Source: Acholeplasma hippikon (GTDB taxonomy: Bacteria > Bacillota_I > Bacilli_A > Acholeplasmatales > Acholeplasmataceae). Taken from it: a stretch of 64,000 nucleotides of DNA. A model generated the notes under the pieces. That model was not told the DNA's origin. It saw nothing but the letters and a program-made list of their open reading frames with translations, and did no database searches. Numbering within the stretch: the stretch's first letter is position 1; each line of letters begins with the position of its first letter. Positions 1-64,000 of the stretch are shown here, in pieces. Location of the stretch: the NCBI RefSeq assembly GCF_900660755.1, contig NZ_LR215050.1:1240001-1304000 (forward strand), read 5' to 3'. Both the position numbers and the translations under genes were made by a program.

Positions 1-345
1 GGTGAAAATGGTATTGTGAGATTAAATGGTGTAGGTGAAGTCTTAAAAGGAATGGTTGATTCAAGCGCATTCCAAACATTAAGAGGGATTATCACAAATG
101 ATAAAGCTCAAATTGATGTTAACCCAATTCTAATTATCGATGAATATGATATTCAAGCTGCAGGACATGCTGCAACAGTTGGTAAATTAGAAGAAGAAAC
201 ATTATACTACTTAATGAGTAGAGGATTAACTTTAGAAGAAGCCACAAAGTTAATCATTAATGGATTCTTAAGACCAGTCATTGATGAAATTGATGATGAA
301 GTCATTAAAGAAAATGTTATTAATTTAGTAAACGAAAGAATATAG
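1..345 (+). CDS. sufD: SufD, Fe-S cluster assembly scaffold subunit (3' part only)
   Basis: The reading frame is open from base 1, so only the C-terminal 114 residues are visible and the true start lies upstream. The segment has the SufB/SufD family ending: an SSAFQTLRGI-like strand, a DEYDIQAAGHAATVG stretch with the conserved His, and the helix EEETLYYLMSRGL that recurs near the end of SufB further downstream. SufD pairs with SufB in the cytosolic SufBCD complex that builds Fe-S clusters. The next gene, sufS, starts 3 bases after the stop, so the genes are cotranscribed. SufD rather than SufB is chosen because a full sufB follows in the same operon. Confidence 0.9.
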   Translation, partial: GENGIVRLNGVGEVLKGMVDSSAFQTLRGIITNDKAQIDVNPILIIDEYDIQAAGHAATVGKLEEETLYYLMSRGLTLEEATKLIINGFLRPVIDEIDDEVIKENVINLVNERI

Positions 346-348
346 AAT

Positions 349-1551
349 ATGAATGTAGATCGAATTAAAAAACAGTTTCCAATTTTTAAAAAACATCCTG
401 AGATTCACTTTTTTGATTCTGCAGCATCAAGTTTAAAGCATAAGGACGCAATCAAAAGTTTATCGGATTATTTAGCATACAATGGCACAAACGTACACCG
501 TGGTGTTTATAAATTAGCTGCGGAAGCAACTGATTTATATGAAGGCGCACGTGCTAAAGTTGCTGATTTTATTCATGCAGATGTAAGTGAAATTGTTTTT
601 ACAAAGTCTACAACACATGCGATTAACATGCTTGCTTATGCTATTCAAGATTTAATTAATGAAGGTGATGAAATTGTGATTTCTGAATTAGAACATCACT
701 CAAATTTACTTCCTTGGTTAAATTTAGCTGAAAAGAAAAAGGCAGTTGTTAAGTTTATTCCCCTTGAAAAAGGTTCAATTACAATATCTAACTTTAAAAA
801 AGTGTTAAGTAAAAAAACTAAATTAGTTGTGACACATCATATCTCAAATGTGTTTGGATATGTTGCTCCAATTAAGAAAATGATTGAACTAGCACATAAA
901 GTTGGTGCTTATGTCTTTGTTGACTGTGCACAAAGCGCGAGTCAAGTTGAAATAGATGCGAAGAAATTAGATATTGATTTCTTAGCATTTTCTGGACACA
1001 AGATGTATGGACCAAATGGTATTGGTGTTTTATATGGTAAGAAAAACTTACTTGAAATGATAAATCCTGCTGAATTTGGTGGAGAAATGGTTGATAAGGT
1101 TCATCTAGATAAAGAATCAACATATAAAGCTGTGCCTTATAAATTTGAATCAGGTACGCCACCGATTGCAGAAGCAATTGGTTTAGCGAGTGCAATTGAC
1201 TTTATTAAGAAAGGCAATCGCAAAGCTAAATACCAATACACATTAAATTTAAGAAATTATATTTTAGAAAATTTAAAAGATGAAAAAGGAATTACGATTT
1301 ACAACAAAGATTTTGACACAAATCTAATTACTTTAAATATTGATGGGGTGCATCCACATGACGTTGCCAGCTTCTTAGATAGCATGGAAGTCTGTGTGAG
1401 AGCAGGACATCATTGTAACCAATTAACCATGAGATATTTAGAGCAAAATGCCACTATTCGTGCTTCAGTAGGTATATATAATACAATTGAAGACTGTGAT
1501 GTATTGATTAAAGCGTTAAAAGAAACACGTGATTTCTTCATCGGTTTTTGA
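349..1551 (+). CDS. sufS: SufS-type cysteine desulfurase
   Basis: This 400-residue, full-length PLP enzyme takes sulfur from cysteine as a persulfide for Fe-S cluster assembly. Visible landmarks are the ELEHHSN motif with the PLP-stacking His near 116-117, SGHKMYG with the PLP lysine K218, and RAGHHC with the sulfur-carrying Cys356. The short RAGHHC-type active-site loop marks group II (SufS) rather than IscS. It lies between sufD and sufU, 12 bases before sufU, the usual Gram-positive SUF order. It could also supply sulfur to ThiI (8900-10150), which in many Firmicutes depends on a desulfurase; that link is inference. Confidence 0.96.
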   Translation: MNVDRIKKQFPIFKKHPEIHFFDSAASSLKHKDAIKSLSDYLAYNGTNVHRGVYKLAAEATDLYEGARAKVADFIHADVSEIVFTKSTTHAINMLAYAIQDLINEGDEIVISELEHHSNLLPWLNLAEKKKAVVKFIPLEKGSITISNFKKVLSKKTKLVVTHHISNVFGYVAPIKKMIELAHKVGAYVFVDCAQSASQVEIDAKKLDIDFLAFSGHKMYGPNGIGVLYGKKNLLEMINPAEFGGEMVDKVHLDKESTYKAVPYKFESGTPPIAEAIGLASAIDFIKKGNRKAKYQYTLNLRNYILENLKDEKGITIYNKDFDTNLITLNIDGVHPHDVASFLDSMEVCVRAGHHCNQLTMRYLEQNATIRASVGIYNTIEDCDVLIKALKETRDFFIGF

Positions 1552-1563
1552 AAGGAATAAAAC

Positions 1564-2010
1564 ATGGACTTAAAAGCATTATACAGAGAAGTAATTATGG
1601 ATCATTATAAGAATCCAAAAAATAAGGGATTAGTCAATGATGAAACGTATTTTACAGTCCATTTAAATAACCCAACTTGTGGTGATGATATCACAGTTCA
1701 GTTACTTGTTAAAGACGGTATCATTAAAGATATGCGTCATCAAGGTATTGGATGTTCAATTTGTTGTTCATCAGCAAGCGTCGCTTCAGTCACTTTAATT
1801 GGTAAAACATTAAGTGAAGGGCTCAAAACGATTAATGAGTTTTATGAACTCATCAAAGGTAATCCATTTAATGAAAAATTATTAGATGGGGATGCCTTAG
1901 CGTATCAAACTGTTCACCAGTTTCCAGCTCGCGTGAAATGCGCAACCTTAGGTTGGAAAGCTTTTGAACAAGCTATCCTAGTTAAAGATAAGGAGATTTC
2001 AAATGGATGA
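1564..2010 (+). CDS. sufU: SufU, zinc-dependent sulfurtransferase partner of SufS
   Basis: A 148-residue IscU-fold protein. The zinc ligands of SufU are present as Cys39, Asp41 (NPTCGDD), Cys64 (GIGCSICC) and Cys126 (RVKCATLGW). The insertion between the second and third cysteine that separates SufU from IscU is also present. In Gram-positives SufU accepts persulfide sulfur from SufS and passes it to SufBCD. A ribosome site (GGAATAAAAC region) precedes the ATG, and the end overlaps sufB by 8 bases, consistent with translational coupling. Two extra cysteines (67 and 68) follow Cys64. Confidence 0.95.
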
Positions 2011-3412
2011 TACTAAAAAGAAAGTAAATGAGATTATTGGTGAATACCAATATGGGTTCATTACTGATAGCAAGCCAGTCATGGATACCGGTAAAGGTAT
2101 CAATGAAGACATTGTTAGACAAATTTCAGAAATTAAAAAAGAACCAGCTTGGATGACTGAATTCAGATTAAAAGCTTATAAAAACTTTGTTGAAATTCCT
2201 AATCCATCTTGGGGACCAAACTTAGAATTTATTAACTTTGATGAGATTACATACTACATTAAACCAAGTGATAAAGCAGCAACAACTTGGGATGAAGTAC
2301 CAACAAACATCAAAGATACATTTGAACGTTTAGGTATTCCACAAGCTGAAAGAAACTACCTTGCAGGTGTTTCTACGCAATTCGAATCGGAAGTTGTTTA
2401 TCATAATACACAAAAAGAATTAGAAGATTTAGGTGTAATCTACTGTGATACAGATACAGCTTTAAGAGAACACCCAGAATTAGTAAAAGAATATTTTGGT
2501 ACAGTTGTACCAATGAATGATAACAAATATGCAGCACTTAACTCTGCTGTATGGAGTGGTGGATCATTTATTTATATTCCTAAAGGCGTTAAAGTAACTA
2601 AACCTTTACAATCTTACTTTAGAATTAACTCTGAACAATCAGGTCAATTTGAAAGAACATTAATTATTGTTGATGAAGGTGCATATGTGAACTACGTTGA
2701 AGGATGTACTGCACCAGTTTATTCAAAAGATTCATTACATGCTGCAATCGTTGAAATTATTGTTAAAAAAGATGCTACATGTCGTTATACAACAATCCAA
2801 AACTGGAGTAACAACGTTATTAACTTAGTAACTAAACGTGCGTTTGTTTATGAAAATGGACACATGGAATGGATCGATGGTAACATCGGTTCAAATGTTA
2901 ACATGAAGTATCCATCATGTATTTTACTTGGAGAACATGCAAAAGGAACAACAATTTCAATTGCTTTTGCTGGCGCTAACCAATGGCAAGATGCTGGTGC
3001 AAGAATGATTCACGTTGCCCCTAATACAACATCAAGTATTGTATCTAAGTCAATTGCTCGTGGTGGTGGTAAAGTTAACTATCGTGGTAAAGTTGTCTTT
3101 GGTAAAAATGCTAAAGGTGCTAAAGCAAATATCGAATGTGACACCATTCTTTTAGACGGTATGTCAACATCAGATACAATCCCAACAAATGTTATTAAAA
3201 ACTCAGATGTATTCTTACAACATGAAGCAACAGTTTCTAAAATTTCAGAAGAACAACTATTCTATCTAATGAGCCGTGGTTTAACTGAAGAAGAAGCGAC
3301 TGAAATGATTGTTATGGGATTCATTGAACCATTTGCAAAAGAACTTCCTATGGAATATGCGGTTGAATTAAACCAATTAATCAAACTTGAAATGGAAGGT
3401 TCATTAGGATAA
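2003..3412 (+). CDS. sufB: SufB, Fe-S cluster scaffold subunit
   Basis: The 469-residue length is normal for SufB. Recognisable blocks are [18 protein letters not shown]-like, the [17 protein letters not shown] block (here SAVWSGGSF), the central beta-helix with EGCTAP, and the C-terminal [20 protein letters not shown] followed by [14 protein letters not shown]. The start overlaps sufU and is preceded by AAGGAG inside sufU. SufB is the cytosolic scaffold on which clusters form together with SufC and SufD. It is the last gene of the operon and is followed by a strong hairpin terminator. Confidence 0.97.
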
Positions 3413-3419
3413 TAAACAA

Positions 3420-3450
3420 TAAAGGTGCGAAAATCGCACCTTTTTATTTT
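3420..3450. terminator. Bidirectional terminator between sufB and the convergent gene
   Basis: AAGGTGCGA (3422-3430), an AAA loop and TCGCACCTT form a 9-bp stem followed by a T-rich run. An A-rich run before the stem makes it usable for the minus-strand gene ending at 3444. Confidence 0.85.
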
Positions 3451-4181
3451 TTATTATATAGTTTTTTAAAGTAAGTTTGGAGTAAATCCATTTGATGTTT
3501 TATATAAGCCAATAACATATAGTTTAAGGGCTCATTTAATTGATTGATATTAATTTCTAAAAACTGATAATTTTCTTTAATCTTTTTAAATAGGTAATCA
3601 ATTAAAAATAAGTAATTATCATTCATCATGATTTTACCATCTAATGTATATTCAATGGCATAATCTTCTAGCATCTGAGAAGGAAATGTAATTTCATTTT
3701 CATTTATTTTTTCTTCAGCATAGAGAATTAAATTGCTTAAACAATCAAATGTTGATAAAGACTTAATAAGTTCAATTTGTTTGATGGAACTTGGATTTGA
3801 AATCATTAAGAAAAATGACATAAAGGATTGTTCATAAGCATAGCGCAAAAGATCATCCATTCTTTTAACTTTTGGATTATTTAAATAAAATACGCGTTGT
3901 TTAATTAATAAAATAAATAAGTCAACAACTAGTTCTTTATTAAAGATTTGAGCCTTTCTTAAATTTTTAAATAATTTTGACTTATCAGTATAACCATTTT
4001 TAAATGCTAAAAAGTCTTTCTCTAATTTTTCTAAATATTCAATATCCTTAATTAGTGTGATATTTTCTAACATATCATAAATAGATTCATAAAAAAATCT
4101 TAATTTTTTGTCTTTAACTTCATTTAGTAGTATTTTTTTCAACATAATTATCAACCATCTATTATTTTGTTCTTTATTCAT
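3444..4181 (-). CDS. Uncharacterised protein, possibly degenerate squalene/phytoene synthase-like
   Basis: A 245-residue, mostly helical soluble protein. I do not recognise it securely. The order of features resembles the second half of the trans-isoprenyl (squalene/phytoene) synthase fold: a helix with DDLLRYAYEQSF, then LSNLILYAEEKI followed by EITFPSQMLEDY, recalling the 'RD..ED...GR.YLP...L' block, and a C-terminal helix with LLAYIKHQMDLLQTYF like the family's final helix. The Asp-rich catalytic motifs are not intact, so if related it may be inactive. Acholeplasmas are known carotenoid and isoprenoid makers. No clear ribosome site precedes the ATG at 4181; a TATAAT overlaps that ATG, so translation from the in-frame ATG at 4145 is a real alternative. 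It is divergent from the ComK-like gene. Confidence 0.75.
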   Translation of the reverse strand: MNKEQNNRWLIIMLKKILLNEVKDKKLRFFYESIYDMLENITLIKDIEYLEKLEKDFLAFKNGYTDKSKLFKNLRKAQIFNKELVVDLFILLIKQRVFYLNNPKVKRMDDLLRYAYEQSFMSFFLMISNPSSIKQIELIKSLSTFDCLSNLILYAEEKINENEITFPSQMLEDYAIEYTLDGKIMMNDNYLFLIDYLFKKIKENYQFLEININQLNEPLNYMLLAYIKHQMDLLQTYFKKLYNKK

Positions 4182-4218
4182 TATATCATTAGAAAAAAAT
4201 TTATTGAGGTATCTTAAG

Positions 4219-4620
4219 ATGATTAACTATATTAAAAATGATTTTGACGGTGGCATGACTTATCCAAATAAAGAACTAATAGAACGTAGTGCACTAGGTG
4301 TGATAAAAAAGTTATGTATGAGAAACTTGTTTACATTAGAAGGCTATTTGAAGGCAACTAAAAAAACTTTTAATCTTGGTTATAAGGTTCCAATTTATAT
4401 TAATGACCATCATATTTTTATTTACACCAAAGCATTAAAAGACTATGATAATATATTTATCAATTATACTGAAATTAAAGAAGTAAAAAGTAATAAATTT
4501 GGAATTGAAATTACCTTTAATAATCTAGAAAAAATAGAGGTGAAGTTATCAATTAAAAATTATAAAAGATTAGTCATGACTATATTTAGTTTATATAAAT
4601 ATAAAGAAAGTTTAGTATGA
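4219..4620 (+). CDS. ComK-like protein
   Basis: Start chosen at 4219 (133 residues) because GAGG lies 9 bases upstream; a longer reading to 4108 would run back over the divergent gene without a ribosome site. The protein follows the layout of the competence regulator ComK: a basic segment LEGYLKATKKT (like the YAGRKAGT region), then a VPIYINDHHIFIYTKAL strand pair (like PIMVDPSNQIFLFPTLS), a region ending FINYTEIKEV (like WISHVHVKEF), GIEITFNN and KVKLSI-type strands (like TEVTFSNGK..LPIS), and a final helix. It is shorter than Bacillus ComK (192 residues), missing parts of both ends. DNA binding is inferred from family resemblance only. No competence genes are seen in this window. Confidence 0.7.
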   Translation: MINYIKNDFDGGMTYPNKELIERSALGVIKKLCMRNLFTLEGYLKATKKTFNLGYKVPIYINDHHIFIYTKALKDYDNIFINYTEIKEVKSNKFGIEITFNNLEKIEVKLSIKNYKRLVMTIFSLYKYKESLV

Positions 4621-4664
4621 ATGCATTTTCATCAATTATCATTAGATATTGTTCATCATACTCA

Positions 4665-4673
4665 TGTTATAAT
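4665..4673 (+). promoter_or_regulatory. Extended -10 promoter of the pgk operon
   Basis: TGTTATAAT is a TGn extended -10 about 40 bases before the pgk start. The -35 region at the expected spacing is weak (GATATT). The pgk ribosome site AAAGGAG lies at about 4699-4705. Confidence 0.6.
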
Positions 4674-4713
4674 AATAGATGAAAAAACGATTAACAACAA
4701 AGGAGTTTAGACA

Positions 4714-5913
4714 ATGGCTAAAAAGACATTAAGAGATATCGAATTAAATGGCAAAAAAGTTTTAGTTCGTGTTGATTTCAACGTTCCATTAGCAAAAGAT
4801 GGATCAATCACAGACGATACTAGAATCGTTGCTGCATTACCTACAATTAAGTATGTAATGGAAAAAGGTGGAAAGGCAATCTTGTTCTCACACTTAGGAA
4901 GAATTAAGACTGCTGATGATAAAGCAACTAACTCAATGAGACCAGTTGCTGAAAGATTAAGCCAATTAATTAACAAACCTGTTAAATTTGTTGGTGAAAC
5001 AAGAGGGGCTGAATTAGAAGCAGCAATCAACGAATTACAACCTGGTGAGGTTTTAATGTTTGAAAACACTAGATTTGAAGACCTAGATGGTAACAAAGAA
5101 TCTAAGAACAATCCTGAATTAGGCGCATACTGGGCTTCATTAGGTGACGTATTCATCAATGATGCATTCGGTACAGCTCACAGAGCACACGCTTCAAACG
5201 TTGGTATTTCATCAAACATTAAAGAAGCTGTAGCTGGTTTATTATTAGAAAAAGAAATCAACTTCATCGGTGGAGCTTTAGAAAATCCTGAAAGACCATT
5301 CGTGGCTATCTTAGGTGGAGCTAAAGTATCTGATAAGATCGAAGTGATTACAAACTTATTAAACGTTGCTGATAAAGTATTAATCGGTGGCGGTATGGCA
5401 TTCACATTCCTAAAAGCTATGGGATATGAAGTTGGTAAATCATTAGTAGAATTAGATAAAGTAGATTTAGCTAAAGAATTATTAGCTAAGGCTAATGGTA
5501 AGATTGAATTAGGATTCGATGTTGTTACAGGTAAAGCATTCGCTGCTGATACTGAAACAAATATTAGAGACTTCGATAAGATCCCTGTTGATGAAATGGG
5601 ATTAGATATCGGACCTAAGACTATTGCAAGATTCAAAGAAATTATTGCCTCTGCTAAGACAGTTGTTTGGAACGGACCTCAAGGTGTATTCGAAATGCCT
5701 GCATTCGAAAACGGTACTAAACAAGTTGCATTAGCATTAGCTGCTATCAAAGATAAAGCAACTACAATCGTTGGTGGTGGTGACTCAGCTGCTGCAGTAG
5801 CACAATTCGGCTTAGAAGCAGACTTCTCACACATCTCAACTGGTGGCGGAGCTTCACTAGAATATCTAGAAGGTAAAGTATTACCAGGTATCGCTGCTGT
5901 ACACGAGATTTAA
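4714..5913 (+). CDS. pgk: Phosphoglycerate kinase
   Basis: A 399-residue full-length cytosolic enzyme of lower glycolysis that makes ATP from 1,3-bisphosphoglycerate and ADP. N-domain substrate motifs are RVDFNVPL (R19, D21, N23) and SHLGR (59-63). C-domain nucleotide motifs include [17 protein letters not shown] and [15 protein letters not shown] precedes the start. It is the first gene of an apparent four-gene operon with an XRE/cupin regulator (2 bases downstream), HPr and tpiA. In many Firmicutes pgk and tpiA follow gap; here gap is separate at 23530. Confidence 0.98.
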
Positions 5914-5915
5914 TC

Positions 5916-6461
5916 ATGGACATTGGCAAGAAGATTAGGGCGCTAAGATTAGGAAATAATTTGACTCAAGAAGAACTTGCTAATAGATTAGAACTTACTA
6001 AAGGCTACATATCTCAATTAGAAAATAATTTAACTTCTCCATCTATACAAACATTATTCGCAATACTAGAAGTATTAGGTGTAGAAACTCATGAATTTTT
6101 CTCAAAACCTGAAGACGAAGATGCAAAAATCGTATTCACAAAAGAAGATTTTTATGAAAAAGAATCTCCAGAACTAGGATCTTTAATCTCATGGATAGTG
6201 CCAAACGCCCAAAAATACGAAATGGAGCCTATCATGATTGAGCTTAAACCAGGCGGTCAATCAAGAATTGATGACTCCCATCCCGGTGAGGAGTTTGGTT
6301 ACGTTCTAGAAGGTCAAATTACACTAGTATTAAATAAAAAAAGATTTATAGTTAAAAAAGGCGAGACTTTTTACTACATGGCAAACAAAGAGCACTACTT
6401 GATTAACACCGGAGGAAGCGTTGCTCGTGTATTATGGATTTCTACGCCACCCATGTTCTAA
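5916..6461 (+). CDS. XRE-family regulator with C-terminal cupin domain
   Basis: The 181-residue protein has an N-terminal helix-turn-helix of the XRE/Cro type (residues about 6-60: IRALRLGNNLTQEELANRL ... KGYISQLENN). A small beta-barrel cupin follows (about 100-178), with HPGEEFGYVLEGQ and a GETFYYMANKEHYLIN block. This architecture belongs to ligand-sensing transcription factors such as the PuuR group; the ligand here is unknown. The start lies 2 bases after the pgk stop with only a weak GAG ribosome site, so translation is probably coupled to pgk. Its place between pgk and ptsH suggests control of glycolysis or its own operon, which is inference. Confidence 0.9.
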   Translation: MDIGKKIRALRLGNNLTQEELANRLELTKGYISQLENNLTSPSIQTLFAILEVLGVETHEFFSKPEDEDAKIVFTKEDFYEKESPELGSLISWIVPNAQKYEMEPIMIELKPGGQSRIDDSHPGEEFGYVLEGQITLVLNKKRFIVKKGETFYYMANKEHYLINTGGSVARVLWISTPPMF

Positions 6462-6480
6462 TAAAAAGGAGAAAAGAAAA

Positions 6481-6726
6481 ATGGAAAAAGAAATCATTAT
6501 TGGTTCTACTGCAGGACTACACGCAACATTAGCTGCTAAAGTTGTTCAAACAGCTTCTAAATACGCAGTTGATATTAAACTTTATTACAAAGATAAGACT
6601 GTAGATTTAAAGTCAATCTTAGGTTTAATGAGTTTAGCTGTTCCTAAAGGCGAAAACGTTAAGATTGTAGCTGCTGGTCCTCACGCAGAAGAAGCCATTA
6701 AAGAAATTGCTTCAATTTTAGGATAA
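6481..6726 (+). CDS. ptsH: HPr-like phosphocarrier protein with altered active-site loop
   Basis: Start set at 6481 because AAAAGGAG lies just upstream and the protein then matches HPr in length (81 residues); a reading from 6421 would only extend back into the previous gene. The fold and the regulatory site are intact: KSILGLMSLAV carries Ser45, the equivalent of the HPr kinase target Ser46. The catalytic loop reads AGLHATLAA instead of GLHARPAA: the phospho-accepting His14 is kept, but the conserved Arg and Pro after it are Thr16 and Leu17. The Arg is important for phosphotransfer from Enzyme I, so a purely regulatory role, as corepressor of CcpA (15702-16694), is plausible. It lies in the glycolytic operon rather than beside an Enzyme I gene. 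Confidence 0.92.
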   Translation: MEKEIIIGSTAGLHATLAAKVVQTASKYAVDIKLYYKDKTVDLKSILGLMSLAVPKGENVKIVAAGPHAEEAIKEIASILG

Positions 6727-6750
6727 AAATAAAAAAAGGAATTTAAACAC

Positions 6751-7518
6751 ATGAGCAAAAGAATACCAGTTATTGCTGCAAACTGGAAAATGTATAAAAC
6801 TAAAGACGAAGCTTTAGCTTTTATCTTTGCAGTAAATGAAAAAGTACCTGCGCGTACTGAAGTTGAATCAATTATTTGTGCACCATCAATTTTATTAAAT
6901 CTTTTAGTTAAACGCGAAGGCGAAAACTTAAGAATTGGTGCTCAAAATATGCACTATTTAGATGAAGGTGCTTATACTGGTGAAAACTCACCATTACAAG
7001 TAAAATCTGCTGGAGCTGAGTACATCTTAATTGGTCACTCAGAAAGAAGATCTTACTATAATGAAACAGATGAAACAGTTAACTTAAAAATGGTTGCTGC
7101 ATTCAAACATGAATTAACCCCAATCCTATGCGTAGGTGAAGTGTTAAGTGAAAGAGAATCAGGAGCAACTAAAGCTGTTTTAGATCAACAATTAGAAAAA
7201 GCATTCTTAAATATCTCAGCTGAACAAGCTTTAAATACAATTATTGCTTATGAACCAGTTTGGGCTATCGGTACAGGTAAAACTGCTACTCCACAAATGG
7301 CTAACGAAACAATTAAAGACGTTCGTGCTAAAGTTGCTGCTTTATATGGTAACGAAGTTGCTGATGGCATCCGTATTTTATACGGTGGATCAGTTAAACC
7401 AGATAACATTAAAGTGTTATTAGAAGAATCAGACATCGATGGCGCATTAATCGGTGGAGCTGCATTAGATCCAAACAACTTCTTAGTATTCACAGAAGCT
7501 GCTTCAAACAAAAAGTAA
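6751..7518 (+). CDS. tpiA: Triosephosphate isomerase
   Basis: A 255-residue TIM barrel of normal length, interconverting dihydroxyacetone phosphate and glyceraldehyde 3-phosphate in the cytosol. The catalytic residues are visible: Lys13 in ANWKMYK, His96 in GHSERR and Glu168 in AYEPVWAIGTG. The phosphate-binding YGGSVKPDN lies near the end. An AAAAAAGGAA ribosome site precedes the ATG, 24 bases after the HPr stop. It closes the pgk operon, and a terminator follows at once. Confidence 0.98.
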   Translation: MSKRIPVIAANWKMYKTKDEALAFIFAVNEKVPARTEVESIICAPSILLNLLVKREGENLRIGAQNMHYLDEGAYTGENSPLQVKSAGAEYILIGHSERRSYYNETDETVNLKMVAAFKHELTPILCVGEVLSERESGATKAVLDQQLEKAFLNISAEQALNTIIAYEPVWAIGTGKTATPQMANETIKDVRAKVAALYGNEVADGIRILYGGSVKPDNIKVLLEESDIDGALIGGAALDPNNFLVFTEAASNKK

Positions 7519-7530
7519 TATAAAAAATAA

Positions 7531-7560
7531 AGTCCCTTTCTTTATGAAAGGGATTTTTTA
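7531..7560 (+). terminator. Terminator of the pgk-tpiA operon
   Basis: TCCCTTTC (7533-7540), loop TTTAT and GAAAGGGA are followed by seven bases dominated by T. Confidence 0.88.
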
Positions 7561-7579
7561 TTTGTCTAAGTATAAAGAT

Positions 7580-7610
7580 AAAAAAAAGACTCTAAAATTA
7601 GAGTCTTTTC
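7580..7610 (-). terminator. rpsD terminator
   Basis: GACTCTAA (7588-7595) and TTAGAGTC (7598-7605), extended by an AAAA/TTTT pairing, with an A-run on the plus strand that reads as a U-run on the minus strand. Confidence 0.82.
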
Positions 7611-7615
7611 CGAAA

Positions 7616-8212
7616 TTATCTGTTGTAGAATTCGACGATTAATTGTTCGTTGATATCTTGTAAGAATTCATTTCTTTCTGGTAATCTTGAGAATGTTCCA
7701 ACATTGTTTGCGTCTAAAGCAACATAATCAACTTTACTGAATTGAGCTTCTAAAGCAGCTTTAACAACTGCTAAGTTTGCACTCTTTTCTTTTAAAGAGA
7801 TTTTTTGTCCTGGTTGTAAACGATATGATGGAATATCTACTTTTTTACCATCTACTAAGATGTGTCCATGGTTAACTAATTGTCTAGCTTGAGCTCTTGT
7901 AGCTGCGAAACCTAAACGATAAACGATATTATCTAATCTAGATTCTAACATCTTTAAGAAGTTCTCACCATGTTTACCTTGTAACTTACCAGCTTCTTCA
8001 AAAGTTTTTCTGAATTGTTTTTCAGATACACCATATACAAAACGAACTTTTTGTTTTTCTTGTAATTGTGTACCATAGTCTGATAATTTACCACGGCGTT
8101 GACCATGTTGTCCTGGAGCGAAAGGTCTCTTCTTTAATTCTTTTCCTGATTCAGAAATTGAATAACCTAAACGTCTAGAAACTTTCCAAGTTGAACCTGT
8201 AAAACGTGACAT
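7616..8212 (-). CDS. rpsD: 30S ribosomal protein S4
   Basis: Start set at 8212: AAAGGAGG lies 8 bases upstream and the protein begins [16 protein letters not shown] as in other S4 proteins, giving 198 residues. The reading to 8317 continues into the untranslated leader. The S4 RNA-binding domain is at about residues 90-150 ([18 protein letters not shown], then [11 protein letters not shown]). S4 is a primary binder of the 16S 5' domain. The gene is monocistronic with its own terminator and a leader of about 130 bases, the arrangement seen where S4 represses its own translation. Confidence 0.97.
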
Positions 8213-8345
8213 TGAATTTACCTCCTTTTTTATTTTTGGGGCAAACACACTATATTTTCTACAATATAATCCACTATACCTTTTCGCCTTCAAGCAGTAG
8301 AAGGTTACTAAGTTCATCCATTCGATGTAGGGATATTTATTATAT
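8213..8345 (-). promoter_or_regulatory. rpsD leader with candidate promoter (possible S4 autoregulatory region)
   Basis: On the minus strand a TATAAT (8344 to 8339) has a weak GGTTAA at -35 distance. Between it and the rpsD ATG lie about 125 untranslated bases. They include self-complementary blocks (ACCTTCTAC...GCTTGAAGG) and the AAAGGAGG ribosome site. Long rpsD leaders in Firmicutes bind S4. The promoter is visible; the autoregulation is inferred from position. Confidence 0.45.
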
Positions 8346-8378
8346 AAAAAACAGCCTGCTTTTAACCGCTTATTTATT

Positions 8379-8843
8379 TTATATTAAACTCTTATTAAAG
8401 TCAATGTATTTGGTTAGGATTTCTACATATTTTTGAAGAAAATCAACAAATTCTTCATCAAAACGATTGGTAATTGGTGCATCTAAATCAAATACACCCC
8501 ATACTTCTCCATGATTCATAATTGGAATCACAGTTTCTGACATACTTGCCGCATCACATGCAATATGATTATCGATTGCGTGAACATCAGGTATGACTTG
8601 AGTTTCTTTTGTAACGTATGCAGTGCCGCATACACCTCTACCTGGATGAATGATTTCGCAGGCTACCTTTCCTTGGAAAGGTCCAAGTGTTAATTTAGTT
8701 CCATCAAATAGATAAAACCCTACCCAATTGAGGTTATCAAAATTATCTTTAATAAATGCAGATGCATTACTTAATAAAGATAAATTGTTTGGGGAATCTT
8801 GTAAAAGTGACTTTGCACTTTCTAATAAAAACACATAGTTCAT
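8379..8843 (-). CDS. msrC: GAF-domain free methionine-(R)-sulfoxide reductase
   Basis: The 154-residue single GAF domain is the length of fRMsr. All three redox cysteines of the family are present: Cys62 in GKVACEII, Cys72 in GRGVCGTA and Cys96 in HIACDAAS. Also visible are WVGFYL near the start and the SETVIPI and GVFDLDAP strands. The enzyme reduces free methionine R-sulfoxide in the cytosol, recycling via thioredoxin. It is transcribed away from thiI from a shared intergenic region. Confidence 0.93.
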
Positions 8844-8876
8844 AATTTATCACCATAAATAGTATATCATTAATGA

Positions 8877-8882
8877 TATAAT
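8877..8882 (+). promoter_or_regulatory. -10 box of thiI
   Basis: TATAAT 18 bases before the ATG at 8900. Its position makes the ATG at 8888 too close to, or upstream of, the transcription start, which supports 8900 as the start codon. Confidence 0.5.
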
Positions 8883-8899
8883 TATAAATGGTGATTAAA

Positions 8900-10150
8900 A
8901 TGAAAGATATTATATTAGTAAGATTTGGTGATTTAGTGTTAAAAGGTAAGAATAAACCTACATTTATCAACCAAGTTAAAAAATTACTTAGAGCAAAATT
9001 AAAAGAATGTAATGTAGAATTTGAATATCAACATGATAGAATTTTCATTCATTTAAAAGAAAACAATAAAGAACAAGTATTAAAACAATTGAGTTACGTT
9101 TCTGGTGTACAAAGTTATTCGTTTGTATATAAATGTGAAAACGATCTAGATAAAATTGCTGATTTAGCTGTTGAAGTCATTCATAAAGAAATTGAAATGC
9201 CTACAACATTTAAAGTAGAAACAAAAAGAGCGGATAAAAAGTTCCCAATGAGTTCTCTTGAGATTTCTCAAACATTAGCAGCTAAAATTTTACCTAGAGT
9301 AAAAGAATTAACAGTTGATGTAAGAAATCCAAAACAAGTATTGAACGTTGAAATCAGACATGATTCAGCTTATTTATACGTAGGTAAAATTCCTGGACTT
9401 GGTGGATATCCAATTGGTTTAGGTGGAAAAGGTTTAGTCATGTTATCTGGTGGTATTGATTCACCAGTTGCAGCATATTTAATGATGAAGCAAGGTGTTG
9501 AAGTGGAGTTATTCCATTTTGAATCTACACCATTAACACCATTAGAATCAGTTCAAAAAGTAATCGATATTGCTAAGAAATTAGCATTATTTATGCCTAA
9601 TAATCGTATTAAATTGCATTTAGTACCATTTACTAAGATGCATACTGAAATCTTAAGATTTGTTGATGATTCTTATATTATTACGATCATGAGAAGAATG
9701 ATGTATCGTTTAGGTGAAATGTTTGCCAGCGAAAGAAACTTATTAACATTAATTAATGGTGAATCAGTAGGTCAAGTTGCGAGCCAAACATTAGATTCAA
9801 TCAAGGTTGTAGAAAATGTTACTAACATTCCAATTTTAAGACCTGTGATTACTTATGATAAAATTGATATTATAAGAATTGCTGAAAAGATTGATACATT
9901 TGATATTTCAATTAGAGCATTTAATGACTGCTGTTCTATTTATGTACCTAAAAATCCTGTAACACATCCTAAGATTGATAAAGCAGAATTAGAAGAAACT
10001 AAGTTTGACTTTAAGCCATTATTAGCAGAAACTATTGCAGGTATTAGAACAGTTATTATTAAGCCTGATACTGACTTTGAAATCGCAAATTACGGTTTTG
10101 AAGTAAGTGATGCAATCACTAACTATTATGGAGAGAAACATGGTAATTGA
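8900..10150 (+). CDS. thiI: ThiI, tRNA 4-thiouridine synthase / thiamine sulfur transfer
   Basis: Start at 8900 (416 residues) because GGTG sits 6 bases upstream; an in-frame ATG at 8888 lies almost on the -10 box. The order is a ferredoxin-like N-domain, THUMP domain (about 60-165), then a PP-loop ATPase beginning SGGIDSPVA (183 onward). There is no C-terminal rhodanese domain, as is usual in Firmicutes, so a cysteine desulfurase must deliver sulfur to a Cys pair such as CCSIYVP. It makes s4U8 in tRNA. The last 11 bases overlap the SpoU methylase start. Confidence 0.95.
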   Translation: MKDIILVRFGDLVLKGKNKPTFINQVKKLLRAKLKECNVEFEYQHDRIFIHLKENNKEQVLKQLSYVSGVQSYSFVYKCENDLDKIADLAVEVIHKEIEMPTTFKVETKRADKKFPMSSLEISQTLAAKILPRVKELTVDVRNPKQVLNVEIRHDSAYLYVGKIPGLGGYPIGLGGKGLVMLSGGIDSPVAAYLMMKQGVEVELFHFESTPLTPLESVQKVIDIAKKLALFMPNNRIKLHLVPFTKMHTEILRFVDDSYIITIMRRMMYRLGEMFASERNLLTLINGESVGQVASQTLDSIKVVENVTNIPILRPVITYDKIDIIRIAEKIDTFDISIRAFNDCCSIYVPKNPVTHPKIDKAELEETKFDFKPLLAETIAGIRTVIIKPDTDFEIANYGFEVSDAITNYYGEKHGN

Positions 10151-10844
10151 GTCCAAAGATAATCAAAGATTTAAATCATGGATGAAACTTAAACTAAAAA
10201 AACATAGAGATGAAACAAATCTCTTTTTAGTCTATGGCAAAAAGCTTGTCGATTTAGCTTTAGCACATGGTGTATGTGAAGAAGTGGTGACAACTAATCC
10301 TGAAATAGAAGGTACTTTGATTTCCGAAAAACTCATGAAAGAATTATCTCAAACTGAAACAACATTTGATGTGATGGCAGTTTGTAAGAAGGTTTCAAAT
10401 CCAATTCAATCAGATAAGATTTTAGTGTTAGATGATGTTCAAAATCCAGATAATGTTGGAGCACTTTTAAGAAGTGCATTAGCATTTGGCTTTAAGCATG
10501 TAATTCTCTCACAAAAGTCAGCTGATTTATACAATGAAAAAACAATAAGAGCAAGTCAGGGCGCAATCTTTGATGTTTACGTAGAACGTTTAAATTTAGT
10601 TGAGTTTTTAACGCTTAAAAAAGATGAAGGGTATCAAGTTTTTGGGGCGGATGCACATGCATCTAAAAACCAACCCGAAGAAGGACCAATTATTTTAGTC
10701 TTAGGTAATGAAGGAAATGGACTATCAAATGAAGTTAAAGAACTTGCAAATGGCTTTATTAACATAAAAACAGAAACTGTTGAAAGTTTAAATGTAGTTG
10801 TTGCTGGTAGTATTTTAATGTATGAGTGGGGGAAGGTAAGATGA
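10140..10844 (+). CDS. SpoU/TrmH-family RNA 2'-O-methyltransferase
   Basis: Start at 10140, preceded by GGAGAG inside thiI; this gives 234 residues. N-terminal substrate-binding part (to about 90), then the knotted SPOUT domain with motif 1 DDVQNPDNVGALLRSA, motif 2 LVLGNEGNGLS and motif 3 VESLNVVVAGSILMYEW. The family methylates 2'-OH groups of rRNA or tRNA using SAM. The exact target (a 23S site, as for RlmB/TsnR relatives) cannot be read from the sequence. It overlaps thiI and shares an ATGA overlap with the next gene. Confidence 0.93.
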   Translation: MVIESKDNQRFKSWMKLKLKKHRDETNLFLVYGKKLVDLALAHGVCEEVVTTNPEIEGTLISEKLMKELSQTETTFDVMAVCKKVSNPIQSDKILVLDDVQNPDNVGALLRSALAFGFKHVILSQKSADLYNEKTIRASQGAIFDVYVERLNLVEFLTLKKDEGYQVFGADAHASKNQPEEGPIILVLGNEGNGLSNEVKELANGFINIKTETVESLNVVVAGSILMYEWGKVR

Positions 10845-11731
10845 AGATTAGTATTTCCACATTTGTTGATTATTTAAATACAACACAACTTGACCAAGAA
10901 TCCTTGGTTGAGAAGTTGAAACTTCAATCGATTGTGATTAGAAGAGTTGATGGAAAATCATTTTTATCTTTGGATGATTTGGCCTTCAATAATTTAATGA
11001 ATTTCACAAAAGTAAAAGAAGTTTTAACAGTAGACCCATTGCTTCAAAATGGAAAGATTTATGATGCTTCTTACTTAGAAAACTTTGAAAAAAATTTAGA
11101 TTTAGCAGCCAATAAAGCTAAACAATTAAAATCAAAAAGTTTAATCTATCGTATCCCGTTATTTGAAGATGTGATGCAAGATAGAGAATTGATTTTAACT
11201 ATTATCAAAAGACAAATTGCAATCATTAAAAAATACAAACTAGATGTTTTAATCATGCCTGATAATGATCATAAAGCATCAACTTATCGCTTTATTTTTG
11301 AAAACTTAAAAGATAATAAAGTAAAGATGGTCTTTCATCCAGTCTATCTATATAAATTAAAAGAAGCTGAGATAACAGCTTACCGATTATTAAGAGATTA
11401 TATAGGTATGTTTTTAGTGGATGACTGTGATGAATTTGGAACATCTAGATTAATTACAACCGGACAAACAATTGAATTAAAAGAATTATTTAAAAAATTT
11501 ATTACCAATAATTTTGAAGGCTTTATCGTTTTAGATACAGGATTAAATGATGTATTAAAACGAAGTCAATCATTAAAATGGTATGAAAAAACATTTAGCA
11601 AAACTAAAAAGAATGACTTAAGAATTTATGAAGAGTATACACAAATGAATCAAGATACAAGTGTTTTCCAAGTATTAAAGGTTCAACTCTTAGTTTTAAA
11701 TTTAGTCTTCTTAAATAAAAAAACATTATAG
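10841..11731 (+). CDS. Uncharacterised protein, likely xylose-isomerase-like TIM barrel
   Basis: Start at 10841 (296 residues) with GGAAGG 5 bases upstream and an ATGA overlap with the methylase. Alternating strands and helices look like an AP-endonuclease-2/xylose-isomerase TIM barrel: MKISISTF, LAANKAKQLKSKSLIYRIP, AIIKKYKLDVLIMPDN, KVKMVFHPVYLYK, IGMFLVDDCD and GFIVLDTG. The usual metal-binding Glu/His/Asp set is not clearly complete, so catalysis is doubtful. No signal peptide is present. Coupling to two RNA-modification genes hints at, but does not show, a nucleic-acid role. Confidence 0.8.
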   Translation: MKISISTFVDYLNTTQLDQESLVEKLKLQSIVIRRVDGKSFLSLDDLAFNNLMNFTKVKEVLTVDPLLQNGKIYDASYLENFEKNLDLAANKAKQLKSKSLIYRIPLFEDVMQDRELILTIIKRQIAIIKKYKLDVLIMPDNDHKASTYRFIFENLKDNKVKMVFHPVYLYKLKEAEITAYRLLRDYIGMFLVDDCDEFGTSRLITTGQTIELKELFKKFITNNFEGFIVLDTGLNDVLKRSQSLKWYEKTFSKTKKNDLRIYEEYTQMNQDTSVFQVLKVQLLVLNLVFLNKKTL

Positions 11732-11737
11732 AAAAAT

Positions 11738-11770
11738 AAAAAGCATATCAATCCGATATGCTTTAAAATT
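11738..11770. terminator. Bidirectional terminator between convergent genes
   Basis: AAAGCATATC (11740-11749), AATCC loop and GATATGCTTT (11755-11764), flanked by an A-run and a T/A-rich run. Confidence 0.8.
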
Positions 11771-12345
11771 TAGTCTTCTGAGTCATCTTCAGTTTCGAAA
11801 AGCGGGAATGCCTTAGGAAGTTCTGGATATAATTTAGTTGTAAACATGATACCGTTTAGGTGATCAAATTCATGTTGGAAGACAATTGATGGATAACCAC
11901 TAAGTGTCATTTCAACTGGTTTAGCTTCTTTTGTATCAAAATCAATGATGTGACCTTTGACTTTAATAGCGTAGAATCTTGGAGTTAATCCTTCAGTTTC
12001 TCTATCAACAGATAGACAACCTTCCCCGCCAGGAATATAAGTTTCTTCTTGGCTGGTTGCGATAATTTCAGGATTCACAAATACATAAGAGTGAAGTACG
12101 TTATCGAAATCTTCAACATGCATTGCAAACATACGTTTTAAAACATTAATTTGTACAGCAGCTAATCCAACAGATGGTCTTAATTTATATTTCTTAACCA
12201 TTGCTTCGTCTTGAGAATTTTTAACATATTCTAAAAGACTATATCCGACTTCAAAATCTTCTTTTGATAAAGGAAGTTTGACTAATTCGCTTTTCTTGGT
12301 AAGTGAAGGATGACCTTCACGAATAATATTTCTCATTGTAATCAT
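11770..12345 (-). CDS. def: Peptide deformylase
   Basis: The 191-residue cytosolic metalloprotease removes the formyl group from nascent N-terminal methionine. All three family motifs are present: GLAAVQ (usual form GLAAPQ, with Val for Pro), EGCLSV with the metal-binding Cys, and QHEFDHLNG with the two metal-binding His and the catalytic Glu. The long insertion after motif 1 and the overall length are type II (Gram-positive). It is convergent to the TIM-barrel gene and divergent from the rsuA-like gene. Confidence 0.96.
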   Translation of the reverse strand: MITMRNIIREGHPSLTKKSELVKLPLSKEDFEVGYSLLEYVKNSQDEAMVKKYKLRPSVGLAAVQINVLKRMFAMHVEDFDNVLHSYVFVNPEIIATSQEETYIPGGEGCLSVDRETEGLTPRFYAIKVKGHIIDFDTKEAKPVEMTLSGYPSIVFQHEFDHLNGIMFTTKLYPELPKAFPLFETEDDSED

Positions 12346-12387
12346 ATTAAAATACCTCGTTAATTATTATAACATAAGGAGCATCAC

Positions 12388-13077
12388 TTGAGACTTGATA
12401 AATTGTTATCTAACCTAAAGTATGGGTCTAGAAAAGAAATTAAAGAATTAATTAATGGAAAATCTGTTTTAGTGAACGGATTGCTTGTTAAAGACGCAGA
12501 TATTCAAATCGACCCTAAATATGATAAAATATCAATTAATGGAAAAGAAGTTTTCTATAAAGAATTGATTATTTTAGCACTATATAAACCGGTAGGTTAT
12601 TTATCTGCAAATACAGATCGCATGCATCCGGTATTATTTGACTTAATAAATGAACCATACAGCCGTTTTGAATTAAAGATGGCAGGTAGATTAGATTTAG
12701 ATGCTGAAGGGTTAATGTTACTTACAACTGATGGTGAACTTGTTCATAGATTAACCAATCCAAAACATCATGTGGATAAGTTATATGAAGTGACATTAGA
12801 TAAAGTATTTAATGAGGAATCTAAAATCAAATTATTAAATGGTGTTGAGTTAATCGATACTGATAACTCAAGTTATATTGCAGTAGCAAAATCACTTGAA
12901 TTTGATGGCAATATCGCAAGCATTGTCATTGATGAAGGCAAGTTCCACCAAGTGAAGAAAATGTTTAAATCCGTAGAATTTGAAGTTACTCGATTAGTTA
13001 GAAAACAAATTGGCAACCTTAAATTAGATTTAAATCCAGGTGAATATAAAGAAGTAACGATAGAAGATATATTTTAG
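12388..13077 (+). CDS. RsuA-family pseudouridine synthase
   Basis: Start codon is TTG at 12388, chosen because AAGGAG lies 8 bases upstream and the protein then opens with the S4 domain MRLDKLLSNLKYGSRKEI. Total length is 229 residues. The catalytic domain has YKPVGYLSAN, AGRLDLDAEGLMLLTTDG with the catalytic Asp, and EGKFHQVKKMF. Members with this build isomerise U516 of 16S rRNA (RsuA) or nearby 23S positions (RluB/RluE); the short length favours RsuA. It is followed 11 bases on by ylbG. Confidence 0.92.
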   Translation: MRLDKLLSNLKYGSRKEIKELINGKSVLVNGLLVKDADIQIDPKYDKISINGKEVFYKELIILALYKPVGYLSANTDRMHPVLFDLINEPYSRFELKMAGRLDLDAEGLMLLTTDGELVHRLTNPKHHVDKLYEVTLDKVFNEESKIKLLNGVELIDTDNSSYIAVAKSLEFDGNIASIVIDEGKFHQVKKMFKSVEFEVTRLVRKQIGNLKLDLNPGEYKEVTIEDIF

Positions 13078-13088
13078 GAAGGTGTCAT

Positions 13089-13319
13089 ATGCAAATTGAA
13101 AGACAAGCATATATCGTAGATTTCGTTGGAAAAGAAGTTCCAAAGAAATTAGAAAAAATGGATATCAATTTAGTTTACGTTTCAAAGAAGGCTAATTACG
13201 CAATCGTATACTTTGATAGAGCAAAGGGCGAGAAGCTTTTATTAACACAATTACAGAATGTAAAAGGCTTTATTGGGGTCCATCCATCCTTATTATTTAA
13301 TGAAGAAGCCAATATTTAA
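13089..13319 (+). CDS. ylbG: YlbG family (DUF2129) small protein
   Basis: The 76-residue protein matches the YlbG family pattern RQAYIVDF ... INLVYVSKKANYAIVYFD ... VKGFIGVHPS, where Bacillus YlbG has R.GI.VYV...HYVSKR..YVVLY...VK.VEPS. It is soluble and of unknown function. A GGAAGGTG ribosome site precedes the start. It ends the def/rsuA-side cluster; the next gene has its own promoter. Confidence 0.85.
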   Translation: MQIERQAYIVDFVGKEVPKKLEKMDINLVYVSKKANYAIVYFDRAKGEKLLLTQLQNVKGFIGVHPSLLFNEEANI

Positions 13320-13333
13320 CATGATTTTAAAGA

Positions 13334-13377
13334 TGTCAAGGAAAAATACTTGACACTATATAGATATATGGTAAAAT
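13334..13377 (+). promoter_or_regulatory. rpsP operon promoter with overlapping inverted repeat
   Basis: TTGACA (13350-13355), 16-bp spacer and an extended -10 TGGTAAAAT with TAAAAT at 13372-13377. TGTCAAG (13334-13340) and CTTGACA (13349-13355) form an inverted repeat that includes the -35 box, so this could be an operator or a weak hairpin ending ylbG. Confidence 0.75.
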
Positions 13378-13410
13378 AATTGAGGATTTAAATTAAAAGG
13401 AGACAATATT

Positions 13411-13653
13411 ATGGCAGTTAAATTACGTTTACAACGCTTTGGTCAACATAAGAGACCTTTCTACAGAATCGTAGCAGCAGATGCTAAAGCACCAAGAGAT
13501 GGTAAATTCTTAGATATCGTTGGTACTTATGAACCAATCAAAGGCGACGTTCAAGTGAATTCAGAAAAAGTTGCTAAATGGATTGAAAATGGTGCACAAC
13601 CAACAGATACAGTTAAGAGCTTATTCAAAAAATTCAACATTTCAAGCAAATAA
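13411..13653 (+). CDS. rpsP: 30S ribosomal protein S16
   Basis: An 80-residue S16 with the family start [21 protein letters not shown] and the [10 protein letters not shown] block. It binds 16S rRNA early in assembly. AAGGAG precedes the ATG. It heads the conserved rpsP-khpA-rimM-trmD-rplS cluster and has its own strong promoter. Confidence 0.98.
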
Positions 13654-13675
13654 CCTATAAGGGGGCTTAAAACAT

Positions 13676-13924
13676 ATGGCAGTTGATTTTGACAAATTAA
13701 TCAAACAAATAGTTGTGCCATTAGTAGTTTCCCCGGATGACGTTCATGTTAAAACTTTATCCGATGAAGACGGATTAGTTCATGTTCAACTACTTGTTAA
13801 CGAAGCTGATCTTGGAAGAGTAATCGGAAAAGGTGGAAAAATTGCAAGTGCAATCCGTACAATCGTTTATGCTGGTGCTTCAAAAGAAGGAAAACGAGTA
13901 CACTTAGATATTGATGCGTATTAA
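13676..13924 (+). CDS. khpA: KH-domain RNA-binding protein KhpA
   Basis: An 82-residue single KH domain. The RNA-binding GxxG loop is in GRVIGKGGKIASAIRT. This protein (YlqC/KhpA) sits between rpsP and rimM in most Firmicutes, and with KhpB binds many RNAs and affects cell-wall and division genes; in a wall-less mollicute its role must differ in part. The start 'ATGGCA' is preceded by AAGGGGG. It lies 2 bases before rimM. Confidence 0.95.
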   Translation: MAVDFDKLIKQIVVPLVVSPDDVHVKTLSDEDGLVHVQLLVNEADLGRVIGKGGKIASAIRTIVYAGASKEGKRVHLDIDAY

Positions 13925-13926
13925 TT

Positions 13927-14406
13927 ATGATGCTATATTCAATTGGTAAGATTGTTACAACTCACGGCATAAAAGGGGAAGTTAAAGTATTACCTGATAC
14001 TGACTTTAATCGTTTTGTTAAAGGTGCTGTTGTGATTGTTAATGGTAAAGAATTAACTATTAATACAGTAAGAACACAAAATGAGTATTTCCTAGTAAGT
14101 TTTGAAGGGTATCCGACACTAACTGAAGTTGAAACTTTAAGAGGCTTCGAAGTCTTTACGAAAGAAGAACCAACTGAGTTAGGAGAAAACGAATATCATT
14201 TACCAGCATTAATTGGATTACCTGTTTATACAATGGATAATACATTAGTCGGTGAAGTTGATTCAGTTTTAGAGTTACCACAAGGACACTTATTAAGAGT
14301 TTTAACAACTGAGAAGAAGAAAGTTCTAATCCCATTTGTTAAAGAATTTATTAAGACAGTTTCAGATGATGGTATATGGATTGATGTGATTGAGGGATTA
14401 CTGTGA
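13927..14406 (+). CDS. rimM: RimM, 16S rRNA processing factor
   Basis: A 159-residue protein with an N-terminal RimM barrel (GKIVTTHGIKGEVKV, FEGYPTLTEVETLRG) and a C-terminal PRC barrel (LIGLPVYTMDN ... IPFVKEFIK). It binds S19 and assists maturation of the 30S head. Its stop overlaps the GTG start of trmD by 4 bases (GTGA), so the two are translationally coupled. Confidence 0.96.
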   Translation: MMLYSIGKIVTTHGIKGEVKVLPDTDFNRFVKGAVVIVNGKELTINTVRTQNEYFLVSFEGYPTLTEVETLRGFEVFTKEEPTELGENEYHLPALIGLPVYTMDNTLVGEVDSVLELPQGHLLRVLTTEKKKVLIPFVKEFIKTVSDDGIWIDVIEGLL

Positions 14407-15134
14407 AAATAGATATTATTACAATATTTCCGAATTTTTTCGATCAATTCTTAACAACTTCTAAAATCAAACATGCAATTCAAGATGGTGCAGTTGAAAT
14501 TAACATTCATGATTTAAGACAATACTCTGACCTTAAAGGTGGAAGAGTTGATGATACACCATATGGTGGTGGTGCAGGAATGCTCATGACATTTCCTCCG
14601 TTTTATAACTTATTAAAGAAATTACAAACGGAAGATACACATACAGTATTCTTATCACCTCAAGGCAATGTATTTAATCAACAAACTGCGACAAAGTGGA
14701 GTATTGAAAAGAAACATATTATTCTAATATGTGGACATTATGAAGGTATTGATGAGCGCGTCTTAAATTTTGTTGATGAAGAAATTTCAATAGGTGATTA
14801 TGTTTTAACTGGTGGTGAAATCCCAGCAATGGTGATTACTGATGCAGTTACAAGATTATTACCAGGTGTCTTAAATGAGGCGTCTTATATTGATGATTCA
14901 CATCAACAAGGATTGTTAAAATATCCACAGTATACTAAACCAGAAGAATACGAAGGATATAGAATCCCAGAAGTCTTAAAATCAGGGCATCATGAAAACA
15001 TACGTAAATGGCGTTTATACATGAGTTTAAAAAATACACTCATCAAACGTTCAGACTTGATTGATAAAAAGACATTAAATAAAGAAGAATCTAAGATTCT
15101 TAACCAAGTTAAAAAAGATATTGAAACAAAATAA
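14403..15134 (+). CDS. trmD: tRNA (guanine37-N1)-methyltransferase TrmD
   Basis: A 243-residue SPOUT-family enzyme that makes m1G37 and so prevents +1 frameshifting. The GTG start overlaps the rimM stop. Key blocks are KIDIITIFPNFFDQF, DDTPYGGGAGMLM, LICGHYEGIDERV and the SAM-binding knot SIGDYVLTGGEIPAMV. The rplS promoter begins inside its last codons. Confidence 0.97.
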   Translation: MKIDIITIFPNFFDQFLTTSKIKHAIQDGAVEINIHDLRQYSDLKGGRVDDTPYGGGAGMLMTFPPFYNLLKKLQTEDTHTVFLSPQGNVFNQQTATKWSIEKKHIILICGHYEGIDERVLNFVDEEISIGDYVLTGGEIPAMVITDAVTRLLPGVLNEASYIDDSHQQGLLKYPQYTKPEEYEGYRIPEVLKSGHHENIRKWRLYMSLKNTLIKRSDLIDKKTLNKEESKILNQVKKDIETK

Positions 15135-15149
15135 TGTTTCATGTATAAT
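15121..15149 (+). promoter_or_regulatory. rplS promoter
   Basis: TTGAAA (15121-15126), exactly 17 bases, then TATAAT (15144-15149). It overlaps the 3' end of trmD and lets rplS be transcribed on its own. Confidence 0.75.
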
Positions 15150-15155
15150 AATAAA

Positions 15156-15205
15156 GGCACGCTGGTCCGCTGAGTTTTAAACTCATGAACAGACGTAATA
15201 TAAGG
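15156..15205 (+). promoter_or_regulatory. Candidate L19 (rplS) leader RNA
   Basis: The 60-base leader between the promoter and rplS contains GAGTTTTAAACTC (15173-15185, self-complementary), flanked by GTCCGCT and ACAGACG, then AAGGAG. Structured leaders before rplS that bind L19 are known in Firmicutes. I see the hairpin; assignment to that class is inference. Confidence 0.45.
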
Positions 15206-15216
15206 AGAATCGTTTT

Positions 15217-15579
15217 ATGGCAAAGTTAAAAGGACAAGCTTTAATTTCTGCAATTACTTCTAAGTACATCCAAGATCGTCCAAGCTTCAAGGCTGGGGAT
15301 ACTGTTAAAGTATTCGTTAAGATCAAAGAAGGTAACAAAGAAAGAATTCAGTTATTCGAAGGTTTAGTTATTAAACGTCAAGGCGGTGGCATCTCAGAAA
15401 CTTTCACAGTTCGTAAGGTTTCAAATGGGGTGGGTGTGGAAAGAACATTCCCAGTTCATACACCAGCTATCGATCGTTTAGAAGTAGTACGCGTAGGTAT
15501 CGTTCGTCGTGCTAAGTTAAATTACATCCGTAATTTATCAGCTAAAGCTGCTAGAATCAAAGAAAAGAGAACAGTTTAA
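15217..15579 (+). CDS. rplS: 50S ribosomal protein L19
   Basis: The 120-residue protein has the L19 blocks [51 protein letters not shown] and [14 protein letters not shown]. It sits at the 30S-50S interface. TAAGGAGAA precedes the start. It is last in the rpsP cluster and is followed by a perfect-stem terminator. Confidence 0.98.
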
Positions 15580-15585
15580 TCTCAT

Positions 15586-15618
15586 AAAACCGGTAAAATT
15601 ACCGGTTTTTTCTTTTTA
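15586..15618 (+). terminator. rplS terminator
   Basis: AAAACCGGTAA (15586-15596), AA loop and TTACCGGTTTT, then a T-run. Confidence 0.9.
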
Positions 15619-15649
15619 TGAAAAAGTTTTCATAATGTTTCATAATTTG

Positions 15650-15678
15650 TTGTAAGCACTTCCATCTTATGTTATAAT
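15650..15678 (+). promoter_or_regulatory. ccpA promoter with overlapping cre-like site
   Basis: TTGTAA (15650-15655), 17-bp spacer, extended -10 TGTTATAAT ending at 15678. The -35 hexamer starts TTGTAAGCACTTCCAT (15650-15665), which matches the cre consensus WTGNAARCGNWWWCAW except for CA instead of CG in the centre and one W position. Binding would block the -35, so autoregulation by CcpA is possible. Confidence 0.6.
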
Positions 15679-15701
15679 TGTAACTATTAAGAGGTGATTT
15701 T

Positions 15702-16694
15702 ATGAGTAATGCTACTATTTATGATGTAGCTGGAGCTGCAGGTGTGTCACTTGCAACTGTGTCAAGAGTTTTAAACTCTCCAGAAAAAGTAAAAGAAGAA
15801 ACAAGAAATCGAGTTTTAAAAGTAATTAAGGAATTAGGATATCGTCCGAACGTTATTGCGAGAGGATTAGCTAGCCGTAAAACAACTACCGTTGGGGTTG
15901 TTATTTCAGATATTACAAGAGCTTCTGTTGCACAAATGTTAGGTGGTATTTCTGATATTGCAGCTAAGTATAACTACTCAATTAAATTGTTCACTATCCA
16001 TGAAGATACTGATATCTTAGATATGCTACAAAATATTGTTGCTGAACAAGTAGACGGTATTTTATATTTAAATGATGAATTAAATGAACGCGATGTTGAA
16101 TTAATTAAACGTATGTTCAATGAATCAAACATTCCATTCGTATTTGCTAACGTTGTAACTTCAAATCCAATTGTACCAACTGTATCAATTGATTATGTAA
16201 AAGCAGGTTATGAAATTACGAAGAAGATGATTGAAAAAGGATGTAAAGATATTTATCTTTTATCAACTGCAAGAAGATATAGTGTAAATGATAAAAAAGA
16301 AGAAGGTTATACAAAGGCGATGCTAGAAGCTAACCTTGAACCAAAAATCTTTAGAACATCTGGTGATACATCAATTAATAAACCTCACTTTGAAACATTC
16401 TTCGCGAATGTCAATGTAGATGGTGCAATCGCAGTTCGTGACTCAATTGCTGTTTCATTCTTAAACACTGCAATAAACAATGGTAAACGTGTACCTGAAA
16501 ACTTAAAGATTGCTGGATTCCAAAATACGAAGTATGCACAACTTTCACGTCCTGCATTGACTTCTATTGATATTCCAGTGTATGATATAGGTGCAGTTTC
16601 AATGAGACTGTTAACGAAGTTAATGCAAACTAAAGGTGTAGAAAATACAAGAATCGTATTACCTCACCATATCATTGAAAGAGAATCAATTTAA
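15702..16694 (+). CDS. ccpA: CcpA-type LacI-family catabolite regulator
   Basis: A 330-residue LacI/GalR protein. The helix-turn-helix TIYDVAGAAGVSLATVSRVLN is followed by the hinge YRPNVIARGLASRKT, nearly the CcpA consensus, and a periplasmic-binding-protein-like core (TTTVGVVISDI ...). The closeness of the first 70 residues to Bacillus CcpA, together with an HPr keeping the regulatory Ser (6481-6726), supports CcpA rather than a sugar-specific repressor. Its promoter carries a cre-like site. Other candidate sites in this window lie before gap, spx/pepF and the giant surface protein. The tyrS T-box begins immediately after its stop. Confidence 0.85.
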   Translation: MSNATIYDVAGAAGVSLATVSRVLNSPEKVKEETRNRVLKVIKELGYRPNVIARGLASRKTTTVGVVISDITRASVAQMLGGISDIAAKYNYSIKLFTIHEDTDILDMLQNIVAEQVDGILYLNDELNERDVELIKRMFNESNIPFVFANVVTSNPIVPTVSIDYVKAGYEITKKMIEKGCKDIYLLSTARRYSVNDKKEEGYTKAMLEANLEPKIFRTSGDTSINKPHFETFFANVNVDGAIAVRDSIAVSFLNTAINNGKRVPENLKIAGFQNTKYAQLSRPALTSIDIPVYDIGAVSMRLLTKLMQTKGVENTRIVLPHHIIERESI

Positions 16695-16895
16695 TCGGTC
16701 GAAGAAACTGAAAGCAGTAGAACTTACAACTAGGCTAGAAATTTGGTGGTAGATGAAAACCAAAAGTTAATGTAGGTTTCGAATTACATCAGTGGAGACT
16801 AACTTATAATGAAGGTGCGTATAAATTTATACGAACTAAGGTGGTACCGCGAATTAATCGTCCTTAGACATGTTTTTGTCTAAGGATTTTTATTT
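16695..16895 (+). promoter_or_regulatory. T-box leader for tyrS (tRNA-Tyr sensing)
   Basis: The T-box sequence AAGGTGGTACCGCG is at 16838-16851. The stem I specifier region reads GAAT-TAC-ATCAG, giving the Tyr codon TAC at 16785-16787. TGGT in the T-box can pair with ACCA of an uncharged tRNA with discriminator A, as expected for tRNA-Tyr. The terminator stem is TCCTTAGAC (16861-16869) with GTCTAAGGA (16878-16886) and a T-run. No separate promoter is obvious, so readthrough from ccpA is possible. Confidence 0.93.
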
Positions 16896-16917
16896 ATTTT
16901 ATTAACGGAGGAAATAT

Positions 16918-18153
16918 ATGAATTTATTTGATGAATTAGTATGGAGAGGGATGGTTAAAGACGTCTCAAATCTAGATGAAGCAAGAAAAATGTTAAATGA
17001 AAGAAGCGTTAAGTTCTATGTAGGATATGACCCAACTGGAGAATCACTAACTGTTGGACACATGGTTCAAATTGTTAGAATGCGTTATCTTCAAAAACAC
17101 GGACATATTCCAGTTGTCTTAATTGGTGGGGCAACAGGTTTAATTGGAGACCCAAGAGAAACATCTGAACGTAAGATGTTAACTGTGGAAAACTCACTAC
17201 ATAATGCCGGAAAAATTGAAAAACAAATTAGAAGTTTAATGCCTGAAAACACAATCTTTGTGAATAACTATGATTGGATTTCAAAAGTAGATGTCATTAG
17301 TTTCTTACGTGATTACGGTAAGAACTTTAATGTTGCTTACATGTTAGCAAAAGATACAGTTCAAAAACGTATTGAAACAGGTATTTCATATACTGAATTC
17401 TCATACATGATCTTACAATCTATGGACTGGTTACATTTATATCAAACATTAGATGTTAAAATCCAATTTGGTGGTTCAGACCAATGGGGTAACATCACAT
17501 CTGGTTTAGAGTTAATCAGAAAAGTTGTTGGTGAAAATGATGCAGTTGGTTTATCAAGCCCACTATTATTAAAGGCTGATGGCACAAAATTTGGTAAGAG
17601 TGAATCTGGCGCTTTATGGTTAGATAAAGAGATGACTAGCCCATATGAAATGTACCAATACTTCTTAAACACAAGTGACAATGATATTGAAAATTACTTA
17701 AAATTATTAACATTACTTGAAAGAGAAGAAATTATTGCCTTACTTGAAGAAAGTCGTGAGAAACCAGAATTAAGATTTGCACAAAAACGTTTAGCTGAAG
17801 AAGTTGTTAAATTCGTCCATGGAGAAAAAGAATTAGAAGTTGCTCAAATGGTAACAGACGCATTATTCTCAGGAGATTTTTCTAAGTTAGATGAATCAGC
17901 TTATCAACAATTAGAAAAAGTATTAGATGTTGTAAAATTAAACAACGAGATGAATATCGTTGAAGCATTAAACGCGTCTAAACTATCAAGCAGTAACAGA
18001 GAAGCACGTGAATTTATTCAATCTGGAGCAGTTACTGTAAATGGTTCTAAAGTATCTGAAACAAATTTAATGATGAATGACATTCCTTTAGCGTATAATA
18101 AATATGTCATCCTAAGAAGGGGAAAGAAAAAATACGCTTTAGGGGTATTTTAA
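16918..18153 (+). CDS. tyrS: Tyrosyl-tRNA synthetase
   Basis: A 411-residue class I synthetase. [17 protein letters not shown] carries the HIGH-type motif and KFGKSESG the KMSKS-type motif. The middle has the tyrosine-binding [13 protein letters not shown] and [11 protein letters not shown]-terminal S4-like domain (from about residue 345: [21 protein letters not shown]) binds tRNA. GGAGGA precedes the start. It is controlled by the T-box just upstream. Confidence 0.98.
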
Positions 18154-18167
18154 TCAATCGATAATAT

Positions 18168-19013
18168 ATGAGAACTATTCTTTACAATCCTTTATCAAGT
18201 AAAGGGAAAAATATTAAATTAGCACAAAAACTAGCGAAAAAATATACTAAACAAGGTTTAAAAGTAGAAACAATTGACCTTTTAACCATTACAAATGTTA
18301 AAGTTTTTTTAGATGGCTTTAATGAAGAAGATGAAATCATCATCTTAGGTGGTGATGGCACACTTCATCGCATTGTAAATGAAATTGAAGGTTTAGAAAT
18401 TAGACCTAAAGTTTATTTATATAAAGCAGGCACAGGTAATGATTTTATTAGAACTGTTCCTGTTAAAAATCACTTAGCAGATATCAAGCCATACATTAAA
18501 GATCTTCCAACGCTTTACATTGGAGAAAAACGCCTTAAAGTAATTAATGGTGCAGGTGTTGGTTTAGATGGTGCGGTTATATTCCGTGTGGATAAATCTA
18601 AACGTGAAAGAAATAAGTCAAACTATTTCTTTAATACAGTAGCTTCATTTATTAAATATCAACCAGTTGCGGCTAAGATTACTGTTGATGGTAAGGTTTA
18701 TGAAGAAAAGAAGTTGTGGTTTGCAAGTGCTATGTTTGCTCAGTATTTTGGAGGCGGCATGAAGATTGCCCCTACAAAGTCACGTGATCAAAAAGAAATC
18801 GAATTAGTGATTGTTAAAAATATACCAAGATTTGTGTTACTGTTAATATTCCCAAGTATTTATATGAATGGTGCACACCGTATCTTTAAACGCTGGGTAA
18901 AATTCTATCGTGGTAAAGATATTCGTGTTGAAATGACAAAACCTTCATTCTTACAGGCTGATGGTGAATGTCATTATCCAGTTGATGGTTATCAAATTAA
19001 AATGGAAGCATAA
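18168..19013 (+). CDS. Diacylglycerol/lipid kinase family protein
   Basis: The 281-residue protein has the DagK/YegS catalytic domain: an N-terminal NPLSSKGKN nucleotide-binding segment, the signature GGDGTLHRIVNEI (about residues 63-75) and KAGTGNDFIRT. The C-terminal half (beta-sandwich) includes AQYFGGGMKIAPTKSRD. Relatives phosphorylate diacylglycerol, sphingoid bases or related lipids at the membrane; the substrate here is not readable. Salvage of diacylglycerol in a glycolipid-rich acholeplasma membrane is a reasonable guess. Confidence 0.88.
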   Translation: MRTILYNPLSSKGKNIKLAQKLAKKYTKQGLKVETIDLLTITNVKVFLDGFNEEDEIIILGGDGTLHRIVNEIEGLEIRPKVYLYKAGTGNDFIRTVPVKNHLADIKPYIKDLPTLYIGEKRLKVINGAGVGLDGAVIFRVDKSKRERNKSNYFFNTVASFIKYQPVAAKITVDGKVYEEKKLWFASAMFAQYFGGGMKIAPTKSRDQKEIELVIVKNIPRFVLLLIFPSIYMNGAHRIFKRWVKFYRGKDIRVEMTKPSFLQADGECHYPVDGYQIKMEA

Positions 19014-19043
19014 AAAAAGTGAATCGAATGATTCACTTTTTTC
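19012..19043. terminator. Bidirectional terminator, lipid kinase / trpS
   Basis: AAAAAAGTGAATC (19013-19025), GAAT loop, GATTCACTTTTTT (19030-19042). Confidence 0.88.
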
Positions 19044-20037
19044 TTTGAAGGCCAATGCGAGAGAGTACTTTGGCCATCTTTCTTTTGGCTACGAAGGATG
19101 CCTTCATAGCGCCATTGTCTAGAATTTCATCTAACTCTTTAGAGTTGATTAATTCTTTATATCTATCCTGTATGCGCTTGATGTGGTCTGCAACAATATT
19201 GGCTAAATCTTCTTTAAAGGATGCGTAACTTGTTTCATTCTTATATTTTTCTTCAATATCTTTAATTGGCATATCAGTGATTGCTGAGTAGATTGTTAAG
19301 AGGTTTGAAATACCTGGCTTATTTTTCTCATCAAATTTGATTTTCGCATCTGAGTCAGTAACAGCAGAACGAATTTTATTCTTTATTTGATTAATATCGT
19401 CTTGAAGTAAGATATAAGCTTTAGGTGTTTCAGCATCTGATTTACTCATTTTCTTTGTAGGATCTTGAAGGCTCTTAATCTTCGCACCAACTTTTGGTGT
19501 AAAGCCTTCAGGAACAACAAATGTTTCACCGTATTGTGAGTTGAAACGTTCAGCAAGTGTGCGTGTTAACTCTAAGTGTTGAACTTGGTCTTGTCCAACA
19601 GGTACTAAGTTTGCATCATATAATAAAATATCTGCAGCCATTAAAGCTGGATAAGTTAGTAATGATGTACGAATACCTTCGGTTTGTTTTTGTTTTTTAT
19701 CTTTATATTGAGTCATTCTTTCCATTTCACCAATGTAAGCAGTAGACTCCATGATATAACCTAATAATGGGTGTTCTAATACTTCAGATTGGACGAATAG
19801 ATTAACTTTTTTAGGATCTAAGCCGCAGGCAACATACATTGCTGCTATGTCACGAACACGTTTTTTTAATAATTGTTTATCTTGTGGGGTTGTAATTGCA
19901 TGAAGGTCAGCAATGAAAATAAAGAATTCAGTATCTTCTAATTCATCTTGAAGTTTAACGAATTGTTTGATTGCTCCGATGTAGTTTCCGAGTGTTAATT
20001 CTCCTGTTGGTTTAATACCTGATACAAGTCTTTTCAT
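19033..20037 (-). CDS. trpS: Tryptophanyl-tRNA synthetase
   Basis: A 334-residue class I synthetase. SGIKPTGELTLGNYIGAI holds the HIGH-type motif (TLGN) and DPTKKMSKSD the KMSKS motif. LLTYPALMAADILLYDA and VPVGQDQVQHLELTR are the tryptophan pocket and dimer regions. AAGGAGG precedes the ATG. Expression is under a Trp T-box immediately upstream. TGA is a stop in this genome, so no second TGA-reading tRNA-Trp is needed. Confidence 0.98.
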   Translation of the reverse strand: MKRLVSGIKPTGELTLGNYIGAIKQFVKLQDELEDTEFFIFIADLHAITTPQDKQLLKKRVRDIAAMYVACGLDPKKVNLFVQSEVLEHPLLGYIMESTAYIGEMERMTQYKDKKQKQTEGIRTSLLTYPALMAADILLYDANLVPVGQDQVQHLELTRTLAERFNSQYGETFVVPEGFTPKVGAKIKSLQDPTKKMSKSDAETPKAYILLQDDINQIKNKIRSAVTDSDAKIKFDEKNKPGISNLLTIYSAITDMPIKDIEEKYKNETSYASFKEDLANIVADHIKRIQDRYKELINSKELDEILDNGAMKASFVAKRKMAKVLSRIGLQRKK

Positions 20038-20065
20038 TTAATATTCCTCCTTGTTTAAATAAAAA

Positions 20066-20262
20066 AGTCCTCAAAAGTTTAATTAAAAACTTCTAAGGAC
20101 GAATTTGATATCCGCGGTGCCACCTTAATTCTATATAAATAGCTCTTAAGATTAAGTTAATAACTCCAAAGGCCCATTCGCTAGTTACATATCCTACTTT
20201 ACACCAGCCAGTAGGTCTCTTTAATATGTTAATCTAGGTACTCTTCCTTTATCAACGTTACA
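20066..20262 (-). promoter_or_regulatory. T-box leader for trpS (tRNA-Trp sensing)
   Basis: On the minus strand the T-box reads AAGGTGGCACCGCGG (20126 to 20112). The specifier loop CGAATGGGCC has the Trp codon TGG at 20176-20174. TGGC in the T-box pairs with discriminator G of tRNA-Trp. The terminator pairs GTCCTTAGAAG with CTTTTGAGGAC before a U-run. It sits between a consensus promoter and trpS. Confidence 0.93.
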
Positions 20263-20265
20263 TTA

Positions 20266-20293
20266 ATTATATTGATTTAAATTATTTTGTCAA
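20266..20293 (-). promoter_or_regulatory. trpS T-box promoter
   Basis: Minus strand TTGACA (20293-20288), 16-bp spacer, TATAAT (20271-20266); both hexamers are perfect. It starts 4 bases beyond the pepF stop. Confidence 0.85.
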
Positions 20294-20296
20294 GAA

Positions 20297-22060
20297 TTAA
20301 GAGTTTAATACTGCTTCTAATTGATCAAGTAATGATTCTAAACGGTTAACAACTGCTAAGAATGTGTTCTTGTCAGTTAAGTCTGCACCAGCAATTTTAG
20401 CTTCATCGACTGGGTACATTGAACCACCTGTTTTTAACATTGCAATATAGTTATCGAATGCATGTGGAACATTGTTTTTGATGTTTTCATAAATCTTTAA
20501 TGATGCTGAGAATGATGTTGCATATTGATATACGTAGAATGGTGTTCTAAATAAGTGAGGGATATATGCCCATACATATTGTTTACCTGGTTCTTTTGTA
20601 ATATCTAAACCGTAGTAGTGTTGGTAAAGGTCAATCATAATCTTACTTAAGACAGCATCATTGATTGGTTTACCTTCTTCAACAAGTTTATTTGCTTCGT
20701 ATTCATAAGTAGCAAATAATGTTTGACGATAGAATGTTGAGTGAATATTATCAATTGACATTGTTAATAATTCAATCTTTTCTTCTTTAGTTTCAGCTTT
20801 AGTTAATAAGTAATCTAATAATGCATGTTCATTGAAAGTAGAAGCAATTTCAGCAACAAAAATTGTGTAATCGGAAATTGGCATTGGTTGTGCAGCATCT
20901 GAGAAGATTGAGTGTGCTGAGTGCCCTGCTTCGTGAGCAAGTGTGAAGACTGAATCTAATGTATCGTTATGATTTAATAAAATGAATGGGTGATGGCCAT
21001 ACATACTTGAAGAATAAGCACCTGTACGTTTTCCATCTTGTGGATAAGCATCTACATATCCATCAGCAACTGCTTCAATTTGATTTTTAACAAATTCAGC
21101 TGGGAAGTTTTTAATTGATTCTAAGAATAATTGTTTAGCTTGTTCATATGGATATTTCTTATCGTTTTTAGCTAATGGAATGAAACGATCCCAAGTCTTA
21201 TAATCTTTAATACCTAAAGCTTTCTTACGAATTTCGATATAGCGTTTTAATGGTGCTGTATTTTCATAAGCAGCATCTTTTAAGTTTAAGAATACTGATT
21301 TAGGAATGTTATTTCCAAATAAAGCAGCATCTAATGCTGATTCATATTTTCTATTTTTAACATTAGCATTAGCACGTTGTAACACTAAGTTATAAGTTTC
21401 TGCGAATGCTGATTTATTATCAACATAGCGTTCATATAAAGTCTTAAAGATTAATTCTCTATCTATAGCATTGTCAGCTTCTTCAATTAATGCACGATAT
21501 CCAGCTTGCGTAACTAACACTTCTTTACCATTTGATAAAGTAATTGTTTTATCTGTTCTATCAATAACTGCTAATGATTGGTAAAGTTGAGCAGCAACGT
21601 TTCCAATTGGAGCATAGTTAGAGATAACTGATTCTTCTTTAGAACTTAAGACATGTGATTCTCCACGGAATAATTTTTCATATGGGAATTTATATGGCTT
21701 TAAGAACTCATCTTGTTCAACAAATGACATTACTTTTTCTCTTCCTAAACTAATAATTTCAGGAGAAATAAAAGAAGTGATTTGAGATAGTTGACCTAAG
21801 ACAATTGAAACTTGTCTAATCTTAGTCATCTTTTCTGTATCTTTTAAGTTTAGGTCTGAACCTAGGCTTGCATAAGGATAAACCTTGTAAATTAATTTAG
21901 TGATATATTCATCAAATTCATGATATTTTTTGAAATTTTCGAAGTCACCTAGTTTTCCTTCAAATTCACTAAACTTTTGAATTTCAGTTTTTAATAATTC
22001 AAAATCTTTTAACCATGCTTCATCGTTTGGATAAAAGACCGATAAATTCCATTTAGACAT
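20297..22060 (-). CDS. pepF: Oligoendopeptidase F (M3 family)
   Basis: The 587-residue cytosolic zinc metallopeptidase is of normal PepF length. The zinc site is HEAGH at residues 376-380 (within FTLAHEAGHSAHSIFS), with the downstream Glu in VAEIASTFNEHALLD. The N-terminal helical channel domain is complete. It cleaves short peptides, probably for amino-acid supply. The extended -10 promoter lies just upstream, and a cre-like site lies between pepF and the divergent spx. Confidence 0.96.
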   Translation of the reverse strand: MSKWNLSVFYPNDEAWLKDFELLKTEIQKFSEFEGKLGDFENFKKYHEFDEYITKLIYKVYPYASLGSDLNLKDTEKMTKIRQVSIVLGQLSQITSFISPEIISLGREKVMSFVEQDEFLKPYKFPYEKLFRGESHVLSSKEESVISNYAPIGNVAAQLYQSLAVIDRTDKTITLSNGKEVLVTQAGYRALIEEADNAIDRELIFKTLYERYVDNKSAFAETYNLVLQRANANVKNRKYESALDAALFGNNIPKSVFLNLKDAAYENTAPLKRYIEIRKKALGIKDYKTWDRFIPLAKNDKKYPYEQAKQLFLESIKNFPAEFVKNQIEAVADGYVDAYPQDGKRTGAYSSSMYGHHPFILLNHNDTLDSVFTLAHEAGHSAHSIFSDAAQPMPISDYTIFVAEIASTFNEHALLDYLLTKAETKEEKIELLTMSIDNIHSTFYRQTLFATYEYEANKLVEEGKPINDAVLSKIMIDLYQHYYGLDITKEPGKQYVWAYIPHLFRTPFYVYQYATSFSASLKIYENIKNNVPHAFDNYIAMLKTGGSMYPVDEAKIAGADLTDKNTFLAVVNRLESLLDQLEAVLNS

Positions 22061-22093
22061 TTTTTGGTACCTTCCTTTGTATAAATTGAATAT

Positions 22094-22122
22094 ATTATAA
22101 CAAGAAAATCAATGATTTTAAA
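22094..22122 (-). promoter_or_regulatory. pepF promoter
   Basis: Minus strand TTTAAA (22122-22117), 17-bp spacer, extended -10 TGTTATAAT with TATAAT at 22099-22094. Confidence 0.65.
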
Positions 22123-22152
22123 GAAAATAATATATTAAATTGAAATAGGTAG

Positions 22153-22169
22153 TTGAATACGTTTTCATT
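22153..22169 (+). promoter_or_regulatory. cre-like operator between pepF and spx
   Basis: TTGAATACGTTTTCATT matches the cre consensus WTGNAARCGNWWWCAWW at all positions but one (T for A at position 6). It lies about 30 bp upstream of each flanking promoter, so it could affect either gene. Confidence 0.5.
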
Positions 22170-22199
22170 TTGAACACTGTTAAAAGTTTTATTCTAGTA

Positions 22200-22228
22200 T
22201 TGTAAAACATTTGACAAAAGGCTATAAT
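22200..22228 (+). promoter_or_regulatory. spx promoter
   Basis: TTGTAA (22200-22205), 17-bp spacer, TATAAT (22223-22228). A TTGACA at 22211 is too close to the -10 to serve. Confidence 0.65.
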
Positions 22229-22276
22229 AATAGTGAGGGTGTAGGAAAAGACTTGCACAATCGAAAGGGGTATTAT

Positions 22277-22741
22277 ATGATTACAATTTATACGACTCCC
22301 AGCTGCTCATCATGTAGAAAGGCCAAAAAGTGGTTAGACGAACACAAAGTGCCTTATGAAGAGAAAAACCTATTTAATCACCGTATCAGTGATTTAGATA
22401 TAGAGTTAATGTTGAATCATGCTGAAAATGGATTTGACGATATTATTTCAACACGCTCTAAAATCTTTAAAGAACAAGAGTTAGAAGTTGAAGATATGTC
22501 TGTTTCAGAATTAAAGTCATTTATTATCAGTCACCCGTCTGTTCTAAAAAGACCTATCATCGTAGATTCTAAGCGTATGCAAGTTGGTTACAATGATGAG
22601 GAAATTAGAGTCTTTATTCCAAAGAAACTAAGAGAAATGATTATGCGTGAAAACTCTGAAGAGGACTTCACTCACTATCAAGAGACACTTAGTCGATATT
22701 TTGCAACAGTAGATAGCACAGAAGTAGAAGATGAAGAATAA
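22277..22741 (+). CDS. spx: Spx-family redox regulator
   Basis: Start at 22277 with GAAAGGGG upstream (154 residues). The ArsC/thioredoxin-like fold opens MITIYTTPSCSSCRK, with the Cys10-x-x-Cys13 disulfide switch. ISTRSKIF and LKRPIIVDSKRMQVGYNDEEIR are close to Spx of Bacillus, including the Arg region that contacts the RNA polymerase alpha C-terminal domain. Spx redirects polymerase to thiol-stress genes and is normally destroyed by ClpXP. It has its own promoter and terminator. Confidence 0.94.
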   Translation: MITIYTTPSCSSCRKAKKWLDEHKVPYEEKNLFNHRISDLDIELMLNHAENGFDDIISTRSKIFKEQELEVEDMSVSELKSFIISHPSVLKRPIIVDSKRMQVGYNDEEIRVFIPKKLREMIMRENSEEDFTHYQETLSRYFATVDSTEVEDEE

Positions 22742-22768
22742 TCCTAAATGGTTATTCTTCTTTTTTTA
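22733..22768 (+). terminator. spx terminator
   Basis: GAAGAATAA (22733-22741), loop, TTATTCTTC (22752-22760), then T7. The left arm is the end of the coding region. Confidence 0.85.
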
Positions 22769-22800
22769 TAAAAAAATAGTATCCGATTTGGATACTATCT
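22764..22800 (-). terminator. Terminator of the CYTH gene
   Basis: ATAGTATCC (22776-22784), GATTT loop, GGATACTAT (22790-22798); the plus-strand A-run before it gives a U-run on the minus strand. Confidence 0.85.
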
Positions 22801-23352
22801 TGGAATAATACAGCTTAATGCGCGTTCGCTCTTGCGTTTTGTTGATTTAAATTCAATGTTATGTTTTGCTAGGAATTTATTGAATTCTTCTAATCCTGTT
22901 TCAAAGTGATCAACTTCATATTCAATTTCATAATCAGTTAATCCACAGTATTCGTTTCTATCAAAGAATAATGTTCCTACTTCATAAGGTGTAGAAGCTC
23001 TGTAATTGTCTAAAGAAGTTTGGAAGTTTACAAAGAAATCAATTTGATCAAAGAAGTCTTTTGTATGGAAACCACTTTTGATCATTTCTTTTGCTTGTTC
23101 TTCAGTTAAGAGTACGTGATACTCAAATGAACTCTGTTCGCTTTGTGATTTTAAAGTTAATTTAAATTGATTTTCACGTTTTTGACGAATACGTAAAACC
23201 ATTTTTTTATTGTTAAGATCTAGATTATTTGTATCAAAATAGTAGTTGGTTTGTTTAAATACATTTTCTTCTAGTGAGAATTCTTTTAGTAATTCTTCAT
23301 ACTTTTCTTTATCAATTTTTGTTTTAAATTCAATTTCAATATTCATGTTCAT
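22795..23352 (-). CDS. CYTH-domain phosphohydrolase
   Basis: Start at 23352 (185 residues) because GAGGG lies 8 bases upstream; a GTG at 23367 would place the ribosome site inside the gene. The protein is one CYTH tunnel domain: N-terminal EIEFK (the ExExK signature), then TNYYFDTNN, VLRIRQKRENQFKLTLK with alternating basic residues, and DYEIEYEVD near the end. The family hydrolyses triphosphates (thiamine triphosphate, inorganic triphosphate); this length matches the YjbK group, whose substrate is not certain. Confidence 0.88.
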   Translation of the reverse strand: MNMNIEIEFKTKIDKEKYEELLKEFSLEENVFKQTNYYFDTNNLDLNNKKMVLRIRQKRENQFKLTLKSQSEQSSFEYHVLLTEEQAKEMIKSGFHTKDFFDQIDFFVNFQTSLDNYRASTPYEVGTLFFDRNEYCGLTDYEIEYEVDHFETGLEEFNKFLAKHNIEFKSTKRKSERALSCIIPR

Positions 23353-23434
23353 GACTAATTCCCTCACGCAATGATTATATCACAACTTCATATAAAAACA
23401 AAAACAGTTATTTATAATAACTTATTTTACCGAA

Positions 23435-23446
23435 GTAAACGTTTAC
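23435..23446. promoter_or_regulatory. Perfect palindrome before gap (cre-like operator)
   Basis: GTAAACGTTTAC is a perfect 12-bp palindrome. In wider context AAGTAAACGTTTACAGT fits the cre consensus with one core mismatch (A for T in TG) and one flank mismatch. It lies about 36 bp upstream of the gap -10, a position more consistent with activation than with blocking. Confidence 0.6.
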
Positions 23447-23478
23447 AGTTAATTTAGACTTTAATTCTTGCGTTACTG

Positions 23479-23487
23479 TGATAAAAT
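23479..23487 (+). promoter_or_regulatory. Extended -10 of gap
   Basis: TGATAAAAT is a TGn extended -10 about 43 bases before the ATG. No good -35 is present at 17 bp. Confidence 0.5.
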
Positions 23488-23529
23488 ATATATGGATAAA
23501 AACCAATTAATCTTAGGAGGAAAAAAACT

Positions 23530-24543
23530 ATGGCTATTAAAGTAGCAATTAATGGATTTGGTCGTATCGGAAGATTAGCTTTCCGTTTAATGTCAGATAA
23601 CCCTGCATTTGATATCGTTGCAATCAATGACTTATCAGACGCAGAAACTTTAGCATACTTATTAAAGTATGACACTGCACAAGGTCAATTCAAAGGACAT
23701 GAAGTTTCATTTGAAGGAGATAAATTAATCGTTGATGGTAAAGCTATCACTATTTATGCTCAAAAAGACCCAGCAACTTTACCTTGGGGACAATTAGGTA
23801 TCGATGTAGTGTTAGAATCAACAGGTTTATTCACTTCAGCTGATAAAGCTGGTGCACACATCCAAGCAGGTGCTAAGAAAGTTGTTATCTCAGCTCCAGC
23901 TACAGGTGAAGGCATCAAGACTATCGTTTACAACGTAAATGATAACATCTTAGATGGTTCAGAAACTATCGTATCAGGTGCTTCATGTACAACTAACGCT
24001 TTAGCTCCAGTTGCTAAAGTATTAAACGACAACTTCGGTATCGTTCAAGGTTTCATGACTACAGTTCATGCTTACACTAATGACCAATCATTAATGGACC
24101 AACCACATAAGAAAGGTATCTTATCACGTCGTGGACGTGCTGCTGCTGCATCAATCATCCCATCTTCAACAGGGGCTGCTGCTGCAATCGGATTAGTATT
24201 ACCTGAATTAAAAGGTAAATTAGATGGAACTGCTTTACGTGTTCCAACAGTTACTGGTTCAATCGTTGACTTAACAGTTGAATTATCAAGAGCTGTAACA
24301 TTAGAAGAAGTAGATGCTGCTTTCAAAGCTGCTGCTAACGAAACATTAGCTTACATGGCTGATCCAATCGTTTCTGCTGACGTTATCGGTACAAGCTTCG
24401 GTTCATTATACGATGCTCACACAACTCAAATCTTAAAGACAAATCCTAAATTTGTTAAGATTATGACTTGGTATGACAATGAAATGTCATATACTTCACA
24501 ACTTGTTAGAACAATGACTAAATTAGCTTCATTAATCAAATAA
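23530..24543 (+). CDS. gap: Glyceraldehyde-3-phosphate dehydrogenase, glycolytic
   Basis: A 337-residue cytosolic enzyme. The NAD-binding [11 protein letters not shown] opens the Rossmann fold and SCTTNALAP carries the catalytic Cys153. [20 protein letters not shown] and the C-terminal [15 protein letters not shown] are also canonical. It feeds 1,3-bisphosphoglycerate to pgk (4714). AGGAGGAAAA precedes the start. It is monocistronic, with its own terminator and an upstream palindromic operator, and separate from the pgk-tpiA operon. Confidence 0.98.
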
Positions 24544-24569
24544 GTTAAATAAAAAGTATATCAACTATT

Positions 24570-24602
24570 AAACCTTACATCATTTGATGTGAGGTTTTTT
24601 CT
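24570..24602 (+). terminator. gap terminator
   Basis: AAACCTTACATC (24570-24581), ATTT loop, GATGTGAGGTTT (24586-24597), T-run. Confidence 0.88.
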
Positions 24603-24672
24603 TTATAAAATAAAGTAAAGAATTGAACTTGTTATATAATGAATATAAGTCATGATAAAAGGAACGATAAAT

Positions 24673-25299
24673 ATGAAAAAGACATTCAATTTAATTAAAG
24701 ACATTTTATACTATGTACTGATTTTATTTTTATCATTTGTTATTATTTTCTCAGTTGCAAGACCAGGTGAATTAATTAATGTGATTCAAGTTGGTTGGTA
24801 TAAAGTTGTGAGTCGTTCAATGGAACCACTCATTATGGTTGATGACTTTATTATCGCAAGAAAACTAGATGATACAGTGAATTTAAAAGATAGCGATATT
24901 ATTATCTTTGAAACTTATTTTTACCATAATGGAAGTTATAGTAAAGATATTGTGACTCATCATTTCTCACATGTAACAGAGGAAGGGTATATCATTACTT
25001 ATCCACATAAAGAATTTGGAAAAGATCCGAGTGAAATAATTTATGATAGTTGGTCTAAAGGTGGTAATGAACCATACTATGTAACTCAAGATGACTTAAT
25101 TGGTATACATGTTGAAACAATACCACTACATAGTGGGCAAGAAACACTTATCTTTTTAGTGACAAGACCCCTTGGGATTACTGTTACACTATTGATTTTT
25201 GTTGGAACATTCTTTATCGTTTATCAAGTATCACAATCTATTGAAAATAAAAAAGGAAAACGACATGACTTGGGAGAAATTTATACAGACGGAGAGTAG
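24673..25299 (+). CDS. Signal peptidase I, SipW/ER-type
   Basis: Start at 24673 (208 residues) after AAAGGAA. One membrane segment is at about residues 10-29 and a second near the C-terminus (about 172-193), with the catalytic domain between them outside the cell. SRSMEP carries the nucleophile Ser49, and DIVTHHFSH supplies His96 where the ER/archaeal/SipW type (S26B) has its general base in place of the bacterial Lys. It would cleave signal peptides of exported proteins. The last 35 bases overlap ung. Just downstream of the probable -10 is ATAAGTCATGATA, also seen before trmFO. Confidence 0.86.
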   Translation: MKKTFNLIKDILYYVLILFLSFVIIFSVARPGELINVIQVGWYKVVSRSMEPLIMVDDFIIARKLDDTVNLKDSDIIIFETYFYHNGSYSKDIVTHHFSHVTEEGYIITYPHKEFGKDPSEIIYDSWSKGGNEPYYVTQDDLIGIHVETIPLHSGQETLIFLVTRPLGITVTLLIFVGTFFIVYQVSQSIENKKGKRHDLGEIYTDGE

Positions 25300-25915
25300 T
25301 AAACCCTACTTTATTAATTTAGAAAAATTTCTAACTGAAGAAGAAAAAACGAAAACCATTTATCCTAAAAAAGAAGATAGGTTAAATGCCTTTAAGTATG
25401 CAAAATTAGAGGATATTAAGGTTGTTATTATTGGTCAAGATCCATATCATGGACCAAACCAAGCACATGGTTTGGCTTTTTCTACATTAGACACTAAACT
25501 ACCGCCATCATTAAAAAATATTTATAAAGAATTAAAAGATGATTTAGGAATTGAAATAAGTAAGTCGGGGAACTTAACTTCATGGGCTAAACAAGGAGTG
25601 CTTCTTCTAAATACGATTTTAACTGTAGAAGCAAGTAAACCTTTAAGTCATAAAAATAAGGGATGGGAAATATTTACCTCAAAAGTTATTAATTTATTAA
25701 ATGAACTTGATCAAGCAATTGTTTTTATCTTATGGGGTGCCAACGCAAGAGTTTATAAAAATGCACTTAATCACCCAAAACATTTAGTTTTAGAAGCTAA
25801 CCACCCATCTCCACTTTCAGCGCATCGTGGATTCTTTGGATGTAAGGTATTTTCTAAGACAAATGAGTATTTAAAATTAAATCATGTCAATATCATTGAC
25901 TGGCAAATAAAATAA
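25265..25915 (+). CDS. ung: Uracil-DNA glycosylase
   Basis: Start at 25265 (216 residues), inside the signal peptidase gene, preceded by AAAAGGAAAA. Family 1 UDG motifs are GQDPYHGPNQAHGLAFS with the water-activating Asp59, and HPSPLSAHRGFFGC with His180 and the DNA-intercalating Leu loop. It removes uracil from DNA, useful in an AT-rich genome with frequent deamination. The folT promoter lies in its last codons. Confidence 0.97.
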   Translation: MTWEKFIQTESSKPYFINLEKFLTEEEKTKTIYPKKEDRLNAFKYAKLEDIKVVIIGQDPYHGPNQAHGLAFSTLDTKLPPSLKNIYKELKDDLGIEISKSGNLTSWAKQGVLLLNTILTVEASKPLSHKNKGWEIFTSKVINLLNELDQAIVFILWGANARVYKNALNHPKHLVLEANHPSPLSAHRGFFGCKVFSKTNEYLKLNHVNIIDWQIK

Positions 25916-25923
25916 TATATAAT
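25896..25923 (+). promoter_or_regulatory. Promoter of the THF riboswitch/folT unit
   Basis: TTGACT (25896-25901), 16-bp spacer, TATAAT (25918-25923), overlapping the ung stop. Confidence 0.75.
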
Positions 25924-25933
25924 TAAGTAAAAC

Positions 25934-26033
25934 AGAGAAGGACATACGCGTTAAGTGTCTATCCAGGGGACAAATGGATAGAACGAACAATCAAAGATTG
26001 GCGGTGTATGATCTTAATCCGCTGTATTAATAT
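25934..26033 (+). promoter_or_regulatory. THF (tetrahydrofolate) riboswitch
   Basis: The aptamer begins AGAGAAGGACATACGCG and has the conserved GCGTTAAGTGT and GAACGAAC blocks. The distal part GGCGGTGTATGATC, then TCCGCTGT, closes the helix, as in Firmicute THF riboswitches. Downstream, GGACTC can pair (one wobble) with GGGGTC next to a T-run and the folT ribosome site GGGGG. This allows transcription termination or occlusion of the ribosome site. The gene controlled, folT, is a usual target. Confidence 0.88.
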
Positions 26034-26062
26034 AGTGGACTCTAATTTGGGGGTCTTTTTTA

Positions 26063-26590
26063 ATGAATAGAATTACGTTACGAAAAGTTACATTAGCGGC
26101 AACATTAACAGCGTTAAGTGTTGTGATTGACATTTTATTTAAGCAGTTTATTCCTGCTTCAATACAAAATGTATTTGGTTTACCATTTTATGCAATCCCA
26201 CTAATTATTGGAGCGATGTTGTTAGGACCAATTTATGGTTTATTAATGGCAATTGTATCTGATTATTTTGCAACCATGGCAAGTGGATTTGCTTATATGC
26301 CGCTTTTTGTTTTAGCGGCAGTTGTTTGGGGAGTTATACCAGGTTTACTTATCAAGTCAAAAGATAACTACTTAAAAATATTTATTGTCATACTAATTAC
26401 ACATATACTTGCAACATTCTTTAATACACTCGCATTAGAAGTGTATGGTTGGTTATATTTAGATAAGATATTTTATGTAAGATTAACGTTAGTCCCAGTT
26501 AATTCAATTATTATCACATCAATTATTTATCAAGTTAACCGTAGATTAACGCCAATATATGAAGATTTTAAAAGAAAAACTAGTGAATAA
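26063..26590 (+). CDS. folT: FolT, folate-specific S component of an ECF transporter
   Basis: A 175-residue integral membrane protein with five or six membrane segments. It has the ECF S-component opening RKVTLAATLTALSVVIDI and the folate-family segment ASIQNVFGLPFYAIPLIIGAMLLGP. It captures folate and works with an EcfA-A'-T energising module encoded elsewhere. A THF riboswitch directly upstream supports the substrate. Folate supply suits TrmFO, the next gene, which uses methylene-THF. Confidence 0.92.
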   Translation: MNRITLRKVTLAATLTALSVVIDILFKQFIPASIQNVFGLPFYAIPLIIGAMLLGPIYGLLMAIVSDYFATMASGFAYMPLFVLAAVVWGVIPGLLIKSKDNYLKIFIVILITHILATFFNTLALEVYGWLYLDKIFYVRLTLVPVNSIIITSIIYQVNRRLTPIYEDFKRKTSE

Positions 26591-26606
26591 TACACTGGTT
26601 TTTTAT
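26574..26606 (+). terminator. folT terminator
   Basis: AAAACTAGTG, AATAATA loop, CACTGGTTTT, then T-run; one G-U wobble. The left arm is the end of folT. Confidence 0.75.
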
Positions 26607-26634
26607 TTAGGAAAATAGGATTTTTTAAAAAGAT

Positions 26635-26657
26635 ATGACTATAAGTCATGATATAAT
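26635..26657 (+). promoter_or_regulatory. trmFO -10 box with adjoining inverted repeat
   Basis: ATGACT-ATA-AGTCAT (26635-26649) is a perfect inverted repeat directly before TATAAT (26652-26657). The expected -35 region is not recognisable, so a bound protein could aid or block polymerase. Confidence 0.5.
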
Positions 26658-26674
26658 GTCAGTAGGTGAAAATT

Positions 26675-27955
26675 ATGGTAAAAATTATTGGTGCAGGATT
26701 TGCAGGTAGCGAAGCTGCTTGGTATCTTGCAGAACGTGGAATTAAAGTTAAATTGTATGAAATGAGACCGGTGAAAATGACGCCAGCTCACGTCACACAA
26801 AATTTTGCAGAATTAGTATGTTCTAATTCATTTAGATCAAACGATCCGCTTAACGCTGTTGGTCTATTAAAAAAAGAGATGGAGCAAATTGGTTCTTTAA
26901 TCATGGAAATGGGTTATAAGTACCAAGTGCCATCAGGGTCAAGCTTAGCTGTAGATAGAGTTCGTTTCTCAGAGGCTGTGACAGAAAAGATTAAGAATCA
27001 TCCAAATATTGAAGTAGTTAATGAAGAAGTAACAGAATTAAACGAAGATGAATTAACAATTATTGCGGCTGGTCCTTTAGCTTCAAGCAACTTAAGTCAA
27101 TTCATCGCTAAAAAGTTTAATCAAGGAGAATTACATTTCTTCGATGCGGTTGCCCCAATTATTGCGGCTGACTCTATTAATATGGACATTGCTTATTTAA
27201 AGAGCCGATATGATAAAGGTGAAGCTGCATATATTAACTGTCCAATGACAAAAGAAGAATATGAAGCGTTTTATGAAGCATTAATGACAGCAGAAACAGT
27301 CGTTCCTCATGATTTTGAAAACAATGTGTTTGAAGGCTGTATGCCGGTTGAGGATATGGGTCGCAGAGGACCTGAAACTTTACTGTTTGGCCCACTTAAA
27401 CCAGTTGGATTAAGAAAACCAGATGGAACAAAACCTTATGCCGTTGTTCAATTACGCCAAGATGATGCGAATAAGACAATGTATAACATGGTAGGGTTCC
27501 AAACACATCTTAAATGGGGTGACCAAAAACGTATTATTCAAATGATTCCAGGATTAGAAAATGCTGAAATCTTAAGATACGGGGTTATCCATCGAAATAC
27601 ATATATTGAAAGTCCTAAAGTTTTAAACAATGGATATCAAGTTAAAAATATTCCGAATTGGTTCTTTGCAGGACAAATTTCTGGTGTTGAAGGTTATGTT
27701 GAATCAGCTGCATCAGGCTTAAGTGCTGCAATTAACATGTATAACTACATTAAAACTGGTGAGATTAAACCATTACCAAAAGATACAATGATTGGTGCAA
27801 TGGCTCGTTATGTTTCTAGTTATCATGAAACATTTGTTCCAATGAATGCCAACTTTGGTTTAGTCAATGAAGTTGTTGCTAAGAAGTTTGAACGCAAGCA
27901 ACATTATCATGACCGAGCAATGGAAGCATTAAAGGGATACTTAGGAGATAAGTAA
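26675..27955 (+). CDS. trmFO: TrmFO, folate/FAD-dependent tRNA m5U54 methyltransferase
   Basis: Start at 26675 (426 residues) with TAGGTG upstream, giving the FAD-binding opening MVKIIGAGFAGSEAAWYLA. Further family blocks are FAELVCSNSFRSNDP, VEDMGRRGPETLLFGPLKP and the C-terminal FAGQISGVEGYVESAASG. It makes ribothymidine at position 54 of tRNA using methylene-THF. Its ATG-containing stop overlaps xerC by one base, the frequent trmFO-xerC pairing of Firmicutes. Confidence 0.97.
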   Translation: MVKIIGAGFAGSEAAWYLAERGIKVKLYEMRPVKMTPAHVTQNFAELVCSNSFRSNDPLNAVGLLKKEMEQIGSLIMEMGYKYQVPSGSSLAVDRVRFSEAVTEKIKNHPNIEVVNEEVTELNEDELTIIAAGPLASSNLSQFIAKKFNQGELHFFDAVAPIIAADSINMDIAYLKSRYDKGEAAYINCPMTKEEYEAFYEALMTAETVVPHDFENNVFEGCMPVEDMGRRGPETLLFGPLKPVGLRKPDGTKPYAVVQLRQDDANKTMYNMVGFQTHLKWGDQKRIIQMIPGLENAEILRYGVIHRNTYIESPKVLNNGYQVKNIPNWFFAGQISGVEGYVESAASGLSAAINMYNYIKTGEIKPLPKDTMIGAMARYVSSYHETFVPMNANFGLVNEVVAKKFERKQHYHDRAMEALKGYLGDK

Positions 27956-28875
27956 TGGACGCTATTCTTTTATATCAAGATTATTTATTAGTTGAAAAGA
28001 ATTATTCTATAGAAACGGTAAAAAGTTACATCAATGATATTAAAGGATTTGCTAATTTCCTAGAAACCGAAGAGTTGGCTAGAGATTTATTAGATGCTAG
28101 ACGTGAACGTTTAGCAAGAAACTATGTCTCTTATATGGATAACCAAGGTTTTACTCAAAAAAGTATTGCGAGAAAACTATCAGCATTAAAAGGCTTTTAT
28201 GCTTTCTTAATGGATAGAGACTTAATCGATATAAATATATTTCAAGCAATCAAAAGTCCAAAAATACCTAAAAAATTACCACATATACTTGATGATGAAG
28301 CAATCAACTATATGTTTAAATCAATTGATACATCAACACCATTAGGATACAGAAATCTAGTCATTCTAGATTTACTTTATAGTTGTGGATTACGCGCTTC
28401 AGAATTAATTAATTTAGAAATTAAGGATATTTATTTATCAAGTGGACAAATCTTAATTCATGGTAAAGGTTCCAAAGATCGTTACGTACCACTACATGAT
28501 AAGTTAATAGCAGAACTAAAACACTATTTATCCTATACAAGAGTAAGTTTGTTAGCAAAAGGTGAAAACACTAATGAACTAGCATTACTTATTAACTATA
28601 AAGGTGGAAAATTAACTGTGCGTGGGCTAAGAGAAATTTTAGTCAAAATTATTCATGATTCAGGTGAAACTTTTAAGATTCACCCACATATGTTACGTCA
28701 TGCATTTGCAACAACGTTACTAAATCATGGGGCTGATTTAAGAGTCGTACAAGAACTCTTGGGTCATAGCCATTTAAAATCAACGCAAGTTTATACGCAT
28801 GTATCAAAAGAAATCATAAAGGAAAAATATAAAACAACACATCCTAGGATGATGAACAATGAAAAAGATAAGTGA
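27955..28875 (+). CDS. xerC: Tyrosine recombinase XerC/XerD family
   Basis: The 306-residue protein has an N-terminal SAM-like core-binding domain (1-90) and a catalytic domain. Catalytic residues are visible: Arg147 (CGLRASEL), His245 and Arg248 (HPHMLRHAF), His271 (LGHSH) and the nucleophile Tyr280 (TQVYTHV). It probably resolves chromosome dimers at a dif site; no dif-like site is evident next to it. It follows trmFO with a one-base overlap, the position of xerC (codV) in Bacillus. No integrase-type extra domain and no phage genes are nearby. Confidence 0.92.
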   Translation: MDAILLYQDYLLVEKNYSIETVKSYINDIKGFANFLETEELARDLLDARRERLARNYVSYMDNQGFTQKSIARKLSALKGFYAFLMDRDLIDINIFQAIKSPKIPKKLPHILDDEAINYMFKSIDTSTPLGYRNLVILDLLYSCGLRASELINLEIKDIYLSSGQILIHGKGSKDRYVPLHDKLIAELKHYLSYTRVSLLAKGENTNELALLINYKGGKLTVRGLREILVKIIHDSGETFKIHPHMLRHAFATTLLNHGADLRVVQELLGHSHLKSTQVYTHVSKEIIKEKYKTTHPRMMNNEKDK

Positions 28876-29380
28876 AATGATTATTGAGGAAGGTATCGAA
28901 AATCTTCCAATTCAAAAACAAAGAACAACCGTTCGCGGCATCATGATTAAAGATAAAAAAGTGCTTTTAGTTTACTCTAAAGAATTTTTAGATTATACAT
29001 TTCCAGGTGGCGGTATGAAAGTTAATGAAGCACATATGGATGCATTAAGAAGAGAACTTAAAGAAGAATTAGGTGCGGATGAAATTAAACATATCGAACC
29101 ATTCGGTTATATTGAAGAAAAACGATTTGGCATCAATTCAGATACAGTTTATCTTCAAACTTCTTACTACTACTTTGTAGAGGTTACTAAATTCGGTAAA
29201 CAAATGCTAGGTGAAAGAGAAATGATGCATGGTGTTGAACCAATCTTTGTAAGTGCTGATGAGGCCATCAAACAAAACTTAATTGTCCTTCAACATAAAA
29301 AAGGCAAAAAAGGCATGCGTACGGTTTTACCAAGAGAAATTAAAGTCTTAGAAAAACTTAAAGATGAGGGATTTATATGA
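28859..29380 (+). CDS. Nudix hydrolase
   Basis: A 173-residue protein overlapping xerC by 17 bases and dut by 4. The Nudix box runs from GGGMKVNEAH to RRELKEELGA, with the REL-EEL-G metal-binding core. It hydrolyses a nucleoside-diphosphate-linked compound; the substrate is not readable. Coupling to dut suggests sanitation of the nucleotide pool, by inference. Confidence 0.9.
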   Translation: MKKISEMIIEEGIENLPIQKQRTTVRGIMIKDKKVLLVYSKEFLDYTFPGGGMKVNEAHMDALRRELKEELGADEIKHIEPFGYIEEKRFGINSDTVYLQTSYYYFVEVTKFGKQMLGEREMMHGVEPIFVSADEAIKQNLIVLQHKKGKKGMRTVLPREIKVLEKLKDEGFI

Positions 29381-29820
29381 GAAAATTCGAAGTTGTTAAA
29401 GCATACTTAGACAAAGGAATTAACTTACCGAAAAGAGCAACTAAACACTCAGCAGGATATGATATCGAATGTGCAGAAAGAGTAGAAATTAAACCAGGCG
29501 AAATTGTAAAGATTCCAACCGGATTAAAAGTTTCAATGCCACATGATGAAGCTTTATTTGTTTATCCAAGAAGTTCATTAGGTATTAAAAAGGGATTAGT
29601 TACTTCAAATGCGGTAGGTGTTGTAGATAGTGATTACTATAATAATCAGGATAATGAAGGACATTTAATGATTCCTTTATTAAACTTTTCAAAAGATGTG
29701 GTTGTTATTGAAAAAGGCGAAAGAGTTGCCCAAGGTATTTTCCATAAATTCTATTTAACAGATGACGATCTAGCAAGTGATAATCAAAGAACTGGCGGAT
29801 TTGGAAGTTCAGGTAAATAA
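29377..29820 (+). CDS. dut: dUTP diphosphatase (trimeric dUTPase family)
   Basis: The 147-residue protein has the five dUTPase motifs in order: HSAGYDIECAE (1), YPRSSLGIKKGL (2), NAVGVVDSDYYNN (3, Asp/Tyr of the uracil pocket), KGERVAQGIFH (4) and the C-terminal RTGGFGSSGK (5). It hydrolyses dUTP to dUMP and keeps uracil out of DNA, complementing ung. Its ATG overlaps the Nudix stop (ATGA). Confidence 0.95.
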   Translation: MRKFEVVKAYLDKGINLPKRATKHSAGYDIECAERVEIKPGEIVKIPTGLKVSMPHDEALFVYPRSSLGIKKGLVTSNAVGVVDSDYYNNQDNEGHLMIPLLNFSKDVVVIEKGERVAQGIFHKFYLTDDDLASDNQRTGGFGSSGK

Positions 29821-29867
29821 GTAATTCAGTATATTATGGGTAAAAATTAAATTTATATAATAAAGTG

Positions 29868-29896
29868 TTGCAAAAATATGCCTGTTATGATATATT
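29868..29896 (+). promoter_or_regulatory. rpsB promoter
   Basis: TTGCAA (29868-29873), 17-bp spacer, TATATT (29891-29896). About 110 bases of leader follow. Confidence 0.6.
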
Positions 29897-29902
29897 AAAA
29901 GG

Positions 29903-29996
29903 GCTGTTAAATACACATGTATAATGCTTCGGTAATCGGTGCTACGATGTAGTGGTTATCGTATGAGTTATACAGAGGAAAAAAACAAAAAATCGG
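29903..29996 (+). promoter_or_regulatory. rpsB leader RNA, possible S2 autoregulatory region
   Basis: TGTATAA near 29918 can pair with TTATACA near 29969, enclosing about 45 bases with further short stems (GCTTCGG; GGTTATCGTA). AATCGGAGGAA is the ribosome site. rpsB leaders that bind S2 are known in bacteria; this assignment is by position and structure only. Confidence 0.45.
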
Positions 29997-30007
29997 AGGA
30001 AATATAA

Positions 30008-30913
30008 ATGGCAGTAGTTTCAATGAAACAATTACTAGAATCTGGTGTACATTTCGGTCACCAAACTAGAAGATGGAACCCTAAAATGGCTCCATACATC
30101 TTCACAGCTCGTAAGGACATTCACATTATCGACCTTAAGAAGACTGCTGAAGAAATCGAAAAAGCATATGCAGCTTTATTCGATATCGTTAAAGAAGGCG
30201 GAAAAGTATTATTCGTAGGTACTAAGAAGCAAGCTTCAGAAGCAGTTAAAGAAGAAGCTATCCGTTCAGGTCAATACTATGTTGATCACAGATGGTTAGG
30301 TGGTACTTTAACAAACTTCAAGACAATCAGAAAACGTATTAAATTATTAGCAGACTTATATGCTGATGAAGAAGCAGGTAAATGGGCTAAATTACCTAAG
30401 AAAGAAGTTGCTGGTTTATTAAAGACTCGCGCTAGATTAGAAAAGTTCTTAGGTGGTATCAAAGATATGCAAAGATTACCTCAAGCATTATATGTTGTTG
30501 ACCCAAGAACTGAAGAAATCGCAGTTGCTGAAGCAAGAAAATTAGGTATCCCAGTATTCGGTATCGTAGATACAAACTGTGATCCAGAATTAGTTGACTA
30601 TGTAATTCCAGCAAACGATGATGCAATCCGTGCTGTTAAATTAATCACTTGGGTAATGGGTAACGCAGTTATCGAAGCTCAAGGCGGAGTAGTTGAAAAG
30701 TTTGAAGAAGAAGAAGTTTCATTCGATGCTGAAAAGGAAGAAAAACCAGCTAAGAAGCAATTTGAAAAAAGAGCTCCTAAAGCACAAGCAGAAGGAAACA
30801 AAGATTTATCCACTTTGAAAGTCGCTGAACTTAAAGAATTAGCTAAGGCAAAGGGAATCGAAAACTACGCTGATTTAAAGAAGTTTGAATTAATTCAAGC
30901 ATTAAGCAAGTAA
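30008..30913 (+). CDS. rpsB: 30S ribosomal protein S2 with Rho-N/SAP-like C-terminal extension
   Basis: The 301-residue protein is longer than the usual 240-260. Residues 1 to about 225 are ordinary S2 ([51 protein letters not shown]). A charged linker follows ([18 protein letters not shown] ...). The last 35 residues read [18 protein letters not shown] then [15 protein letters not shown]. This is the pattern of the Rho N-terminal/SAP-type helix-extended-helix fold that binds nucleic acid. The tail is seen directly; RNA binding is inferred. It is followed by a hairpin and tsf. Confidence 0.96.
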
Positions 30914-30918
30914 TTAAC

Positions 30919-30950
30919 AAGGGGATGAATTTATTTCATCCCTTTATTTT
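30919..30950 (+). terminator. Hairpin terminator/attenuator between rpsB and tsf
   Basis: AAGGGGATGAA (30919-30929) pairs with TTCATCCCTT (30935-30944), then a T-rich run. A TATAAT at 30969-30974 downstream suggests that tsf also has its own promoter. Confidence 0.75.
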
Positions 30951-31007
30951 GAAAATAAAGTTTTATAGTATAATTAAATTGACTAAATAAAAGGAGAATG
31001 ATCTATT

Positions 31008-31898
31008 ATGGTAGTTACAGCCGCAATGGTTAAAGAATTAAGAGAAAGAACTGGAGCTGGAATGCTTGATTGCAAAAAAGCTTTAGAAGAAAATGAAGGA
31101 AATATTGAAAAAGCAATCGACTATTTAAGAGAAAAAGGAATTGCTAAAGCAGCTAAGAAAGCCGATAGAGTTGCCGCAGAAGGTTTAACATCAGTATTAG
31201 TTAAAGGTAATGATGCAGTATTATTTGAATTAAACTCAGAAACAGACTTCGTTGCTAAAAACCAACAATTCTTAGACTTATTAGAAAAAATTGGAAACAT
31301 TATTGTTAACTCAAACGCTTCAAACACTGAAGAAGTTTTAGCATTAGTTTCAGAAGGTCAAACAGTTGAACAATTATTATTAGGAGCAACTGCTACAATC
31401 GGAGAAAAAATTTCATTACGTAGAGTAATGAGAGTAACTAAAGCTGATGGACAAGGTTTCGGAGCTTACAAACACATGGGTGGTAAGATTTCAGTCTTAA
31501 CAGTTACTGAAAAAGAAGATGCTGAAGTTGCTAAAGACTTAGCAATGCACGTTTGTGTATTCAACCCAAGATTCATGGACAGAGCTTCTGTTGACCAAGA
31601 AACAATCGACAGAGAATCTCATATCATCCACGAACAAATGGCTCAAGATGCTTCATTAGCAAGCAAACCTGCTAAAGTTTTAGAAGGTATCGCTGCTGGT
31701 AAATTAGCTAAAGTATTACAAGAATTCGTATTAGTTGACCAAGCATTCGTTAAAGATCCAGCAATCAAAGTTTCTCAATACTTAGCACAACACAAAAACA
31801 ACATCGTATCTTATGTAAGATTAGCTGTTGGTGAAGGTATCGAAAAAGTTGAAACTGACTTCGCTGCTGAAGTTATGGCTCAAGCAAACATTAAATAA
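31008..31898 (+). CDS. tsf: Elongation factor Ts
   Basis: The 296-residue nucleotide exchange factor for EF-Tu. N-terminal UBA-like domain with VKELRERTGAGMLDCKKAL and EKAIDYLREKGIAKA; core with NSETDFVAKNQQF and the C-terminal dimerisation region. AAGGAG is about 11 bases before this ATG, and an internal ATG at 31026 is an alternative. It is followed by pyrH 29 bases later. Confidence 0.97.
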   Translation: MVVTAAMVKELRERTGAGMLDCKKALEENEGNIEKAIDYLREKGIAKAAKKADRVAAEGLTSVLVKGNDAVLFELNSETDFVAKNQQFLDLLEKIGNIIVNSNASNTEEVLALVSEGQTVEQLLLGATATIGEKISLRRVMRVTKADGQGFGAYKHMGGKISVLTVTEKEDAEVAKDLAMHVCVFNPRFMDRASVDQETIDRESHIIHEQMAQDASLASKPAKVLEGIAAGKLAKVLQEFVLVDQAFVKDPAIKVSQYLAQHKNNIVSYVRLAVGEGIEKVETDFAAEVMAQANIK

Positions 31899-31927
31899 TT
31901 AAATTAATAACTTAAAGGAGACGCTTT

Positions 31928-32641
31928 ATGTACCAACGTGTAGTACTAAAACTTTCAGGTGAAGCGATGAAAGGTGATGGCCCTACAGGCATTGATCCAA
32001 GAACCGTTAAAGAAATCGCACTTGAAATCAAAAATTTAAGAGACTTAAATGTTGAAGTGGCAATTGTTGTTGGTGCGGGCAACCTTTGGCGTGGGAAAAC
32101 TGGTGAAGAACTAGGTATGGACAGAGCACAAGCAGACTATATGGGGATGCTTGGAACCATTATGAATGGGTTAGCACTACAAGATGCGTTAGAACAAATT
32201 GGAGTAGCTACTCGTGTGATGTCTGCAATTCCTACATCAGCTGTTGCAGAACCATATATCCGTCGTCGCGCAATTAGACACTTTGAAAAAGGTCGCGTCG
32301 TTGTTTTAGTTGGTGGTACAGGTTCTCCTTATTTCTCAACAGATACAACTGCAGCATTAAGAGCAGCAGAACTTGCATGTGATGTTATCTTAATGGCTAA
32401 AAATGGTGTAGATGGGGTTTATGATAAAGACCCTAGAAAATTTGCTGATGCAAAACTATATACAAAATTAACACATCAAGAAGTATTAGAAAAAAATCTT
32501 GCGATTATGGATTCAACAGCCGCATCTTTATGCAAAGATAATAATATTAACATCTTAGTATTCAACATGAATACAAAAGGTAATATTGTTAAAGCTGTAA
32601 AAGGTGAGGGCATTGGAACGATCGTATCGAATGGAGAGTAA
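31928..32641 (+). CDS. pyrH: UMP kinase
   Basis: A 237-residue amino-acid-kinase-fold enzyme making UDP from UMP. Motifs are [41 protein letters not shown] and [25 protein letters not shown] precedes the start. It is in the conserved tsf-pyrH-frr order, with frr starting 5 bases after its stop. Confidence 0.98.
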
Positions 32642-32646
32642 AAGAT

Positions 32647-33201
32647 ATGACTGAACAAGCCGATATGCTATTAATGGAAATCGAAGAAAAGATGGAAAAA
32701 TGCGTCCAAGCATTAGTGCGCGATTTCGCTACTATTCGTACGGGTCGTGCGAATCCAAGTCTTTTAGATCGTATCCATGTAAATTACTATGGTGCTGAAA
32801 CACCATTAAAACAAGTTGCAAGTATTTCTGTTCCAGAAGCACAACAACTTTATATCAAACCATTTGATAAATCTGCTTTAAAAGATATTGAAAAAGCAAT
32901 CAATGAATCAGATTTAGGATTACCACCATCATCAGACGGTGTAGGTATTCGCTTAACTTTACCTGCTTTAACTGGTGAACGTCGTAAACAACTTGTAAAA
33001 GAAGTTGAAAAGATGTCAGAAGGTGGAAAGGTTGCTGTAAGAAACGTTCGTCGTGATGGAAATGATCAAATGAAAAAATTAGGATTACCAGAAGACGTTG
33101 AAACAGGATACTTAGAAGACATCCAAAAATTAACTGATAAATTCATTAAGTTAGTTGATGATGCAACTAAATCTAAATCAGACGATTTATTAAGCGTTTA
33201 A
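32647..33201 (+). CDS. frr: Ribosome recycling factor
   Basis: A 184-residue two-domain protein. Hallmarks are IRTGRANPSLLDRIHVNYYG, GVGIRLTLPALTGERRKQLVK and VRNVRRDGNDQMKK. With EF-G it splits post-termination ribosomes. It ends with a terminator hairpin. Confidence 0.98.
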   Translation: MTEQADMLLMEIEEKMEKCVQALVRDFATIRTGRANPSLLDRIHVNYYGAETPLKQVASISVPEAQQLYIKPFDKSALKDIEKAINESDLGLPPSSDGVGIRLTLPALTGERRKQLVKEVEKMSEGGKVAVRNVRRDGNDQMKKLGLPEDVETGYLEDIQKLTDKFIKLVDDATKSKSDDLLSV

Positions 33202-33208
33202 TAATTAT

Positions 33209-33240
33209 GCGTAGTGTTTTGGACACTGCGCTTTTTATTT
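33209..33240 (+). terminator. frr terminator
   Basis: GCGTAGTGT (33209-33217), loop, ACACTGCGC (33223-33231; one G-U), then T-run. Confidence 0.85.
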
Positions 33241-33248
33241 GGTATAAT
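33219..33248 (+). promoter_or_regulatory. Promoter of the small membrane protein gene
   Basis: TTGGAC (33219-33224), 18-bp spacer, TATAAT (33243-33248). The -35 lies in the loop and right arm of the frr terminator. Confidence 0.5.
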
Positions 33249-33270
33249 AAAAGAAAAAGGAGTAAAAAAC

Positions 33271-33498
33271 ATGAAATTATTTGATGATTTACCAAGAATC
33301 GCTAAGTTAATCTTACAATTCTTCTTTGGTGGTATTATCTCAGGGGTTTACCGTATCATTAAAGGTGCAACTGAAGGTAATGTTGTTGTCATTGTAGTTG
33401 GTGTGTTAGCATTAGTTACAGGTATTGGTAACGTAATTTTCTGGATTGTTGACTTTGTCACTTTATTATTACACGATAAGTTCACAGTACTCGTTTAA
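33271..33498 (+). CDS. Small two-helix membrane protein, unknown function
   Basis: Start at 33271 with AAAAAGGAG upstream (75 residues); an upstream start at 33214 would run through the frr terminator. There are two hydrophobic segments, about residues 10-25 (KLILQFFFGGIISGVY) and 37-65 (VVIVVGVLALVTGIGNVIFWIVDFVTLLL), joined by a short polar turn IIKGATEGN. I do not recognise a named family. It has its own promoter and terminator, so it is an independent unit rather than part of the frr operon. Confidence 0.82.
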   Translation: MKLFDDLPRIAKLILQFFFGGIISGVYRIIKGATEGNVVVIVVGVLALVTGIGNVIFWIVDFVTLLLHDKFTVLV

Positions 33499-33510
33499 AA
33501 CTGAATTTGG

Positions 33511-33541
33511 AAAGACTACTCTTAACAGGGTAGTTTTTTTA
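33511..33541 (+). terminator. Terminator after the small membrane protein gene
   Basis: ACTACTC (33515-33521), loop, GGGTAGT (33528-33534; one G-U), then T7. Confidence 0.78.
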
Positions 33542-33549
33542 TTTTAGGC

Positions 33550-33586
33550 AAATACTTTTATGTTCAAAGTATTTTCGTGTTATAAT
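33550..33586 (+). promoter_or_regulatory. Aminotransferase promoter with inverted-repeat operator
   Basis: AAATACTTT (33550-33558) and AAAGTATTT (33566-33574) form a perfect 9-7-9 inverted repeat overlapping the expected -35 position. The extended -10 TGTTATAAT ends at 33586. The bound regulator is unknown. Confidence 0.6.
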
Positions 33587-33610
33587 GCATCTAATCAAAA
33601 AGGGGTGGTC

Positions 33611-34597
33611 ATGGTGGCTTCAGGATTTAAGTATAATGGAACAAAGAAAGTCTTTTTTGCTAAATATAAAGATGGCAAATGGGAAAATGGAAGTTTAACA
33701 GATTCATTAAATTTTGAAATATCAGCACTAGCGTCTGCATTACAATATGGACAAAGTGTTTTTGAAGGTTTAAAGGCATACCGTGCAAAAGATGGTAGAA
33801 CTTTAATGTTTAGAGTGGATAAAAATTATGAAAGATTATTAAGAAGTTCAGCACGTTTACTAATTCCTGAAATTCCAAAGGAATTATTTTATGAAGGTAT
33901 TTTAGAAACAGTCAAAGCAAATCGTGAATTAGTTCCAAGTTATGAATCAAAAGGCGCATTATATGTACGTCCGAGTATTATAGGTACAGAAAGTGTCTTA
34001 GGGATTAGAAGTGCAAATGAATTTTTATTTTTTGTTGTAGCAAGTCCTGTTGGAAATTATTTTAATGATGGGTTTAAACCAATCAAATTATACGCAACAG
34101 ATTTTGACCGTGCAGCACCAAATGGATTAGGAAGTTATAAAGCAGGAGCAAACTATGCAGGTAGCTTATATGCTAAAAAAGAAGCAGTAGAAATGGGATA
34201 TGATGATTGTTTATATTTAGATCCTAAAACACATACAAAATTAGATGAGTGTGGGGCAAGTAATGTGATTGTGATTACACATGACAACAAATTTATGACA
34301 CCACAGTCTGATTCAATCTTGCCTTCCATTACAAATAACTCTTTACAAATTTTAGCTAAAGATTATTTAAAGATGGAAATAATTAGAAAAGAAATACATT
34401 TAGATGAATTAGATGGACTAAAAGAATTCGGTGCAGTTGGTACAGCTGCAGTCATTTCACCAGTGGGCTTAATTCATCACCATGGCCGAGATATCCGTTT
34501 TAAAAGCCATGATATACTAGAAAAATTATATGGTTTACTGACAGGAATACAATTTGGTGATATAAATGAGAATTATGGGTGGGTAATTGAGGTGTAA
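33611..34597 (+). CDS. ilvE: Branched-chain amino acid aminotransferase
   Basis: Start at 33611 (328 residues) because AAGGGGTGG lies just before it; the longer reading from 33560 would cross the promoter. Fold-type IV PLP enzyme: ALQYGQSVFEGLKAYRA, RPSIIGTE, the PLP lysine Lys177 in GSYKAGANYAGS, and LDECGASNVIV and GAVGTAAVISP. It interconverts Leu/Ile/Val with their keto acids. No other branched-chain synthesis genes are nearby, so it may serve catabolism, or supply of branched keto acids. It has its own operator-bearing promoter. Confidence 0.93.
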   Translation: MVASGFKYNGTKKVFFAKYKDGKWENGSLTDSLNFEISALASALQYGQSVFEGLKAYRAKDGRTLMFRVDKNYERLLRSSARLLIPEIPKELFYEGILETVKANRELVPSYESKGALYVRPSIIGTESVLGIRSANEFLFFVVASPVGNYFNDGFKPIKLYATDFDRAAPNGLGSYKAGANYAGSLYAKKEAVEMGYDDCLYLDPKTHTKLDECGASNVIVITHDNKFMTPQSDSILPSITNNSLQILAKDYLKMEIIRKEIHLDELDGLKEFGAVGTAAVISPVGLIHHHGRDIRFKSHDILEKLYGLLTGIQFGDINENYGWVIEV

Positions 34598-34633
34598 TTT
34601 TTGATATAATATACATTAGGAGCGAAGCAACTG

Positions 34634-35311
34634 ATGAGAAATATATCAAATTTACCCAATCATATCGCAATCATTTTAGATGGTAATGGTCGTTGGGCCA
34701 AGAAACGTGGACTTCCAAGACAATTAGGGCATTATCAAGGTGCACTTAATTTAGTCACAATCGCAAACTATGCAAATGAAAGAGGCATTAAACAGTTGAC
34801 TGTTTATGCTTTTTCTACTGAAAATTGGAAGCGTCCTAAAGAAGAAGTAGATTATCTAATGACTAAACCCGTTGAGATGATTGAAAAGAATATCGAGAAA
34901 TTTAAATCAAGTACAATTAAAATTCAAGTTAAAGGAAGACGTGATAGAATTCCTGAAGCATTATTAAATAGTATTGTTAATTTAGAAAATATCACAAAGG
35001 ACCATACAGGTTTAGTTTTAAACGTATGTTTAGATTATGGTGCTTACGATGAACTTATAACTGCAATGAGGCTTGCTAAAGAAATTAGCATAGAAGAAAT
35101 TGAAAAGAACCTTATGGTAAAAGATGCTGTTGATCTATTAATTAGAACAAGTGGTGAAATGCGCGTATCAAATTTCTTGTTATGGCAAATTGCTTATGCA
35201 GAGTTTTATTTCACAAAGAAACACTGGCCAGCTTTCTCAAAGAAAGAATTAGAAAAGGCTTTAAAATCATATAGTAAACGTCAAAGACGTTTCGGGGGAT
35301 TAAACAAATGA
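34634..35311 (+). CDS. uppS: Isoprenyl (undecaprenyl) diphosphate synthase
   Basis: A 225-residue cis-prenyltransferase. IAIILDGNGRWAKKRG holds the catalytic Asp16, TVYAFSTENWKRP is the second conserved block, and LIRTSGEMRVSNFLLWQIAYAEFYF the C-terminal signature. Slightly shorter than E. coli UppS. It makes long-chain polyprenyl diphosphate; without a peptidoglycan wall this carrier probably serves glycan or glycolipid assembly, which is inference. A TATAAT is at 34605-34610 and GGAG precedes the start; it overlaps cdsA by 4 bases. Confidence 0.95.
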   Translation: MRNISNLPNHIAIILDGNGRWAKKRGLPRQLGHYQGALNLVTIANYANERGIKQLTVYAFSTENWKRPKEEVDYLMTKPVEMIEKNIEKFKSSTIKIQVKGRRDRIPEALLNSIVNLENITKDHTGLVLNVCLDYGAYDELITAMRLAKEISIEEIEKNLMVKDAVDLLIRTSGEMRVSNFLLWQIAYAEFYFTKKHWPAFSKKELEKALKSYSKRQRRFGGLNK

Positions 35312-36264
35312 AACAAAGAATTATAACCGGAATTATACTTGCATTACTGCTAGTACCCATCGTTTCTATTAATCACCCAGTTGTGTTTATCATTTTCCAA
35401 ATTGTTTTAATTGCTGCAGTGATTATTGCATCATATGAAATGCTTCATATGTATGAAAAAGAAAAAAAGATTAATATATGGGTTAAGATTGTGATTGTTT
35501 TAACAACAATCGTAACTTACTTTAATGTTGGTGGATTAGTTAATCAAATAAACTTTTATAAAGAACCTTCATTCCACTTAATTACATTCACACTACAACC
35601 TGTTGTTATTACATCCTTTATTACAGTCATCATGTTAGCTTTATTAGTTTTTGTAGATGATTTTAGTGGGGCAGACATTGGTAAAGCATTTACGATTGTA
35701 AATTATGTTGGATTAGGTTTTGCAAGCATTACGATGCTTAGATATATGGGTGTTAGATTTATTATTTATATCGCACTGATTGCCTCAATGACAGACATCT
35801 TTGCATATTTTGTAGGCGTGAAATTTGGAAAACATAAAATGGCACCGAATATATCACCTAAAAAGAGTTGGGAAGGTGCAATTGGTGGAACGATTATGGG
35901 AACATTAATTGCAAGTTCATTTGCGTTATTCTATGGAAATATTTTTACACCAGATGGTTTCTTAGGTGAATTGTTAAATCCGGATAGATACATGACAATT
36001 TTTGATAACTTTACCACTTTAGGGAATGAACCTCTTCATATACAGGCAATGATTATTATTCCAATTACTTTACTAGGAACGATTGCAGGACAAATTGGTG
36101 ATTTAGTTGCAAGTAAATTCAAAAGAACTTATCAAATTAAAGATTTCGGTAAGATTATGCCAGGACATGGTGGAGTATTAGACAGATTTGATTCAATATT
36201 ATTTATTGGGTTATTATTCTTAGGTATCTTCATAGCAATTACTGTAGCATATCCGATTATATAA
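35308..36264 (+). CDS. cdsA: Phosphatidate cytidylyltransferase
   Basis: A 318-residue, multi-spanning membrane enzyme making CDP-diacylglycerol, the branch point for phosphatidylglycerol and cardiolipin. Conserved signatures SPKKSWEGAIGG (about 190-201) and KIMPGHGGVLDRFDSI near the C-terminus are intact. The central loop after FTPDGFLGELLNPDRYM is longer than usual. The start overlaps uppS (ATGA) and rseP follows 11 bases later: the classic uppS-cdsA-rseP order. Confidence 0.96.
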   Translation: MKQRIITGIILALLLVPIVSINHPVVFIIFQIVLIAAVIIASYEMLHMYEKEKKINIWVKIVIVLTTIVTYFNVGGLVNQINFYKEPSFHLITFTLQPVVITSFITVIMLALLVFVDDFSGADIGKAFTIVNYVGLGFASITMLRYMGVRFIIYIALIASMTDIFAYFVGVKFGKHKMAPNISPKKSWEGAIGGTIMGTLIASSFALFYGNIFTPDGFLGELLNPDRYMTIFDNFTTLGNEPLHIQAMIIIPITLLGTIAGQIGDLVASKFKRTYQIKDFGKIMPGHGGVLDRFDSILFIGLLFLGIFIAITVAYPII

Positions 36265-36275
36265 GGAGCCCATAA

Positions 36276-37811
36276 ATGCAAATTTTAGATACAGTATTTA
36301 ATATCATTATCTTTCTATTATCATTAACTTTAATCGTGTCATTACATGAATTAGGACACTTTTTACTTGCTAAAAAAGCAGGTATATTAATTCATGAGTA
36401 TTCAATAGGTATGGGACCTGCCATTTATCGTAAGAAAAAAGGCGAAACATACTATGCAGTTAGAGTATTACCACTTGGTGGATATGTAGCCATGAGTGGT
36501 GAAGATAGAGAAAATCAATTACTTAAAAAAGATCAAGTGGTTGGTTTAGTCTTAAATGAAAATCAAGTTGTTACAGAAATTTTATTAGATCAATCAACAA
36601 AAAAACCAAGTGTTGTCGGTAAAGTTGTTTCATTCGATTTATTCGGTAGAGACATGGCGCCTTTATTTATAGAATTAGAAGTTAGTGGCGCATTAACAAG
36701 ATATGAAGTTGATCGTAAAGCAAGATATTTATATGGTGTGAAAAATGAATTACAAATTACACCAGCAGAATCATCATTTGAAACCAAAACTTTATGGCAA
36801 AGATTCTTAGTTTTATTCTGTGGACCATTAATGAATTTTATCTTAGCGTTAGTTTTAGTCTTTATCGTCGCTTTAGTGCAAGGTAAACCATCAAATAGTA
36901 ATGTGGTGAATAACTCAAGTAATCCTGCGTTATTAAAAGGTGATGTGATTACTAAAATAGGTGATATTGAAGTATCAAACTTAACTGAGGTAAGTAACGC
37001 ATTATCAAATATTAATTCTCATAAAGTATCAATGGTTGTGTTACGTAATGGTGAATTACAAACAATTGAAGTTTATTTAACGGTTGTAATGAATAACTTA
37101 GGTATTGTGAATTACCCAGTTGAAGGTAAACGCGATGAACTATATGTGGGTGGTTTAGGTACAAAAGCAAAAGAAGCAGGCTTACAGTTTGAAGATAAGA
37201 TTTTAACAATCAATGGTCAAACGGTTACTACTTGGGAAGAAGTTATTACAATTGCAAGAACTTATAATTTAAAAGAAGTATCATTAAGTGTATTAAGAGA
37301 TGGCAATGTCGTTCCAAATATTCGTTATGAAGTATTTAGTTTAGAAACACTAGAAACAATTGGTACAGATGCAATCCAAATTAGAGTTGGATTTGATGTT
37401 GGATATGAATTTAACTTCTTATATAGTTTATATTACCCATTCGTGCATTTTGGTGAATCCATCAGTCAAATGGTTGGTACCATCGCATTATTAATCAATC
37501 CAAACTCAGGTATTGGGATTGGTGAATTATCAGGTCCGATTGGAATTTTCTCACTTGTACAAAATGCGGCAAGTCAAGGAATCTTCTCATTATTACTTTT
37601 CATTGCATTTTTATCAGTGAATATTGGATTAATGAATTTACTTCCAATTCCTGCACTTGATGGTGGAAGAATTCTATTCTTAGGCTATGAAGCCATTACA
37701 AAGAAAAAATTCCCAGCAAAAGTTGAGTTTTGGATTAATCAAATTAGCTTCTATGCATTAATTGCATTAATGATTTATGTGACGTTTGGTGACGTTGGAA
37801 GGCTATTTTAA
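36276..37811 (+). CDS. rseP: RseP/RasP site-2 intramembrane metalloprotease
   Basis: A 511-residue membrane protein. Zinc-binding HELGH at residues 24-28 lies in the first membrane segment. The region around residues 200-370 looks like two PDZ-like domains (SNPALLKGDVITKIGD; GTKAKEAGLQFEDKILTING). The third zinc ligand is in NLLPIPALDGGRILFL near the C-terminus. It cleaves membrane anchors such as anti-sigma factors or leftover signal peptides. Somewhat longer than Bacillus RasP because of an insertion around residues 75-150. Ends the uppS operon. Confidence 0.95.
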   Translation: MQILDTVFNIIIFLLSLTLIVSLHELGHFLLAKKAGILIHEYSIGMGPAIYRKKKGETYYAVRVLPLGGYVAMSGEDRENQLLKKDQVVGLVLNENQVVTEILLDQSTKKPSVVGKVVSFDLFGRDMAPLFIELEVSGALTRYEVDRKARYLYGVKNELQITPAESSFETKTLWQRFLVLFCGPLMNFILALVLVFIVALVQGKPSNSNVVNNSSNPALLKGDVITKIGDIEVSNLTEVSNALSNINSHKVSMVVLRNGELQTIEVYLTVVMNNLGIVNYPVEGKRDELYVGGLGTKAKEAGLQFEDKILTINGQTVTTWEEVITIARTYNLKEVSLSVLRDGNVVPNIRYEVFSLETLETIGTDAIQIRVGFDVGYEFNFLYSLYYPFVHFGESISQMVGTIALLINPNSGIGIGELSGPIGIFSLVQNAASQGIFSLLLFIAFLSVNIGLMNLLPIPALDGGRILFLGYEAITKKKFPAKVEFWINQISFYALIALMIYVTFGDVGRLF

Positions 37812-37818
37812 GACGTTT

Positions 37819-37846
37819 TGAGCGAGTTATTCTCGCTCTTTTTGTT
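37819..37846 (+). terminator. rseP terminator
   Basis: GAGCGAG (37820-37826), TTATT loop, CTCGCTC (37832-37838), T5. Confidence 0.85.
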
Positions 37847-37889
37847 AGATTTTAGCACTTTATCAAAATAAATAGGAAAATTGTGTTAT

Positions 37890-37921
37890 TTGCTGGATTT
37901 TTATTTTTAAATGTATATAAT
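37890..37921 (+). promoter_or_regulatory. Candidate promoter of the first rRNA operon
   Basis: TTGCTG at 37890-37895 with TATATA (37914-37919, 18-bp spacer) or TATAAT (37916-37921, 20-bp). It differs completely from the promoters of the second operon and looks weaker. Confidence 0.45.
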
Positions 37922-37962
37922 TATACAGGTAGCAACAAGAAAACTAAGTTGCAACAAATCAA

Positions 37963-37976
37963 ATAAGTCTTTGAAA

Positions 37977-37982
<6 letters not shown>
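37963..37982 (+). promoter_or_regulatory. boxA-like antitermination site before 16S
   Basis: GTCTTTGAAAACTGAA resembles the Firmicute rRNA boxA element (TGCTCTTTGAAAACT). A related GTCTTTGAAAAG precedes 23S at about 39670. The same site lies at 43705-43724 in the second operon. Confidence 0.6.
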
Positions 37983-39627
<1,645 letters not shown>

Positions 39628-39711
39628 TTTGAGAGACTTATGTTTCTCAGAAAAAAGTATCAAATTGAGTCTTTGAAAAGTAGATAAATGATGTCAGAAA
39701 TGATTAAAAAA

Positions 39712-42553
<2,842 letters not shown>

Positions 42554-42615
42554 TAAGTAATTAAATTTACAAATAAACATTTCTGAAAAATCATTTATCT
42601 AGTTTTGAGAGTATA

Positions 42616-42730
42616 TGTCTGGTGACGATGGCGAGGTGGATCCACCTGTTCCCATCCCGAACACAGAAGTTAAGCACCTCAGCGCCGAAGATAGTTAATA
42701 CAAATAGCAAAAATAGGACGTTGCCAGGCA
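42616..42730 (+). rRNA. rrf: 5S ribosomal RNA (copy 1)
   Basis: 115 bases from TGTCTGGTGACG to CGTTGCCAGGCA; the ends pair. Contains CCCATCCCGAACACAGAAGT. Confidence 0.95.
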
Positions 42731-42765
42731 TTATCTCATTATGATATAATATAAATAGCATTGAA

Positions 42766-42842
42766 GCCTACCTAGCTCAGTTGGTTAGAGCACCTGACTG
42801 TTAATCAGGGGGTCGCCTGTTCGAGCCAGGCGGTGGGCGCCA
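42766..42842 (+). tRNA. tRNA-Asn (anticodon GTT), copy 1
   Basis: 77 bases with encoded CCA. Acceptor GCCTACC pairs with GGTGGGC; anticodon loop CTGTTAA; T-loop GTTCGAG. A TATAAT (42745-42750) lies just upstream but is probably internal to the rRNA transcript. Confidence 0.96.
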
Positions 42843-42855
42843 TTCTTAAAATTGG

Positions 42856-42880
42856 AAGAGTCTTAGGACTCGTTTTTTTA
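42856..42880 (+). terminator. Terminator after the first rRNA operon
   Basis: GAGTC (42858-42862), TTAG, GACTC (42867-42871), then G and T7. Confidence 0.78.
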
Positions 42881-42965
42881 TTTTTATAGCTAAAAATGAT
42901 AATCTGAAGTATAAAAGAGAAGAATTTTTAAATTAATGTGGAAAAGTATAGAAACTAAAAAATTG

Positions 42966-42987
42966 TACTTTACAAAAGTAATATAAT
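42966..42987 (+). promoter_or_regulatory. Candidate promoter of the extra 5S-tRNA-Val unit
   Basis: TATAAT (42982-42987) 30 bases before the 5S gene, directly after an inverted repeat TACTTT-ACA-AAAGTA (42966-42980). No clear -35. Confidence 0.45.
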
Positions 42988-43017
42988 GTATTATCATTTA
43001 TATGGTTTTAAAATCAA

Positions 43018-43133
43018 TGTCTGGTGATGATGGCGAGGTGGATCCACCTGTTCCCATCCCGAACACAGAAGTTAAGCACCTATAGCGCCGAAGATAGTTA
43101 ATACAAATAGCAAAAATAGGACGTTGCCAGGCA
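43018..43133 (+). rRNA. rrf: Extra 5S ribosomal RNA
   Basis: 116 bases, nearly the same as the operon 5S genes but with GATGATGG for GACGATGG near the 5' end and CACCTATAGCG for CACCTCAGCG. It stands outside the two operons, with its own candidate promoter, and is followed by tRNA-Val. Confidence 0.93.
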
Positions 43134-43150
43134 AGATTTTAAACCATTAT

Positions 43151-43226
43151 GGAGGCTTAGCTCAGCTGGGAGAGCATCTGCCTTACAAGCAGAGGGTCGG
43201 CGGTTCGATCCCGTCAGCCTCCACCA
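43151..43226 (+). tRNA. tRNA-Val (anticodon TAC)
   Basis: 76 bases with CCA. GGAGGCT pairs with AGCCTCC; anticodon loop CTTACAA; T-loop GTTCGAT. It lies 17 bases after the extra 5S. Confidence 0.96.
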
Positions 43227-43513
43227 TTTAATTTAATTTACTAATTTATATAAAAGAGGATGTTCATTAAGATTAAATTTGAGTTCACTTGACTCATTTT
43301 TTTATGAGCAAAGATGATCTAGTAACCTTTATATATAAATAGCCGTATAAAGAACTTAAATAGCATGAGAAACTGCATAAAAAAACAATCAAAATTAATT
43401 TATTTAAGGATTTAATATATTATTTAAAAACCTTAAGAAAAATACCAAAATATTTGATTAAAATCTGATTAAATAAGGTTTTAAATAATCTTGAAAAAAA
43501 GTTAAAAAAGATG
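43227..43513. other. AT-rich intergenic region before the second rRNA operon
   Basis: Nearly 290 bases with no credible gene. A weak hairpin near 43279-43308 (TGAGT ... ACTCA followed by T7) probably ends the 5S-tRNA-Val transcript. The rest is A/T-rich sequence with short A-tracts leading into the rRNA promoters. Confidence 0.6.
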
Positions 43514-43542
43514 TTGACTTAATATTTGAGTTGTTATACAAT
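43514..43542 (+). promoter_or_regulatory. Second rRNA operon promoter P1
   Basis: TTGACT (43514-43519), 17-bp spacer, TACAAT (43537-43542), preceded by an A-rich GTTAAAAAAG block that resembles an UP element. Confidence 0.75.
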
Positions 43543-43645
43543 AAAGAAGTCGCCAAAAACGACAAACAAAAAAATCCAATTCTTATCTTATAGATAACCT
43601 ATTCGAGACTATAAAAAATACTTTTTAAAAAAGTTAAAAAAGTAG

Positions 43646-43674
43646 TTGACAAGGCTGAAAATAAGTGATAGAAT
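43646..43674 (+). promoter_or_regulatory. Second rRNA operon promoter P2
   Basis: TTGACA (43646-43651), 17-bp spacer, TAGAAT (43669-43674), preceded by AAGTTAAAAAAGTAG like P1. A GCTGTC-AAAC-GACAGC hairpin (43681-43696) is just downstream, before the shared leader. Confidence 0.8.
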
Positions 43675-43777
43675 GATTAGGCTGTCAAACGACAGCGCAA
43701 TCAAATAAGTCTTTGAAAACTGAATGATGATGAACAATGAATTAAAAAAAATAAAGAGCTAAAATCAAACAAAAACA

Positions 43778-45286
<1,509 letters not shown>

Positions 45287-45453
45287 TAAGGAGAAAGGCT
45301 TACTAATAATAAGCAAAAATAGCTTAGTAGCATAAGCTAAACAATTTCTTCATGTTCATCATATTCAGTTTTGAGAGACTTATGTTTCTCAGAAAAAAGT
45401 ATCAAATTGAGTCTTTGAAAAGTAGATAAATGATGTCAGAAATGATTAAAAAA

Positions 45454-48295
<2,842 letters not shown>

Positions 48296-48357
48296 TAAGT
48301 AATTAAATTTACAAATAAACATTTCTGAAAAATCATTTATCTAGTTTTGAGAGTATA

Positions 48358-48472
48358 TGTCTGGTGACGATGGCGAGGTGGATCCACCTGTTCCCATCCC
48401 GAACACAGAAGTTAAGCACCTCAGCGCCGAAGATAGTTAATACAAATAGCAAAAATAGGACGTTGCCAGGCA
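48358..48472 (+). rRNA. rrf: 5S ribosomal RNA (copy 2)
   Basis: Identical to the 5S at 42616 and different from the extra 5S at 43018. Confidence 0.95.
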
Positions 48473-48507
48473 TTATCTCATTATGATATAATATAAATAG
48501 CATTGAA

Positions 48508-48584
48508 GCCTACCTAGCTCAGTTGGTTAGAGCACCTGACTGTTAATCAGGGGGTCGCCTGTTCGAGCCAGGCGGTGGGCGCCA
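48508..48584 (+). tRNA. tRNA-Asn (anticodon GTT), copy 2
   Basis: Identical to the copy at 42766; acceptor, anticodon GTT and encoded CCA present. Confidence 0.96.
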
Positions 48585-48597
48585 TTCTTAAAATTGG

Positions 48598-48625
48598 AAG
48601 AGTCTTAGGACTCTTTTTGTTTTTT
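48598..48625 (+). terminator. Terminator after the second rRNA operon
   Basis: AAGAGTC, TTAG, GACTCTT and T-rich tail; the stem is shared with copy 1 but the tail differs (T instead of G after GACTC). Confidence 0.8.
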
Positions 48626-48717
48626 ATGGGAAAATAAAAAATTATTTACCACATCCTTAAATAAATACAATGTTATGATATATAATATTAGAGTAAAAAA
48701 AATGAGTGAGGCGCCAA

Positions 48718-49347
48718 ATGGATAAACCATATTTAATTATTGTAGCAGGTGGATCTGCATCTGGAAAATCTACAGTTGTTCAATCAATTATTAAAAACGC
48801 AGGACTAGATGATGTTTTAGATATCAACCAAGATGATTACTATAATGATCAGTCACATATGACAATGGAAGAAAGAATTAAAGTTAACTATGATCATCCA
48901 AACGCGCTAGATAATCAATTGCTTTTCCAACATATTAAAGATTTACTAGCCGGTAAAAGTATTTCTAAACCGACATATGACTATAAGAATTATACACGTG
49001 CAAAAGAAGTAGAAATTGTACATTCTAAACCTGTTATTATTGTTGAAGGTATCTTAGCATTAACAGATAAAAAATTACGTGATTTAGCAGATTTAAAAAT
49101 CTTTGTTGAATCAGACAATGACATTAGATTCATTCGTCGTTTAAAACGTGATATGGTATCTCGTGGACGCAGCTTAGAATCTGTGATTGAACAATACTTA
49201 TCAACAGTTAAACCAATGCATTATCAATTTGTAAAACCAACAAAACGCTACGCAGATATTATTATTCCAAATGATGATGGTCATAGTGTAGCTGTTGAAT
49301 TAATTGTTGGTATGTTAAAACAATTTATGGAGAAAAAAAATAAATGA
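48718..49347 (+). CDS. udk: Uridine kinase
   Basis: Start at 48718 (209 residues) with GTGAGG 6 bases before; the GTG at 48706 is that ribosome site, not a start. P-loop VAGGSASGKSTV opens the protein, followed by DDYYND, NYDHPNALDN and the lid RRLKRDMVSRGRS. It phosphorylates uridine and cytidine for pyrimidine salvage, consistent with a mollicute that relies on salvage. Overlaps mtnN by 4 bases. Confidence 0.96.
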   Translation: MDKPYLIIVAGGSASGKSTVVQSIIKNAGLDDVLDINQDDYYNDQSHMTMEERIKVNYDHPNALDNQLLFQHIKDLLAGKSISKPTYDYKNYTRAKEVEIVHSKPVIIVEGILALTDKKLRDLADLKIFVESDNDIRFIRRLKRDMVSRGRSLESVIEQYLSTVKPMHYQFVKPTKRYADIIIPNDDGHSVAVELIVGMLKQFMEKKNK

Positions 49348-49970
49348 CATTAATTATATGCGCAATGATGGACGAAGCAAGTGCTTTAGTTAAAAATTTA
49401 AATTTAGTAGAAAAAACACCTTTTGAAATTTACAAAGGAAGAATTCAAAATCACGAAGTTTTAGTTATGATTTCAGGTGTTGGTAAAACCAATGCAAGTA
49501 TGGCAACAGCTTATGCACTCACTAAATTTAATATTGATTTAATCATTAATCCAGGGATTGCTGGAGGTGCGCATGTTAAAAAACACGCTACTTATTTAGT
49601 CAGTGAAGCAAGTTATCATGATTTTGATTTAACTGTGTTCAATTATGAGATAGGTCAAGTTCCTAAATATCCAGCAAAATTTAAAGTTCTCGAACTACTA
49701 AAGAATAAGTTCTCTAACTTTACATTTGTTCCGCTTTTCACGGGCGATAAATTTTCAACAACTTTAATAAATAATAACCCATATGTAGCGGATATGGAAG
49801 GTGCAGCAATTTTCCAAGTTGCGTATAAATTTAATAAAAATGTGATTTCTCTTAAAATTGTTAGTGATGTAATTGGTTCAAATAATCAAATTGATGATTA
49901 CGTGAAATTAGAAAGTTCATTTGATGAAATATTGAGTGAGGAAGTTAGAAAAATATTGGAGGTATTATAA
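49344..49970 (+). CDS. mtnN: 5'-methylthioadenosine/S-adenosylhomocysteine nucleosidase
   Basis: The 208-residue protein has the MtnN pattern: CAMMDEASAL with the catalytic Glu, ISGVGKTNASMATAYAL, INPGIAGG, TGDKF, VADMEGAAIFQVA with the ribose-binding Met-Glu, and KIVSDVIG with the catalytic Asp. Slightly shorter than E. coli MtnN. It removes by-products of SAM-dependent methylation and polyamine synthesis. Coupled to udk (ATGA) and to the DJ-1-like gene immediately downstream. Confidence 0.93.
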   Translation: MTLIICAMMDEASALVKNLNLVEKTPFEIYKGRIQNHEVLVMISGVGKTNASMATAYALTKFNIDLIINPGIAGGAHVKKHATYLVSEASYHDFDLTVFNYEIGQVPKYPAKFKVLELLKNKFSNFTFVPLFTGDKFSTTLINNNPYVADMEGAAIFQVAYKFNKNVISLKIVSDVIGSNNQIDDYVKLESSFDEILSEEVRKILEVL

Positions 49971-50519
49971 ATGAAAGGTTTATTTATCTTTTCCGATGGC
50001 ATGGAGGATAACGAAGCGTTATCTACACGTGCACTACTTGTTAGAGCAGGATTTGAGATTGATTCTGCGACAATTAACCACAATTTAATTGTTGAAACCT
50101 CATACAAACAAAAGGTTATTTGTGATCTTCACATGGATGAAGTAGACTTTAAAAATTACGATTTTTTACTCATTCCAGGTGGACCCTATGTAAACCACAT
50201 CATTGATGACGAAAAAGTGATTAAAAACGCAATTTTAGCGTTTAATGAGGCCGAAAAAGTGATTGGAGCGATTTGTGCAGCCCCACGTTTTTTAGGTCGC
50301 TTAGGACTCTTAGAAGGAAAAGAATTTACGGCTTACCCAGGATCAGAAAAAGAAGTAAAAAATTCTTTATATTTTGTTGACAAAAAGTCTATAATTTGTG
50401 GTAATATAGTAACGGCACGAAGTGCTGGCACAGTAATTGATTTTGTGTATAATCTCATTGTAAGGCTTAAAAATGAAGCTGCAGCAAATGAGCTATTGGA
50501 CAGAATTTTATATCGATAA
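49971..50519 (+). CDS. DJ-1/PfpI-family protein
   Basis: The 182-residue protein has the flavodoxin-like DJ-1 fold: LFIFSDGMEDNEA with the conserved Glu, LLIPGGPYVNHI, and the nucleophile elbow IGAICAAPRFLGRLGLL with Cys102. Relatives include deglycases/chaperones for glyoxal stress and the ThiJ group; the activity here is not certain. It follows mtnN by one base and ends before the tRNA cluster. Confidence 0.9.
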   Translation: MKGLFIFSDGMEDNEALSTRALLVRAGFEIDSATINHNLIVETSYKQKVICDLHMDEVDFKNYDFLLIPGGPYVNHIIDDEKVIKNAILAFNEAEKVIGAICAAPRFLGRLGLLEGKEFTAYPGSEKEVKNSLYFVDKKSIICGNIVTARSAGTVIDFVYNLIVRLKNEAAANELLDRILYR

Positions 50520-50546
50520 AAAATTGTAAAAAAGTTAATTTAGTTG

Positions 50547-50574
50547 TTGACATTTTATAATAAGTTGATATAAT
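50547..50574 (+). promoter_or_regulatory. Promoter of the tRNA-Glu/Arg cluster
   Basis: TTGACA (50547-50552), 16-bp spacer, TATAAT (50569-50574); both hexamers perfect, 20 bases before tRNA-Glu. Confidence 0.85.
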
Positions 50575-50593
50575 TATACATGCGCTAATAAGT

Positions 50594-50669
50594 GGCCCGT
50601 TGGAGAAACGGTTAACTCACATGCCTTTCACGCATGCATTCACGGGTTCAAATCCCGTACGGGTCACCA
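50594..50669 (+). tRNA. tRNA-Glu (anticodon TTC)
   Basis: 76 bases with CCA. GGCCCGT pairs with ACGGGTC; anticodon loop CTTTCAC; T-loop GTTCAAA. Confidence 0.96.
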
Positions 50670-50677
50670 TTAATTTT

Positions 50678-50754
50678 GCACCCATAGCTCAATTGGATAG
50701 AGCGTTTGACTACGGATCAAAAGGTTAGGGGTTCAAATCCTCTTGGGTGCGCCA
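50678..50754 (+). tRNA. tRNA-Arg (anticodon ACG)
   Basis: 77 bases with CCA. GCACCCA pairs with TGGGTGC; anticodon loop CTACGGA, so A34 probably becomes inosine; this needs a TadA deaminase not seen here. Confidence 0.96.
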
Positions 50755-50762
50755 TTAATATA

Positions 50763-50791
50763 TTGACAAGCGCCACTTACAGTGATACAAT
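50763..50791 (+). promoter_or_regulatory. Promoter of tRNA-Pro/Gly
   Basis: TTGACA (50763-50768), 17-bp spacer, TACAAT (50786-50791), 20 bases before tRNA-Pro. Confidence 0.8.
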
Positions 50792-50810
50792 TAAAAAGCA
50801 ATCAAGATTT

Positions 50811-50887
50811 CGGGAAGTAGCTCAGCTTGGTGGAGCACCTGGTTTGGGACCAGGGGGCCGCAGGTTCAAATCCTGTCTTCCCGACCA
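50811..50887 (+). tRNA. tRNA-Pro (anticodon TGG)
   Basis: 77 bases with CCA. CGGGAAG pairs with CTTCCCG; anticodon loop TTTGGGA. Confidence 0.96.
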
Positions 50888-50893
50888 TTCTCT

Positions 50894-50968
50894 GCGGGTG
50901 TCGTATAATGGTTATTACTTCAGCCTTCCAAGCTGAAGACGGCGGTTCGATTCCGCTCACCCGCTCCA
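50894..50968 (+). tRNA. tRNA-Gly (anticodon TCC)
   Basis: 75 bases with CCA. GCGGGTG pairs with CACCCGC; anticodon loop CTTCCAA. Confidence 0.96.
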
Positions 50969-50981
50969 TTTAATAATTAAC

Positions 50982-51008
50982 AAGGACTTAACAGTCCTTT
51001 TTTTATTT
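50982..51008 (+). terminator. tRNA cluster terminator
   Basis: AAGGACT (50982-50988), TAAC, AGTCCTT (50993-50999), T-run. Confidence 0.85.
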
Positions 51009-51020
51009 CTTAATTACGAT

Positions 51021-51066
51021 TAACAAAAAGAGCATGTATCCTTAAATGGAAACCACGCTCTTTTAA
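51021..51066 (-). terminator. Terminator of the minus-strand hypothetical gene
   Basis: AAAAAGAGC (51025-51033) pairs with GCTCTTTT (51057-51064) across a 23-base loop; on the minus strand it is followed by a U-run. Confidence 0.65.
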
Positions 51067-51070
51067 TTAT

Positions 51071-51967
51071 TTATTCATATTGAGTTTCAAAGATAAATGA
51101 GTGATTAGTTAGTTTGTAACTTGCAAAAGGATAACCTTGACTAAAGCCTTTTTCCATGGCTTTTGACGTTGGGTAGAGGTAAGTATTAGAATTTAACAAA
51201 ATCTCTTCAAAATTGACATTTTTAAACGATGCAGCACATAATGGATCCCATAAGGTATCACTTACAGGAACTAAAGATGATCCGACTAAGAATCTGCCCT
51301 CTTTTTGATGCATATTTTCTTCTATGCGTATATACTTCTCATAACTTATATCTTTATTTAATACATCAATTTTAAAATACCAACCATCTTTTGTTGTTGT
51401 AAGAAATACTTTAAAGTTATCAGTACCCTTAAAGGTTTTTTCATTAAGAAATTCAAACTTTGAAAGAACAATAGAATCTAAATAAAACACTTTTTCTTTT
51501 AACCCACCCATATAGTAATAAAAAGGTTGTACAACAACTTCATCGTTTACATGACGTATGGTTAATCCCACATCAAGTTCATCAACTGTTTTATGATTGA
51601 ATAAAACATAGCCATTATATTTGGTGTTGTTATCAGAAAGGGTATAAGTAGCATTATCTAAGTTAATGAAAGCTTCTAAAGTATTAAATCCCACTTTTGA
51701 ATATAAGTAATTATAAGCACCAGTGTGATATTCTAACTCAATTGATTTTGAACTCTTAGGATAATACTTGATAGGTAAGTAAACATATCTTTTATTTGCT
51801 TTATCAACTTTAAATAAATGGTTATTGTATAAAACATCAAGTATGTTATTTCTTAAATCAATAATAAGTTCATCATTATCGTTATATATGCTTAAAGCAT
51901 TAGTTTTTAATGCATGTTTAAGTGTTTCATTTAAATTATTACTTTTAAAATTATTTACCTTATACAT
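51071..51967 (-). CDS. Hypothetical protein, beta-rich, no known family recognised
   Basis: A 298-residue protein without signal peptide or membrane segment. It is rich in Tyr, Phe, Asn and alternating hydrophobic strands (YVLFNHKTVDELDVGLTI; EVVVQPFYYYMGG; FKVFLTTTKDGWYFKIDVL), suggesting a beta-sandwich. No catalytic motif stands out. It stands alone between the tRNA cluster and the ppx-like gene, transcribed towards the tRNAs, with its own terminator. It may be lineage-specific. Confidence 0.8.
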   Translation of the reverse strand: MYKVNNFKSNNLNETLKHALKTNALSIYNDNDELIIDLRNNILDVLYNNHLFKVDKANKRYVYLPIKYYPKSSKSIELEYHTGAYNYLYSKVGFNTLEAFINLDNATYTLSDNNTKYNGYVLFNHKTVDELDVGLTIRHVNDEVVVQPFYYYMGGLKEKVFYLDSIVLSKFEFLNEKTFKGTDNFKVFLTTTKDGWYFKIDVLNKDISYEKYIRIEENMHQKEGRFLVGSSLVPVSDTLWDPLCAASFKNVNFEEILLNSNTYLYPTSKAMEKGFSQGYPFASYKLTNHSFIFETQYE

Positions 51968-52117
51968 AGAATCACCACGCCTTCTGAATATATTTTAAAT
52001 GATTCATTAAAAATTACCAAATCAAGATGACTCCTAAAGTATTTCTTATACGTATTTGGATAATATTTTATGTTGGCATGCTACAATAAAAACATAAGGA
52101 ATAAGGAGACTAATGAT

Positions 52118-53008
52118 ATGAACTATGGCGTCATTGACCTTGGTTCAAACTCAGTAAGATTAGTCATTTATAAACAAACTCAAGATCGATTAAAAATTAT
52201 CTATAACAGAAGAGAGTCAGTTGGTTTAATTGCGTACATAAATAAGGATAATGAACTCACCATTGAAGGAAAAGAGTTGTTGTTAAAAACGCTAAGAAAA
52301 TTGAGTGTTGAATCAACTAATTTTAAATTAAACTATTTTTATGTTTTAGGAACTGAAGCGTTAAGACAAGCTAAAAATAAAAATGAAGTATTAAGTTTTT
52401 TAAAAAATAATTTAGGGTTAGAAATAACTATCTTAAGTGAAAAAGAAGAAGCATTTTATGGAGCATATGCAATCTTAAATGAGTTTAACACCAAACAAGG
52501 ATTCATTGCTGATTTAGGTGGAGGTTCCACAGAAGTTAGTTTTATTTATGAAGGTAAAATAGATTATTACTTTACTTTAAAGTTAGGTTCTTTAAGTGCA
52601 TATTTAAAGTTTATTAAACATATTATTCCAAATGAAGCAGAAATAATGATGTTAAAAAATCATATTCGCTTATCATTAAAAGAAATTAAGAAACAAAATA
52701 AAGAAATTAATTTATTATATGGTGTAGGTGGAAGCTTTAAAGCGCTTAAAAAACTCATTATAGAGTATTTTGATGAATCTATTGATGCATTTAGCCTAAA
52801 CGATGTTAAAACCCTTTTAAGCCGAATTTTATACGATTATGAGAAAGAGTATTTGAACTTAGTTAGAATCATTCCAGAACGTGTTCATACGATGATTCCA
52901 TCACTGGTTATCATAATTGAAATTTGTGAATATTTAGGGGTTAACTTAATTAGTGTTGGAATACAAGGATTAAGAGAAGGATTTATTTTACATAAAATAA
53001 AAAATTAG
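52118..53008 (+). CDS. Exopolyphosphatase / Ppx-GppA family phosphatase
   Basis: Start at 52118 (296 residues) after AAGGAG. The actin-like ATPase fold shows phosphate loop 1 GVIDLGSNSVRLVIY, FYVLGTEALRQAKN and phosphate loop 2 ADLGGGSTEVSFIYEG, with the catalytic Glu expected in EKEEAFYGAYA. Length fits the short, single-module members that hydrolyse polyphosphate or pppGpp. An extended -10 TGCTACAAT ends at 52087. A membrane protein gene follows 15 bases on. Confidence 0.92.
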   Translation: MNYGVIDLGSNSVRLVIYKQTQDRLKIIYNRRESVGLIAYINKDNELTIEGKELLLKTLRKLSVESTNFKLNYFYVLGTEALRQAKNKNEVLSFLKNNLGLEITILSEKEEAFYGAYAILNEFNTKQGFIADLGGGSTEVSFIYEGKIDYYFTLKLGSLSAYLKFIKHIIPNEAEIMMLKNHIRLSLKEIKKQNKEINLLYGVGGSFKALKKLIIEYFDESIDAFSLNDVKTLLSRILYDYEKEYLNLVRIIPERVHTMIPSLVIIIEICEYLGVNLISVGIQGLREGFILHKIKN

Positions 53009-53023
53009 CATGAGGAGATAAGG

Positions 53024-53584
53024 ATGAAGAAAGTACGTTTCGGCATATTAGTACTTGTTGTGGCAGGTATTGTCTTTTTAGGTATGACGGTGTTTCAAAA
53101 TATATATGAACCGAGTCAATTGATTTATGAACAAACACCAGATAAAACACTTTATATAGAAACGAAGGAAACGGTAGTTTCATATGAAATATATGGAGAG
53201 GGCAATGTTGTTTTAATTTTTGGGAACAATGATATCTTGTACTTTCCAATCATTAATAAAAATGTAGAGATTCTAACACAAAATGGATTCTTTACGGATT
53301 TAGAAGAAAAAGATGAATTAACAAATGTCCTCATAAAACATTTGGATGCAACATTCGAAGTTGATAATTACAGTTATGTAGCTGAAGTTAAAATGAATGG
53401 AAAAACTTATTTAACACTTGAAGAAGGTATTGAAAATAATTTAGCTTATTTTAAACCTTTTGCAAAAAAGGGTAAAACTGGAACCATTTTATTTAGTATT
53501 TTATTACCAATATTATTAGCTGGAGCAATCACTTTAATGTCACTAGGATTTATGGAAACCAAAAAAGCACCTCAAGTAAAATGA
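53024..53584 (+). CDS. Hypothetical membrane protein with extracytoplasmic domain
   Basis: A 186-residue protein with two membrane segments (about 6-26 and 153-175) that leave roughly 125 residues, probably outside the cell. That domain has strands such as VVSYEIYGEGNVVLIFGNND and SYVAEVKMNGKTYLTLE. The C-terminal tail is short and basic. I do not recognise the family. GAGGAGATAAGG precedes the start, and it probably shares the ppx promoter. The next gene (53702) also has an N-terminal membrane segment followed by an outside domain, so the two may be related. Confidence 0.83.
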   Translation: MKKVRFGILVLVVAGIVFLGMTVFQNIYEPSQLIYEQTPDKTLYIETKETVVSYEIYGEGNVVLIFGNNDILYFPIINKNVEILTQNGFFTDLEEKDELTNVLIKHLDATFEVDNYSYVAEVKMNGKTYLTLEEGIENNLAYFKPFAKKGKTGTILFSILLPILLAGAITLMSLGFMETKKAPQVK

Positions 53585-53598
53585 GGTGCTTTCCTTTT
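53564..53598 (+). terminator. Terminator after the membrane protein gene
   Basis: AAAGCACCTCA (53564-53574), AGTAAAA loop, TGAGGTGCTTT (53582-53592), then CC and T4; the left arm is coding. Confidence 0.78.
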
Positions 53599-53701
53599 AA
53601 ATTGAGCATAAAAAGTCATTTATTGAGTAAAAATTATTTTTCATTAATAAATACTATTAATTATGCTACACTATGTTAGACAAAATAATTAAGGGGATTA
53701 T

Positions 53702-55142
53702 ATGTTGAATAAAGATAAATTAAACTTATTTGGGATATTAAGTGTATTTTTTTGGCGTATTTCTTTTGCTTTTTATGATTCCAACAAAAGTTGAAAGAAA
53801 CTATAAAATTGGACTCGAAGCGATTAGAGATAACTTAAAGTATAATGGTGAAATCATAGAGGCAGCATATTACGATGAAGAAAAGATTTATTATTTAGTA
53901 TATGCACGCAATGGTTTTGGATCGCTTGGAAAAGTATTTGCCTATTATGATTATCTAGATTACTTCTTTCATATGATAGAAGTAGATAGTTTTGCATCAT
54001 CAAAGGTTACACTTTATACTTATGGATCTAAAAAAGTACCTAATTATGTTGTTAAAGGAAAAATAGATCCAATTATTTATCCAGCATTGATTTTCATGCT
54101 AACTGGTGGAGTATTAATTTACATATCTTATAGAAGAAAAAATAAACCAATGATTAGTATGAAAGAAAATCAAAAGGTCAGTCAAGAAGATAATGCAATT
54201 GATGGATATAAAATCGCATTAGCAGCTTATTTTAGTAATGATTATCAAAAAGCTTACGCGTATTTTGCTAAAGATATTACATACAAAGATACGCCAGTAT
54301 ATCTTTTAAAATTGAAAGAACATTTAGATATTTCTTTAGAAGAAGCAATGTATCAAGAAGTTTTAAAAGCAATCGAAGATAATGATAAAAGACTAGCTAT
54401 TTATTTTTTAAGTAGTTTAGAAAATTATAAAGATGGAAAAGCATTACTTGAGGAAATTAAAACTCAAAATATAATAGCAGAAAAAGAAAGAATATATCAA
54501 AAAGCTGTAGAACTGTCTAAGTCAGAATTTAAAGCTGATAAAGTAAAATCTATAAAATTATTTAAAATTATTTTTGAATATAAGGATAGTCAAAAATATA
54601 TAGAACAATATGAATTAATAAAAAAGAAGAAATTTAATAAGTACAAAAAAATAGTTGTAACAGTAAGTACGTTAGTTATTGTGTTATTTATAAGTGTGCC
54701 TATAATCTTTAATGAGTTCTATGTTAAAAAAGAAATTAAATATTCAGAGGGTTTATCTTATATTTACGACAAAAATTATGATGAAGCAAGAAAAATATTT
54801 AATGAGTTAAATAATTACAAAGATGCTAAAAAAATATCAACTTTAATATTTGGGTTAGAACTTTTAGACTTAAATCATTATGAAGAGGCAATCAATCAAT
54901 TTAAGGATGCAGGATATGAAATCATATTCATCTATGATATTGGATATGAAACACCGATAACTACAAGTCCGAATACAATAATTGATGGTACGCGTGTAAC
55001 CACAGACATAGAACCTAGTGAATTTAAGATTACAAGTAATATTTATCAATTTAAAGAATGGGAATATAAATCATATAATTTTAATATTTATATCGATCAA
55101 CCAATCAAATTATACTTTGAAGCAATTTGGATTCGTAAATAA
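53702..55142 (+). CDS. TPR-like membrane protein, apparent frameshift at a T7 tract
   Basis: An ATG at 53702 has the ribosome site AAGGGG 6 bases upstream and encodes MLNKDKLNLFGILSVF, then leaves frame at T7 (53747-53753) and stops soon after. The frame carrying the rest begins at a GTG (53742) with no ribosome site. With six T the two join into one membrane helix (GILSV-FFGVFLLLFMIP), so the gene was almost surely continuous. The remainder has a helix at about 110-130, repeated helical units with the FxxLxNYKDA pattern (TPR-like), another membrane helix near 310 (IVVTVSTLVIVLFISV) and an outside domain with more such units. Function unknown. The T7 could be a phase-variation tract, a recent mutation or a sequence error. 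Confidence 0.78.
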
Positions 55143-55154
55143 ATATAAAAAATA

Positions 55155-55192
55155 AAAACTCACTCAGTTAGATACTGAATGAGTTTTTTACT
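55155..55192. terminator. Bidirectional terminator between the TPR-like gene and clpB
   Basis: AAACTCACTCAG and CTGAATGAGTTT pair with one mismatch across TTAGATA, flanked by A- and T-runs. Confidence 0.75.
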
Positions 55193-55193
55193 T

Positions 55194-57326
55194 TTAAATA
55201 TTTGTATGTTTAATCTTTAATTCAGATTCATTTTCAACATAAACATCATATGATAAATGAGGTTCAACAGTTTCTTGAATAATTTGGTTAGCAATGAATG
55301 TTTCAATATTTCTTTGGATATAACGTTTTAATGGTCTAGCACCATATTGTTCATTAAATCCATTCTTTATCACATACTTAAGGACATCATCGCCGAAATT
55401 GATATGTAAGTTTTGTTGTAGAAGTCTTGTAGATAATTCATTTAACATCTTACGAGCAATTTCAACTTGAACTTTAAAGCCTAAGGCATTGAATGTGATA
55501 ATTTCATCGATTCTATTTAAAAATTCAGGTTTGAATGATTTTTTGACAAGTTCATCAACTTTCTTATATGCATCTGGATCACCAGATAATAAGAATTCAG
55601 AACCAATATTCGAAGTCATGATGATAACAGTATTCTTAAAGTCAATGGTTCGACCTTGTCCATCCGTAAGACGTCCATCATCTAAGACTTGAAGAAGTAC
55701 GTTAAATACTTCAGGATGTGCTTTTTCAATTTCATCAAATAAAACAATAGCATAAGGTTTTCTTCTAATTGCTTCAGTTAATTGTCCACCTTGATCATAT
55801 CCAACATATCCTGGAGGAGCACCAATTAAACGAGAGACACTATGAGACTCCATATACTCAGACATATCAATTCTTACCATATGACTTTCATCATCAAATA
55901 ATAAGTCAGCCAGTGATTTAGCAACCTCTGTTTTACCAACACCGGTAGGACCTAAGAATAAGAATGAACCAATTGGTTTATTTTCATCTTTTATACCTGC
56001 ACGTTGGCGGATAATAGCGTCACTGATTAATTTTAATGCATGATCTTGACCAATGACACGTTTATGTAAAGTAGATTCTAAGTTCTTTAATTTTTCTTTA
56101 TCTCCACTAACAAGTTTAGATACTGGAATGTGTGTCCATTTAGAAACAATTTCAGCAATATTTTCAGCAGTTACAACTTCACTTAAGAGTTTATTCTCAT
56201 CATTTTCTAAAGCTTTTTCATTAATTTCTTTTTCAAGTTGTGGAATTTTTGCGTATTGAAGTTCAGCAGCTTTAGAATAATCCCCACTATTGTAAGCAGT
56301 AGATAATTCTAATTTTAATTTTTCTAAAGTTTCTTTTTTCTTTTTGATTTCAGTTAGATGTGATTTTTCTTTTTCCCATTGACTTCTAAGTTTTTGTTCC
56401 CTGGCTTTTAGTGAATTAATTTCATCATTAATCTTAGTTAAACGTTCTTTTGAGATTAAATCAGACTCTTTACTTAAGGCACTCTTTTCAATCTCTAGTT
56501 GCATTAAACGGCGTAAGACGTCATCTAATTCAACTGGCATAGAGTCAATTTCCATACGAATAGAAGCACAAGCTTCATCAACTAAGTCGATTGCTTTATC
56601 GGGTAAGAAGCGAGAAGTAATATAACGATTTGATAAAGTAGCAGCAGCAACAATGGCACTATCTGAGATGTGAACACCATGGTGTGCTTCAAAACGATCT
56701 TTTAAACCACGTAAAATGGAGATAGAATCTTCAACAGTTGGTTCCTCAACTAATATTTTTTGGAATCTACGCTCTAATGCCGCATCCTTTTCAATATATT
56801 CGCGATATTCATTTAATGTGGTTGCCCCAATACAATGTAGTTCACCACGCGCAAGCATTGGTTTTAGCATATTTGATGCATCCATTGCACCATCAGCTCG
56901 ACCGGCACCAACGATTGTGTGTAATTCATCGATGAATAGAATGATTTCACCATCAGCTTCTTTAATCTTATTTAATACTGCTTTAAGTCTTTCTTCAAAT
57001 TCACCACGGAATTTAGCACCAGCAACAAGTGCTGCTAAGTCTAATTCGTAAATTATTTTATTTTGTAGTGTAAGTGGAACGTCTTTATCAACAATTCTTC
57101 TAGCAAGACCTTCAACAATTGCAGTTTTACCAACACCCGGTTCACCAATTAAAACAGGGTTGTTTTTGGTCTTACGAGAAAGTATTTTAATGATACGTCT
57201 AATTTCATCTTCTCTACCAATGACTGGATCAATTTTCCCTTTCTTGACAGCCTCAACAATATTTCTACCAAACTTATTCAAAATATCTGGATCTTTTGAG
57301 TAATCTTCCATAGGATTGAATTGCAT
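55194..57326 (-). CDS. clpB: ClpB disaggregase without the N-terminal domain
   Basis: Start at 57326 (710 residues) with GGGAGGG 8 bases upstream; the reading to 57422 runs through the promoter. The protein starts directly at the first AAA+ module ([23 protein letters not shown]; Walker A GEPGVGKT at 61-68), then the coiled-coil middle domain that separates ClpB from ClpC, and the second AAA+ module ([29 protein letters not shown]). The mobile N-domain of about 150 residues is missing, as reported for short ClpB forms in mollicutes. It rescues aggregated proteins with DnaK. Transcription is from a CIRCE promoter. Confidence 0.96.
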
Positions 57327-57357
57327 ATTTTCATCCCTCCCTTTTTTATACAACAAT

Positions 57358-57400
57358 ATTATATGCCTAGAAATTGGCACTGTCAAGTATAGAGTGCTAA
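57358..57400 (-). promoter_or_regulatory. clpB promoter with CIRCE (HrcA) operator
   Basis: On the minus strand TTGACA (57386-57381), 17-bp spacer and TATAAT (57363-57358) are perfect. CIRCE arms are TTAGCACTC (57400-57392) and CAGTGCCAA (57382-57374) with the standard 9-base spacer; the second arm has two mismatches to GAGTGCTAA. The -35 lies partly in the loop, so HrcA binding would block it. Confidence 0.9.
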
Positions 57401-57435
57401 TAATTGTTAAATATGTGTCCACGGGTGCAAGTTAA

Positions 57436-57463
57436 TTGAAAATATATGAATATCATATATAAT
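57436..57463 (+). promoter_or_regulatory. trhO promoter with palindromic spacer
   Basis: TTGAAA (57436-57441), 16-bp spacer, TATAAT (57458-57463). TATATGA-ATA-TCATATA (57443-57459) in the spacer is an inverted repeat. Confidence 0.7.
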
Positions 57464-57496
57464 GAAATGCAGATTAAATTTAAAGGAATGATTTAA

Positions 57497-58462
57497 ATGG
57501 AAAATTTAGAATATAGAGTATTACTTTTCTATAAATATGTAACAATTGAAAACCCGGAAAAAACTGTAGAAGAACATCTAAAGTTTTGTAAAGAAATTGG
57601 TGTATTAGGTCGTATCTTAATTGCTAAAGAGGGAATCAACGGTACACTTTCTGGAACAGTTGAACAAACAAATAAATATATTGAATATATGAAAAATCAC
57701 CCACTATTCAACAATATCTTCTTTAAGATTGATGCAGTGGATGGTCACGCATTTAAAAAGATGCATGTAAGAGTAAAAAAAGAATTAGTTAACCTTTCAT
57801 TAGAAGAAGATTTAAACCCACTTGAATTAACTGGTAAACATTTAACAGCTAAAGAATGGTATGAAGCAATGCAAGATCCTAATACAGTTATCATTGACGC
57901 ACGTAATGATTATGAATATGATTTAGGTCACTTTAGAGGCGCTATCAAACCTGAAATTAGAAACTTTAGAGAATTACCTCAATGGGTTAAACAAAATAAA
58001 GAAAAGTTTGAAGGCAAGAAAATCTTAACTTACTGTACAGGTGGCGTACGTTGTGAAAAATTCTCAGGTTGGTTAAAACGTGAAGGATTTGAAGATGTTG
58101 GTCAATTATATGGCGGTATCCATACATATGGTAATGACCCTGAAGTTCAAGGTCAACTTTGGGATGGTAAGATGTATGTCTTCGACCAAAGAATCGCTGT
58201 TGATATTAACAAAGTAGAACATGTTGTGGTGGGTAAAGACTACTTCACTGGTGAACCTTGTGAACGTTATATTAACTGTGGTAACCCAGATTGTAATGAA
58301 CAAATTATTTGTTCAGAAGAAAGCGAACAAAAGCATATGGGATCATGTTGTGATGCATGTCGTTTACATCCTAGAAACCGCTGGGTTATTAAGCATGGCT
58401 TAACAATTGAAGACGTTAAACGTAGAAATTTAGAGCTTGCACAAACAAAAGAAATAAATTAA
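57497..58462 (+). CDS. trhO: TrhO, rhodanese-type tRNA uridine(34) hydroxylase
   Basis: The 321-residue protein (UPF0176 family) has an N-terminal acylphosphatase-like domain ([13 protein letters not shown] ... [16 protein letters not shown]), a central rhodanese domain with [16 protein letters not shown] (Cys180) and a C-terminal Cys-rich part ([27 protein letters not shown]). TrhO makes 5-hydroxyuridine at the wobble position of some tRNAs using prephenate-derived chemistry and oxygen. It is in its own transcription unit. Confidence 0.94.
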
Positions 58463-58465
58463 GGA

Positions 58466-58505
58466 CAAAAACTAGCAATCTATTTGAAATTGCTAGTTTT
58501 TTTTC
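58466..58505 (+). terminator. trhO terminator
   Basis: AAAACTAGCAA, loop, TTGCTAGTTTT, then T-run. Confidence 0.87.
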
Positions 58506-58541
58506 TATAATAATTTGTATAGAGAGAGGGAGAATGAGGGA

Positions 58542-59006
58542 ATGATAAAAGTACTTTTTGTGTGCCTAGGAAATATTTGTCGTTCACCAATGGCAGAAGG
58601 TGTATTCAAAGCTTATGTAAAAGAGAAGGGTTTGGAAGATAAATTTCATTTTGAATCACGTGCAATTTCAAAGTGGGAAGAAGGCAGACCGGTTCATCCA
58701 AAAACATTGGAAAAATTAACGCCACACCAAATTGATTTAACAACGAAGCGTTCAAAAGCAATTTCAGAATTGGACTTTCTTGATTATGACTTCATTATTG
58801 GTATGGATAAGAAAAACATTGATTTCTTAAAACAGTTTGATGATGGCGCCTTTAGAAATAAAATCCATATGTACAACAAATTTAAGGATGTTAAAGATCC
58901 ATATGTTACAGGCAACTTTGAAGAAACATATCAACGAATAACAAAGTCAATGGACAAATGGATTAAAAAGTTTGAAAAAACAATCAAAGAAAAGCAAGTC
59001 GAGTAA
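58542..59006 (+). CDS. Low-molecular-weight protein tyrosine phosphatase
   Basis: Start at 58542 (154 residues), the standard LMW-PTP beginning MIKVLFVCLGNICRSPMAE with the P-loop Cys8 and Arg14; GAGAGGG lies upstream. The acid DP pair is in VKDPYVTGNFEETY. Substrates are unknown; no partner tyrosine kinase is nearby. The start at 58515 only adds an unrelated basic stretch. Confidence 0.93.
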   Translation: MIKVLFVCLGNICRSPMAEGVFKAYVKEKGLEDKFHFESRAISKWEEGRPVHPKTLEKLTPHQIDLTTKRSKAISELDFLDYDFIIGMDKKNIDFLKQFDDGAFRNKIHMYNKFKDVKDPYVTGNFEETYQRITKSMDKWIKKFEKTIKEKQVE

Positions 59007-59022
59007 TCGGCTTTTTCTTTTT
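58996..59022 (+). terminator. Terminator of the phosphatase gene
   Basis: AGTCGA (58997-59002), GTAA, TCGGCT (59007-59012; one G-U), then a T-rich run. Confidence 0.68.
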
Positions 59023-59052
59023 TAGCCTTCTAGTGCTATTTTCAATTATGTT

Positions 59053-59092
59053 TACGAAAACGCTTGAAATTAATATCAGTTATCTTTAGAAT
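59053..59092 (+). promoter_or_regulatory. Promoter of the giant surface protein with overlapping cre-like site
   Basis: TTGAAA (59064-59069), 17-bp spacer, TAGAAT (59087-59092). The minus-strand 17-mer at 59069-59053 (TTTCAAGCGTTTTCGTA) matches the cre consensus except at two positions and covers the -35. Confidence 0.55.
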
Positions 59093-59128
59093 AGTATATG
59101 GGAGAAATCTTAGCAGCAAGAGGTTCTA

Positions 59129-62100
59129 ATGAACAAGGTTAATGTAAAGATTCGACATGTTATTTTTTCACTATTATTAATTGTAAGTTTGATTGCATTT
59201 ATTGGGATGAGTCAGAATGCTCCAAGACTAGAGCCAGACTTTATTCGAAGAGAACCATATTATGCAACAGCATTCTTATCTGAATCGGGGACAAGTACAA
59301 ATCCATATGTTATTGGTAGCAGTGATGATATGCACGAATTATCAAGACGTGTGGCAGCAGGGGAAAGATTTACTAACAAGGTATTTGTATTGGGAGCAGA
59401 TATCAGTGAACTAAATCTTGGGAATTTCAAACCTATTGGTACATCATCCTATCCGTTCGAAGGAACATTTGATGGTAGTGGTGTAAATTTTGTTTTATCA
59501 ATTAGTAATACAAGTTCTGATTACCAGGGCTTATTTGGTTATGTCCGTAATGCGACCTTAGAAAACTTTAGTGTTTCAGGTACGATTAGTGGACGTAGCT
59601 ATGTAGGTAGTATTGTCGGTTTTATGGCAACTGGAGGCACAATCAGAAACGTGTATTCGACTGCAACTGTAACAGCATCTAGCAATTATGCGGGTGGTAT
59701 TTTAGGTTACTTAGAACGTGGTACAGTCACAAATACTTATTTTAGAGGAGAAGTACTGGCAAACTATTATGCAGCAGGTATTGTGGGTGGTGCTTATAAT
59801 ACAAATACGATTACTAACTCATACTCAGCAGGTAAAGTATCAGCTAACAGTACAGCAGCGGGTGTTGTTAATGAGATGGATAATCGCTATAATACACGTT
59901 CAAACTTATACTATGATATTACAGTGATTGCAGATTATGTACATAAGAGAAATCAAAAACCTAGTGCGTTAGCATCGACACAAGGAATTACTTCAGAAGA
60001 ACTATTTACATCAATGCAAGATCGTTTAGGAACTGCCTTTACCTTTGTTATAATCCAAGAAAACTATGGATACTATCCACAGTTAAAATATTTTGCCTTA
60101 CATGGCAACTCAATCGTAAGAGCAACTTCACTAGAGGCCAATACAATTTACATTGGTAATGGTATTGGAACAGAAAAAAGACCTTTCTTAATAAGAACAA
60201 TTGATGACATTGAAATTTTAAAATCAAAAATATTACATGGGGAAACTTTTAGAGGTTTCCATTTTAAGGTTGCAGACGGTAGAACAGTATTCAATCTTGG
60301 TAATTTCTCACCTATCGGAATTAATGGAAAACCATTCTATGGATCATTTGATGGAAACAATGTGGAGTTCATCTTAAGTATTAATACAACAGCAGACTAT
60401 CAAGGACTGTTTGGAAGATATGGACACGGAACTATTAAAAACTTAAGTATTTCAGGAAGTATAAAAGGTGGAAGTTATACAGGTGCAGTCGTAGGATATA
60501 AAGAATCAGGAAATATCACAGGCGTATATAACCACGCAACCATAAATGGGGTAAGTTATGTCGGAGGAATAGCCGGTTATAACTTAGCTGGTAATATAGA
60601 AATCGCCTATAACAATGCAAGTGTAACAGCAAGTTCAAACTATGCAGGAGGAATATTAGGCTACATAGAACGAGGTGCTGTAAATAATACGTATAACCGA
60701 GGGGAAATACTTTCAAACTATTATGCAGCAGGTATTGTTGGAGGAGCCTATAATACAACGACAATTACCAACTCATATTCAGCAGGGTTAGTATCAGCAA
60801 ACAGCACAGCTGCAGGTGTGGTTAATGAAATGGATAATCGTTATAATACACGAACAAATTTATATTATGACGTATCAATTTTAGTAACATATGATCAAAA
60901 GCGTGCATATAAGCCACAGATTTTAAATCACTCATACGGGGTAACAAGTAGCCAATTATTATATGGTAAAGAAGCATTAAAATTACCAAACAATATTTGG
61001 TACTTTGAAGAAAAATCAGGAAGTAATGCATATTATCCACAGTTAATTAAATTCAGTACAAGTGAAGTAACAAACATCAAAAAATTAAGTAAAGAATCAG
61101 TCACATATGATGTGGAAGATGGATTAGGAACAAAAGAATATCCATTCATTTTAAGAACGAAGCATGACTTTGATGAATTAAGTAGAAAAGTTAAAGCAGG
61201 TAATACGTTCTTAGGATTCTACTTTAAGATTGACGATGACATTGATGAGATTGATTTAGAAGCAATCGCACCAATTGGAAATACGACATATCCATTTGAA
61301 GGAACATTTGATGGAAATGGAGCAAACCTAATTCTATCAATCAATAATACAAGTTCTGATTACCAGGGCTTATTTGGCTATATAAGAAATGCGACCTTAG
61401 AAAACTTTAGTATATCTGGTTCAGTATCAGGTAGAACCTATGTAGGAAGTGTTGCAGGATATATGGCAACAGGAAGCACAATAAAGAATGTATATTCAAC
61501 AGCAAATATCACAGCATCTAGCAATTATGCGGGTGGTATTTTAGGCTACCTAGAACGAGGCACAGTCACAAATACTTATTTTAGAGGAGAAGTACTGGCA
61601 AACTATTATGCAGCAGGTATTGTGGGTGGTGCTTATAATTCAAATACGATTACTAACTCATACTCAGCAGGTAAAGTATCAGCTAACAGTACAGCAGCGG
61701 GTGTTGTTAATGAGATGGATAATCGCTATAATACACGTTCAAACTTATACTATGACATTACAGTAATCGCAAACTACGATAACAAACGTACACAAAAACC
61801 ATCAACCGATCCATCAACGCAAGGCTTAAATAGCGGTGAGATGTATACGAAGATGAAGACACGCTTAGGTAGTGGATGGGTATTTTTAGAACCAAAAGAT
61901 AATTATGCATATTATCCACAATTAAGTGTGTTTGAAAGTAATGATTTAGAACCAATTCAAGTACGAAGCGAATTAAGTGTTAGAGTCGATGTAGAAGATG
62001 GTATGGGAACACAAGAGTATCCATTCATCATTCGAACAAAAGAAGACTTAGACAACTTAAAAGTGATGATAAATAAAGGAAACACATATAAAGGTTTCTA

Positions 62101-64000
62101 CTTCAAGATGGATGATGGCATCAACCAAATGGAGTTAGGAAACTACAGTCCAATCGGAATTAATGGAAAACCATTCTATGGATCATTTGATGGAAACAAT
62201 GTGGAGTTCATCTTAAGTATTAATACAACAGCAGACTATCAAGGACTGTTTGGAAGATATGGACACGGAACTATTAAAAACTTAAGTATTTCAGGAAGTA
62301 TAAAAGGTGGAAGTTATACAGGTGCAGTCGTAGGATATAAAGAATCAGGAAATATCACAGGCGTATATAACCACGCAACCATAAATGGGGTAAGTTATGT
62401 CGGAGGAATAGCCGGTTATAACTTAGCTGGTAATATAGAAATCGCCTATAACAATGCAAGTGTAACAGCAAGTTCAAACTATGCAGGAGGAATATTAGGC
62501 TACATAGAACGAGGTGCTGTAAATAATACGTATAACCGAGGGGAAATACTTTCAAACTATTATGCAGCAGGTATTGTTGGAGGAGCCTATAATACAACGA
62601 CAATTACCAACTCATATTCAGCAGGGTTAGTATCAGCAAACAGCACAGCTGCAGGTGTGGTTAATGAAATGGATAATCGTTATAATACACGAACAAATTT
62701 ATATTATGACGTATCAATTTTAGTAACATATGATCAAAAGCGTGCATATAAGCCACAGATTTTAAATCACTCATACGGGGTAACAAGTAGCCAATTATTA
62801 TATGGTAAAGAAGCATTAAAATTACCAAACAATATTTGGTACTTTGAAGAAAAATCAGGAAGTAATGCATATTATCCACAGTTAATTAAATTCAGTACAA
62901 GTGAAGTAACAAACATCAAAAAATTAAGTAAAGAATCAGTCACATATGATGTGGAAGATGGATTAGGAACAAAAGAATATCCATTCATTTTAAGAACGAA
63001 GCATGACTTTGATGAATTAAGTAGAAAAGTTAAAGCAGGTAATACGTTCTTAGGATTCTACTTTAAGATTGACGATGACATTGATGAGATTGATTTAGAA
63101 GCAATCGCACCAATTGGAAATACGACATATCCATTTGAAGGAACATTTGATGGAAATGGAGCAAACCTAATTCTATCAATCAATAATACAAGTTCTGATT
63201 ACCAGGGCTTATTTGGCTATATAAGAAATGCGACCTTAGAAAACTTTAGTATATCTGGTTCAGTATCAGGTAGAACCTATGTAGGAAGTGTTGCAGGATA
63301 TATGGCAACAGGAAGCACAATAAAGAATGTATATTCAACAGCAAATATCACAGCATCTAGCAATTATGCGGGTGGTATTTTAGGCTACCTAGAACGAGGC
63401 ACAGTCACAAATACTTATTTTAGAGGAGAAGTACTGGCAAACTATTATGCAGCAGGTATTGTGGGTGGTGCTTATAATTCAAATACGATTACTAACTCAT
63501 ACTCAGCAGGTAAAGTATCAGCTAACAGTACAGCAGCGGGTGTTGTTAATGAGATGGATAATCGCTATAATACACGTTCAAACTTATACTATGACATTAC
63601 AGTAATCGCAAACTACGATAACAAACGTACACAAAAACCATCAACCGATCCATCAACGCAAGGCTTAAATAGCGGTGAGATGTATACGAAGATGAAGACA
63701 CGCTTAGGTAGTGGATGGGTATTTTTAGAACCAAAAGATAATTATGCATATTATCCACAATTAAGTGTGTTTGAAAGTAATGATTTAGAACCAATTCAAG
63801 TACGAAGCGAATTAAGTGTTAGAGTCGATGTAGAAGATGGTATGGGAACACAAGAGTATCCATTCATCATTCGAACAAAAGAAGACTTAGACAACTTAAA
63901 AGTGATGATAAATAAAGGAAACACATATAAAGGTTTCTACTTCAAGATGGATGATGGCATCAACCAAATGGAGTTAGGAAACTACAGTCCAATCGGAATT
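59129..64000 (+). CDS. Giant GLUG-repeat surface protein (5' part; continues past the window)
   Basis: The frame is open from the ATG at 59129 (AGAGG 5 bases upstream) to the last base: 1624 codons with no stop, so the 3' end is missing. A basic start and hydrophobic residues about 10-27 (VIFSLLLIVSLIAFIGMS) give a signal peptide or N-terminal anchor; no lipoprotein Cys is seen. The rest is modules of about 300 residues. Each has NPYVI/KPFLI-type openings, a DIDELSRKVKAG helix, APIG...PFEGTFDGNG, DYQGLFGYI, then GLUG-like repeats (YVGSVAGYMATGSTIKNVYS, SSNYAGGILGYLERG, YYAAGIVGGAY) and a YYPQL end. Two module types alternate, and from 60314 a 613-residue pair is repeated exactly. Likely a beta-helical, cell-surface adhesin or coat protein; the function is inferred from architecture. 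Confidence 0.9.
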   Translation, partial: MNKVNVKIRHVIFSLLLIVSLIAFIGMSQNAPRLEPDFIRREPYYATAFLSESGTSTNPYVIGSSDDMHELSRRVAAGERFTNKVFVLGADISELNLGNFKPIGTSSYPFEGTFDGSGVNFVLSISNTSSDYQGLFGYVRNATLENFSVSGTISGRSYVGSIVGFMATGGTIRNVYSTATVTASSNYAGGILGYLERGTVTNTYFRGEVLANYYAAGIVGGAYNTNTITNSYSAGKVSANSTAAGVVNEMDNRYNTRSNLYYDITVIADYVHKRNQKPSALASTQGITSEELFTSMQDRLGTAFTFVIIQENYGYYPQLKYFALHGNSIVRATSLEANTIYIGNGIGTEKRPFLIRTIDDIEILKSKILHGETFRGFHFKVADGRTVFNLGNFSPIGINGKPFYGSFDGNNVEFILSINTTADYQGLFGRYGHGTIKNLSISGSIKGGSYTGAVVGYKESGNITGVYNHATINGVSYVGGIAGYNLAGNIEIAYNNASVTASSNYAGGILGYIERGAVNNTYNRGEILSNYYAAGIVGGAYNTTTITNSYSAGLVSANSTAAGVVNEMDNRYNTRTNLYYDVSILVTYDQKRAYKPQILNHSYGVTSSQLLYGKEALKLPNNIWYFEEKSGSNAYYPQLIKFSTSEVTNIKKLSKESVTYDVEDGLGTKEYPFILRTKHDFDELSRKVKAGNTFLGFYFKIDDDIDEIDLEAIAPIGNTTYPFEGTFDGNGANLILSINNTSSDYQGLFGYIRNATLENFSISGSVSGRTYVGSVAGYMATGSTIKNVYSTANITASSNYAGGILGYLERGTVTNTYFRGEVLANYYAAGIVGGAYNSNTITNSYSAGKVSANSTAAGVVNEMDNRYNTRSNLYYDITVIANYDNKRTQKPSTDPSTQGLNSGEMYTKMKTRLGSGWVFLEPKDNYAYYPQLSVFESNDLEPIQVRSELSVRVDVEDGMGTQEYPFIIRTKEDLDNLKVMINKGNTYKGFYFKMDDGINQMELGNYSPIGINGKPFYGSFDGNNVEFILSINTTADYQGLFGRYGHGTIKNLSISGSIKGGSYTGAVVGYKESGNITGVYNHATINGVSYVGGIAGYNLAGNIEIAYNNASVTASSNYAGGILGYIERGAVNNTYNRGEILSNYYAAGIVGGAYNTTTITNSYSAGLVSANSTAAGVVNEMDNRYNTRTNLYYDVSILVTYDQKRAYKPQILNHSYGVTSSQLLYGKEALKLPNNIWYFEEKSGSNAYYPQLIKFSTSEVTNIKKLSKESVTYDVEDGLGTKEYPFILRTKHDFDELSRKVKAGNTFLGFYFKIDDDIDEIDLEAIAPIGNTTYPFEGTFDGNGANLILSINNTSSDYQGLFGYIRNATLENFSISGSVSGRTYVGSVAGYMATGSTIKNVYSTANITASSNYAGGILGYLERGTVTNTYFRGEVLANYYAAGIVGGAYNSNTITNSYSAGKVSANSTAAGVVNEMDNRYNTRSNLYYDITVIANYDNKRTQKPSTDPSTQGLNSGEMYTKMKTRLGSGWVFLEPKDNYAYYPQLSVFESNDLEPIQVRSELSVRVDVEDGMGTQEYPFIIRTKEDLDNLKVMINKGNTYKGFYFKMDDGINQMELGNYSPIGI
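60314..62152 (+). repeat. 1839-bp tandem repeat, unit 1
   Basis: An 1839-bp (613-codon) unit followed directly by a second copy. No difference was seen wherever I compared the units, including silent sites. The boundary is where 60314 and 62153 begin to agree. Confidence 0.9.
62153..63991 (+). repeat. 1839-bp tandem repeat, unit 2
   Basis: Second copy; the bases 63992-64000 again match the start of the unit, so a third copy may begin at the window edge. The earlier region 59129-60313 is a diverged relative in the same register (same 1839-bp offset). Confidence 0.9.

Follow-up and report, generated by a model that had tools for sequence, protein, structure and literature searches.

A second HPr encoded between pgk and tpiA in Acholeplasma hippikon and related Bacilli, a candidate Crh-like regulator

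The closest described relatives of the protein treated here are the canonical HPr encoded by ptsH and Crh of Bacillus. Crh has the HPr fold and an unaltered Ser46 helix, but its phosphotransfer site is disabled, with Gln in place of His15 and with R17 and P18 kept. Its gene in B. subtilis adjoins whiA. In HPr, R17 is one of the main contacts with Enzyme I (EI) (PMC8509676; PMC3724859). On the side of CcpA, R304 touches the phosphorylated Ser46 of HPr (PMC4591507), and V301 is needed to bind HPr in a streptococcus, for which V301A is used as a non-binding variant (PMC8359418). Furthermore, HPr phosphorylated at Ser46 (HPr-Ser-P) binds GapA in B. subtilis and lowers its activity (PMC12445079). 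A literature search returned no account of an HPr paralogue beside pgk or tpiA, or of HPr in Izemoplasma or Tenericutes, which is a weak negative, as one search was narrow and another was swamped by proteomics papers.

The window, the whole stretch of 64,000 nucleotides analyzed, belongs to a genome of 1.47 Mb which is 99% complete. The open reading frame at 6481-6726 (+ strand) encodes a protein of 81 amino acids, MEKEIIIGSTAGLHATLAAKVVQTASKYAVDIKLYYKDKTVDLKSILGLMSLAVPKGENVKIVAAGPHAEEAIKEIASILG, and is preceded by the ribosome-binding site AGGAGA (6467-6472, +), read directly from the sequence. Here, HPr2 denotes this paralogue and its family, and HPr1 the canonical HPr of the same genome. 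Residue numbers follow the B. subtilis HPr scheme, in which His15 and Ser46 correspond to His14 and Ser45 of HPr2 itself. Judged by its profile scores, the product is a true HPr, matching Pfam PF00381 with 87.6 bits (cut-off 23) and NCBIfam TIGR01003 with 83 bits (cut-off 47.9), and its top PDB match is the HPr of B. stearothermophilus (E=4.5e-17). The predicted fold is likewise that of HPr: an AlphaFold model (pLDDT 82.7) was compared by Foldseek, and the best 40 matches are all HPr, Crh or NPr, with TM values of 0.66-0.81. The score against the HPr equivalog NF010352 is 81.6 bits, under the cut-off of 110, but this counts for little, as HPr1 (105.9) also falls just under it.

The canonical loop His15-x-Arg17-Pro18 reads HATL in HPr2. 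The original prediction, that GLHATLAA (R17T, P18L) replaces GLHARPAA beside an intact Ser46 region (DLKSILGLMSLAV) and that the His is kept, unlike in Bacillus Crh, was borne out by direct reading of the open reading frame. A sequencing error was considered as the source of the altered loop and ruled out, as GLHA followed by T, S, A, Q or another residue and then L recurs in 117 distinct sequences. However, HPr2 had been treated as the lone HPr of its genome, and this did not hold. A search with PF00381 revealed two HPr genes, the second of which, HPr1 (G000:C1:652556-652792), carries Ser46 and a loop of the canonical form, GLHARPAT. Both proteins share the fold, the PF00381 and TIGR01003 matches, His15 and Ser46. 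HPr1 differs by the presence of R17 and P18, is 41% identical to HPr2 and falls into a separate, strongly supported group.

Crh and HPr2 are alike in the fold, the disabled phosphotransfer site and the intact Ser46 helix. In addition, they share the stretch SI(M/L)GLMSLAV and Ala54, where HPr has Gly54, and both are a second copy beside a canonical HPr. HPr2 probably works like Crh. The way in which the site is disabled is different, as Crh has lost His15 and kept R17 and P18, whereas HPr2 has kept His15, lost P18 and usually also R17. By the features compared, HPr2 does not belong to Crh itself, as judged by His15, by the score of 64.8 bits against the Crh equivalog NF010354 (cut-off 123) and by gene neighborhood, since HPr2 lies between pgk and tpiA and Crh by whiA. 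No HPr gene was found beside whiA of the window's genome (L091 8676-9602).

In the phylogenetic tree, HPr2 forms one group with a support of 100/99 on a long branch apart from HPr1, and a topology in which HPr2 and HPr1 are joined was rejected (p-AU 0.012). HPr2 and Crh are also separate on the tree, but their forced joining was not rejected (p-AU 0.39). The family comprises 117 distinct sequences. Besides the window's order, it occurs in no fewer than three family-level groups of Bacilli, as a class-level search detected it in f16, f19 and f24, again between pgk and tpiA. These two genes flank HPr2 in 184 of the 189 retrieved loci, which partly repeat the same genome and hold the 117 distinct sequences. 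In a scan of named genomes with 80 loci, among them those of A. laidlawii, A. granularum, A. oculi and A. equifetale, pgk precedes HPr2 in all 80 and tpiA follows in all but one, which lies at a contig end. Among members of the genus, no other product of the operon is as well conserved as HPr2, with an identity of 94-96% compared with 77-84% for HPr1. Judged by gene order and phylogeny, HPr2 is an old paralogue family with a fixed place between pgk and tpiA.

Residue conservation was analyzed in an alignment of 118 rows (the 117 sequences and the reference). Position 18 is occupied by L in 109 rows, I in 4, M in 4 and K in 1, and position 17 by S (68), A (17), T (9), Q (9), E (5), K (4), R (3), L (2) and V (1). 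P18 is thus kept in none of the 117 sequences and R17 in three, so that the defining loss of the family is, by this alignment, that of P18, with R17 free to vary. Since R17 is a main contact with EI, HPr2 should dock poorly with it. Position 15 holds H in 110 rows, D in 6 and N in 2, i.e., the His is replaced in 8 of 118, and position 46 holds S in 117 rows and N in one. Position 54 is Ala in 118 of 118 rows, as in Crh, whereas most HPr have Gly. The only HPr2 with a replaced Ser46 (L301, Asn) belongs to G130, a genome carrying six HPr genes.

The operon starts with pgk (4714-5913, +), encoding phosphoglycerate kinase, and ends with tpiA (6751-7518, +), which encodes triosephosphate isomerase, lies directly downstream of HPr2 and is followed by a hairpin resembling an intrinsic terminator (7529-7557, +). 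Between pgk and HPr2 lies a gene for an Xre-type regulator with a helix-turn-helix and a Cupin_2 domain (5916-6461, +; PuuR-like, with Cupin_2 and HTH_3 matches). This gene was found in 107 of the 189 HPr2 loci and is absent from the examined loci of families f3, f24 and f19, except for one f3 genome (L081 = L185).

A cre-like palindrome, ATGAAAATGCATTCAT, with one mismatch to WTGNNARCGNWWWCAW, is located 97 bases before pgk (4617-4632, -). A probable -10 box TATAAT, which follows TGT as in an extended -10, was read by eye at 4668-4673 (+). If this is the -10 box, the center of the cre-like site would be near -55. The activating cre sites of ackA and pta in B. subtilis also lie near -55. The TGTTATAAT promoter was not among the predictions of a sigma-70 scan, presumably as no fitting -35 is present. 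Cre-like palindromes, mostly 72-110 bases out, occur in 56 of 127 distinct pgk upstream regions, close relatives among which are not independent, compared with 1-6 in shuffled sequences. This suggests that the operon is controlled by CcpA or a relative of it, with HPr2 as part of a feed-forward loop; the owner of the sites could also be another regulator. A further cre-like palindrome, ATGAAAAAGTTTTCAT, is found before ccpA (15618-15633, +). Elsewhere in the window, the stretch at 22153-22168 (-) agrees with the cre consensus at every position (ATGAAAACGTATTCAA); it has an oligopeptidase-like gene (-) on one side and a Spx/ArsC-like gene (+) on the other.

The genome encodes an EI of 571 amino acids (TIGR01417, 600 bits) with its key residues kept, namely the His of KTSH, R296, R333, E431, C502 and others (E. 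coli numbering). HprK (TIGR00679, 358 bits) is also present, as is a CcpA homologue (15702-16694, +) in which the motif for contact with HPr-Ser-P, YDIGAVSMRLLTK, is kept, and with its intact Ser46 helix HPr2 is by sequence a candidate substrate of HprK and a candidate co-effector of CcpA. No EIIC of PF02378, the only EII family covered, was found in this genome or in six other genomes of the genus. According to a survey, most environmental Tenericutes have not retained PTS systems (PMC7301438). Judging by PF02378, it is plausible that the genome has no ordinary sugar PTS. The assumption that sugar PTS uptake is lacking was supported as far as the PF02378 EIIC is concerned, and a complete PTS was not seen, with EI and the canonical HPr present. 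Directly upstream of HPr1, at L001:1740-2135 (-), lies a gene for a small membrane-anchored protein whose likeness to the EIIB domain of a PTS permease is weak (NF007509, E=1.7e-5) and which lacks the catalytic Cys. It precedes HPr1 in many relatives, and its product is possibly a docking partner of HPr.

Several relatives differ in their set of phosphotransfer genes. In the eight genomes of family f19, EI was not found in seven, in which HPr2 is the only HPr, and HprK is present in all eight. His15 is replaced by Asp or Asn with Ser46 intact in seven of the eight, six of them among the seven without EI. The f19 genome with EI (G251) carries the EI gene next to its own second HPr. In another family, G028 (85% complete) has no EI match and an Asp in place of His15. 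G204 lacks EI yet keeps the His. Of the 74 genomes whose status is known, those with EI retain His15 in 65 of 66 cases and those without it in one of eight, a correlation which goes back to two independent losses on the Pgk and TpiA tree, too few for significance. We read this as a core function of HPr2 that would need Ser46 and HprK, not His15, with the role of His15 tied to EI. HprK was found in 25 of 26 sampled genomes, the exception being G049, which has no HPr. In family f3, HPr2 is the sole HPr in five genomes, and the EI of this family (L219-L224, L229 and L233) is shortened in its N-terminal part to about 505 amino acids compared with 570, with the key residues intact. Another genome without an EI match (G080) has HprK and a sole HPr with the loop HAKP (L122, R17K).

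The contact residues of CcpA vary along with the HPr genes. In five related genomes, HPr1 is missing and HPr2 occurs together with EI; Y296, D297, V301 and R304 of their CcpA are intact. Two genomes kept CcpA after the loss of HPr, EI and HprK, and their CcpA carries V301T (G039, L243) or D297E, V301S and R304Q (G049, L363). Contacts which are intact with HPr2 alone and decayed in HPr-less genomes support HPr2 as a partner of CcpA in the window's order. In families f19 (L373-L380) and f24 (L371-L372), the best CcpA homologue lacks R304, while Ser46 of HPr2 and HprK persist; CcpA can therefore not be the universal partner. As judged by these homologues, HPr2 of f19 and f24 must have another target, or a LacI-type partner which was missed by the search. 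Asp70 of CcpA, presumably the partner of R17, was tried as a marker of co-evolution and proved uninformative, being invariant in the window's order, even in genomes with HPr2 alone. In G039 and G049, CcpA appears to work without its co-effector.

Taken together, we consider it rather probable that HPr2 is a Crh-like regulatory HPr from the glycolytic operon, which would act through HprK and Ser46 on CcpA in a feed-forward manner and be insulated from EI. At high levels of glycolytic intermediates, HprK would phosphorylate Ser46 of HPr2, and in Acholeplasma and its relatives P-Ser-HPr2 would bind CcpA as co-effector. CcpA would act at the cre-like site before pgk, whose position would be one for activation, so that a feed-forward loop on glycolysis would result. 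HPr2, produced together with glycolytic enzymes, would thereby serve as a signal of glycolytic flux. The loss of R17 and P18 would weaken the docking of EI and leave HPr2 mostly free for HprK, with HPr1 serving EI, and His15 would keep a secondary function, dependent on EI, in genomes that still possess this enzyme. In the B. megaterium complex, R17 is in contact with CcpA as well, so that its loss could also weaken the binding of CcpA. It also counts against a purely Ser-based HPr2, which would have no need for His15, that this residue is nearly invariant where EI exists. The original prediction that HPr2 may act only through its Ser agrees with the seven EI-less relatives, which keep it as their sole HPr together with HprK, but it is doubtful for the window's genome in view of the 65 of 66 EI-positive genomes with His15. 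Its proposed role as CcpA cofactor finds support in the HprK and the CcpA contacts of this genome, whereas CcpA is unlikely to be the sole partner family-wide.

The retained His15 could also point to a switch with two inputs, in which EI would slowly phosphorylate His15 and HprK would phosphorylate Ser46, the former modification being regulatory where EII permeases are few or missing. This is a real possibility, though not a probable one. It is in line with the retention of His15 in nearly all genomes with EI and its loss, in two independent events, in seven of eight genomes without, as well as with the five related genomes in which EI is accompanied by HPr2 as the only HPr and has intact key residues where examined. 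However, R17 and P18 are central to the EI interface, two independent losses are beyond a statistical test, G204 keeps His15 without EI, and the His is perhaps kept for protein contacts, not for phosphorylation. His15 and the presence of EI would equally be expected of an ordinary PTS phosphocarrier tolerating the loop changes, but the canonical HPr in the same genome and most relatives, the lack of a PF02378 EIIC together with the rarity of the PTS in environmental Tenericutes, and the retention of HPr2 in EI-less genomes make this very improbable. Virtually no weight is given to a decaying, non-functional duplicate, for which the loss of two textbook catalytic residues might be taken to speak: the gene is conserved across several families, is the most conserved of its operon within the genus and has an intact ribosome-binding site in an intact operon. 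Decay and chance were both refuted by this conservation.

A serious alternative by our analysis, although on balance a somewhat unlikely one, is a direct action of HPr2 on lower glycolysis. HPr2 would act mainly via metabolic enzymes or transporters, not CcpA, with P-Ser-HPr2 binding either glycolytic enzymes whose genes are in or close to its operon, such as Pgk, TpiA and GAPDH, or an ABC transporter for sugars. The invariant setting between pgk and tpiA argues for such a target, as does the loss of the CcpA contacts in f19 and f24 with Ser46 and HprK kept. The GapA effect in B. subtilis is a precedent which would account for the link between an HPr and triose-phosphate glycolysis, but it is modest, and the protein studied was canonical HPr, not a paralogue encoded in an operon of this kind. 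The place in the operon may mean no more than co-expression, and in the window's order the CcpA contacts are kept, even with HPr2 alone, and decay where HPr is lost. Tentatively, and as a less likely view than the Crh-like regulator favored above, HPr2 might be a third kind of HPr besides ptsH-encoded HPr and Crh, which would sense flux via HprK and Ser46, use His15 in an EI-dependent role outside transport and, where the CcpA contacts are lost, have a target other than CcpA, plausibly an enzyme of lower glycolysis.

As an HPr which would stand outside the transport chain and is fixed in a glycolytic operon, HPr2 offers a handle on the question why PTS-poor mollicutes and their relatives keep EI, HPr and HprK. 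The genomes which have HPr2 and HprK but no EI, together with those which lack HPr and have decayed CcpA contacts, allow the functions of Ser46 and His15 to be told apart without mutants. HPr2 may represent a second route to a Crh-like regulator, through the loss of P18 and R17, not of the His. The family is experimentally approachable, as the cultivable Acholeplasma laidlawii is among its carriers.

Additional HPr2-like copies outside the pgk-tpiA operon were observed in two genomes, with the loops HASL (L099, G050) and HSKK (L127, G113), and both fall inside the HPr2 group on the tree. Finally, the complete genome CP017948.1 contains the operon twice in near-identical form about 99 kb apart (L148 and L149), perhaps due to a duplication or an assembly artefact.
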